Part shown: piece by piece, positions 1-38,087 of the stretch
Numbering within the stretch: the stretch's first letter is position 1
How the letters are laid out: each line of letters starts with the position of its first letter
Assembly: GCA_015063235.1 (NCBI GenBank)
Contig: SUSW01000020.1
Span: forward strand, 1-38,087
From: Thermoplasmata archaeon
GTDB lineage: Archaea > Thermoplasmatota > Thermoplasmata > Methanomassiliicoccales > Methanomethylophilaceae
Length of the DNA stretch: 38,087 bases
Reading direction: 5' to 3'
Program-made: the position numbers and the translations under genes
The notes under the pieces: model-generated
Databases searched by the model: none
What the model was told of the DNA's origin: nothing
Seen by the model: only the letters and a program-made list of their open reading frames with translations

Positions 1-1
1 C

Positions 2-124
2 CGGAAGAAGGAGAACGGTGGCAAACGCGTGGATGTCACGCCTGCGATGAAATTGGGTCTGACCGACCATGTTTGGGGGATGACGGAGTTGATGTCTTTT
101 CTTTATAGACAAAACATCAACTAA
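2..124 (+). CDS. Transposase, C-terminal fragment (cut by window edge)
   Basis: The frame is open from the left edge and ends in TAA at 122-124, giving 41 residues. It contains TPAMKLGLTDHVWGMTELM, which resembles the conserved tail of DDE-type transposases in which a TPAM-GLTDH-W-ELL motif closes the protein. The catalytic part would lie outside the window, so I cannot assign an IS family or say whether the element is intact. Its end overlaps the end of the phosphopantetheinyl transferase remnant on the other strand by 8 bp, so an insertion or rearrangement may have joined them. Identification is from memory of the motif only. Confidence 0.55.
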   Translation, partial: RKKENGGKRVDVTPAMKLGLTDHVWGMTELMSFLYRQNIN

Positions 125-845
125 AAAGTATCACATTACCATTAGATTTGTCTGAAGACTCTTCAAGGTATCTAATCGATGTTTTGTGCATATCTACAGA
201 TATCATCTTTTCACTGAACATATCACATGTTGAACAAACAGCGTATCTGAATCCCGGATCCGGATGGTACTCCTTGAAGTGGAACCGACGCGGATCTGCA
301 TCCTGATCGACACCAATCGGGTCATCCAGGCATATGTTGAAGCGGTCCAGCTCCAAACCCAATCCGGCCCCCAAGGCCTTGAGGAAGCTCTCCTTGAGGG
401 TCCAAAAACGGTAGAATGAATCGTATTTCAATCCTTCAGAGGCGGCTACTATGGTCGAGTATTCCTCATCAGTAAAATTCATTCTAGCAATATCGATATC
501 TATTGGCTTGACCTCCTCGACATCGCAGCCCACATCCTCCGGAGCAACCGAGCACATGACACGATTGCCCGAATGCGAGAGATTGAAACAAACATCATAA
601 TCTTTCAGAAATGGTTTACCGTTTACCCCCTCAATAACTTCGTAGTCAGTAATGCCGAAGTCGTTCAGTGCGTTGAATAGAAGAAGTTCCACACCGATCG
701 ATAGCGCCCTGTCCCTGTCAAAGACGTACCCTACAGCCTTAGCCCTCCTATAGGGTAGTACTTACCTGATGAGTCTGGCCAAGAGGTCATCCTGCATAAG
801 TGCATCCGTATTGGAATAGTACGTGATAACCTCGCAGCATTTCGT
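117..845 (-). pseudogene. Sfp-type 4'-phosphopantetheinyl transferase, decayed
   Basis: Sfp-type enzymes transfer phosphopantetheine from CoA to carrier proteins. The open part (GTG at 692 to TGA at 117, 191 residues) carries FNLSHSG, GCDVE (Mg-binding) and FWTLKESFLKALGAG, the family signatures. It lacks the family's first part, but the same reading frame upstream still encodes it: residues like ITYYSNTDALMQDDLLARL (about 827-771), then a TAA at 764-762, then LPYRRAKAVGYVFDRDRALS leading straight into the open part. No start codon exists in frame above the stop; the best-placed codon is ACG at 845-843, before KCCEVITYY, which looks like a mutated ATG. So at least two lesions are visible. A shortened protein from GTG 692 could still be made but would lack about 50 N-terminal residues of the two-lobed fold. 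A sequencing error at the TAA is the main alternative. Confidence 0.8.
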
Positions 846-916
846 GATCCTGCATCACCACGGAAATAAGATTGAATACAGGTTTATAGATACTGGGTAT
901 GCTTCCTGCATTCCGC

Positions 917-928
917 AGGTTTATCTAT
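917..928 (+). promoter_or_regulatory. Archaeal promoter (BRE/TATA) of the YdeI-like gene
   Basis: AGGTTTATCTAT lies about 32-40 nt before ATG 960, the spacing of a TATA box with a very short leader. Almost the same string (AGGTTTATCTAC) stands before the gene at 28929, which suggests it is a common promoter form in this genome. A small inverted repeat CTGC-ATTCC-GCAG lies just before it. Confidence 0.5.
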
Positions 929-959
929 TACGAACAGTTGTGAAACCTAGGTTGCAGCC

Positions 960-1541
960 ATGAAAACGTTCAGAGCGGAGGTAGGAGAGGTCATATGCAC
1001 AGATGACCGCAACGAATGGCGCGAATGGCTACAGGGTAACTTCGAGACCTCTGACGAGGTCTGGATATCGTTTCCCACCAAGAGTTCCGGCGAACCGGGC
1101 ATGACTTACAACGATGCGGTCGAAGAGGCACTGTGCTTCGGATGGATCGACAGCATCACCAAGAATCTTGATGAGAACCATCACCTCAAACGCTTCACGC
1201 CCAGGAAGAAGGGCAGCACCTACTCCAGACCCAACATAGAACGTCTGATTTGGCTCGATTCCATGGGGATGATACACCCCTTGATCAGAGAAAATGTCGA
1301 ACCGCTGCTAAAAGAGAAATACATGTTTCCCAAGGATATCGTGAGGAAACTCAAAAAGGACGAAACTGTTTGGCAGAATTTCCAATCTTTTTCGGATTCA
1401 TACAAGAGGATTAGGGTCGATTACATAGATTCGGCAAGGGACCGTCCTGAAGAGTTCAATAAACGGCTGAACAACTTCATCAACAAGACCCGTGAGAATA
1501 AGCTTATCATAGGCTACGGCGGAGTGGACAAATATTATTAA
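960..1541 (+). CDS. YdeI/OmpD-associated-like protein
   Basis: 193 residues, ATG start, TAA stop. The N-terminal half shows the pattern of the YdeI family: W-EWL, EVWISFPTKSSG, TYNDAVEEALCFGWIDSITK, then LDENHHLKRFTPRKKGSTYS and a following asparagine. Bacterial relatives have been linked to bacteriocin protection, but the molecular activity is unknown, so I would not assign a function. The C-terminal half is charged and less conserved. The gene stands alone: a decayed gene is divergent upstream and a large surface-protein gene follows after its own terminator and promoter. It is common in bacteria, so a history of transfer is plausible, but base composition gives no clear sign of it. Confidence 0.8.
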   Translation: MKTFRAEVGEVICTDDRNEWREWLQGNFETSDEVWISFPTKSSGEPGMTYNDAVEEALCFGWIDSITKNLDENHHLKRFTPRKKGSTYSRPNIERLIWLDSMGMIHPLIRENVEPLLKEKYMFPKDIVRKLKKDETVWQNFQSFSDSYKRIRVDYIDSARDRPEEFNKRLNNFINKTRENKLIIGYGGVDKYY

Positions 1542-1575
1542 GTGCCGAAACGGCAATTTTGCAGCACTTTTGGAA
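1541..1575 (+). terminator. Hairpin after the YdeI-like gene
   Basis: Directly after the stop codon are TGCCG-AAA-CGGCA followed by ATTTT, and an alternative AGTGC/GCACT stem followed by TTTT. Either could end transcription in the + direction. Confidence 0.45.
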
Positions 1576-1678
1576 GAAAAATAGGTCTGGATAAAGCCAG
1601 TTAAGGCTCCTGCTTCCCGTCAACCCTTTTATTTTATTATAGGTATTCACAACCATCTAAGGAGGCTATATCCTGAAA

Positions 1679-4600
1679 ATGAAAATGATGATTTTGGCTC
1701 TAGTAATAGCGGCCACATTCGTCGTTCCCGCCTCTTTCATCGCCAATTCCGATTCGGTCGATGGAACTGATGATGCCAGCCTTCTGCTGGCTGAGAACGA
1801 CAGTATGGAATCCAGCACATTGCTGGTTTCTGACGAAATGACGGAGTATGAACTCCCAACGAATATCACCGAGAGCATAACGATTCCAGAGGGCTACTAT
1901 GTTGTCTTCAAAAGCAACTATGTCATGTCCGAAGGCGCTTGGATCTACTTCGAAGCTGGTTCTGAACTGAGGTTCGAAGCATCCGAGCAGTTCTCGATCG
2001 TTGCCAGGGATAACTGCGGCATCAGTATGGAGGAGGGCTCCTATTTCACCGCGGCCTGGGGAGACGATATGTACTCGATGCTCATCGATGAGGAAGAGAC
2101 GGTGGGATTCACAGGTCAGCTGGATTATGTTGTAGGTCTGGTGATCCTCCCCGATACCAAGATAACTCTGAACCTCAGAATAATGGACACTTCGAAGATC
2201 ACCTACAACGGAATGATCCTCAATTTCAACGGCGACCTCACTGTAAGGGCAGAATTCAAGGTAAGCGGAGACATCTCATCATTGGTCGACGGTATCGCCA
2301 AGGCAGACTTCTTTGCCAATGGAAACATGACGGTAGAATGCAGTGAAATCGAATTAGAGATCGCTGAAACCAAGATCTCTGCCGAGAATGTGTCCTACCT
2401 GTATGATGTCACTTTTGCTACCCCTAAGAGCCTCGGTACCGACTACGCTCAGTTCACAATCACCGGTTCCGATAAGATGGACCTGAATGCCATAGGTCTC
2501 AAGGCAGACATCTCAGACAGTGCTACACTCGTTATCAGGATGTTCATTGACGGTGATGCCTCGATGAACGACCTAGAAATTAACGGTTCAGCTGAGTCCG
2601 TAATCAACATCAAAGATCTGGATACCGAAGACGAAATCATTGTCAAGGATGCTTCCATTATCAACACCTTCGATTTCACCGGAGATGCCTTGGCAACCAC
2701 AAAGATCGCCATAGGATATCTTCAGATACCCTACACCATCAAGGATGAAGATGGCATGATGATTCTCGAGGACCTCGCGTTCACATCTAATTTCAACTTC
2801 AAACTGAACACCCTTGGAGAAATCCTGTCCTTCCAGAACTTCAAGAACATCTACACATACATTACAGAGGATTTCGTTGCTGAAGACGCTGAACAGTACA
2901 TCTACGACTACTTCTACCCGCAGCTGATAGTGTTCTGTCCTGACTGCCATGATATGATCGATTCGCTGATCAAATCAACCATAGCGGAACTCCCGGAAGA
3001 GTCCGTTCTGCCCCTGGGCGCTGTTTGCGGATTCTTCAACCACATGGCTACCGAGAAGATGATCAACCTGCAGATGGCATACGAGAACATACTCAGCAAT
3101 ACCGAGGACCAGGACTTCATTGAATACATGATTGGCTGCCAGAAATTCATGATGAGTGTCGGCTTCGGCTACGAAGTGTTCGTACCGCCCACCATTACAT
3201 TGGACAGCCAGCTGAACATCGGATCCATCATCTACACTGACAGTGTCGATTTCGCTACTGTGAAAGGTTTCTACTGTATGGCCACAGTATCTATTATCGA
3301 CGATGAACCCGCGACATCCCTGAACATCGGCTACCAGGAGGCATTCTGCAACATGGTCAAGTCCGGAAAGAACCTGGACATCGATCTTCCTGCTGCCAAC
3401 TTGTCGATCAGCACGCAAGGACAGACCATAGACGTCACAATTCTGACAGAAGGCGACTTCAGCTATAGGAACGACCTTCTGGACCTGGACATTCAGGGAG
3501 AGGACCTCTATTTCAAGTTCAGCATGTCAGAGGCCCTAGGTCACTTCAATTCTGAAAGCACAATCAAGATCGGCAAACTGTCTGCAGATAACAATCTGAA
3601 CTACTTGGAGATCGATGGTCTGGTGTGCACCGATAGAACGAAGATCGATGTCCCCATAGATTCCATCGACGATGTCATAAGGATCTACTTCGCAGTTACG
3701 ACGCACGAATTCCCCGGCGTACCCACCGACCCGTTCGGAGTATTCGACCTCATGAAAGAATACACGGGAGTTGTCGCTGAAGCGATCGATGTCGATGTCA
3801 AAGAAATCACCATCCTGAATGCCAACGAGATGTACTGCGAACACATGGCAGTCAGAATGAGCGACGAAATCTTCGGAGAGGCCACCGTCAACGGTTTCGG
3901 AATGACTGAAATCTTCGGAATCTACCAAGGAGATGTCGAATGCTCAGCCTATATCCACATGAAAGATGCAGAAATAGACTATCACGGCGACAACTCTTCC
4001 AACCATGTTGAGATCACCAACCTCTACTCCAACACGGAACTCGTTGCGGACAACCACCTGCTCTTCGAACTCAATGGTTCCATCTTATTTGCAGACGGCG
4101 AGACGACGGAAATGGAAGACATCATCATTCTGGAGAAAGCTGATATGAGCTTAGACATATACCCCGATACGTTCGGAACAGTCTATGAGATCCAGAAATT
4201 CGACGGGTCCCTCCGCATGTTCGAGAGGGGAATCTGGGCCGATTTCGGCAATGTCGCCTACGATACCGAAACTGGCGACATTAAAGCTGGAAATGTCAAG
4301 GTGTCCGGGTGCGATGCACTCCCAGGCTCCACGATGAAGTCCGTCTCGGGAACCATAAAGGATGTCGTCATCTATATGAACGACGAAATGAGATTCGTCT
4401 GCAGCGGATATGACCTGAATGTGTCCATGCACAACGGATCAATCCATATGAAGGTCAACGACGACGGATCAGGCAAAGCCATCTACGATGTAGATGGAGT
4501 TGTGTTCTTTGATGACTGCCGTAAGAACAGTCTCCTCAGCAGGCTCATGTACCTGAACGGAGGAGCAACAGTCCAGACCACCGACATCAAAGGCGACGGA

Positions 4601-5557
4601 ATGCTTGTCACCAGCCTTGCCACTTCTGGCGTACCGTACACAGGCGTGCTTTATGCCAATCAGGGATACGTCACTGAGGGCCTCATTCTGGTATTAGACG
4701 TGCAGAACGCGGCATTCGGTTTCGAGAACGGAAAGATCACTCTCAGAGCATTCGACGGATACACCCTTGACCCGCAATCCTACGTCGGATTCACGATCAA
4801 GGACGGTTATGTCGTAATCGATCCAGCCATAATAGAGGCTAAGAGGGGAACCCTCTCTGCCAATGCATACGGAGAAACCCGTGAGCTAACCGTCGATGGT
4901 GAGAAGTACAGCGTTGTCAAGGGAACCGTATTCGAGCTTCCAGTCGATCCAGATTTCCTGTACATGGCTGACAGCCACGGAAACAAGTGGGGACACACAG
5001 AGGATGGAATATGGTATCTGAACTACGTCTTTGACCATGACCTGGACCTGACTTCCGTCAACGTTAGGTTCGTCACTCCTGCTATTGACGCCACCACCTA
5101 TTCGCCCACTAACGACGTCGTATTCTACATGCCTGACGAGTACGATTACGTCGAATACAAGCTGCCATGCGGAGCCTTGATCGTATTCGAGGACCAGTCT
5201 CTTGCAGGTGCTCTAATTAAGCTGAGTGTAAGGGAGAGAACCTATGACGGTCACCCTGCTTTCGAGATCGAGTGCAACGTACCGATGTTCGCATACCTGC
5301 CGGTAGCTAACACCGAAAGCACACTGTTCCATGTTGTCAACAACACAGGCATCCCAGTTCAGGGAACCTACTATGTAGACGATGATGGAACCCTCATGTA
5401 TCTGACGAAGCTCACCACCTATTCCACCTATTACTTCGACAGCCATAGTGTCGAATACAGCAAAGGATATGTATACGGTGCAAGCCTCGTGATCGTCCTG
5501 GTACTCGTTCTGGTCCTGGGCGGACACTTCGTCTGGAAGAGCAGGAAGGCGCATTAA
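1679..5557 (+). CDS. Large secreted surface protein with C-terminal membrane anchor
   Basis: 1292 residues. The start is hydrophobic (MILALVIAATFVVPASFIA), a signal peptide with a likely cleavage near residue 20-25. The last 30 residues are a transmembrane helix (ASLVIVLVLVLVLGGHFVW) followed by KSRKAH, so the bulk should sit outside the cell, tied to the membrane at its C-terminus. The middle is acidic, beta-rich and without Cys clusters; repeated phrases of the kind 'DI-D-A' and 'V-I-I-DA' suggest a repetitive beta structure, but I recognise no domain. AAGGAGG at 1659-1665 is 13 nt from ATG 1679; the in-frame CTG at 1673 is a closer alternative. The TATA-like run TTTTATTTTATTATAGG lies at about 1626-1642. 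It is probably an adhesin-like or S-layer-associated protein; function unknown. Three further proteins in the window share the secreted architecture. Confidence 0.75.
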   Translation: MKMMILALVIAATFVVPASFIANSDSVDGTDDASLLLAENDSMESSTLLVSDEMTEYELPTNITESITIPEGYYVVFKSNYVMSEGAWIYFEAGSELRFEASEQFSIVARDNCGISMEEGSYFTAAWGDDMYSMLIDEEETVGFTGQLDYVVGLVILPDTKITLNLRIMDTSKITYNGMILNFNGDLTVRAEFKVSGDISSLVDGIAKADFFANGNMTVECSEIELEIAETKISAENVSYLYDVTFATPKSLGTDYAQFTITGSDKMDLNAIGLKADISDSATLVIRMFIDGDASMNDLEINGSAESVINIKDLDTEDEIIVKDASIINTFDFTGDALATTKIAIGYLQIPYTIKDEDGMMILEDLAFTSNFNFKLNTLGEILSFQNFKNIYTYITEDFVAEDAEQYIYDYFYPQLIVFCPDCHDMIDSLIKSTIAELPEESVLPLGAVCGFFNHMATEKMINLQMAYENILSNTEDQDFIEYMIGCQKFMMSVGFGYEVFVPPTITLDSQLNIGSIIYTDSVDFATVKGFYCMATVSIIDDEPATSLNIGYQEAFCNMVKSGKNLDIDLPAANLSISTQGQTIDVTILTEGDFSYRNDLLDLDIQGEDLYFKFSMSEALGHFNSESTIKIGKLSADNNLNYLEIDGLVCTDRTKIDVPIDSIDDVIRIYFAVTTHEFPGVPTDPFGVFDLMKEYTGVVAEAIDVDVKEITILNANEMYCEHMAVRMSDEIFGEATVNGFGMTEIFGIYQGDVECSAYIHMKDAEIDYHGDNSSNHVEITNLYSNTELVADNHLLFELNGSILFADGETTEMEDIIILEKADMSLDIYPDTFGTVYEIQKFDGSLRMFERGIWADFGNVAYDTETGDIKAGNVKVSGCDALPGSTMKSVSGTIKDVVIYMNDEMRFVCSGYDLNVSMHNGSIHMKVNDDGSGKAIYDVDGVVFFDDCRKNSLLSRLMYLNGGATVQTTDIKGDGMLVTSLATSGVPYTGVLYANQGYVTEGLILVLDVQNAAFGFENGKITLRAFDGYTLDPQSYVGFTIKDGYVVIDPAIIEAKRGTLSANAYGETRELTVDGEKYSVVKGTVFELPVDPDFLYMADSHGNKWGHTEDGIWYLNYVFDHDLDLTSVNVRFVTPAIDATTYSPTNDVVFYMPDEYDYVEYKLPCGALIVFEDQSLAGALIKLSVRERTYDGHPAFEIECNVPMFAYLPVANTESTLFHVVNNTGIPVQGTYYVDDDGTLMYLTKLTTYSTYYFDSHSVEYSKGYVYGASLVIVLVLVLVLGGHFVWKSRKAH

Positions 5558-5565
5558 ACCTAAAT

Positions 5566-5589
5566 GCCCGGAGGTTCGCCCCTTCGGGC
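5566..5589 (+). terminator. Hairpin after the large surface-protein gene
   Basis: GCCCG and CGGGC arms enclose an inner GGAGG-TTCG-CCCC stem. It starts 8 nt after the stop codon. There is no long T-run, so its role as a terminator is likely but not certain. Confidence 0.45.
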
Positions 5590-5623
5590 CCTAAACCGCT
5601 TAACTTCTTTGAGATCATATTTA

Positions 5624-5650
5624 GTAACACGAATTGATGATTCGTGTTAC
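5624..5650. repeat. 27-bp perfect inverted repeat (11-bp arms)
   Basis: GTAACACGAAT (5624-5634) and ATTCGTGTTAC (5640-5650) are exact reverse complements around the 5-nt centre TGATG. A TATA-like CATATTTAG sits just before it. It lies in a stretch without a firm gene (5558-5889). It could be an operator or a short hairpin RNA; no T-run follows, so it is a poor intrinsic terminator. Confidence 0.6.
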
Positions 5651-5728
5651 CCATGTTCATAGTTTCCTACTGCGAACTCCCGATAGCCGCATAATCATCA
5701 TGATAATTTTAGACAGCTCTTGAGCTAA

Positions 5729-5920
5729 ATGAACGGCCTATTCAAAACCATATTACATCTGGGTGGTGTTGTTCTTGAAATTCTAGTGATGTTTGGACCG
5801 ATAATTTTTTTAAACTTGCAAGAAATTTGTGGTAATAGTTTCCTACCAATATACGGATGGATTATATATCCATACATATTTGGAGGGATATGCAGCCGAT
5901 TACTCAGGAAGAGCTATTAG
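5729..5920 (+). CDS. Possible small membrane protein (doubtful)
   Basis: 63 codons from ATG 5729, with hydrophobic stretches (ILHLGGVVLEILVMFGPIIFL and IYGWIIYPYIFGGI) that could make two membrane segments. No ribosome binding site is visible. The frame runs through the TGGATTAT repeat at 5857-5873 and overlaps the better ORF at 5890. The high AT content of the stretch alone could produce such a hydrophobic frame. I list it because nothing else fills 5651-5856, but it may not be a gene. Confidence 0.2.
   Translation: MNGLFKTILHLGGVVLEILVMFGPIIFLNLQEICGNSFLPIYGWIIYPYIFGGICSRLLRKSY
5857..5873 (+). promoter_or_regulatory. Near-palindrome ATGGAT-TATAT-ATCCAT (operator/promoter copy 1)
   Basis: 6-bp inverted arms around TATAT. 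It contains a TATA box about 25 nt before ATG 5890, so the transcript would be nearly leaderless. Further copies of the motif are at 9865-9883, 27332-27348 and 30556-30572, each in the same orientation relative to the gene it precedes. A repressor that covers the TATA box is the simplest reading. Confidence 0.5.
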
Positions 5921-6129
5921 GCGTGATTGCAGACAATCCGATGATCTGCACACGTACGATAGTGAAGAAGCTCCGTCCGACAGAGTTTCATAACTCCGAG
6001 TGTTACAGGATGTATCTGGACGAGCTCAAACCGTTGCTCTTCAATCTCTGGCAGGATGGAGTGATCGTCTCGTCGAAAGTACAGTGCTGCACCTTTAACC
6101 TGAAACAATGGCAGCTCGTAGAGAACTGA
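5890..6129 (+). CDS. Small protein, possible winged-helix DNA-binding
   Basis: 79 residues from ATG 5890 to TGA. The order of predicted elements fits a small winged helix: a helix (QEELLGVIADNP), a second turn-helix (CTRTIVKKLRPTEF), a long helix (CYRMYLDELKPLLFNLWQDG) and a two-strand wing (VIVSSKVQCCTFN). A frame extension to ATG 5857 exists, but those residues (MDYIS...) come from reading through the regulatory repeat, and the same MDYIS appears before the gene at 9926, so the inner start is better. GGAGGG lies 2 nt before ATG 5890, too close for a good ribosome site, in line with a leaderless start at the TATA distance. If it binds DNA it could control its own promoter and the other copies of the repeat; this is a guess. 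Confidence 0.5.
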   Translation: MQPITQEELLGVIADNPMICTRTIVKKLRPTEFHNSECYRMYLDELKPLLFNLWQDGVIVSSKVQCCTFNLKQWQLVEN

Positions 6130-6238
6130 CATGTCTTCTGTTGATGCATACAAACCCATTAAGATTGGCCTCCGGGCCACTTCTCTTCTGTTTCGTTAAG
6201 AATGGTAAAGTGACAGGCAAGAGCCTGTCGTTTTAAGG

Positions 6239-6592
6239 TTAACAGTACTTCTTTATCGCGAAGTATAGTGCGACAACGATAATCCATGCCATCAATGCAA
6301 AGATGAAATTCATCGTTAATGCAAAAACTACTCCTGCGACACCGATAGATGTTATCATAAATCCGAAGACATAAGCTGAATCGGATTCAGAAGTCCCGTA
6401 CCTGTCAGGCTGCTTGCTTCTAGTCGCTGATGCCAAAATCAGGAAGACACCGATGGCCAGGACACCCACGAATATAGCTAACAACCAGGATTTGGTTAGA
6501 TAGCCGAATAGAAGACATGCGGCAATGACCAGCAGAACGACTACAATGGTCATGTTGCCTCCACTCTTCTTCTGCTTCTCTTCCTCGCTCAT
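6239..6592 (-). CDS. Small membrane protein, four hydrophobic segments
   Basis: 117 residues, starting MSEEEKQKKSGG. The protein has a short charged cytoplasmic start, then two hydrophobic segments (MTIVVVLLVIAACLLFGYL and WLLAIFVGVLAIGVFLILA), a polar loop with RSKQPDRYGTSESDS, and two more segments (VFGFMITSIGVAGVVFALT and FALMAWIIVVALYFAI) before KKYC. The frame is open further upstream to 6799, but those residues lack a protein-like character, and a TATA-like TTCTTTTATG sits about 28 nt before ATG 6592, which supports that start. I recognise no family. Its upstream neighbour is the Hjc-like gene on the same strand, about 200 nt away, so it has its own promoter. Confidence 0.6.
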   Translation of the reverse strand: MSEEEKQKKSGGNMTIVVVLLVIAACLLFGYLTKSWLLAIFVGVLAIGVFLILASATRSKQPDRYGTSESDSAYVFGFMITSIGVAGVVFALTMNFIFALMAWIIVVALYFAIKKYC

Positions 6593-6795
6593 GGGACGGC
6601 AATATACTTCAGCATAAAAGAAATTGATTGTAGTCAGGGCCGATACCGCCTGACATGGCTTGCTCGGTACACGCAGAAAACCATCCAGCAGAATCTGTTT
6701 TATCCGAATGCTGCAATCACGTCTCGGAACAGACCGGATGATGATTAACCTTGGCTGACCGATGATGAGCCCTATGAGTTCTGACGGTGTTCCGC

Positions 6796-7347
6796 TCACT
6801 CATCCGAGGAATAATCTGACATCCCTACATACCTGATCAGATCCGATAGCTTCATACCGTTCTCCCAACGCATTATGTAATTGCCGCTGTTTGACGTATC
6901 GAAACAAGGTATACGGCGGTAGAGAAGGGCGTTGCGTCCCTTGAATCTATGATCCGTTGGTATTGTGAAGATCCTCCAAGGATCACCGCGGAAGGACTTT
7001 AAGCGGTAGGCGTAGATCGGGACCAGATGGGATTGTATGCAGACGTCCAGCATATCATTGGCCTGATCTATCAGACGGGCACTCTTGCTGAAATGGAGAA
7101 CTTCTTCTGAGGAGCTTTTGACTTCGATGGGGAACGAGAAGTCCCACCTCATGGCCACCAGGTCAATTCCGAGAGAGCCTGCAGCCCGTGTAACCAGGAA
7201 CGGGTTCTCCAGCATCATCCTGTACCCTTCCTTCTCTGTCTCGCTACAAGTCTTCAGCATCTTGGCGATTACCTTTTCATCGCCGGATAGAAGTCCTTTC
7301 AATTCCCTCTCATACGGTTCGCCTGGTGCGGCCATCTTGCATCCCAT
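6796..7347 (-). CDS. Holliday junction resolvase Hjc-like nuclease
   Basis: 183 residues. The core has the layout of the archaeal Hjc fold: YERELKGLL with an early Glu, then RAAGSLGIDLVAMRWDFSFP with the metal-binding Asp, and IEVKSSSEE with the E-x-K pair. These residues form the PD-(D/E)XK site that nicks four-way DNA junctions during recombination and fork repair. Then come LVPIYAYRLKSFRGDPWRIF and a tail of about 60 residues beyond the usual 120-140-residue Hjc, of unknown role. A TATA box (GTTTTTATAG, 7377-7368) lies about 26 nt before ATG 7347, favouring that start and a leaderless mRNA; ATG 7335 is the alternative. Confidence in the nuclease fold is high, in the exact substrate moderate. 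Confidence 0.75.
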   Translation of the reverse strand: MGCKMAAPGEPYERELKGLLSGDEKVIAKMLKTCSETEKEGYRMMLENPFLVTRAAGSLGIDLVAMRWDFSFPIEVKSSSEEVLHFSKSARLIDQANDMLDVCIQSHLVPIYAYRLKSFRGDPWRIFTIPTDHRFKGRNALLYRRIPCFDTSNSGNYIMRWENGMKLSDLIRYVGMSDYSSDE

Positions 7348-7416
7348 GGACTAGACCGTGAAGAAACTATAAAAACGGAACAAAGGGGGAGTTGACCGAA
7401 TTCGCCGAAAGTGTAA

Positions 7417-7435
7417 CGCGGGGCGATGCCCCGCG
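7417..7435 (-). terminator. GC-rich hairpin after aspS
   Basis: CGCGGGGC-GAT-GCCCCGCG is a perfect 8-bp stem with a 3-nt loop, 8 nt after the aspS stop. It separates the gpmA-aspS unit from the Hjc-like gene promoter. The T content after it is weak (TTACACTTT). Confidence 0.55.
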
Positions 7436-7443
7436 AATGAGTT

Positions 7444-8748
7444 TCAAGGTGAGAGTCTGCTAGGATCCCTGGGGAAAAGGATAGCTTCCCTGATGTTAGG
7501 GAGGTCTAGCATCTTTACCAAGAGCCTTTCGATTCCGATACCCCACCCTCCATGAGGCGGCATACCGTACCTGAAGGCATCCAGATAGAATCCGAAATCA
7601 TTGGGATCCAGACCTTTCTTCTCCATCCTGGCAACAAGTCTGTCGTACCTGTGCTCCCTCTGTCCACCGGAGGAGATCTCCTGACCTTTGTAGTCCAGAT
7701 CGAATGCGAATGAGAACTCTGTGCCGTCCTTCTCCATGATGTAGAAGGGCTTGGCCTCTTCGGGATACTCGACGATGAAGTACATCTCCTTACCCTGCTT
7801 GGCCATGTAGTCCCCGACGATCTTCTCTCCCTCGGTTCCGAGGTCGTCCCCGTTCTTGAGGGGGAGACCGCCGTCGTTGACGATCTTGAGGCATTCGGAG
7901 TATGTCAGTCTAGGATAGGGGCGGGAAGGCACTACAATATCCTTTCCGATGAGCTCCAGCTGCTTGCTTCCCTTCTCCTTAAGACCGGTTATGACGTGAT
8001 CGATGATCGTCTCTATCATATCGAGGACATCATCCATGCTGTCTATCCAGGACATCTCTCCGTCGAAGGAGATGAATTCCGTGACATGACGGTTTGTGTT
8101 GGACTGCTCCGCACGGAATGCGGGAGCGATCTCGAAGACCCTGTCCAGGCCTGTGGACATAAGAACCTGCTTGTAGAGCTGGGGAGACTGCGAGAGGAAT
8201 GCGTCCTTGTCGAAGTACTTGATCTTGAATAACTCGGCACCTCCCTCTGCACCGGCGGCTGAGATTTTGGGGGTGAATACCTGTGTGAATCCGTTATCGC
8301 GCACGGCCTCTTCGATGAGGGCGACCATCATCGACTTGAGCTCGAAGATCGCCTTTATCTCGGGTTTCCTCAGATCCATGAACCTGTTGTTGAGACGCGT
8401 GTCCATCTCCACATTCACCTTGTCTATTACACCCATGGGAAGGGGGACGCCTGCCTCGCTGTGAAGCACATATGATGAAGGTATGAGCTCCAGACCAAGT
8501 GCGGTCTGATTGCTCTCCTTGACCTCTCCCGTGACCGAAATGACGGACTCTCTGGAAAGGGATGTGAGCTTTTCGAAGAGTTCAGGATCGATCTTCTTCT
8601 TGGGCATGGTAACCTGGATCACTCCGAATCTGTCGCGGAGCTGGAGGAAGGCGATTCCGCCCATGTTCCTGATATCCTGGACCCAGCCGTTCACGGTAAC
8701 TGTACCGTCGCCTACGGCTATGTTGCTGGAATCTCTAACTGCTGTCAT
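7444..8748 (-). CDS. aspS: Aspartyl-tRNA synthetase, archaeal type
   Basis: 434 residues, the usual size for the archaeal/eukaryotic form, which lacks the large bacterial insert. The N-terminal OB-fold (VTVNGWVQDIRNMGGIAFLQ, residues about 18-100) binds the anticodon. The class II catalytic core follows, with motif 2 (FRAEQSNTNRHVTEF) and motif 3 (GWGIGIERLLVKML), and the typical end FPRDPSRLSP. It charges tRNA-Asp; in archaea that lack AsnRS this type also makes Asp-tRNA-Asn for amidation, and I cannot tell which applies here. It lies 26 nt after gpmA on the same strand, so the two are probably co-transcribed, with GGTG just before the ATG. Confidence 0.95.
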   Translation of the reverse strand: MTAVRDSSNIAVGDGTVTVNGWVQDIRNMGGIAFLQLRDRFGVIQVTMPKKKIDPELFEKLTSLSRESVISVTGEVKESNQTALGLELIPSSYVLHSEAGVPLPMGVIDKVNVEMDTRLNNRFMDLRKPEIKAIFELKSMMVALIEEAVRDNGFTQVFTPKISAAGAEGGAELFKIKYFDKDAFLSQSPQLYKQVLMSTGLDRVFEIAPAFRAEQSNTNRHVTEFISFDGEMSWIDSMDDVLDMIETIIDHVITGLKEKGSKQLELIGKDIVVPSRPYPRLTYSECLKIVNDGGLPLKNGDDLGTEGEKIVGDYMAKQGKEMYFIVEYPEEAKPFYIMEKDGTEFSFAFDLDYKGQEISSGGQREHRYDRLVARMEKKGLDPNDFGFYLDAFRYGMPPHGGWGIGIERLLVKMLDLPNIREAILFPRDPSRLSP

Positions 8749-8774
8749 GATAACACCTGATTGGACCTTCTGTA

Positions 8775-9533
8775 TTATGCTTTTTTCTTGGCCTGGTTTG
8801 CCACCGCGTTCATCTTTGCATTGACGGCATCCTGATCGCCCAGATACTTCTTTGATATGACTTTGAAATCCGGATCGAACTCATAGGCCAGGGGCACCCC
8901 AGTTGGGATGTTGACGCCTACGATCTCCTCATCGGAGATGTTCTCGAAGTATTTGACCAGCGCACGCAGAGAGTTGCCGTGAGCGGCGATGATTATCCTG
9001 TCGCCTGCGAGCATCCTCGGTCTGATAACATCGTTGAAGAAGGGCACCGCTCTTGCCACTGTGTCCTTGAGACTCTCGGTGAGGGGGAGCTGATCCTTCG
9101 GTACCCCTCTGTACTGCTCCTGCCTGGCCGGGTTGCGGTCATCGTCCTCGGACAGAGACGGCGGAGGTATGTCGTAGGATCTCCTCCACTTTTTGACCTG
9201 GTCCTCCCCGTATTTCTCGGCGGTCTCGGCCTTGTTGAGGCCCTGAAGAGCACCGTAATGCCTCTCGTTGAGCTTCCACGTCTTGATGACCGGGAGCCAT
9301 TCGCGGTCCATCTCGTCCAATGCGAGGTTGAGCGTATGGATGGCGCGCTTGAGATAAGATGTGTAGCAGACATCGAAATCGAATCCCTCTTCCTTCATCA
9401 GTCTGCCAGCGGCGCGGGCCTCGCACAATCCGGTCTCGGACAGCTCGACATCAGTCCAGCCTGTGAAGAGATTCAGTTTGTTCCATTCGCTTTCGCCGTG
9501 GCGTAGAAGGACCAGCTTCATGTTACCTGTCAT
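8775..9533 (-). CDS. gpmA: 2,3-bisphosphoglycerate-dependent phosphoglycerate mutase
   Basis: 252 residues. [20 protein letters not shown] carries the catalytic histidine, followed by [29 protein letters not shown] and [13 protein letters not shown] with the second histidine. The enzyme interconverts 3- and 2-phosphoglycerate in glycolysis and gluconeogenesis. This full-length GpmA form is typical of bacteria; many archaea use the unrelated metal-dependent ApgM, so acquisition from a bacterium is plausible. ATG 9533 has a TATA-like GATATAAAC about 27 nt upstream (near-leaderless). ATG 9521 ([10 protein letters not shown]) is closer to the family's usual start and has AGGT before it. Confidence 0.93.
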
Positions 9534-9639
9534 GATGGTCGGCTATCGTAGGTCTTGTTTATATCTCTTAGTCTATTACGGCCGGGTGTTCTGCCAAATG
9601 ATGCCCGAGAACCCATTCATAACAGGCAGATCCGCTGCG

Positions 9640-9860
9640 ACAAGGTTTGATTTTTTGAAATGTACAGCATTTAGCTGTTGGATTGTATATAGAAAATTTA
9701 TTTATAACATAATTTTTAAATTGAAAATTTATAAATGATAAATTATAACAGTTTCTTCATTAAAATTCATAATTTCATTGGATTATAATGTTTGATTTAA
9801 ATATAAAATTGAAAAATTGTTTATTTTGAAACATTTTTTGAAACTTTTTGCGGACAAATC
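9640..9860. other. Very AT-rich island without a gene
   Basis: About 220 nt of roughly 80-85% A+T, against about 50% in the flanking genes. It has several TTGAAA-type repeats; TTTTGAAAC occurs twice 12 nt apart (about 9826-9846). No frame looks like a protein. With 9541-9639 it forms the whole gap between the divergent gpmA and corrinoid-like genes. It may be a regulatory region, a remnant of a mobile element or a DNA-unwinding segment; nothing decides between these. Confidence 0.6.
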
Positions 9861-9864
9861 ATCA

Positions 9865-9883
9865 TATGGATTATATATCCATA
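9865..9883 (+). promoter_or_regulatory. Near-palindrome TATGGAT-TATAT-ATCCATA (operator/promoter copy 2)
   Basis: 7-bp inverted arms around TATAT. The 17-bp core is identical to the copy at 5857-5873. The TATA box within it is about 50 nt before ATG 9926, so the transcript has a leader of roughly 20-25 nt that contains the ribosome site AAAGGAGGAG. Confidence 0.5.
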
Positions 9884-9925
9884 GGGACATCTATATTCAT
9901 CTCTCTTAGCAAAGGAGGAGACACA

Positions 9926-10303
9926 ATGGATAGGGAAGAGACATATAGGGCTCTTCAGGAGGCTGTCCGGGATCTACGGGTAAAAGATGCCGCACCTCTT
10001 ACGAGAAGTGCCCTAGAACAGGGTTTGAGCCCTGTTGAGATACTTAGCGAAGGCCTTCTCAAAGGTGTCGATGCGGTAAGCATCGAGTATGAAGAGCACC
10101 GCGCTACCATGGCGCAGCTCCTGCTGGCATGCAGGGCCATCTATGCAGGATTGGAGGTCCTGTTGCCGGAGATACCATCCGATGCTTTCCAGAGAGCCAA
10201 AGAGCTTAAGGCTTCCATCGAGGATGATGATGGGAGCGACATAGGTTCGGGCATCGTCAACGCAATGGTACACACCGGCGCCCTAGGAGAATCACATCTC
10301 TGA
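9926..10303 (+). CDS. Truncated corrinoid protein: methyltransferase cap domain only
   Basis: 125 residues, with an excellent ribosome site (AAAGGAGGAG at 9911-9920) 5 nt before ATG. Residues about 1-85 (EETYRALQEAVRDL...LTRSALEQGLSPVEILSEGL...YEEHRATMAQLLLACRAIYAGLEVL) match the helical cap that precedes the B12 domain in MtmC/MtbC/MttC and MetH. Those proteins run to about 210 residues and then bind cobalamin through D-x-H-x-x-G. Here residues about 104-115 read DDGSDIGSGIVNAMV, which looks like the start of that motif (GD-HDIGKNIV) with the histidine replaced, and the protein ends soon after. It therefore should not bind corrinoid through a His ligand. It is either a decaying methylamine/methanol corrinoid protein or a retained regulatory fragment; the intact ribosome site, promoter and terminator favour expression. 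Confidence 0.7.
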   Translation: MDREETYRALQEAVRDLRVKDAAPLTRSALEQGLSPVEILSEGLLKGVDAVSIEYEEHRATMAQLLLACRAIYAGLEVLLPEIPSDAFQRAKELKASIEDDDGSDIGSGIVNAMVHTGALGESHL

Positions 10304-10318
10304 CATGTCTTGACGGCA

Positions 10319-10370
10319 CCAATACGGCTGGCGCCATCTTCAGCCGTATTGGAAACTCTTTATCTTTTTC
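10319..10370 (+). terminator. Intrinsic terminator after the truncated corrinoid gene
   Basis: CCAATACGGCTG (10319-10330) and CAGCCGTATTGG (10341-10352) form a perfect 12-bp stem with a 10-nt loop, followed by CTCTTTATCTTTTT. Confidence 0.75.
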
Positions 10371-10406
10371 ACTGCCAGTAATCGGAAATAGATAGAACAC
10401 AGCAAT

Positions 10407-10440
10407 TGTCCCCGTTTGTCCCCGTAATCCTTTTTTTATA
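10407..10440 (+). promoter_or_regulatory. Tandem TGTCCCCGT boxes and TATA box before fbp
   Basis: TGTCCCCGT occurs at 10407-10415 and 10417-10425, exactly 10 bp apart, that is on the same face of the helix, and is followed at once by the TATA run TTTTTTTATA (10431-10440). The position over the BRE fits a binding site for a transcription factor that controls the gluconeogenic fbp-tpiA unit. Confidence 0.5.
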
Positions 10441-10481
10441 GAATCAATACATCCTCGGATACATCAGGATATAGTGTTATT

Positions 10482-11687
10482 ATGTCTGCAGAGAAAGTAA
10501 CAGTTTCCATTATCAAAGCGGATGTTGGATCCGTCGTCGGACATGCAAGGCCCCACCCTTCAATGCTCGACGCCGCCAGGAATGTCCTCAAGGACGCTCA
10601 GAAGGCCGGAATAATCGAGGATTTCTACGTCACCCGTGTCGGAGATGACATAAACCTGTACATGACCCATTACAAGGGCGAGAACAACAGCGATGTCCAT
10701 GGAACCGCATGGGAATGCTTCATGCAGGCCACGAAGATCGCCAAGAAGATGAAGCTCTACGCAGCTGGACAGGACCTTCTCACCGACGCATTCTCAGGAA
10801 ACGTCAAAGGAGCAGGACCCGGATCCGCAGAGATGACCTTCGAAGAGAGGGGTTCGGAACCTCTGCTGTTCTTCATGGCCGACAAGACCGAGCCTTCAGC
10901 ATATACACTTCCCCTCACGAGGATCTTCATGGATCCCTTCACGACCACCGGACTCGTCATCGACAAGAGGGCCAAGCAGGGATTCGACTTCGAGATCCAG
11001 GATGTCATGGCCAACAAGAAGGTCGTCATGAGCGCTCCCGAGGAGTCATGGAGCATCCTCTCCCTTCTCGGAGACACATCCAGATACGCTATCAAGAGGG
11101 TCAATTCCAGATCTGGAATCGGACCTGCGGCCGTCGTCTCAACGGACAAGCTCAACATGACCGCGGGAAGGTACGTCGGAAAGGACGACCCCGTCTGCAT
11201 CTGCAGATGCCAGAGCGGTCTGCCCTCCGTCGGAGAGTACACACAGCCTTTCCTCAACAACACCATGCTCGTTGCAGGATGGATGAGGGGTTCGCACATC
11301 GGTGCATTCTACCCCTGCTCCCCTGAGGACTCCGATCCCACATACTACGACGGACCTCCAAGAATCTGCTGTCTCGGATTCCAGCTCAACGACGGTAAGC
11401 TCCAGGGACTCGAGCCCTACGGCGCTAAGAACGGCGAGCACATCCCCGTAGACTTCTTCGGAACCTCCACCTTCGACGAGGCTCGCAGGAACGCCATCAG
11501 GGCAAGCAAGTTCATGAGGTCGCAGGGACCCTTCGTGCCATCTATCCTCGGAGCTGAGGAGATGGAGTACACTTCCAGGCCCGACGTTCTCAAGGAGCTC
11601 ACCAACAGGTTCGTCTCCCTCGATGCGGATGAGAAACCTAAGGCCAAGAAGAAGAGCAGCTCCAAGAAGCACAGCGAAGTTGAGTGA
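10482..11687 (+). CDS. fbp: Fructose-1,6-bisphosphate aldolase/phosphatase (bifunctional)
   Basis: 401 residues. It is the archaeal/deep-bacterial class V enzyme that joins triose phosphates and then removes the 1-phosphate, making fructose 6-phosphate in one active site during gluconeogenesis. Seen here: VSIIKADVGSVVGHARPHP (metal-binding Asp and substrate His near the N-terminus), GDDINLYMTH, GAGPGSAEM, the metal-rich FFMADKTEP region, FMDPFTTTGLVID, and the YTQPFLNNTMLVAGW...SHIGAFYPC block with residues of the mobile loops. A lysine- and serine-rich tail (KPKAKKKSSSKK) extends past the usual end. It overlaps or abuts tpiA, so both steps from triose phosphate are co-transcribed. Confidence 0.95.
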   Translation: MSAEKVTVSIIKADVGSVVGHARPHPSMLDAARNVLKDAQKAGIIEDFYVTRVGDDINLYMTHYKGENNSDVHGTAWECFMQATKIAKKMKLYAAGQDLLTDAFSGNVKGAGPGSAEMTFEERGSEPLLFFMADKTEPSAYTLPLTRIFMDPFTTTGLVIDKRAKQGFDFEIQDVMANKKVVMSAPEESWSILSLLGDTSRYAIKRVNSRSGIGPAAVVSTDKLNMTAGRYVGKDDPVCICRCQSGLPSVGEYTQPFLNNTMLVAGWMRGSHIGAFYPCSPEDSDPTYYDGPPRICCLGFQLNDGKLQGLEPYGAKNGEHIPVDFFGTSTFDEARRNAIRASKFMRSQGPFVPSILGAEEMEYTSRPDVLKELTNRFVSLDADEKPKAKKKSSSKKHSEVE

Positions 11688-11692
11688 ACGAC

Positions 11693-12367
11693 ATGAGTGG
11701 AAAGGATCCCGCAATAATAGTGAACTTCAAGGTCTACTCCGAGATCGAAGGCGAGAACGCCCTCAGACTCTCAAAGATCTGCGATTCCATCGCAGATGAG
11801 ACCGGAGCCAATATTATCGTCTGCCCCCCAATGGTGGAACTGTCCTACGTTGCGGACCAGGTAAACATACCTGTATATTCGCAGAACGTGGACCCCAGGA
11901 AACCGGGCTCGGGCACGGGATTCACCACCCCTTCACTTGTCAAATCGGCGGGTGCTGCAGGCACCCTCATAAACCATTCGGAACACAAGCAGCCCGCGGA
12001 TGACGTGGGCACTTGTGTCCAGATGTCCAAGGACCTCGGACTGGACACCTGCGTCTGCGCCGACACTGTAGAAGTGGCGGCAGACCTTGCAAGATTCTCA
12101 CCCTGTTTCATCGCCGTGGAGCCTCCGGAGCTCATCGGCGGGGACGTTTCCGTGACTACGGCCAACCCGGACATCGTCAGGAACACCGTAGAGGCGGTCA
12201 AATCCGTTGATAAGGGCATCAGAGTGCTCTGCGGAGCCGGTGTCAAGAACGGCAACGATGTCAGGACCGCTGTGGATCTCGGTGCAGAGGGAGTCCTGCT
12301 GGCCTCCGGAGTCACCAAGGCATCGAATCCCGACGCCGTCATCAGGGACCTAATAAAGTTCATCTGA
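11693..12367 (+). CDS. tpiA: Triosephosphate isomerase, archaeal short form
   Basis: 224 residues from ATG 11693; an in-frame GTG at 11684 overlaps the fbp stop and would add three. The short length (about 220-225 against 250 in bacteria) is the archaeal tetrameric form. Active-site parts are clear: the Asn-Lys pair in IIVNFKVYSE, the catalytic His in LINHSEHKQ, the catalytic Glu in FIAVEPPELIGG, and the phosphate-binding loops VLCGAGVKNG and GVLLASGVTKA. It interconverts dihydroxyacetone phosphate and glyceraldehyde 3-phosphate, the two substrates of the upstream fbp enzyme, which explains the operon. Confidence 0.95.
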   Translation: MSGKDPAIIVNFKVYSEIEGENALRLSKICDSIADETGANIIVCPPMVELSYVADQVNIPVYSQNVDPRKPGSGTGFTTPSLVKSAGAAGTLINHSEHKQPADDVGTCVQMSKDLGLDTCVCADTVEVAADLARFSPCFIAVEPPELIGGDVSVTTANPDIVRNTVEAVKSVDKGIRVLCGAGVKNGNDVRTAVDLGAEGVLLASGVTKASNPDAVIRDLIKFI

Positions 12368-12382
12368 CACCTTTACCAACGG

Positions 12383-12390
12383 TTTTTATC
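12383..12390 (+). promoter_or_regulatory. TATA box of the secreted PLD-like gene (leaderless)
   Basis: TTTTTATC lies about 26 nt before ATG 12412, so transcription should begin at or next to the start codon. Confidence 0.45.
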
Positions 12391-12411
12391 GGTATCAGTC
12401 CATACGCCAGC

Positions 12412-14451
12412 ATGAAGAAGTTCTTGACAGTCGTCCTCATTATGGCACTGTCGTTCACCATTCTGTCTCTGGCGGACGATTCAGATGCTGCGGATGCTGG
12501 ACTCAAGCTCTACGAAGTTAAATCCGCAGGCTCGGACGAAGGTTTCAGTCTTTACAACTACAGCGATTCAGATATCGATCTGACCGACTATTCGGTCCGC
12601 AACAACCCTGATGTGGGTGCCGACAAAGGTACCATAACATTCACCAAATCGCTCGTTCTCGAACCGAACCATTTCATAACCATCGTCAAAAGTAAAGATG
12701 ATCCCGAATCCAAGTTCCTGCAGCATAACACATATCACGTCTACGGAACGGACGGTATCGTGGCCAACAGCTTCACAATGAGCGACAAGGGAGACGACAT
12801 CTATCTTGTCAAAGGGAACAAGATCATCGACGCATTCTGTTACGGAAACGTCACCATATCTGACATATCCCTCTGGGAAGGTGAACCCTATCCCACCATG
12901 TCCAGCAAAAAGAGCAACGATTTCGCAGTCAGGGTGGATGCGGCGAAGAGCAGCACCTACGGTTGGCAGAGGTGGGGTATCACAAGCAATTACTTCGACC
13001 CCGACTTCAAGATCGATGCCGAGGTTACACCTTTCACATTCCCCGAAAGCGGCGGAATTCCCGTATACAAGACGATCGAGACCGCTAAGAAGACCGTGTA
13101 CATCAACATGTACGAGCTCACCAGCGCAAACATGTACGGACTGCTGATCGAACTGGAGAATAAGGGCGTAGAGGTAACCGTCCTGCTGGAGAAGAACCCT
13201 GTCGGCTATTCCGGTATGAAGGAGGATGCCAAGAAAATGAAGGCACTTGTCGATGCAGGCGGAGAGATCAGATTCATCGGCGGAGACATGTCAAGATACA
13301 ACTACGACCATGCGAAGTACTGCATAGTCGACGACAGTAAGGTGATAGTCACATCCGAGAACTGGACCAAGAACAACCTGAACGGGATAGTCGTGGATGA
13401 TCCTGAGGAAGGCAAGGGCAACCGCGGATGGGGCGTAGTCGTAGAAAGCAAACAGTATGCCGATTTCATGCTGACTGTTTTCACCAACGATTTCGACAAG
13501 ACGTACGGGGACGTAATCGATTTCGCCGAATACTTCCCAACGGTCACCCCTGCTTCGCTCTCATACACCGCCCCCACCGACGTTTATCCCACCGTCACAT
13601 ATTCGGCACCCATCACGCCCATCATGTCCCCTGAAAGCTCCTGGGACGGTACACTATACACCATCGATCAGGCCAAGGGAAGAGTCTACGCAGAGAATCA
13701 GTCCGTATCTTCCGCGTACGAGGACTTCACGACAGTGGAATCTCCTCTCAAGCACCTGGTAGACAGCAGCAGCAAGGGTGTTGATGTGAAGTTCATCCTC
13801 AACTCCACGAACGATCAACAGTCCGTACTTGAGCTTATAGAGAGACTCAACACGACCACTGCGGTGTCCGCGGCCGATATGACCAAACCGTATCTCCACA
13901 ACAAAGGTATCATCTCGGATGATACATGCATAGTCACCTCTGTCAATTGGACCCCCACCTCCTTGCAGAAAAACAGGGAGATGTGCGTCATAATCTACTC
14001 CGTCGAGGTGACGGAGTTCTACGCCGATGCGTTCATAACCGACTTCGACAACAACTATGACTTCGACGGCGTCCAGATAAGCATATCTGAGCTGAAGAGC
14101 ACATACACAGAAGGGGATCAGATAACCGCCACGGCGGAAACTTTCCCGGAGAAGGATTACGAGTACCATTGGGAGCTGGACGGCGTGAAGATGACCTACG
14201 ACATCAAGCGCATCGCGTTCACCGCCGAAAAAGGGGATCATACGCTGAAAGTGTCCGTCACGGTGGATGATAAGGTGTACGGTACCGCCCAGAAGTTCAC
14301 GGTCAACGCTAAGAGCGGCGGATTCGACTTCGACGAATACAAGCAGTACATCATCCCGATCGCGATATTCATCATCGCCATTATCGCACTGGCCCTGTCG
14401 ATCGCCATGAAAGGCGGCAACAAACACAACGGCGGAGGAAGAAGGCGGTGA
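12412..14451 (+). CDS. Secreted, membrane-anchored phospholipase-D-like protein
   Basis: 679 residues. Order of parts: signal peptide (FLTVVLIMALSFTILSLA, residues 3-20, then DDSDAADA); a domain at about 27-125 that resembles a lamin-tail (LTD) beta fold (LYEVKSAGSDEGFSLYNYS...IDLTDYSV); a first HKD domain with HAKYCIVDD and TSENW (about 300-320); a second with HNKGIISDD and TSVNW (about 500-520); an Ig/PKD-like segment (YEYHWELDGVKM); and a C-terminal helix (IIPIAIFIIAIIALALSIAM) with a basic tail. Two H-x-K-x4-D motifs make one phospholipase-D-type active site, used by phosphodiesterases that cut phospholipids or nucleic acids; LTD plus PLD combinations suggest an extracellular nuclease. 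The enzyme would act outside the cell, tied to the membrane. The substrate is inferred, not shown. Confidence 0.8.
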   Translation: MKKFLTVVLIMALSFTILSLADDSDAADAGLKLYEVKSAGSDEGFSLYNYSDSDIDLTDYSVRNNPDVGADKGTITFTKSLVLEPNHFITIVKSKDDPESKFLQHNTYHVYGTDGIVANSFTMSDKGDDIYLVKGNKIIDAFCYGNVTISDISLWEGEPYPTMSSKKSNDFAVRVDAAKSSTYGWQRWGITSNYFDPDFKIDAEVTPFTFPESGGIPVYKTIETAKKTVYINMYELTSANMYGLLIELENKGVEVTVLLEKNPVGYSGMKEDAKKMKALVDAGGEIRFIGGDMSRYNYDHAKYCIVDDSKVIVTSENWTKNNLNGIVVDDPEEGKGNRGWGVVVESKQYADFMLTVFTNDFDKTYGDVIDFAEYFPTVTPASLSYTAPTDVYPTVTYSAPITPIMSPESSWDGTLYTIDQAKGRVYAENQSVSSAYEDFTTVESPLKHLVDSSSKGVDVKFILNSTNDQQSVLELIERLNTTTAVSAADMTKPYLHNKGIISDDTCIVTSVNWTPTSLQKNREMCVIIYSVEVTEFYADAFITDFDNNYDFDGVQISISELKSTYTEGDQITATAETFPEKDYEYHWELDGVKMTYDIKRIAFTAEKGDHTLKVSVTVDDKVYGTAQKFTVNAKSGGFDFDEYKQYIIPIAIFIIAIIALALSIAMKGGNKHNGGGRRR

Positions 14452-14903
14452 TAATTACAAGGCAGATGCGGCCGTCCGATCTGATCGGTGTATACGCGCT
14501 GATGAACACCAATCTGGACGGCAGCTTCTCCATGGAGACGATCGAGTACTTCGGCACCATGTGGCCGGAGGGTCAGTTCGTTGCGGAGGACCTGTTCGGG
14601 AACTTACGCGGAGCCCTGACCGGGGCCCGTATGAGCAACGGAAGGGCCTCCATAGCCCTGTTCGCGGTGGATTCTGGATACCGCGGACAGGGTATCGGTT
14701 CTCGTCTTCTCAGGGAATTCCGTATGAAATGCTTCATGCAGGGGTACACGGAGATCCAGCTGGAGCTTCGTACCACCAACATCAGCGCACGCACATTCTA
14801 CAATAGGCACGGATTCATCATATCGGAGACCGTTCCGGACCTCTACGGTCCCGGTGAGGACGGTTACCGCATGGTGGCCAAGGTCAATCACGTTTCATCG
14901 TGA
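14448..14903 (+). CDS. GNAT-family N-acetyltransferase (RimI-like)
   Basis: 151 residues from a GTG at 14448 that overlaps the previous stop by 4 nt (GTGA), so it is translationally coupled to the PLD-like gene. The GNAT fold is clear: IITRQMRPSDLIGVYALM at the start, the acetyl-CoA loop YRGQGIGSRLLREF (about 86-99), and the end motif NISARTFYNRHGFIISETV followed by YRMV. These are the features of RimI/archaeal Ard1-type protein N-terminal acetyltransferases, which acetylate alpha-amino groups with acetyl-CoA. The coupling to a secreted protein may be coincidental. Its end overlaps the end of the next minus-strand gene by 20 bp. Confidence 0.85.
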   Translation: MIITRQMRPSDLIGVYALMNTNLDGSFSMETIEYFGTMWPEGQFVAEDLFGNLRGALTGARMSNGRASIALFAVDSGYRGQGIGSRLLREFRMKCFMQGYTEIQLELRTTNISARTFYNRHGFIISETVPDLYGPGEDGYRMVAKVNHVSS

Positions 14904-16842
14904 TGATGGCGTACACGGTCACGCAGAGGACCGCAATGATGGCCGCCATCAGAAGATAATCCAGATTGGAGATGCCTTCGGAGGCCGGCTTGGGATTCGG
15001 ATTAGGCACATCGTCCTCATAGGTCTTGAGGAAGAACTGATTGTGGTCTCCGGGGTTGAATATGACCTCGTTGGCGTACAGCGAGGTACCCACGACCACA
15101 TACTCGTTCGAGTCCCTGTCGAACACGTATGCTGCAGTACACACGTTACGGTCCGTAGGCAGCGATATGTCTATGGTGGCAGCCCTCAGAACGGTGGTGT
15201 CTATCCCTTTGACATCGAGCCTGTATGACTTGTCGAACTCCTCAGGGGAATCGGTCTCCTGAAGCGATAGCATGAACTTATCGCCGTAGATACGGTGGGA
15301 GGATTCCACTTTTATGGATACAGAACGGCGGTCATCGGAGAGAATCGCCGAAATGGATTCGATGGGATGGGCCTCCTGCTGATCTATCACTACAGCAGTC
15401 CTTTGCGATATGACGTTCAGAGCTGAGGAGGGTGTCGTGTAAGACACATAATCGGCCTGACAGCCGATACCTGTGGTCTCACCTTCCAGGACCGAACCGA
15501 TCCTGCATTGGATGACGGAGTTGTTAAGGAACTCGCCTTCGATGACCAGTGTTCCGCACAGTATGAAATCGTTAGAATTGAAAACCGTGGCGCCCTTTTC
15601 GACTACGAATCTCCCGTCCATCTGAACGAGGAACTCTGTGTTCACCGATAGCATCCCCCCTACAGGAATGGAACAGGAGGCGACTGAATTCCAGACGCCT
15701 TCCTCGGAATACACCTTAATGGTCGCGTCCTTGTAAGTGATCGTATCCATCAGTGAGTAAGCGTAAGGGTTCTGACCGATACGGTAGCTGGTAAAGTTGT
15801 ATGCCGAAGTGCGGGTCTTTATCAGGAAAGCGGTATCGTTGACTATCGTGACCGAAGGAGCATCAAGAACTATCATGTGAATGACCTGATCGGTCTTTGA
15901 TTCGCCGTTGCAGAGTATTGCGGGCATGTTCAGAAGCCCTGCGCCCATGATGCACTTTTTGATCTCCACGTTCGGAGCTATATGGACCCTCACATCGCCG
16001 GAAACGTATGATGTGGCGAGTTTTGAGAAATCCTTGGTAGCGATATGCTCTGTATTGGCGCCGAGACAGAGATAGTCCACGGCACCGGAATCGAAATCAT
16101 ATGAAAGCGTTCCGATCTTCGATGCGATGTTGGACATGTAACCGACATGTGCACCGCTGATCCTCACGCTGACATTGGAATACTTCCCGTTATCCCCGGT
16201 GGTGTACAGCCTGTGAACGGTCATGCCCTTGTAGAGACTGAGGTCGTAGTCTGTGACCGAGACCATAGCCGAAGTGGGGTTGAGCAGCTCAATCTCCCCT
16301 CCGTTAAGATCTACCGAGACTTTCTGGAGAGGGGTGGACATGGAATCATATGAATTGCCCATATGCTGCTTGACGTCCGGATCGATGCTAAAGAACGCCA
16401 GACTGCCGATGGTTCCGCTGTGCATGATGAAATGCAGGGAACCGGATGAGTTGAGCGAGGCTTTTGTATCGATGTTGAAAAGGGTGAGCTTCTTGACGGA
16501 TGCACCGTCGTAAACTATCTTGAACGGGTGATCCACTTTGGACAGATCGCGGAGGGTCACATCCGTATCGGCAGGATATGTCTCCGTATACCATTCGGAG
16601 GGATGCTCGTCGGTGACGGCGTATTCTCCGTATGATTTGAATGTCACAAGCGTATTCTCATCGATATCCTTCGTGATTATGATGTCCGCATCGGGATAGC
16701 GCTCCTCCGGCGGGATATCATCGAAGAGATCCTCCGAGGAACTGTCATCATAAACTTCGTCAGCAGAGACGAGCGGGAATGCCATAGCCGCTGCTATCAG
16801 CCCGAATGAGGCTAACAGAAAGACAGCGGCCTTATAGCTCAT
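14884..16842 (-). CDS. Secreted surface protein with C-terminal membrane anchor
   Basis: 652 residues from ATG 16842 (an in-frame TTG lies 6 nt further up). The N-terminus is a signal peptide (AAVFLLASFGLIAAAMAFPL), followed by an acidic stretch (EVYDDSSSEDLFDD). The C-terminus is a membrane helix (LDYLLMAAIIAVLCVTVYAII) with a short basic end, TMKRD. The rest is beta-rich with repeated segments such as SLNSSGSLHFIMHSGTIGSL and no catalytic motif that I recognise; the pattern suggests a beta-helix or repeated beta-sheet adhesin. A TATA-like CATATAGG about 27 nt before ATG 16842 suggests a leaderless mRNA. The architecture matches the proteins at 1679 and 12412; function unknown. Confidence 0.7.
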   Translation of the reverse strand: MSYKAAVFLLASFGLIAAAMAFPLVSADEVYDDSSSEDLFDDIPPEERYPDADIIITKDIDENTLVTFKSYGEYAVTDEHPSEWYTETYPADTDVTLRDLSKVDHPFKIVYDGASVKKLTLFNIDTKASLNSSGSLHFIMHSGTIGSLAFFSIDPDVKQHMGNSYDSMSTPLQKVSVDLNGGEIELLNPTSAMVSVTDYDLSLYKGMTVHRLYTTGDNGKYSNVSVRISGAHVGYMSNIASKIGTLSYDFDSGAVDYLCLGANTEHIATKDFSKLATSYVSGDVRVHIAPNVEIKKCIMGAGLLNMPAILCNGESKTDQVIHMIVLDAPSVTIVNDTAFLIKTRTSAYNFTSYRIGQNPYAYSLMDTITYKDATIKVYSEEGVWNSVASCSIPVGGMLSVNTEFLVQMDGRFVVEKGATVFNSNDFILCGTLVIEGEFLNNSVIQCRIGSVLEGETTGIGCQADYVSYTTPSSALNVISQRTAVVIDQQEAHPIESISAILSDDRRSVSIKVESSHRIYGDKFMLSLQETDSPEEFDKSYRLDVKGIDTTVLRAATIDISLPTDRNVCTAAYVFDRDSNEYVVVGTSLYANEVIFNPGDHNQFFLKTYEDDVPNPNPKPASEGISNLDYLLMAAIIAVLCVTVYAIITMKRD

Positions 16843-16900
16843 CGGCAATAGAACTACTGCTGCCTATATGACGGTTTGTGATATTTACTCACAAAAAGTA

Positions 16901-16926
16901 TAAAAAAAGAGGGGGACTGGCCCCCT
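16901..16926 (-). terminator. Intrinsic terminator after dnaG-Lon-like operon
   Basis: On the minus strand AGGGGG-CCAGT-CCCCCT is followed by CTTTTTTTA: a 6-bp GC stem and seven T, 8 nt past the stop codon of the Lon-like gene. This is one of the best terminators in the window. Confidence 0.8.
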
Positions 16927-16933
16927 TGTTTGA

Positions 16934-18451
16934 TCAGGAGAACATGGAGTCGTCCAAATGCTCCGTCTCGAAGTAGTAGCTTGAACGCTCCTTCTGTGCC
17001 GAGGAGACATCCTTGGAGAGACCCTTGTTGTAGGATCCGTAACGCTCCCTGATCTGCTCCTCTACGCTGCGGGATCTCCTGAGGGCCCTGTCGATGTGCT
17101 CGCCAGTGATGAACTTGGCGCCTTCGAGCACCGCGATGTCCCCGGCGGATCTTATGAGTCCTCCCAGCTCCCTCAGCCTGAGGGTGAGCGCGTTCTTCTG
17201 GTTGTCCAGCTTGGCACGCCTCTTTCCTTCGGCGATGATCTTCTCTACAGCCTCTATGGTGGCATGCGGGATGTGTCCGTCGAACTGGACCTCCTGAGCC
17301 ACGAACTGTGCGTATCTAGCACGGTTGCGGGGCGTGTCGGGCATGGCGATGTCCACAAGGATCTCGTAACCGTTTCCGATTATCCTCGACCTCAGCGGTG
17401 AGAGGATGTTCTCCAGGTCCTGTATGTTGCATGCAGCTACAAGGATGAAATCGCAGGGAACGGAATCGACCTTAACGCTGGCTCCGGCGGACTGGGGGTT
17501 CCTTCCTGTGATGGGGAACACCTTGTCCTGCATTGCAGTCAGGATGTACCTCTGGAGGTCCTTCAGATGGGAGATCTCGTCGATGAACAGGACTCCCTCA
17601 TGTGCCTCGTGGATGGCACCTGCCACGATCCTCTCGTAGGCAGGGGAACCGAGCTTCTCATGACCTCCGTAGGGGTCGTGACGCACGTCTCCCAGAAGCT
17701 CTGTCTCGGATGCTCCGGTGGCCAGTACGAAGGGGTTCCTCCTGAGCTTGACCAGAACCTTCTCGTTGCTGGTGCTCTGGAGCTCGGCCCTCTTGTCGAT
17801 GGCCGCCTGATCGAGCTTGCGTATCTCAGGTCCTGCGCGTTCGAAGATGACCTGCTCGTCGTTCCTGTCGCGGGTGGTGACCTTCTCCTTTCCTGCGGTC
17901 ACCTCGGGCATGGGCATATCGAGCATCCCTCCCAGGTTGCTTATGATATCCTGGAAGGGGTTGTTCTTGTTGGCTGTGGAATCGAGCTTGCTCTGGTTAC
18001 AGTGGGGGCATACGGTATCCGTGGGGAGAGAGTAGCCTCCGCAGCTCTTACATCTGTATCCGAGATGCTCGGCAACGTTGGCCGGAGCCTCCTCGGGCTT
18101 GAGCAGGATTCCGATGGATGCGGCCTTGATGTCCTCCTCTTTGAGGACCTCGTCGGCTTCGAGGACGGCCAGGATAGGCCTCTCGGGGTTCTCGGGATTC
18201 TTCGCTACACGGATTTCCTGCTGGGGGGCGGGAAGGTTCATCGAGAGGGCTCTCGCGATCATCGATTTACCGGTTCCGGGAGGACCGACCAGGAGAAGAT
18301 GCCTGCGCTGTTTGGCGGCTATCTTCGCCAGTTCGATCGCCTCTTCCTGTCCCAGGACCCTGTCCAGGGGATCCGAGGGGATGAGGATGTCAGCTGTGGA
18401 TTTCAGCTTCTCGACATCCTCCCATGTCTCTACATGCTTCTGTTTGGCCAT
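16934..18451 (-). CDS. Lon-like AAA+ ATPase with zinc ribbon, no protease domain
   Basis: 505 residues from ATG 18451 (TTG 18460, overlapping the dnaG stop, is the alternative). Walker A is GPPGTGKS at about 56-63 and Walker B GVLFIDEISH in the second third; the closest family is archaeal LonB and related helicase/chelatase AAA+ proteins (ARALSMNLP, VPCDFILVAACN, RSRIIGNGYEI, and the lid TLRLRELGGLIRSAGD). Archaeal LonB has a membrane insert and a C-terminal Ser-Lys protease domain. Here the insert is a four-Cys ribbon (CKSCGG...CPHC, about 130-150), and the protein stops about 50 residues after the lid with no protease motif. It would therefore unfold or remodel partners rather than cut them. 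It is co-transcribed with dnaG, which hints at a replication or DNA role; that is inference. Confidence 0.75.
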   Translation of the reverse strand: MAKQKHVETWEDVEKLKSTADILIPSDPLDRVLGQEEAIELAKIAAKQRRHLLLVGPPGTGKSMIARALSMNLPAPQQEIRVAKNPENPERPILAVLEADEVLKEEDIKAASIGILLKPEEAPANVAEHLGYRCKSCGGYSLPTDTVCPHCNQSKLDSTANKNNPFQDIISNLGGMLDMPMPEVTAGKEKVTTRDRNDEQVIFERAGPEIRKLDQAAIDKRAELQSTSNEKVLVKLRRNPFVLATGASETELLGDVRHDPYGGHEKLGSPAYERIVAGAIHEAHEGVLFIDEISHLKDLQRYILTAMQDKVFPITGRNPQSAGASVKVDSVPCDFILVAACNIQDLENILSPLRSRIIGNGYEILVDIAMPDTPRNRARYAQFVAQEVQFDGHIPHATIEAVEKIIAEGKRRAKLDNQKNALTLRLRELGGLIRSAGDIAVLEGAKFITGEHIDRALRRSRSVEEQIRERYGSYNKGLSKDVSSAQKERSSYYFETEHLDDSMFS

Positions 18452-18456
18452 GGTTA

Positions 18457-20208
18457 TCAAATCAGATCTTCTTTGGTCCAGATGGTGACTTCTGCGGGCA
18501 TCTTGGTGATGTTTCCTTTGCGGGTTCCGACCACTGTCTTGATTCCCTTCTCGGAGGATACATCGATGATCCTCTGGGAGATTACTCCGTCGAACACGAT
18601 GGCGTGGACCTCGTCACCGTCCTCTTTCAGGGAGTTCACGAGGCTCTTCACGGCGACCTGCCTGATGACCTCGTTGTTGGAATCCAGCACCTTTGCGTTA
18701 TGGGTTGTTGAGAGCTCGAGCAGCATGTCGCGGTAGGACTCCTGCTCGGGTGTGAGGACCTTGTCGGTGACGATCTTCTTTCCGCGGGCTGTGCGGGTCT
18801 TCTTCGGCTGGGGCTTCTCCTCCTCGACAGGTTCCTCTACCGGCTCGGAGACAGGTTCCTCTTCCTTGGGGAACTCTTCCTCTTTGGGAGCTTCCTCTGC
18901 TGGCTGCTCAGTCTCCTCCTGGGGCTCCTCCTCGGGTTCCTCATCGACCTTCCTCTTGCCGGACTTCTTGGATTTGTCGACTGCGTCCTTCTTCCTCTTG
19001 GTGGACTTCTTCGGCTTCTCCTCCTCGAAGCTGACCTCCTCGACAGGCTCGTCGTAGACGGTCTCCTCGACCTCAGGCTCCTTAACGGGCTCCGTCTCGG
19101 GCTCTTCAGAGATGTCGAAATCCTTCTCCTCCCTCTCCTGACGCTCTTCGCGCTTCTTCCTGTACTTGTCAAGTGCTTCGTTGTTGAAACGCTCCTTGCG
19201 CTGCCTGTCGTCGCGGTCGCGCCTGTCCTCACGGTTGTGGCGCTCCTCGCGTCTGTCGCGCCTGTCCTCACGGTTGTGACGGTCATCGCGCTTGTCATGC
19301 TTATCACGCCTGTCGTTCCTGTAATCTCCCTCGGGTTCGAACTTGTCCAGCTCGTCGAAGGATTTCTCCTCGAAGCTGAGGTTGTTCATCTCCATGTACT
19401 GGTCGCCGGGGACCTTGTTACGGAGGCATTTGACGATCTGCTTGGACGAGAGTTCCTCGACCTCGTGTGCACGGGGTGCGCGGGCGACGAAGTCGACCTC
19501 CGCAACCTGGAAGAGTTCCCTGAGGATGAGCTCTCCGCCTCTGTCACCGTCGGTGAAGGCGGTGACGACCCTCTCCCTGGAGAGGTCCTGAACGGTCTTG
19601 GGGATGTTAGTCCCCTCTACTGCGATAGCGTTCTTGATTCCTGCCTTCAGGAGGTTCAGGACATCGGACCTGCCCTCGACGATGATGATAGCTTCGGAAT
19701 CCTTCACATTGGGTCCGGCAGGACATCTGTCGGGACCGTAAGTGGTGATCTCCTCGACCTGTACGCTCTGTTTGACGCTGTTGAGAAGATTGGAGCTGGA
19801 TCCTTCGGACTGTTTCATGAGCTCGTTGAGAAGCTCCTTGGCACGCTCGACGACCTTCTCCCTCTTGGTGACACGGACGTCCTCGATACCGAGTACACGG
19901 ACAGAAGCCTTGCAGGGACCGACGCGGTCCACTGTCTCGAGAGCGGATGCGAGGATGACAGTCTCCACCTGGTCCAGGCTGGATGACATGTAGATTATTC
20001 CCTCGGACTTTCCGCCTTTTGTAACCGTCTCGACCTCGATCCTTCCGATCCTGCCTGATTTCTGCAGGTCCCTGAGGTCCAGTTCATCTCCGAGGAGTCC
20101 CTCGGTCTGTCCAAAAATAGCTCCGACAACGTCGGGCCTGTCTATGATACCGTCGGCGCTTATCTTCGCCTTCACCATGTACTTTGTTGCATTGGGATCA
20201 ATGTTCAT
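18457..20208 (-). CDS. dnaG: DnaG-type primase/exosome-associated protein, archaeal
   Basis: 583 residues. The N-terminal 280 are the archaeal DnaG core: TKYMVKAKISADGIIDRPDVVGAIFGQTEGLLG, then the TOPRIM domain with AIIIVEGRSDVLNLL and TAFTDGDRGG, and RAPRAHEVEEL. The last 100 (TPEQESYRDMLLEL...AIVFDGVISQRIIDV...TIWTKEDLI) are the conserved C-terminal domain. Archaeal DnaG is known to bind the RNA exosome and to have primase activity in some species. Between these domains lies an unusually long charged linker (about 300-480): first Arg/Asp/His-rich with the unit HNREDRRDR twice, then Glu/Pro/Lys-rich. Many archaeal DnaGs are about 400-450 residues, so this linker is an expansion. Transcription starts from a TATA box far upstream through a structured leader. 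Confidence 0.92.
   Translation of the reverse strand: MNIDPNATKYMVKAKISADGIIDRPDVVGAIFGQTEGLLGDELDLRDLQKSGRIGRIEVETVTKGGKSEGIIYMSSSLDQVETVILASALETVDRVGPCKASVRVLGIEDVRVTKREKVVERAKELLNELMKQSEGSSSNLLNSVKQSVQVEEITTYGPDRCPAGPNVKDSEAIIIVEGRSDVLNLLKAGIKNAIAVEGTNIPKTVQDLSRERVVTAFTDGDRGGELILRELFQVAEVDFVARAPRAHEVEELSSKQIVKCLRNKVPGDQYMEMNNLSFEEKSFDELDKFEPEGDYRNDRRDKHDKRDDRHNREDRRDRREERHNREDRRDRDDRQRKERFNNEALDKYRKKREERQEREEKDFDISEEPETEPVKEPEVEETVYDEPVEEVSFEEEKPKKSTKRKKDAVDKSKKSGKRKVDEEPEEEPQEETEQPAEEAPKEEEFPKEEEPVSEPVEEPVEEEKPQPKKTRTARGKKIVTDKVLTPEQESYRDMLLELSTTHNAKVLDSNNEVIRQVAVKSLVNSLKEDGDEVHAIVFDGVISQRIIDVSSEKGIKTVVGTRKGNITKMPAEVTIWTKEDLI
19220..19278 (-). repeat. dnaG: 39-bp (13-codon) tandem repeat within dnaG
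   Basis: The same 20-bp string occurs at 19220-19239 and 19259-19278, 39 bp apart. It encodes HNREDRR in both copies. It lies in the charged linker, and a change in copy number would keep the reading frame. Confidence 0.65.
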
Positions 20209-20425
20209 TTACACCCTCCATAGGGTTTCTAGGAAAACCTGGTCCCTGCTCTGCGCATCCCTTAGGGAGGTATGTATTCCTACCTCCGCCCATTCGTTGA
20301 CTCATGGGAATTTCTCGTATGTCGGGTCGGCGCTCCGTTGCCCGCATCCCACTTTGAATCGCCCTACACAAGGGCGAGTGATGATCGTGATATGATATGT
20401 GTGAACAGGAAATTAGGCTTTCCTT
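20209..20425 (-). ncRNA. Candidate structured leader RNA of dnaG (about 217 nt)
   Basis: The TATA box at 20455-20448 (minus strand) places the transcript start near 20425, so about 217 nt precede the dnaG ATG at 20208. That is long for an archaeon. The stretch is as GC-rich as coding DNA but has no protein-like frame, and it holds several stems in the minus-strand RNA: TCGCCCTTGTGTAGGGCGA, GGAGGTA-GGAATACA-TACCTCC, and ACCCT-ATGG-AGGGT. The last contains the ribosome site GGAGGG, 5-7 nt from the start codon, so it could be hidden. I tried SRP RNA, RNase P RNA, tRNA and known riboswitch cores (TPP, cobalamin) by eye and none fits. It may be a cis-acting control leader or a separate small RNA. 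Confidence 0.4.
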
Positions 20426-20426
20426 A

Positions 20427-20465
20427 TTACCCCGAACATATATTATGTATATAAAGTAGGGGTAA
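20427..20465 (-). promoter_or_regulatory. dnaG promoter flanked by TTACCCC/GGGGTAA inverted repeat
   Basis: The 7-bp arms at 20427-20433 and 20459-20465 enclose 25 nt that contain the TATA box TTTATATA (20455-20448, minus strand). A protein bound to both arms would cover the core promoter. Confidence 0.5.
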
Positions 20466-20470
20466 CACTT

Positions 20471-22528
20471 TCAGCTCAATGATATTATGTTGGCCCCATC
20501 GATGCCTTCGCATATCCTTTTCACGGAATCATCGCATGTGAACAGAAGTATCTGCATCTCCCCGGAGACATGCGAAAGAGCACTGCATGCACCTTCCTTC
20601 CTGACGGAATCGAACGGCAGCAGCACGTCGTCCAGTATCATCGGTATATCTCCGCCGCCCATCTCCTTGGCTATCGCCAGCTTGAGGGACAGAAGTACCT
20701 GGGCACGCAACCCGGTACTCCACTGTTTCTGAGTCTTCCTGCCCTGCTCGGATGTGATTGCGATATCGGTACTGCGGGGATCAGTGTCCAGATGGTAGAC
20801 CCCGGAGGTCATCATAGACAGATAGCGGTCCGCAGTTGTGACCACATCCGGATGGACATCGCTGTACAGGTCTGAGCAGGCTTTCTGGACTATCTCTTCG
20901 GAGATCAGGAGGACTGCGGCCTCGCGAAGGAGTTTGCCCTTCTCGGAAGCGACTGTATATGACGTGTCTATCAAAGTATCCAGATCCTCGGTGTCGAGGA
21001 TGCCTTTCATCTGCTGCTCCAGTCTGCCCAGCTCGGTATTGATCTCATCCTGTCTGGAAGAATCGACCTCCGTGTACTCGACGTCAGGCAGCGGCTGGTC
21101 GGGATCGAATCCGGCCTCTCTGATGTTATCGGTAAGCGCGGCGATGGCCGAATCCAGATTACCGATCTGCCCGGACCTGGACACGGCTTCCTGATAACCC
21201 TGTTCGCCCCTGAAACGGCTGACGAACGTCACATAATCGTTATCAGCCTGCATGTATTGAATGCGGAGATTGGATGCTCTCATCGACAGCATATCTATGG
21301 ATGCAAGCGTGTTCTTCAACGAATTCAGCACGTTCAGGTCCTGATTCACGGTAGTATGGAGAAGGCCTAACGAACCCATCAGAGCGATAAGGTCCTGTTC
21401 GTAGGTATCGGTCACCAGCGGTGCCTGGACAGGAGACGCTGCAGGCCTCTTCTTCCAGACCGCGAAGGCTAGGAACCCTAGTAACACGAATACGCCTGTG
21501 ATTATTACCCTGGTTGTGATGTCCAGGAAAGGTATGGCCAGAGCCATTGAACCGATGAGCACCAGGGCCAGCGCGATGACGGGGAATCCCTTCTTCGGTT
21601 CCGGTACGGGCTGAGGTGCCGTTACCGATTCGCGTCTGCGCAGCAACATGCCCTCTATCTCAGGCAGATATCTCCTGGCCTTTGATTCGTCCACAGGCAG
21701 CTTGGCCGAGAGATCTTTAAGAGACGATTCCACGGCCTCGAATGCTGATTTCCTGCTATCCCTTTCCGAGACCAGCCTGTCATGCTCCGCGAACTCTTCC
21801 TCGGTGACGATCGTTTCCTTGGCGGCGGCCTCCCGCTTAGCCCTCAGTTCCTCCAGGCTTTGGAAATTAGGGCGCTGAGAACAGACCTTCGAATACAATT
21901 CGTTGTCCTCCAGCTTGACGCGGTTGGCATCGGCGATGGTATCGAGCTCAGTCCTGAGCTCTGCGGACCTGTCTTTCAGCTGCGAATAGGATTCTGCTCC
22001 GGAACGCATCTCTGCGATCTTGTTGAGGATCTCATCCTCCTTAGCCTGGATACCGTTGAGCGCCGAAGGGGACCTTGCGGTTAATCCTACGATCTGTTTA
22101 GTTTCATCCTCCAGACCCTCTATCACCGCAGGCATGGATTCCCCTCCGGGGATTGTCAGGAACCTGGAACGGATGTCGTTGTTGGAAACGGAGTCGTAAT
22201 CATCGAGCCCCTTCTGATTCATAGCGAAGATGTTCCTGTAGAGTTCCGGATCCATGTCACGGAGGATCTCGGGGATGCCTTCGGTCGATCCGTATGATAT
22301 CTCGGCAATCCCTGACTGATCCTCTACGGTAATCGTACCTGAATCGCTCTTGGCGCGTGCAGGGTACAGACGGGCCCTTGTGGGGACCAGCGTGCTCCTT
22401 ATGAACTCCATCGTGGTGGTCTTGCCGCTCTCGTTTGGGCCGTAGAATACATTGAGTCCCGGGCCGAGCCGGAAGCGGCGGTCCTTCAGCAGGCCGAATG
22501 AATCTATGCGGATATCCCTGATCCTCAT
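20471..22528 (-). CDS. YhaN/Rad50-like ATPase with a membrane hairpin
   Basis: 685 residues. Walker A is GPNESGKT at residues 30-37 in FYGPNESGKTTTMEFIR; the ABC signature and Walker B come near the C-terminus (STGLRAQVLLSLKLAIAKEM, then IPMILDDVLLPFD). Coiled-coil arms (about 150-290 and 380-560) flank two hydrophobic segments at about 315-336 and 340-360 (VIALALVLIGSMALAIPF and VIITGVFVLLGFLAFAVW). Rad50/SbcC has a zinc hook at that place; the membrane hairpin instead is the mark of the YhaN group (AAA_27). It should act with the overlapping YhaO-like nuclease in handling DNA ends, possibly at the membrane. It is shorter than B. subtilis YhaN (over 900 residues), with shorter arms. Confidence 0.8.
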   Translation of the reverse strand: MRIRDIRIDSFGLLKDRRFRLGPGLNVFYGPNESGKTTTMEFIRSTLVPTRARLYPARAKSDSGTITVEDQSGIAEISYGSTEGIPEILRDMDPELYRNIFAMNQKGLDDYDSVSNNDIRSRFLTIPGGESMPAVIEGLEDETKQIVGLTARSPSALNGIQAKEDEILNKIAEMRSGAESYSQLKDRSAELRTELDTIADANRVKLEDNELYSKVCSQRPNFQSLEELRAKREAAAKETIVTEEEFAEHDRLVSERDSRKSAFEAVESSLKDLSAKLPVDESKARRYLPEIEGMLLRRRESVTAPQPVPEPKKGFPVIALALVLIGSMALAIPFLDITTRVIITGVFVLLGFLAFAVWKKRPAASPVQAPLVTDTYEQDLIALMGSLGLLHTTVNQDLNVLNSLKNTLASIDMLSMRASNLRIQYMQADNDYVTFVSRFRGEQGYQEAVSRSGQIGNLDSAIAALTDNIREAGFDPDQPLPDVEYTEVDSSRQDEINTELGRLEQQMKGILDTEDLDTLIDTSYTVASEKGKLLREAAVLLISEEIVQKACSDLYSDVHPDVVTTADRYLSMMTSGVYHLDTDPRSTDIAITSEQGRKTQKQWSTGLRAQVLLSLKLAIAKEMGGGDIPMILDDVLLPFDSVRKEGACSALSHVSGEMQILLFTCDDSVKRICEGIDGANIISLS

Positions 22529-23706
22529 CTTCCAGCCTCCATATGCGTGAGAATATCCTTGGTGGCATCGGCGATTATCCCTTTCAGTTTCTTATCCGAC
22601 ATTGATTCGAATTCTGCCCTGTAACGGGAAGCCACCTTGTTTCTACAGATGATGTCGATTATCTCCTCGCGGGACATGGATTCCATCCCTCTGCCCGCCC
22701 TTATGATGGCGGCCGCCATATCCTTACCTCCTGCACGTGCTTCCACATCGATCTCCGGAGACGTCCTGACCCTTATGGCCGATACTGTGGAGCCTGTGGA
22801 TTCGGCTATGGTCCCGCGTACATCGTCCCCTGCCGTGCGGAGCATGGTGTTCAGTTTACCGGAGCCATTGAATGTTATCCTGCTGATGGTGGTCCTTCCC
22901 AGCACCGGACGGAGCTCGGTGATGATGTCGTTGAAATCGCGGTCTGTTATGTCGACGGAGATATCTTTCCAGATGTATCCCTGGGTGCTGAAGAAATCCA
23001 GACCGGTGACCCTTCCCGATGTGACGGTGACCATATAGGCGCCTTTGGAACCGGGAGCCTTGAAACTACGTCCCTGTATATTCCCGGGATAGACGATGTA
23101 GGGCTGGTCGGAGACCACCGTCCTCTTGTGGATGTGGCCCAAGGCCCAGTAGTCTACGCCTCTTCCTCTGAGGTCGGAGAGGGTGCACTGGGCATACGGA
23201 TGTCCTTCGGAAACCGAGTCTATGTCGCAGTGGAGGCATGCAATGGTGAATTTGCCTTCAGTACCCTGAATCTCCGTTGCGAGATTCCTGGTCTCGTTCC
23301 TCTCCCTGTAGCTAACTCCGATGATCTCCACATCGTCGTTTATCTCGACCCTCTCGGGTTCCATGGGGAACTCATGGACATTGTCGGGATAAGGTATCGA
23401 TTCATCCCAAGTTGTCTGCACATCGTGATTTCCGCGGCAGATGAACACGGGTATCGAAAGTCTTGAAAGCTGCCTGCACAGCCAGGCGCGTGTGGACGGG
23501 AGCTCGTTCCTATCGTCGTACAAATCGCCAGAAATCACCATTGCATCGACGCGTTCGCTGAGCGCCTTATCGACTATGCGTCCGAACGAATCGAATACAG
23601 ACTGCCTCAGCCTTGCTGCCATCGCCGCATCGACTGAATCCAATCCCTTAAAGCGCGATCCCAGATGCAGGTCTGCACAGTGAATGAACCTGAAAGTGCT
23701 TCCCAT
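22525..23706 (-). CDS. YhaO/Mre11-like metallophosphoesterase
   Basis: 393 residues. The calcineurin-type phosphoesterase motifs appear in order: CADLHLGSRF (D-x-H), VISGDLYDDRN (GD), ICRGNHDVQ (GNHD), IACLHCDID (H) and WALGHIHKRT (GH-H). These bind two Mn ions for DNA-end nuclease action in SbcD/Mre11. The N-terminus LGSRFKGLDS and the pairing with the ATPase fit the YhaO branch. Its stop overlaps the next start by 4 nt (ATGA), so the two subunits are made together. A TATA-like GTTAATATAG lies about 25-30 nt before ATG 23706, so the mRNA is probably leaderless. The pair is common in Firmicutes, so bacterial origin is plausible. This is a different arrangement from the archaeal herA-mre11-rad50-nurA cluster. 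Confidence 0.82.
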   Translation of the reverse strand: MGSTFRFIHCADLHLGSRFKGLDSVDAAMAARLRQSVFDSFGRIVDKALSERVDAMVISGDLYDDRNELPSTRAWLCRQLSRLSIPVFICRGNHDVQTTWDESIPYPDNVHEFPMEPERVEINDDVEIIGVSYRERNETRNLATEIQGTEGKFTIACLHCDIDSVSEGHPYAQCTLSDLRGRGVDYWALGHIHKRTVVSDQPYIVYPGNIQGRSFKAPGSKGAYMVTVTSGRVTGLDFFSTQGYIWKDISVDITDRDFNDIITELRPVLGRTTISRITFNGSGKLNTMLRTAGDDVRGTIAESTGSTVSAIRVRTSPEIDVEARAGGKDMAAAIIRAGRGMESMSREEIIDIICRNKVASRYRAEFESMSDKKLKGIIADATKDILTHMEAGR

Positions 23707-23752
23707 CGGCGATAGAACGACTGCGGACTATATTAACGGAATCAGGGGGTGG

Positions 23753-23819
23753 GTGAAAGTCCAAAGAAAATCATACCCGGAGCCAGCATCATGGCCGTTT
23801 AAATACCGTCCACTTTCAC
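23753..23819. promoter_or_regulatory. GTGAAAGT/ACTTTCAC inverted repeat between divergent genes
   Basis: GTGAAAGT at 23753-23760 and ACTTTCAC at 23812-23819 are exact reverse complements 51 nt apart, with partly matching flanks (GGTGG before, CCTCC after). They lie in the 163-nt gap between the YhaO-like gene and cobQ. The TATA-like TTTAAATA at about 23799-23806 is between them. They may be operator half-sites or a chance match. Confidence 0.3.
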
Positions 23820-23869
23820 TCCTCCGACTAAGCTTATTAGTCCAATCGCTGATACACCATGCGATATAC

Positions 23870-25690
23870 ATGGACAAGATCTGCAAGAAGGTTAACGAGG
23901 AGATGCAGAGAGGCTGGCTGGGACCCAATCACGAGTGTCCGTATCATCCCGCACATTTCACTGGACAGGACTGTTCCTTCTGCTATTGTCCATTCTTCCC
24001 ATGCCATGATACCACGTTCGGATGGGAACTTCAGGGCAGGCACGGACCTGTATGGAACTGTTCCGATTGTCTGTTCATACACAGGACGCCGGTAGTCAGG
24101 TTCATCTATTCGGAGATAGACCGCCTGGGAATCAAGGACGCGTCGGACCCCAGATTCGCCGACATCTTCAGGGATGCCAAGGCGAAGTTCTGGAAGAAGG
24201 GCAGGGCGCTCATGGTCGTCGGCGCCACATCCGATGCCGGCAAATCTGTGACAGTGGCGGCGATTTGCCGGATCCTCCACGACAGGGGATATCTGGTCGC
24301 CCCGTTCAAATCCCAGAACATGAGCCTGAACTCGAAGGTCACCAGGTCCGGTGCCGAGATAGCTATGATACAGGTCCTCCAGGCGAAGGCCGCGGGCCTG
24401 ACCAATCCGGATGCCCATATGAACCCCATTCTTCTGAAACCCAAGGGGGATACGGTCTCCCAGGTGATGGTGTGCGGGAAGCCGTTCGCCGACTACGATG
24501 TGGACGGATACTACAACGAGTTCGTCCCCGGCCCGGGGGTAGAGATCGTCAGGGAACATGTGGAGTTCCTGAAGGACAGATACGACTGCGTGGTGATGGA
24601 GGGTGCAGGTTCCCCTGCCGAGATCAACATCTACGACAAGGATATCGCCAACATGCGCGCTGCCGAGATAGCCGATGCCAATGTCATCCTGGTGGTCAAC
24701 GTCGAATGGGGTGGCTCGTTCGCATACGCCCTCGGAACGATAGAGCTGATCCCTGAGAAGGACAGGAAGCGCATCAAAGGCATAATCCTGAACAACGTCA
24801 GGGGGGACCCTTCCAGGCTCAGACCCGGAGCTGATGAGCTGGAGAGGCTCACCGGCGTACCTGTCATAGGAATAATCCCTCATGCCGATGTAGTGCTCCC
24901 CAGCGAGGATTCGGAAGCATTGAGGGGCGTGCACAAGAAGGGTGCAGGAAAATGCCTCATCGGAGTGGTTAAATTCCCCCGCATGGCCAACTTCACGGAT
25001 CTGGATCCGCTGTTCCTTGAGGATGTATCCACCGTATTCGTGGAGAGGCCACAGGATCTGCAAGGTGTGGATGCTCTGATAATGCCCGGAACTAAAAACA
25101 CCGTTTCCGACCTGCTATGGTTGAAGGAAACCGGTCTGTTCGATGCCATCAAAAGTCTGTGGAAGAAGATACCTATAGCAGGCATATGCGGAGGGTACCA
25201 GATGATGGGCCGGACGCTGGACGACAGCAACGGCATCGAAGCAGGGAAACACGCGGTATACGAAGGATTCGGATTCTTCGACAACACCACCAAGTTCGGC
25301 GAATATGACAAGCAGATCATCCAGAACGAGGGCAGACTGGCCGTCGGAGACGGAGGCGAGATCACCGGATACGAGCTCCATATGGGCATCAGCGAAGTCA
25401 ACGAGAAGCCCCTTGTCATGCTGGACAGATTCCATGCGGACCCTCTTCCAGAAGGTTCAGTCAGAGAGGATGAGCTTACGTTCGGTACATACCAGCACGG
25501 CATATTCGACAGACCGGCTTTCAGAAGATACTTCCTTTCCTTTGTGAAACATGACGGCAATGCCATAGAATTCAACGAGACCGACGATTACGATTCCGTA
25601 TTGGAAGAGAACCTGGTCAAACTGGCCAAAGTTTTCGAGGAGAATCTGGATGTGGATAAGCTGATCGATATAGCCGGGGTGAGGGAATGA
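23870..25690 (+). CDS. cobQ: Cobyric acid synthase with Cys-rich N-terminal domain
   Basis: 606 residues from ATG 23870; the frame is open further up, but those residues lie in the promoter region. Residues 1-90 are a small Cys-rich domain (CPYHPAHFTGQDCSFCYCPF, CHDTT, WNCSDCLFIH) seen fused to or beside cobalamin genes in methanogens, probably metal-binding. From about 110 comes the CobQ/CbiP core: the ATP loop GATSDAGKS, PFKSQNMSLNS, MNPILLKPKGD and VMEGAGSPAEIN. Then the glutaminase domain has the nucleophile Cys in IAGICGGYQMMG and the late His in TYQHGIFD. It amidates four side chains of adenosyl-cobyrinic a,c-diamide with glutamine and ATP, late in B12 synthesis. Methylotrophic methanogens need much corrinoid. 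The stop overlaps the next start (ATGA). Confidence 0.93.
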   Translation: MDKICKKVNEEMQRGWLGPNHECPYHPAHFTGQDCSFCYCPFFPCHDTTFGWELQGRHGPVWNCSDCLFIHRTPVVRFIYSEIDRLGIKDASDPRFADIFRDAKAKFWKKGRALMVVGATSDAGKSVTVAAICRILHDRGYLVAPFKSQNMSLNSKVTRSGAEIAMIQVLQAKAAGLTNPDAHMNPILLKPKGDTVSQVMVCGKPFADYDVDGYYNEFVPGPGVEIVREHVEFLKDRYDCVVMEGAGSPAEINIYDKDIANMRAAEIADANVILVVNVEWGGSFAYALGTIELIPEKDRKRIKGIILNNVRGDPSRLRPGADELERLTGVPVIGIIPHADVVLPSEDSEALRGVHKKGAGKCLIGVVKFPRMANFTDLDPLFLEDVSTVFVERPQDLQGVDALIMPGTKNTVSDLLWLKETGLFDAIKSLWKKIPIAGICGGYQMMGRTLDDSNGIEAGKHAVYEGFGFFDNTTKFGEYDKQIIQNEGRLAVGDGGEITGYELHMGISEVNEKPLVMLDRFHADPLPEGSVREDELTFGTYQHGIFDRPAFRRYFLSFVKHDGNAIEFNETDDYDSVLEENLVKLAKVFEENLDVDKLIDIAGVRE

Positions 25691-26520
25691 GCATACTGTT
25701 CCTGGGAACATCCTCCGGAGCAGGGAAGACCACCGTCTGCGCCATGATGAACAGATATCTCAGCAGATCAGGAATCGATGTCGCTCCCTTCAAGGGATCG
25801 AACCTCTCGCTGAACTCGATCGCCACCAAGGACGGCGGGGAGATCGGGATAGGCCAGGCATTCCAGGCATGGGCTGCAGGAATCGAGCCCGAGACGGATA
25901 TGAACCCGGTCCTGCTGAAACCTTCAGGGAACGGCGTGATACAGCTGGTGCTCAACGGGAAGCCCTTCATGGACCTCACCAAAGAAAAGAAGATGGATCA
26001 TGAGATGGTCATGGGAGAGGTGAAGAAGGCATTCGACAGGATGGAATCGAAGCACGATGCAATCCTGTGCGAAGGGTCCGGCTCCCCGGTTGAACTCAAT
26101 CTCATGGCCACCGATATCGCGAACACCGGCCTCATGAAGGCCACTGGTGTCCCTGCGATCCTTGTTGCCGATATCGAGAGAGGGGGCGTTTTCGCAGCCG
26201 CCTACGGTACCTGGAAACTCATCCCCGATGAACTGAAACCGCAGCTGAAGGGATTCATAATCAACCGCTTCAGAGGCGACAGGACCATACTGAAATCAGG
26301 TATCGAGAAGATAGAGGCCCTCACGGGCATGAAATGTCTGGGGATCCTCAGGTACGAGTATCTCAGATTCCCCGAGGAGGATTCCATGTCCTCGTCCGAA
26401 GGCAAGCTGGAAGGGAACGATGCGCGTTCGGCATTCCTGGCAAATCTGGACGAGATGATACAGCACGCTGAGGAAGACGGATTCGATTTCGGTCTGATGA
26501 AGAAGATGATGGGCCTCTGA
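25687..26520 (+). CDS. CobQ paralogue lacking the glutaminase domain
   Basis: 277 residues. It is plainly related to the N-terminal ATPase half of its upstream neighbour: FLGTSSGAGKTT (ATP loop), PFKGSNLSLNS against PFKSQNMSLNS, MNPVLLKPSGNG, CEGSGSPVELN, and IERGGVFAAAYGT against VEWGGSFAYALGT. It ends after about 275 residues, where CobQ would enter its glutamine amidotransferase domain, so it cannot take ammonia from glutamine by itself. It could use free ammonia, share the neighbour's glutaminase, or act on another acid; the fold is shared with dethiobiotin synthase. The ATGA overlap with cobQ implies joint translation and a linked role, perhaps a tandem duplication followed by loss of the second half. 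Confidence 0.8.
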   Translation: MSILFLGTSSGAGKTTVCAMMNRYLSRSGIDVAPFKGSNLSLNSIATKDGGEIGIGQAFQAWAAGIEPETDMNPVLLKPSGNGVIQLVLNGKPFMDLTKEKKMDHEMVMGEVKKAFDRMESKHDAILCEGSGSPVELNLMATDIANTGLMKATGVPAILVADIERGGVFAAAYGTWKLIPDELKPQLKGFIINRFRGDRTILKSGIEKIEALTGMKCLGILRYEYLRFPEEDSMSSSEGKLEGNDARSAFLANLDEMIQHAEEDGFDFGLMKKMMGL

Positions 26521-26706
26521 TCATCCGCCTGAGGCCACCCTCATTGCCTTGACGAATGTTTCTTCGCCGATGACGGTATCCATAGGAACTGGCTTTCCGT
26601 CGATAAGATAAAGATAAGAATCTGGATGGAGGCCGTTCTCCGAGATGACCTGTTCGATTGTCATCCCGGAGGGTGCCTCGATGGACTTGCCTGATACGGA
26701 TATCAT
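26521..26706 (-). CDS. Ubiquitin-like beta-grasp protein ending in Gly-Gly (ThiS/MoaD/SAMP-like)
   Basis: 61 residues from ATG 26706; ATG 26712 would add two. The sequence follows the ThiS/MoaD pattern: ISVSGKSIEAPSGMTIEQVI (first hairpin and helix), SYLYLIDGKPVPMDTVIGEE, and the end VASGG. The C-terminal Gly-Gly is what an E1-like enzyme adenylates to form a thiocarboxylate for sulfur transfer, or to link the protein to lysines in archaeal sampylation. I see no E1-like, ThiG or MoaE gene nearby. The ATG overlaps the stop of the Panacea gene by 4 nt (ATGA), so the pair is coupled. Role unknown. Confidence 0.8.
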   Translation of the reverse strand: MISVSGKSIEAPSGMTIEQVISENGLHPDSYLYLIDGKPVPMDTVIGEETFVKAMRVASGG

Positions 26707-27290
26707 TCCCATGATGACGTAAAACTGTCAGCGGGATATTTCTGATTATCTACGATAGGACCGGCTCCGACTACCACCGCATCGTTATGCTTGGACAGCT
26801 CGATGGTTGCGAGCATGAAGTCCATGTGGGACGGGATTCTGGGCCTGCGGAGGAAGTACTCCTTAATGGCAGAGGGATCTATGGCTGCGAGCTTGTCGCC
26901 GTATGTCCCGTGTGTCTCCGCCCAGGGGCCCCCTGTGTGGTAGGACATGATCTGAAGCTGTCCTGTGGAGAACTGATTGTAGAACACGGCCACATCCAAG
27001 AGGAGGTTGCGGTCGACGTCATCGAACTTCGAAACTGAGTAGCTTCCGTACGTGGAGGTGATCTGTTCATTTCCTGCCCCATCGAAATAAGCGTAGATCC
27101 TTGTCACTGCAGGCCCGTTGGGATATGCCCTGATCTCATCCATAAAGAGAGGCCTGTTGTGGCGAGCCAGACATTCTGCCTGTGCGTAGTACAGGAACAT
27201 CTGAAGGCGGGGCACCGTCATGGGATCCACTGATTTTTTGAAGTAGTCGATGAAGTAATTTGCAACGTCCATCACAGAGTAGACCGTCAT
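26703..27290 (-). CDS. Panacea-domain (SocA/DUF4065-type) protein
   Basis: 195 residues. The N-terminal 140 match the Panacea/SocA pattern closely: VANYFIDYFKK, TVPRLQMFLYYAQAECLA, PLFMDEIRAYPNGPAVTRIY, and the late MSYHTGGPWAETHG. Panacea domains are antitoxins that neutralise many unrelated toxins encoded next to them; in Caulobacter, SocA is also an adaptor that delivers its toxin SocB to ClpXP. The gene is first in a two-gene unit with the ubiquitin-like GG protein, with which it overlaps by 4 nt. A TATA-like ACATATATATTG lies about 30 nt before ATG 27290, and a TGGATTAT near-palindrome lies directly upstream of that. Confidence 0.85.
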   Translation of the reverse strand: MTVYSVMDVANYFIDYFKKSVDPMTVPRLQMFLYYAQAECLARHNRPLFMDEIRAYPNGPAVTRIYAYFDGAGNEQITSTYGSYSVSKFDDVDRNLLLDVAVFYNQFSTGQLQIMSYHTGGPWAETHGTYGDKLAAIDPSAIKEYFLRRPRIPSHMDFMLATIELSKHNDAVVVGAGPIVDNQKYPADSFTSSWE

Positions 27291-27331
27291 TGATATCGCA
27301 ACAAAAATAATGATTAATCAATATATATGTT

Positions 27332-27348
27332 TTGGATGAATAATCCAA
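27332..27348 (-). promoter_or_regulatory. Near-palindrome TTGGATTATTCATCCAA (operator copy 3)
   Basis: 6-bp arms TTGGAT/ATCCAA with a 5-nt centre, read on the minus strand toward the Panacea gene. It lies 42 nt before the start codon, just upstream of the TATA box. It differs from copy 4 (30556-30572) at one base. Confidence 0.5.
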
Positions 27349-27444
27349 CTCGATGGTAGTTAAATGTACATAATTACACATTTTTATACATTAATGAACA
27401 TTTTTGTACACTGGAAGAACCAACTCTGGCTTCGGCGGTAAAAT

Positions 27445-27454
27445 CTTTTATTAT
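27445..27454 (+). promoter_or_regulatory. TATA box of the citrate synthase gene
   Basis: CTTTTATTAT lies about 40 nt before ATG 27494, and GGGGG at 27483-27487 is a ribosome site 6 nt from the start. Confidence 0.45.
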
Positions 27455-27493
27455 CTCGTTTCTGAATGACTGAACGGCAACCGGGGGAATAAA

Positions 27494-28843
27494 ATGAGGA
27501 AAGAGTACGAATCCTTCATCGAATCTAAACGCGATCTGTGCATCCAGAATGACAGTTTCGCACAGGCGGAATATTCCAAGTACGATGTGAAGAAAGGTCT
27601 CCGTGACGCTTCAGGCAACGGAGTCATAGTCGGATTGACGGAAGTATCCCAGGTCGACGGTACCATCACCGTCAACGGAGAGAAGCAGGAGGTCGAAGGT
27701 ATCCTGCGCTACCGTGGCTACAGCATCGAAGAGCTCACACAGGGATTCCTCAACAAAAGATTCGGTTTCGAAGAAGTTTCATACCTGGTCCTGTTCGGAA
27801 AGCTCCCCACGGTAAAGGAGCTTGAGGAGTACATGGAGATCCTCAATCAGAACCGCAAGCTCCCAAAGACATTCACAAGGGATGTCATCATGAAGGCGGC
27901 CAGCAAGGATGTCATGAACGCCATCTCTAGAGAGGTCCTCTTCCTCGCATCCTATGACGACGACGCCCTCGACAACTCTCTGGAGAACGTCCTGAGGCAG
28001 TGCCTCTACATCACCACGGTGTTCCCCATGCTCACGGTGTACAGCTACCACGCCTACAACCATTACATCAACAACCAGAGCATGTATATCCACAATCCAG
28101 ATCCAAACCTCTCCACGGCCGAGAACTTCCTGAGGATGCTCAGACCGGACAAGAAATATACCAAACTGGAGGCCACTGTCCTCGATCTTGCACTCGTCCT
28201 CCATATGGAGCACGGCGGAGGCAACAACTCCACATTCACCACCAGGGTCACCACATCATCCGGGTCGGACACCTACGCGGTCATAGCCGCTGCCATGTCC
28301 TCCCTCAAAGGCCCCAAGCACGGAGGAGCTAACCTGAAGGTCATGGACATGATGGCCGACATAAAGAAGCATGTAAAGGACCCCAACGATATCGAGGCGC
28401 TAACCGCATACATCAACAAGATACTCGACAAGGAGGCTTTTGATAAATCCGGTCTCGTCTACGGAATGGGGCATGCGATCTATACCAAATCGGACCCCCG
28501 CGCCACTGTATTCAAATCCTTCGTGAAGGACCTGGCCAAAGAGAAGGGACGCCTCAAAGATTTCACGTATTACACCAATATCGAGAAAATAGCGCCCGGA
28601 TTGATCATGAATCACAAGCACAACAACAAGAGCGTATGCGCCAATGTGGATTTCTACAGCGGATTCGTCTACGACATGCTGGACATCCCGAAGGAGCTCT
28701 TCACACCGCTCTTCGCCACCGCAAGGATCATCGGATGGAGCGCACACCGCATAGAAGAGCTGATCACATCCAACAAGATCCTCAGGCCCGCCTACGTGAA
28801 CATACAGGGCCCGAAGGAGTACGTGCCCCTCGAGAAGAGATGA
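27494..28843 (+). CDS. gltA: Citrate synthase
   Basis: 449 residues. It joins acetyl-CoA and oxaloacetate to citrate. Landmarks: RYRGYSIEEL, VSYLVLFGKLP, the histidine block LVLHMEHGGGNNSTFT, SSLKGPKHGGAN, the catalytic-site GMGHAIYTKSDPRA, NVDFYSGFVYDML, and the arginine motif FATARIIGWSAHRIEE. An N-terminal part of about 45 residues precedes the usual core, as in the long form found in Clostridia and Bacteroidetes, so the gene may come from gut bacteria. In a methanogen without a full TCA cycle it would feed glutamate synthesis through citrate and 2-oxoglutarate. It stands alone with its own TATA box. Confidence 0.93.
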   Translation: MRKEYESFIESKRDLCIQNDSFAQAEYSKYDVKKGLRDASGNGVIVGLTEVSQVDGTITVNGEKQEVEGILRYRGYSIEELTQGFLNKRFGFEEVSYLVLFGKLPTVKELEEYMEILNQNRKLPKTFTRDVIMKAASKDVMNAISREVLFLASYDDDALDNSLENVLRQCLYITTVFPMLTVYSYHAYNHYINNQSMYIHNPDPNLSTAENFLRMLRPDKKYTKLEATVLDLALVLHMEHGGGNNSTFTTRVTTSSGSDTYAVIAAAMSSLKGPKHGGANLKVMDMMADIKKHVKDPNDIEALTAYINKILDKEAFDKSGLVYGMGHAIYTKSDPRATVFKSFVKDLAKEKGRLKDFTYYTNIEKIAPGLIMNHKHNNKSVCANVDFYSGFVYDMLDIPKELFTPLFATARIIGWSAHRIEELITSNKILRPAYVNIQGPKEYVPLEKR

Positions 28844-28860
28844 TCCCTGCCTTCGCTGAG

Positions 28861-28886
28861 GATTGCTCGCATTAACTGCAGCAATC
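28861..28886 (+). terminator. Hairpin between citrate synthase and the amber-containing gene
   Basis: GATTGCT (28861-28867) and AGCAATC (28880-28886) form a 7-bp stem, extended by GCA/TGC inside. No T-run follows. It ends just before the next TATA box, so it could also be an operator. Confidence 0.4.
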
Positions 28887-28888
28887 AG

Positions 28889-28897
28889 GTTTATCTA
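28889..28897 (+). promoter_or_regulatory. TATA box of the amber-containing acetyltransferase gene
   Basis: GTTTATCTA lies about 38 nt before ATG 28929, giving a leader of about 10 nt. The next possible start (TTG 28992) would need a leader of over 70 nt without a ribosome site, so the promoter supports ATG 28929. Confidence 0.45.
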
Positions 28898-28928
28898 CGC
28901 TACTCGGTTAGAACGGCTCCGAACAGAA

Positions 28929-29588
28929 ATGAGCACCAACAGCCTGGACGAGGAATTGTAGATAGATGGATACGAGACCGTTTCGAACCTCTTGAAAGCA
29001 TATGATAATGCTGACAGGGGATTCCTAGCACCTCTTGAAAGGGAACGTTCATCGATGGTCCCTGTGATGGTGCCGCTCCACTCTCTGACAGAATGGATGC
29101 ACACGGATTCCGTCAAATCACTTCTCCACAGTTTCAGATCCTTGGATCAGGACGGTGCATCGTTCCTGAGGTGCGAGGCGCTGCATGCTGAGGAGGAAGG
29201 CATCGCAAGGACGTATCTGTTCATGGACATCTCCATCCGGACGAAGATACTGGCCTTCTTCACCATCGGTACGAGCCACATGTATGTACCGGCCTTCGAG
29301 ACCCTGGACGAGGATCTGATGAGCTCCATGAATGTATCTGCCCGCACCGGCTATGCGCCTACATACCTCATATCCCATCTGTGTATAGGTCTGGATGCCG
29401 ACATCCCCATGTCTGCCCTTTTCGACAGCGCCATGTCCATGATACGCTGTTCGTGGAAGACCACTGGCTGCCGCCTGATACGTCTGGATTGCTCCGACAC
29501 CACGATCGGTTTCTTCGAATCCAAAGGATTCACGTACATACGGAAGAACGACGACCAGGATCTGAACCAGATGCTGTATGTCACCTGA
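28929..29588 (+). CDS. GNAT-like acetyltransferase with in-frame TAG at codon 11
   Basis: Reading from ATG 28929 gives MSTNSLDEEL, then TAG at 28959-28961, then IDGYETVSNLLKAYDN and 198 more open codons to TGA, 219 residues with the amber position. The part after TAG reads smoothly as protein: a helix before the later TTG 28992 (codons ETVSNLL) and a GNAT-like core (ARTYLFMDISIRTKILAFFTIG, then RLIRLDCSDTTIGFFESKGFTYI). GNAT proteins use acetyl-CoA; the substrate is unknown. TATA position and the quality of the N-terminal residues favour ATG 28929 with UAG read as an amino acid, in Methanomassiliicoccales pyrrolysine. The alternatives are a start at TTG 28992 or a fresh nonsense mutation. Neither start has a ribosome site. 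Confidence 0.55.
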
Positions 29589-29621
29589 ATGTAGAAATAC
29601 CGCCCTTCCGATTCACCGAGC

Positions 29622-30005
29622 ATGACCGACAGGGAGACATTGGCCAACAGCAGATTCTCATGCACCCCGCGTGAACGTGCGGTCTTCGAAGCCGGCATAA
29701 AGCTTGCTACAATTTACCATCAGTTCGTCGGGACCCCGGTAAATCTGGAGTCTGTAGAAAAGCTCGAGGATGCCATATCGAGGTCCATCGAGGTCCAGCC
29801 CTACGTCAAATCCGCAGAGGTCACAATTGACCGCTCGTTCTTCAGCAAGGAAATGGACAGATACTCCTACCTGTCACTCACAGGGAATATGATCGATGCC
29901 GTAATCAGAATTGAATTGGACGGCAATCTGGTCACCGCAGAGATGAGATTTGACAGGGAACTGAATTACCCGCTCATGTTTATCTCGGACATCTCAGAGG
30001 TCTGA
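29622..30005 (+). CDS. mptD: Dihydroneopterin aldolase, archaeal type
   Basis: 127 residues. ERAVFEAGIKLATIYHQFVGTPV is the hallmark of the archaeal MptD family, with the conserved Glu and His that serve the aldolase site; LEDAISRSIEVQPYVKSAEV and LELDG-like IRIELDGNLVTAEM follow. It splits dihydroneopterin into 6-hydroxymethyl-dihydropterin and glycolaldehyde, on the way to the pterin part of tetrahydromethanopterin, the C1 carrier of methanogens, or of a folate-like cofactor. It follows the previous gene by 33 nt and may be co-transcribed. Its end overlaps that of the minus-strand gene at 29966 by 40 bp. Confidence 0.85.
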   Translation: MTDRETLANSRFSCTPRERAVFEAGIKLATIYHQFVGTPVNLESVEKLEDAISRSIEVQPYVKSAEVTIDRSFFSKEMDRYSYLSLTGNMIDAVIRIELDGNLVTAEMRFDRELNYPLMFISDISEV

Positions 30006-30556
30006 ATCTCTGGAAGCTTCCTGGACTGGAGGTCCACTCCGAGCACCACTGTGGAGATCACTTTGCTCTTGATCCTGTAATGTTTGTTAAGGTATTTTGC
30101 CGTCGCAACACTTGGGTAGTATACTCTGGGTTTGACATCGTCGGGGATACCGGGTATCGGGAAAGATACGGAATGGATGACCGTCCGGAGCTCGCCGCGG
30201 GAATCCAGTTGAGATATGTCCACGAAAAGGTTGTCCGTCAGCCAGATAAAATTATCGGATTTGAATATGTGCTTATCGCAATCCATTATATCGAATCCGA
30301 TCAACCTGCCATTCTTATCAAGAATGTCCATGAACGGCTGGGTGAACATAGGGAAGTTGCGGTCGCAGAAAAGAACCATGTTCAGATTCTTGTTGGACAC
30401 CTCCAAGATGCCCTCGGGATCTACCGGTGTAAACCCGATGTTTCTGGGAGAATATTCCAAATCCATGACTCTACGCATGACTTCTTGGTCAAGGGTTTCG
30501 AAACGAACAATACCCGGGAAATTGGACAGAACGTTAACGAACTCGCTGTAGAGCAT
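29966..30556 (-). CDS. Unrecognised protein of 196 residues
   Basis: ATG 30556 to TAA 29966. Mixed alpha/beta character with soluble composition: MLYSEFVNVLSNFPGIVRFETL (helix then strand), NMVLFCDRNFPMFTQPFMDIL, NFIWLTDNLFVDISQL, then PRVYYPSVATAKYLNKHY and a polar tail. No Cys cluster, membrane segment or nucleotide loop. I cannot place it in a family. The 17-bp TGGATTAT palindrome overlaps the first base of its start codon, and a TATA-like CTTTTAATAG about 30 nt upstream puts the transcript start inside the palindrome, the usual site of a repressor. It therefore probably belongs to the same regulon as the Panacea gene. The 3' end overlaps mptD by 40 bp on the opposite strand. Confidence 0.65.
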   Translation of the reverse strand: MLYSEFVNVLSNFPGIVRFETLDQEVMRRVMDLEYSPRNIGFTPVDPEGILEVSNKNLNMVLFCDRNFPMFTQPFMDILDKNGRLIGFDIMDCDKHIFKSDNFIWLTDNLFVDISQLDSRGELRTVIHSVSFPIPGIPDDVKPRVYYPSVATAKYLNKHYRIKSKVISTVVLGVDLQSRKLPEIQTSEMSEINMSG

Positions 30557-30572
30557 TGGATAAATAATCCAA
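30556..30572 (-). promoter_or_regulatory. Near-palindrome TTGGATTATTTATCCAA (operator copy 4)
   Basis: Perfect 6-bp arms with a 5-nt centre; on the minus strand its last base is the A of the ATG at 30556. Best explained as an operator over the transcript start. Confidence 0.55.
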
Positions 30573-30690
30573 CATAACTATTAAAAGATGATTCTCGTCT
30601 GTTCCGATATCCGCGAAAAAGCTTTCGAATCCCGAAATAGTACGATAATGGTTAAGAATTCTAGTCTTAAATTCAAATAATCCCAAAAAT

Positions 30691-30699
30691 CTTTAAATG
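30691..30699 (+). promoter_or_regulatory. TATA box of the THEP1-trm1 unit
   Basis: CTTTAAATG lies about 51 nt before ATG 30750; TGGAGG at 30738-30743 is the ribosome site. The rest of 30573-30749 holds the minus-strand promoter and no gene. Confidence 0.4.
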
Positions 30700-30749
30700 T
30701 ATAAAAAGAGATAGTCTTTTGGTGGATTCTTTACTGCTGGAGGCATTCT

Positions 30750-31295
30750 ATGATTACAGACATCAAGATAGGTATTACCGGTCTTCCTGGTTCAGGAAAG
30801 ACCTACGCCCTACTTCGTGTCATCGAGATGCTCAAAGAAGAGGAGCTCCTCATCGGGGGCATGATTGATGAACCGATAGAGGATAATAGGAAGAAGACAG
30901 GATTCACCGTCAGGAATCTGTTTACGGGAGAACAGGATGTTTTCGCAAGCACTGATATTGAAAGCAAGATCATGGTTGGTAAGATAGGTGTCGACCTCTC
31001 TAAACTCGAGGCGGTCGGCGTCAAGGCCATCAAGGATGCCATAAATCAGTGCGACATAATCGTAATCGATGAGGTAGGAAAGATGGAGGTGGAGAGCGAG
31101 GCGTTCGTCGAGGCGGTCAAGGAATCCTTGGAAGCCGATAAACCGATGATCATCACGCTCCATAAGAAATCCAGGAATCCGCTCCTTCAGGATATCAGGA
31201 GGAGGGATGACGTCAGGATTCTCGAAGTCACTCCCACAAACAGGAATATTCTACCCTACAAGATCGTCCGTCTCATGCACGGAGAGAATGATTGA
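30750..31295 (+). CDS. THEP1-type nucleoside triphosphatase
   Basis: 181 residues, within the 170-190 usual for the family. Walker A GLPGSGKT (about 10-17) and Walker B IIVIDEVGKME (about 107-117) are both complete, and GGMIDEPIEDNRKKTGFTVRNL and the late LLQDIRRRDDVRILEVTP match archaeal THEP1. The enzyme hydrolyses nucleoside triphosphates with broad preference; its cell role is still unclear, with RNA modification or nucleotide clean-up suggested. Its stop shares one base with the trm1 start codon, so it is coupled to a tRNA methyltransferase. Confidence 0.9.
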   Translation: MITDIKIGITGLPGSGKTYALLRVIEMLKEEELLIGGMIDEPIEDNRKKTGFTVRNLFTGEQDVFASTDIESKIMVGKIGVDLSKLEAVGVKAIKDAINQCDIIVIDEVGKMEVESEAFVEAVKESLEADKPMIITLHKKSRNPLLQDIRRRDDVRILEVTPTNRNILPYKIVRLMHGEND

Positions 31296-32401
31296 TGCCT
31301 GAAGGCGTCATAATCCGCGAGGGGTCCACAGACATCCTCGTTCCCGAGCTCCATTCCTCAGGTGGCCCCGGTAAGATCCAGGGCGGTGTCTTTTTCAATG
31401 AGCAGATGGCTTTCAACCGCGACGTCAGCATCATGCTTCTGCGTGCCCTTGGAAAAGACATGTCCGTTGTGGACGCCATGTCGGCCACTGGATCCAGAGC
31501 GGTTCGCATTGCTAATGAGGTCAAAGGAACCGATGTGACTGCGAACGATTACAGTGCAGATGCGATACCTTACATCGAAGAGAACATCAGGATGAATGGC
31601 CTTGACAACTGCCGCGCTACCAACAGGGACATGAACGCCCTCCTTGCAGAGGAGTCCTTTGACTATGTCGACCTGGACCCTTTTGGTTCTCCGGTACCGT
31701 ACATACAATCGGCCATCAGAGGATGCAGGAAGAACGGCGTACTGGCGATTACGGCCACGGACACGGCCCCTCTGGCCGGCGCCCATGCCCCCAAATGCAG
31801 ACGCAGATACCAATCGGAACCTGTCAGGGGCTACATGTGCCATGAGGGAGGGCTGCGCATACTGATGTGCACCATCGCCAGAGAACTGGCGAAATTCGAC
31901 AGGGGTATGAAACCTCTGCTTTCGTTCTATGCCGACCATTACTTCCGTACATACATACAAGTCGAAGAAGGGGCTGCGAAAGCAGATGCCATGATGGAGA
32001 AGCTCGGGTACTTAGAATACAATATGGAGACCATGGAACGCTCCACCTCTAGAACCTATGATCCCACACATAGGTTCGGCCCTTTCTGGCTAGGTCCGCT
32101 TCACGACCAGGAGTTCATCAGGAAGATGGATCCAGCAAACATGGCTGCAGAAAAGAGATGCACTAAGTACCTTGACCTGTGGGCCAACGAACTTGATACC
32201 GAAGTGTTCGTATACGATGTGAGCGAGCTTTCATCGCACATCAAGATGTCCCCGCCCAAATTAGCGGACCTTCTCGAGACCCTCAACACCTGCGGAAAAG
32301 CCTCTCCGACACACATCGCCCCTACATCGTTCAAGACCGATCTCCCGTTGGAAGATGTCGTCGCCCTGTACATAGAATCCAGTCCGGATTCCAAACACTG
32401 A
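31295..32401 (+). CDS. trm1: tRNA (guanine26-N2)-dimethyltransferase
   Basis: 368 residues from ATG 31295 (TTG 31292 is in frame just before). Order: VIIREGSTDILVPE (N-terminal Trm1 motif), VFFNEQMAFNRDVS, the AdoMet loop VDAMSATGSRAVR, VDLDPFGSPVPYIQSA (catalytic D-P-F-G), ITATDTAPLAGAHAPKCRRRY, and the C-terminal domain ending in THIAPTSFKTDLP. It adds two methyl groups to G26 between the D and anticodon stems of many tRNAs, which keeps the fold correct. The length equals that of archaeal homologues. Confidence 0.94.
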   Translation: MPEGVIIREGSTDILVPELHSSGGPGKIQGGVFFNEQMAFNRDVSIMLLRALGKDMSVVDAMSATGSRAVRIANEVKGTDVTANDYSADAIPYIEENIRMNGLDNCRATNRDMNALLAEESFDYVDLDPFGSPVPYIQSAIRGCRKNGVLAITATDTAPLAGAHAPKCRRRYQSEPVRGYMCHEGGLRILMCTIARELAKFDRGMKPLLSFYADHYFRTYIQVEEGAAKADAMMEKLGYLEYNMETMERSTSRTYDPTHRFGPFWLGPLHDQEFIRKMDPANMAAEKRCTKYLDLWANELDTEVFVYDVSELSSHIKMSPPKLADLLETLNTCGKASPTHIAPTSFKTDLPLEDVVALYIESSPDSKH

Positions 32402-32484
32402 TTTTTCTCTTACGAAAGATTGGAAATCTTCCGTCGCTTACACTTATATGTCTCATTTACTTTCCTTGGATTAGGTGCCTATAA

Positions 32485-33789
32485 ATGCCCAGTCTAGCAA
32501 TCATCGGTTCCCAGTGGGGAGACGAAGGAAAGGGAAAGCTCACAGATTATCTTGATGAGGAATCGGACCTCATCGTACGTTTCCAAGGTGGAAACAATGC
32601 GGGACACACCATCATCGTGGATGGCAAGGTGTTCAAGCTCCACGGACTTCCGTCGGGAGTCGTCAGACCCGGTAAGCTCGCAGTCATCGGAAACGGAGTC
32701 GTAGTGAATCTTGAGGAACTTGCTGAGGAGATCAAACAGGTGGAAGACAACGGAGGATCCGTAGAAGGACTCAGGATATCCGACAGGGCCCATCTCATCA
32801 TGGGCTACCACAAGAAGCTGGACGGAGCAGAGGAGAAGTACCGCGGAAAGAACAGTGTCGGTACCACCAAGAAAGGTATCGGACCCGCCTACCAGGACAA
32901 GATCGCTAGAATCGGATTCAGGGCAGGGGATCTGCTTGAGGACGACCTGCTGAAGGAGAAGATCGCATTCATTCTGCCGTACAAGAAGGATCTGATGACG
33001 ATGATGGATGCTGAGCAGTGCTGCTGCACCAACGAATCCCTCTACGAGAAGATGCAGGGATGGAAGGACATGGTGGGCAAGTACATCTGCGATACATCCG
33101 TATTGATCAACGATGCTCTCGACGAGAACAAGAAGGTCGTGTTCGAGGGAGCCCAGGGAGCTATGCTGGACATCGACCACGGAACCTATCCCTATGTGAC
33201 TTCGTCCGCAACATGCGGCGGAGGAATATGCACCGGATCCGGAGTGGCACCCAGCAGGATCGACAAGGTCGTAGGAATCGTCAAGGCATACACCACCCGT
33301 GTGGGAGAGGGACCGTTCGTCTCTGAGCTCAAGGACGAGATGGGCGTCGAACTTCAGAAGAAGGGCGGAGAGTTCGGAGTTACAACCGGAAGAGGGAGGA
33401 GGTGCGGATGGCTCGACCTGGTCGTAGTGGAGCATGCTTCAAGACTCTGCGGATTCACATCTCTGGGAATCACCAAGATAGATGTCCTCAACGACATCCC
33501 GGAGCTCCCGGTGTGTGTGGCATACGAGATCGACGGACAGGAGATAAAGCACTTCCCGGCATCACTCGCCAAGCTTTACAAGGCCAAACCCGTGTACGAG
33601 ACGTTCAAAGGATGGAAAGGATGGTCCAACACCATGGATGTCGTCAAGGCGGGATACGACAACCTCCCCGGTGAGATGAGGGAATACATCGAGTTCATAG
33701 AGAAGTATCTGAAGGTCCCCGCTGACCTTATAAGTCTGGGGCCGGATAGAGATGAAACCATCGACCGCAAGAAGGATTGGTGGAACTGA
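32485..33789 (+). CDS. purA: Adenylosuccinate synthase
   Basis: 434 residues, the usual length. IGSQWGDEGKGKLTDYL holds the GTP loop and catalytic Asp, GGNNAGHTIIVDG the second substrate loop with its His, then NSVGTTKKGIGPAYQDK, VVFEGAQGAMLDIDHGTYPYVTSS, TTGRGRRCGWLD (IMP contact) and the end VPADLISLGPDRDETI. It joins IMP and aspartate using GTP, the first step from IMP to AMP. The TATA-like ACTTATATG lies at 32442-32450 and AGGTG at 32473-32477 is the ribosome site. The next small gene follows after 9 nt. Confidence 0.96.
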   Translation: MPSLAIIGSQWGDEGKGKLTDYLDEESDLIVRFQGGNNAGHTIIVDGKVFKLHGLPSGVVRPGKLAVIGNGVVVNLEELAEEIKQVEDNGGSVEGLRISDRAHLIMGYHKKLDGAEEKYRGKNSVGTTKKGIGPAYQDKIARIGFRAGDLLEDDLLKEKIAFILPYKKDLMTMMDAEQCCCTNESLYEKMQGWKDMVGKYICDTSVLINDALDENKKVVFEGAQGAMLDIDHGTYPYVTSSATCGGGICTGSGVAPSRIDKVVGIVKAYTTRVGEGPFVSELKDEMGVELQKKGGEFGVTTGRGRRCGWLDLVVVEHASRLCGFTSLGITKIDVLNDIPELPVCVAYEIDGQEIKHFPASLAKLYKAKPVYETFKGWKGWSNTMDVVKAGYDNLPGEMREYIEFIEKYLKVPADLISLGPDRDETIDRKKDWWN

Positions 33790-33798
33790 GGTGCGATT

Positions 33799-34113
33799 AT
33801 GCCAACAGTATGTAACGTTAAAGCCGGTGTCTGCGGAATGACCACAAAGATCATCGCCACTGCCAGCGATGACATGATGTCTGTGAACGTCGTCATGGAG
33901 AGCAACTGCCCCATGGTCAACAAGATCGGCCCCATCGAAGGGATCAACCCCTACGAGGCCATCGGAACACCCTTCCCGGAATCGGAGATCTACAAGAGAT
34001 GCGGCGAGTGCCTCCGCCACACCGCATGCCCTGTGCCCTGCGGCATCGTCAAAGCGGTCGAAGCGGAATCAGGAATGGGTTTGAAGAGACCGGTCAGCAT
34101 CGAATTCGAATGA
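33799..34113 (+). CDS. Small Cys-rich conserved protein
   Basis: 104 residues with seven cysteines (positions 5, 12, 37, 68, 71, 77, 81). CGECLRHTACPVPC packs four of them within 14 residues, which suggests binding of a metal or an iron-sulfur cluster. VCGMTTKIIATASDD and SVNVVMESNCPMV look like beta strands, and the end is VKAVEAESGMGLKRPVSIEF. I have seen this pattern in proteins of unknown function from methanogens and other anaerobes but cannot name an activity. It is likely co-transcribed with purA (9-nt gap), and two terminators follow it. Confidence 0.75.
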   Translation: MPTVCNVKAGVCGMTTKIIATASDDMMSVNVVMESNCPMVNKIGPIEGINPYEAIGTPFPESEIYKRCGECLRHTACPVPCGIVKAVEAESGMGLKRPVSIEFE

Positions 34114-34119
34114 AAACAC

Positions 34120-34144
34120 AGCGGTCTAAGGACCGCTTTTTCTT
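34120..34144 (+). terminator. Intrinsic terminator after the purA unit
   Basis: AGCGGTC-TAAG-GACCGCT followed by TTTTCTT: a 7-bp stem, 4-nt loop and T-run, 6 nt after the stop codon. Confidence 0.8.
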
Positions 34145-34195
34145 ATAATTGTAGGATTCCGAACATATCAATCGGACTTGATTCGTTGAAAATGT

Positions 34196-34232
34196 GGACC
34201 GGACCGTCAGCATGACGGCCCGATCCTGTTTT
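34196..34232 (+). terminator. Second terminator, long hairpin plus T-run
   Basis: GGA-CGG-CCGTCA pairs with TGACGG-CCG-TCC around a GCA loop, with two single mismatches, and TGTTTTTT follows. It backs up the terminator at 34120 and lies in the gap before the convergent LRR gene. Confidence 0.7.
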
Positions 34233-34305
34233 TTCAGACTAAAGAAGGCACGAACACCAACAAGGCCTGCAGCCACTTGGCTTTGGCGGCGAAGGTCTTC
34301 ACGAA

Positions 34306-36075
34306 CTATGTATTTATCTTCTCGAAGGAACCCAAATAGCGGCCATCATTCATGCCGTCGTCCCCTCCGACACCGGTTACATCTCCTGGCTGGTATTTAG
34401 CCATCAGGAACACATTTCCGTATCTGTCCTGCACTGAACTCCAACCGCAGAATTTGAGCCCATACTTGTTCACCGGCTCTTTTCCCTCATAGGATGGCCA
34501 TTCGTTCAGGGGTACTCCGGAGGTCTTCTGGAGTACCGTACCATCGTAGTTCATCCAGGTGAATGTGAGCGTTTCCGGTTTTGGATCCGGTATCTTGTAC
34601 GCACATTCTTTCTCTGTCATCCCCACGGTCGTCCATGTATATCCGCCGATGGAACCCATGTTTGACGGTATCTCAGTCGTCTTATCCGTGTCATAGAACT
34701 TTTTCGTGCCGAATTGGGAAAGACTTTTAGAAGCTATGTCCGGGTCGGTGGTTGGAGGTGCGTTGAATATTTCCAGATGGGCGAGGAAACCAAAGAAACC
34801 GATGTCGACATCCGTGCCTTCGAAAGAGACGTATTTCAGTGTTTTGACACCAAATGCCATAAAGCCTATGGATTTGACTGAAGCCGGTATGACCACTGAT
34901 GTAAGGCTGGTACCGGAGAATGCACTATGTTCTATGGTTTTGACTGAGTTGGGAATAATGACATATTCCAACCCAGTATTGCCGAAAGCACTTGGTCCTA
35001 TTGTCTCAATTGAATCGGGCAGGACTATCGATTTCAGCGATGAGCAGTAGGCGAACATGAAATCCGGAATGGTCTTGAGAGTATCGGGGATGTAAGCGTA
35101 CTCGAGAGAACTGCATTTCTCAAATGTATTGTCCCCGACCGATTTCAGATTGGGGGAGAGTATGGCGCATTTCAGTGCTTTGCATTCCTGGAAGGCACTT
35201 AAACCTATGCTCTCCACGTTGTCCAGTCTTATCTCGGTGATCGCAGATCTTTCGAATGCATAATCTCCTATGGATTTGACCGAATCCGGGATGACGACCT
35301 TCTTCAGATTTTTGCAGCACCAGAATGTTTTATCGCCGATTTCACTGACCCCTTCCGGTATTATTACCGACTCTATCCCGGAGAATTGGAATGCGCCGTT
35401 CATCGACTGGACTGATGCCGGAATCTCGATATTCTTTATCGGCGCCTCCACGAACATGCTCTTTCCGAGCTCCTTTATGCCGTTAGGCAGTTTGACGGAG
35501 GTCAGTTTGGTGCAGTTCTTGAACACCTCGTTCCCCATCTTGGTGACGGTGTCGGGGATGACTATGGATTTCAGATCGGATCTCTCGAAAGCGTTGTCCC
35601 CGATGCTGGTCACGGTGCTGGGGATCACCACTTCGGTGTAGCCGAATGTGTAGAACGCGCAGGATCCGATATGGGTCACGCCCTCCTCTATGATCAGCTT
35701 ATTGCATCCGAAGTAAGGGGATTGCCAGCGGATCCTGTCATCCCATGGGGCGGTGGTGCAGTCGCTATGGTCTACATGGAAATAGTCTCCCATGCGGCCG
35801 TGTCCGCTGACCTTCAGGATACCGTCCCCGTACTGGACCAATCCTTTTTTGTCCTGTATCCAGTGGCTGTCGTACGTTACCACGCAGTCTCCGGAATTCC
35901 AGCTTTGGTGGATCTCTCCCGTATCCCCTTTCATTACAATAGCATCCGCCGATTCCGTTCCGACCGCAACGATGCACGAGCCGCAAAGCATGAATACCGC
36001 GGCCAGCAGCGCCAGGGCCAATTTCTTGGAATTCGCGGAGATGAACATCTTTCCGTCATATTCCGCCTTATTCAT
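34306..36075 (-). CDS. BspA-type leucine-rich-repeat surface protein, ends in TAG
   Basis: 589 residues. A signal peptide (LALALLAAVFMLCGSCIVA, about 18-37) is followed by a lead-in of about 85 residues and about 12 LRR_5 units of 22-24 residues with the pattern I-x-IPxSVxxIGxxAFxxCxxLxxV (for example VIPSTVTSIGDNAF and VIPDSVKSIGDYAF). After about 430 the repeats give way to a beta-rich tail. BspA-like repeats are frequent in gut bacteria and gut archaea, where they bind host or microbial surfaces, so spread by gene transfer is likely. No anchor is present before the stop. The stop is TAG (34308-34306), the only one in the window; read-through would add 23 residues with a hydrophobic run (WLQALLVFVPSLV) before TGA at 34236-34234. 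Confidence 0.85.
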   Translation of the reverse strand: MNKAEYDGKMFISANSKKLALALLAAVFMLCGSCIVAVGTESADAIVMKGDTGEIHQSWNSGDCVVTYDSHWIQDKKGLVQYGDGILKVSGHGRMGDYFHVDHSDCTTAPWDDRIRWQSPYFGCNKLIIEEGVTHIGSCAFYTFGYTEVVIPSTVTSIGDNAFERSDLKSIVIPDTVTKMGNEVFKNCTKLTSVKLPNGIKELGKSMFVEAPIKNIEIPASVQSMNGAFQFSGIESVIIPEGVSEIGDKTFWCCKNLKKVVIPDSVKSIGDYAFERSAITEIRLDNVESIGLSAFQECKALKCAILSPNLKSVGDNTFEKCSSLEYAYIPDTLKTIPDFMFAYCSSLKSIVLPDSIETIGPSAFGNTGLEYVIIPNSVKTIEHSAFSGTSLTSVVIPASVKSIGFMAFGVKTLKYVSFEGTDVDIGFFGFLAHLEIFNAPPTTDPDIASKSLSQFGTKKFYDTDKTTEIPSNMGSIGGYTWTTVGMTEKECAYKIPDPKPETLTFTWMNYDGTVLQKTSGVPLNEWPSYEGKEPVNKYGLKFCGWSSVQDRYGNVFLMAKYQPGDVTGVGGDDGMNDGRYLGSFEKINT

Positions 36076-36401
36076 CCAATCACCATTTCAACGGTCCGAC
36101 CGAGTACCGGTAGGACCAGACTGCAGAAAACGACGAATGTCACATATTAAGATATTATTACTGGATTATCGCACCTGTATAAAACAAGGTCTTACATCCA
36201 GCTCAGATTTCTTTGATAAGCATCCTGCCATCTCCAGTCGCGATTAAGATCCCGAGCTTAGTTTCACTTTGACCCTTGCGACCTTATCCGTACCTATACC
36301 GGCATATTCCACAAGGTAGCTGGTAAAAGCCCCATAAATAATTGGGTAAAGACTTGAGTAATACGAATTAAAAAACAATGTTACTCTGGATTATAGGTAA
36401 G
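36076..36401. other. Intergenic stretch, no firm gene
   Basis: About 325 nt between the LRR gene and the desulfoferrodoxin gene, both on the minus strand. It holds the LRR promoter side (near 36076-36130), two copies of the octamer TGGATTAT (36162-36169 and 36387-36394) without the second palindrome arm, and a short minus-strand open stretch (about 36392-36244) that reads like the tail of a protein (AFTSYLVEYAGIGTDKVARV) but has no start or known relative. Confidence 0.5.
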
Positions 36402-36415
36402 GCCCCCGGAGGGGC
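36402..36415 (-). terminator. Hairpin after the desulfoferrodoxin gene
   Basis: GCCCC-TCCG-GGGGC on the minus strand, 10 nt past the stop codon, followed by CTTACCTATAATCC, so there is only a weak T-run. Confidence 0.5.
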
Positions 36416-36425
36416 ATGTGTTTAA

Positions 36426-36797
36426 TCACTGGTTGGATTTCCAGAGTCCGTGCTTGTTGCAGTACTCCCAGGCCCTGATCTCCTTGGCATCGGTCTTGAA
36501 GAATGCCTCGGGAGCGTCTCCTGGTTTGAGGTACTTCCTCATTATGATTCCATCGGCGCAGATCTGAATGTAAACGATGTAATGGTCCTCGGTCATTGGG
36601 TGGGCCGTTTCCTTTCCGACCTTGACAAGTACCCCTCCGTCCTGTTTCTCGATGTAGGGGACATGCTTCTCGTTCTTGAAATCGTCAGTCCTGGCCTCGA
36701 GAGCCGTCATGGTCTCTCCGCAGCATTTGGGGATGCATGATCCCTTGTACACAAGATCGACAGTGGTTCCGCACTTCTCGCATTTGTATATTGGCAT
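36426..36797 (-). CDS. dfx: Desulfoferrodoxin (superoxide reductase, class I-like)
   Basis: 123 residues from ATG 36797, with GAGGT about 8 nt before it. The frame runs 11 codons further up without a ribosome site. Residues 6-26 (CEKC...CIPKCC) form the desulforedoxin-type FeCys4 centre. The catalytic Fe(His)4Cys centre is seen as EKHVPYIE (His45), AHPMTEDHY (His66, His72) and EYCNKHGLW (Cys113, His116). The enzyme reduces superoxide to peroxide without making oxygen, the common defence of strict anaerobes, with electrons from rubredoxin or similar. The gene is likely single. Confidence 0.93.
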   Translation of the reverse strand: MPIYKCEKCGTTVDLVYKGSCIPKCCGETMTALEARTDDFKNEKHVPYIEKQDGGVLVKVGKETAHPMTEDHYIVYIQICADGIIMRKYLKPGDAPEAFFKTDAKEIRAWEYCNKHGLWKSNQ

Positions 36798-36863
36798 GTT
36801 GGTACCTCGGGTCTGAATCTCGCTGTGCACTTATGAAGATTGGGGTGAATGAGAAACTGGAAG

Positions 36864-37916
36864 TCATTCCGACCTGTTCTGAGCTTCCAGCATAGCCCTC
36901 TTCTTGAGCTTCTTCTTGCGGTGGCCGCACTCCCTCTTCCTCTTGGGATGTCCACTACTGCCTGATGCCTTCCTCTTCCTGGGCGTCCTGGATGATCCGG
37001 GAGCTCTGGCCTTCTTCTCTGGCGGCGCTGGCGGTTTGTAGTTCATCTCCACGATGACGGTATTGCCCTTCTCGACTATGGTACAACCCAGGAATTCGAT
37101 CACATCCCCCGGGACGAAATGCTTCTCCTTTTCCGGGTTGATTGTCAGCCGTTTAGATTCGATTATTGAGAGCAGCTCGTCATGGAGTTTCTTAGCCTCC
37201 TCGTCGGTCTTCGCCATCAGAAGAATATCGTCGGCGTAACGGTAGTAATAGCAATCCTTCTCGGAAAAATAGGAATCCATCTCTCTGAGATAGAAATTGG
37301 ACAGGAAAGGTGCGACAGGGATGCCTGCCATGACGCCCTTCTTCTCCTTGATGACCTCTCCTTCGAACCTGACCTCATCGCCGGAAAGCAGATTCCTGTA
37401 CATGCTTACAAGAGGCTTGTCCTCCATGGTCCTGTCGAGATCATCCAGCAGTATCCCTACGTCCACGGTGTTGAAGTAATCGTGGATGTCCATCTTGTAC
37501 CCGTACATCTTCCCGATACCGGGAGATTTACGCAGAGCCGACATGGCCTCCCTGAGCCCGTATCCATTACGGAACGAGAACAGGTTGCGTGAAAAGAGAT
37601 TGTCATAGAAATGCATGTTATAGGCTACCAGACGGAGCGCCATGGTCTCAACCTCATCGAAAGCATAGAGGGACCTCTTCTTGTTTGAATTCGGCTTACC
37701 GATCTGAGTCTTCTTGGGAATGGAGAAGACATGGTCCCCCTTGGAGATCTCGCGTATGATCTCGGTAGAATCTTTGTCATGGAGGATCCTGCGACAGTAT
37801 CTGACCTTGCCTGCAGGATATGTACCCTTCTTGGAATTGAAAAACTCCTTCCACATCCTGTTATCTGCAATGGTACTCAAGCTGCCATCGTTATGCCATT
37901 GTCCTTCTGTTCCCAT
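36864..37916 (-). CDS. Stand-alone reverse transcriptase
   Basis: 350 residues from ATG 37916, with GAGGG about 7 nt before it. Polymerase motifs: KKRSLYAFDEVE (about 79-90), SFRNGYGLREAM (114-125), KMDIHDYFNTVD with the first catalytic Asp (141-152), AGIPVAPFLSNFYL (197-210), YRYADDILLMAKTD with the two catalytic Asp (225-238), and FLGCTIV (end of the palm/thumb). I see no maturase or HNH domain as in group II intron proteins, no NAxxH or VTG motif as in retrons, and no SQ in motif 4 as in diversity-generating RTs. The tail after about 290 is Pro, Lys and Arg rich (TPRKRKASGSS, HPKRKRECGHRKKKLKKR) and should bind RNA or DNA. Class unknown; a domesticated or defence-type RT is possible. Confidence 0.85.
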   Translation of the reverse strand: MGTEGQWHNDGSLSTIADNRMWKEFFNSKKGTYPAGKVRYCRRILHDKDSTEIIREISKGDHVFSIPKKTQIGKPNSNKKRSLYAFDEVETMALRLVAYNMHFYDNLFSRNLFSFRNGYGLREAMSALRKSPGIGKMYGYKMDIHDYFNTVDVGILLDDLDRTMEDKPLVSMYRNLLSGDEVRFEGEVIKEKKGVMAGIPVAPFLSNFYLREMDSYFSEKDCYYYRYADDILLMAKTDEEAKKLHDELLSIIESKRLTINPEKEKHFVPGDVIEFLGCTIVEKGNTVIVEMNYKPPAPPEKKARAPGSSRTPRKRKASGSSGHPKRKRECGHRKKKLKKRAMLEAQNRSE

Positions 37917-38087
37917 GAATTTCCCTCAATTAGAAAACAAAGATAATAGGTGATGTATTGTATGAGATAAAAACCTAAATCCCGGACTCTGCGTCCGGGT
38001 TGACCCTATGGTAGGGCCATCTGTGTGTGGTGCGCATGAACGCCGATGACTGATATAAGTGAATATAGCAGTATGAGCCCGGCACCA
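37917..38087 (-). other. RT upstream region with two hairpins (to window edge)
   Basis: Minus strand, reading toward the RT: GCCCTA-CCA-TAGGG (about 38017-38003), then CCCGGAC-GCAGA-GTCCGGG (37999-37981, a 7-bp stem), then GTTTTTATC (about 37973-37965), a TATA-like or terminator T-run, then AT-rich DNA to the RT start. The hairpins could end a gene beyond the window or belong to an RNA partnered with the RT. The last bases resemble a tRNA 3' end (GCCCGGCACCA on the + strand), but no T-loop or 5' partner is present. Confidence 0.4.

Follow-up and report, generated by a model that had tools for sequence, protein, structure and literature searches.

An antitoxin/GNAT-toxin-like gene with an in-frame TAG

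The window, by which we mean the whole stretch of 38,087 nucleotides that was analyzed, makes up one contig of a draft genome of 1.78 Mb (54 contigs, 87 % complete). On its forward strand, positions 28929-29588 are occupied by a frame that opens with ATG 28929, runs for ten codons to an in-frame TAG (28959-28961), continues over 208 sense codons and closes with a TGA (29586-29588), a layout noted earlier from the letters and confirmed here on the sequence. With TAG counted as an amino acid, the product has 219 residues. Based on homology and predicted fold, this gene appears to be a fused antitoxin/GNAT-toxin-like gene: an antitoxin-like N-terminal segment (residues 1-30, 28929-29018), recognized by profile homology and holding the TAG as codon 11, which is also column 11 of the antitoxin profile, precedes a GNAT toxin-like core (residues 43-219, 29055-29585), recognized by homologue search and predicted fold. 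By family matches, a citrate synthase directly adjoins the gene upstream (27494-28843) and a dihydroneopterin aldolase follows it downstream (29622-30005), both on the same strand. A SocA/Panacea antitoxin-like protein is encoded nearby on the other strand (26703-27290, E 2.6e-10). Elsewhere, the window encodes a short B12-binding_2 domain protein resembling the N-terminal half of methyltransferase corrinoid proteins (9923-10303, forward strand) and, near the contig end, a protein with a reverse transcriptase domain (RVT_1, E 8.8e-25; 36864-37916, reverse strand).

Homologues of the fused protein were found in 54 of the 147 genomes of the order. The profile of this toxin-side family matches GNAT toxins of the GmvT, AtaT, TacT and KacT type (best E 2.3e-11), and the predicted structure of the window protein (pLDDT 85.8, pTM 0.79; O modelled as Lys) retrieves AtaT, AtaT2, TacT3 and KacT as its top PDB matches in Foldseek (the best, AtaT, with E 2.3e-8 and a TM-score by query length of 0.61). 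The GNAT type proposed in the earlier note is thus supported by both the family profile and the AtaT/TacT/KacT-type fold. The window protein gave no family match in Pfam, NCBIfam or PADLOC, either as the part following the TAG or as a whole, so that the family alignment was needed; against PDB chains it yielded one weak match (E 0.53), and four of six toxin homologues had GNAT matches in Pfam, all below the curated cut-offs. Three GNAT toxin homologues of the same family carry an internal TAG themselves, at different places (L026, L043, L015).

The fold alignment comprised the window protein, its relative from the genome G009 and, from the 98 listed places, 31 homologues (34 stop-free stretches had been prepared, of which three same-place duplicates were dropped). 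Several residues invariant in all 31 relatives are changed in the window protein. At the place of the acetyl-CoA loop (residues 146-163, 29364-29417), which reads GQLxR...KGFG in the relatives, GQL has lost its Gly and Gln and KGFG its last Gly, and the Tyr-Tyr of the relatives is Phe-Phe at residues 195-196 (29511-29516). In the profile alignment, the second of these positions corresponds to the Tyr of AtaT-like toxins; the conserved Tyr139 of AtaT2 is described as required for toxicity (PMC7470980), and Y144F and Y145F appear in the PDB titles of AtaT and KacT mutants. Arg94, Thr95, Tyr96, Gly180, Cys181, Asp187, Cys188 and Phe201 are conserved residues that are kept. With both this loop and the catalytic-type tyrosine lost, the toxin part is, judged by these residues, probably inactive as an acetyltransferase.

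A diverged relative at the same place in one other genome

Among the 31 same-genus genomes, only G009 has a same-strand homologue of similar length directly between citrate synthase and aldolase. The two proteins are about 30 % identical; a search of the genome contigs with the window protein by itself returned no relative, and a search with the two-sequence alignment returned only JAEEOP010000034.1, taken as the contig of G009. Matches reaching the fused N-terminus came from two of the 147 genomes of the order, that of the window and one other, with a search profile that contained both sequences. The ATG of the G009 gene can be aligned to ATG 28929, its codon 11 encodes Val, and a TATA-like box, GTTAAATA, lies 38 nt before the aligned ATG as read by eye (39 nt in the window). 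Inside the gene there is neither a TAG nor any other stop, nor is there an ATG at the place of the window's ATG 29055. The Met-anchored, ungapped similarity between the two N-termini was reached by 65 of 20000 shuffles, in a test chosen after the alignment had been seen. Against the antitoxin profile the G009 N-terminus has a negative score and is unlisted at E 10, so that its kinship to the antitoxins passes through the window protein; either it has diverged further or it is a different segment. The G009 protein has also lost the acetyl-CoA loop and has kept the second Tyr.

The gap between citrate synthase and aldolase measures only a few bases in some same-genus genomes (e.g., G007 and G022), and in many it is larger or holds other genes; G024, the nearest relative by citrate synthase (90 %), is without the fused gene. 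In G010, three paired GNAT homologues lie in a row between the two flanking genes on the opposite strand (G010:C47:1904-4229; L006, L023, L029). Around another paired GNAT locus, G000:C27 and G003:C7 share 3.5 kb with 98.75 % identity (L107:11105-14624 versus L025), reflecting either recent transfer or mis-binning. Dihydroneopterin aldolase matches with one internal TAG were encountered in G002 and G001 (L066 and L067).

These observations bear on the possibility that the gene is merely decaying, i.e., that the fused toxin remnant has outlived its use and that its TAG, suppressed or not, is a mutation in a pseudogene, either neutral or an early disabling one. The catalytic motifs lost in both copies, the match of the fused N-terminus in just two genomes and the lack of the gene in G024 would all be in line with decay. 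Yet, no TAA or TGA occurs in the 219 codons (chance 0.0015 at this base composition), the frame is open and free of stops in the strongly diverged G009 copy as well, codon use is coding-like from 29055 on (log-odds +34), and some family positions such as Arg94, Thr95 and Tyr96 persist; we therefore regard decay as an unlikely account, if the likeliest of the alternatives weighed here. That the frame remained open in two species despite strong divergence argues for some selection, while the same divergence together with the lost motif residues makes late decay possible. A binding role left over from the antitoxin/toxin complex would fit, as would slow decay.

The antitoxin-like segment across the TAG and the start of the gene

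A small antitoxin-like frame, starting MATxSFxEDMVIDTPEAA or similar, is present in 52 of the 59 GNAT loci fetched (e.g., L007:1325-1495 and L024:1296-1472), which were picked by toxin similarity and include several places twice; the seven loci without a match are L005, L122 and L149, all from G009, and L009, L021, L028 and L140. In most of the 16 loci inspected, this frame lies just upstream of the toxin homologue, G009 (L005) being an exception. We call it an antitoxin by position and analogy; models from Pfam (four loci tried), NCBIfam (four) and PADLOC (two) did not match it (best E 0.12). Beside the window's own toxin-like core there is no separate antitoxin gene of the kind expected in a type II pair: the segment is fused to the core, and citrate synthase lies directly upstream.

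A profile was built from 49 distinct antitoxin N-termini, those of the window and G009 being absent, and compared to 7789 six-frame segments drawn from the genome sample and from the stretches of three relatives. The window frame came second with E 3.7e-4 (domain 9.6e-4), behind the genome's own paired antitoxin (E 2e-17), which is itself a member of the profile, and ahead of a third match at E 1.9; no further match was found in the window at E 10. The alignment begins with model position 1 at ATG 28929 and extends to position 30, ungapped through the TAG. An earlier seed profile of 14 sequences also ranked the window frame second, with E 0.14 (domain 0.31). When the two sides of the TAG were scored separately, both exceeded shuffled sequences (p 0.0014 for residues 2-10, p 5e-5 for residues 12-30), and the score of the window was reached by two of 6994 Met-started 30-mers in the sample, the other being the genome's own paired antitoxin, again a profile member. 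In the predicted structure, residues 1-11 are of low confidence.

Coding homology in one frame on both sides of the TAG, as expected of a Pyl-containing protein, is thus found. The conservation of TAG among orthologues that would mark a functional, conserved pyrrolysine is not: column 11 holds V 35, I 7, E 3, R 2, D 1 and M 1 in the 49 antitoxins (Val/Ile in 42 of 49), none of them has a TAG there, and G009 has Val. The earlier note had proposed alignment of homologues as a check on both residues 1-10 and codon 11; the N-terminus does match antitoxin N-termini over residues 1-30, and the position of codon 11 turns out to hold mostly Val/Ile and no TAG in the relatives. The profile match through the TAG, together with the sense codons at column 11, indicates that codon 11 was once a sense codon inside the antitoxin segment. 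That segment now runs on into the toxin part without a break.

An ATG followed by an in-frame TAG ahead of a coding region was considered as evidence in its own right and rejected, as 20 of 222 coding-scored ORFs in the genome sample (266,041 bases, the window plus 15 stretches) have such an upstream TAG with an ATG beyond, which is near chance. Seven of these 20 are genes with the TAG well inside the coding region, namely five methylamine methyltransferases, a citramalate synthase and a transposase relative. The aldolase shows the same ATG-TAG pattern in frame (29589-29621, forward strand) before its start at 29622; we rejected it as a second Pyl gene and consider it a chance look-alike because the relatives align from ATG 29622. 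The TAG of the fused gene rises above chance because residues 1-30 are homologous to the antitoxin-like family.

The best TATA match, TTTATCTA at 28890-28897 (forward strand), agrees with TTTATATA at 7/8 positions and lies 39 nt before ATG 28929; the box reported for this start in the earlier note is hence present, at 28890-28897 and not at 28889-28897. A survey of TATA matches over 113 genes gave a broad clustering only (by eye about -42 to -28), so that the box speaks weakly for this start, which is supported by the antitoxin-profile alignment beginning exactly there. One could instead place the start downstream, at TTG 28992, the first ATG/GTG/TTG codon past the TAG, or at ATG 29055, the next ATG, with the TAG falling into an untranslated leader. 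The paired toxins of some relatives seem by eye to start close to where ATG 29055 lies, an AGGG lies 11 nt before it, the codon log-odds for 28992-29054 are slightly negative (-1.2), and a 6/8 TATA match, TGTAGATA, stands 35 nt before TTG 28992. Against this, residues 1-30 resemble a coding antitoxin N-terminus from precisely ATG 28929, the best TATA match sits before that codon, and an ATG matching the later one is missing from the G009 gene, which leaves a downstream start distinctly improbable.

Reading of UAG in the genome and comparison with known systems

The genome encodes PylS, PylB, PylC and PylD, all above cut-offs, and a tRNA-Pyl gene with anticodon CTA, i.e., the tRNA-Pyl(CUA), PylS and PylBCD set expected where Pyl-containing proteins are made; the absence of pylS/pylT, named beforehand as an observation that would speak against a pyrrolysine, is thus not encountered. 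The 28 coding-scored ORFs of the window end with 23 TGA, 4 TAA and 1 TAG, as anticipated from the first inspection, in which TAG had seemed nearly absent as a stop. In the genome sample (ORFs scored with a codon model trained on 92 ORFs of the same sample, cut at log-odds 12 and 80 codons), the standard code gives 188 TGA, 23 TAA and 11 TAG stops for 222 ORFs. The 11 TAG-ended ORFs are five methylamine methyltransferases, citramalate synthase, L108:8191, whose TAG has coding-like sequence before and after it, L114:18151-18459, which has no counterpart among the 214 ORFs obtained with TAG as sense, and three with only 7, 12 or 23 codons from the TAG to the next stop. These last three could be true stops (3/214, 1.4 %, compared to 1.6 % in Ca. 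M. alvus; PMC4153887). At least one TAG is held by 32 of the 214 ORFs, the first within the first 40 codons in 20 of the 32, where the start is uncertain. In nine ORFs the coding score exceeds 5 both before and after a TAG; two of these are without a Pfam match, and the others are the five methylamine methyltransferases, citramalate synthase and a DDE-transposase relative. The citramalate synthase (L113:4514-6085) has its TAG at codon 193 within a near full-length match of 691 bits (cut-off 450). An internal TAG is also found in citrate synthase in 8 of 28 same-genus genomes (of 31, three with incomplete matches being left out), in three columns, two of them variable and one Arg/Lys; one of these positions is common to five genomes (loci L073-L100). 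In the window, the frame of a BspA-type leucine-rich repeat protein (34306-36075, reverse strand) ends with a TAG that is separated from the next stop by 23 further codons, and this TAG is either a rare stop or the entry to a Pyl extension.

With tRNA-Pyl, PylS and PylBCD present and TAG almost given up as a stop, UAG would be read as pyrrolysine. We thus consider it likely, on the strength of these sequence comparisons, that the TAG lies in a real fused toxin-antitoxin remnant and that UAG is simply read as pyrrolysine. The first ~30 residues would go back to a small antitoxin-like protein and the remainder to the AtaT/TacT/KacT-type GNAT toxin encoded next to it, so that a gene pair would have merged into a single gene, whose toxin part would then have lost its activity with the acetyl-CoA-binding loop and the catalytic-type tyrosine. 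Codon 11, at a position with mostly Val/Ile and also Glu, Arg and Asp in relatives, would have turned into TAG by substitution. Transcribed from the TATA box, the gene would yield the full 219-residue protein, with UAG decoded by the usual machinery and a Pyl side chain that has no evident special role. Codon 11 is, in all these respects, most likely an ordinary pyrrolysine codon.

The earlier note had also envisaged a gate. With Pyl-tRNA available the fused protein would be made, and without it translation would stop after ten codons or restart at ATG 29055 and give the toxin-like core devoid of the antitoxin segment, so that the gene would sense pyrrolysine (methylamine) supply. The TAG does lie inside the antitoxin segment and upstream of an internal ATG, as such a device would require. 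However, the core looks catalytically dead, the G009 gene has no TAG, and TAG occurs inside metabolic genes without any such logic; an RNA element following the UAG was rejected as well, the structure there being nothing notable (z -1.37, 20 of 200 shuffles equally stable). Nothing in the RNA structure, the G009 gene or the core thus favors the gate, which we hold to be very improbable, and equally slight is the chance that the TAG makes protein output, or the share of fused protein relative to toxin-like core, dependent on Pyl-tRNA and hence on methylamine supply. That the TAG is an assembly or sequencing error for a sense codon one base away, as a draft of 54 contigs at 87 % completeness might allow, is scarcely credible, since in-frame TAGs recur in other genes and in other genomes of the genus, at one citrate synthase position in five of them, and nothing else is disrupted in the fused gene.

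Compared to what is in print, the reading of codon 11 as an ordinary pyrrolysine is not exceptional. The list published for Ca. M. alvus comprises 16 putative Pyl proteins besides the methyltransferases, including a putative acetyltransferase, an Rv0623-like transcription factor and a Fic protein, and TAG accounts for 1.6 % of the stops in that genome (Borrel et al., 2014; PMC4153887); 46 genes with an in-frame amber codon are given for ISO4-H5 (PMC5011839). In-frame TAGs in many genes of the order having thus been published in 2014-2016, the present one is not the new kind of case it had first been taken for. Like the putative Pyl proteins listed in these two papers, the fused gene combines an in-frame TAG in an ordinary gene with a full pyl cassette and rare TAG stops; its particular traits are the fusion of antitoxin-like and toxin-like parts and the position of the TAG in the former. 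Among the matches listed in our literature search, no paper dealt, by title or start of abstract, with pyrrolysine in a toxin-antitoxin gene, which does not prove that none exists. An archaeal "Pyl code" in which all TAG stands for pyrrolysine has reportedly been described by Kivenson and colleagues in 2025. Such a code would explain the TAGs of this genome as sense, whereas the three short-tailed ORFs among the 214 sampled (7-23 codons from TAG to the next stop) may end with true TAG stops. The methylamine methyltransferases MtmB, MtbB and MttB have in-frame TAGs in the same genome, and in these enzymes pyrrolysine is a conserved functional residue; the TAG of the fused gene, in contrast, stands at a Val/Ile column and in one genome. 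The plain reading thus prevails for codon 11, a TAG that behaves as a sense codon arising by ordinary substitution, and the case shows how homology to either side of the codon can serve to assess a lone in-frame TAG in these methanogens.

On the toxin side, the window protein resembles the type II GNAT toxins AtaT, TacT, KacT and GmvT in predicted fold and family profile, and differs from them in having lost the acetyl-CoA loop and the catalytic-type Tyr and in being fused to an antitoxin-like segment. The comparison brings out an antitoxin-like family, unmatched by the model libraries searched, whose members in Methanomassiliicoccales are paired with AtaT-type GNAT homologues; in one case such a pair appears to have fused and probably lost its activity.
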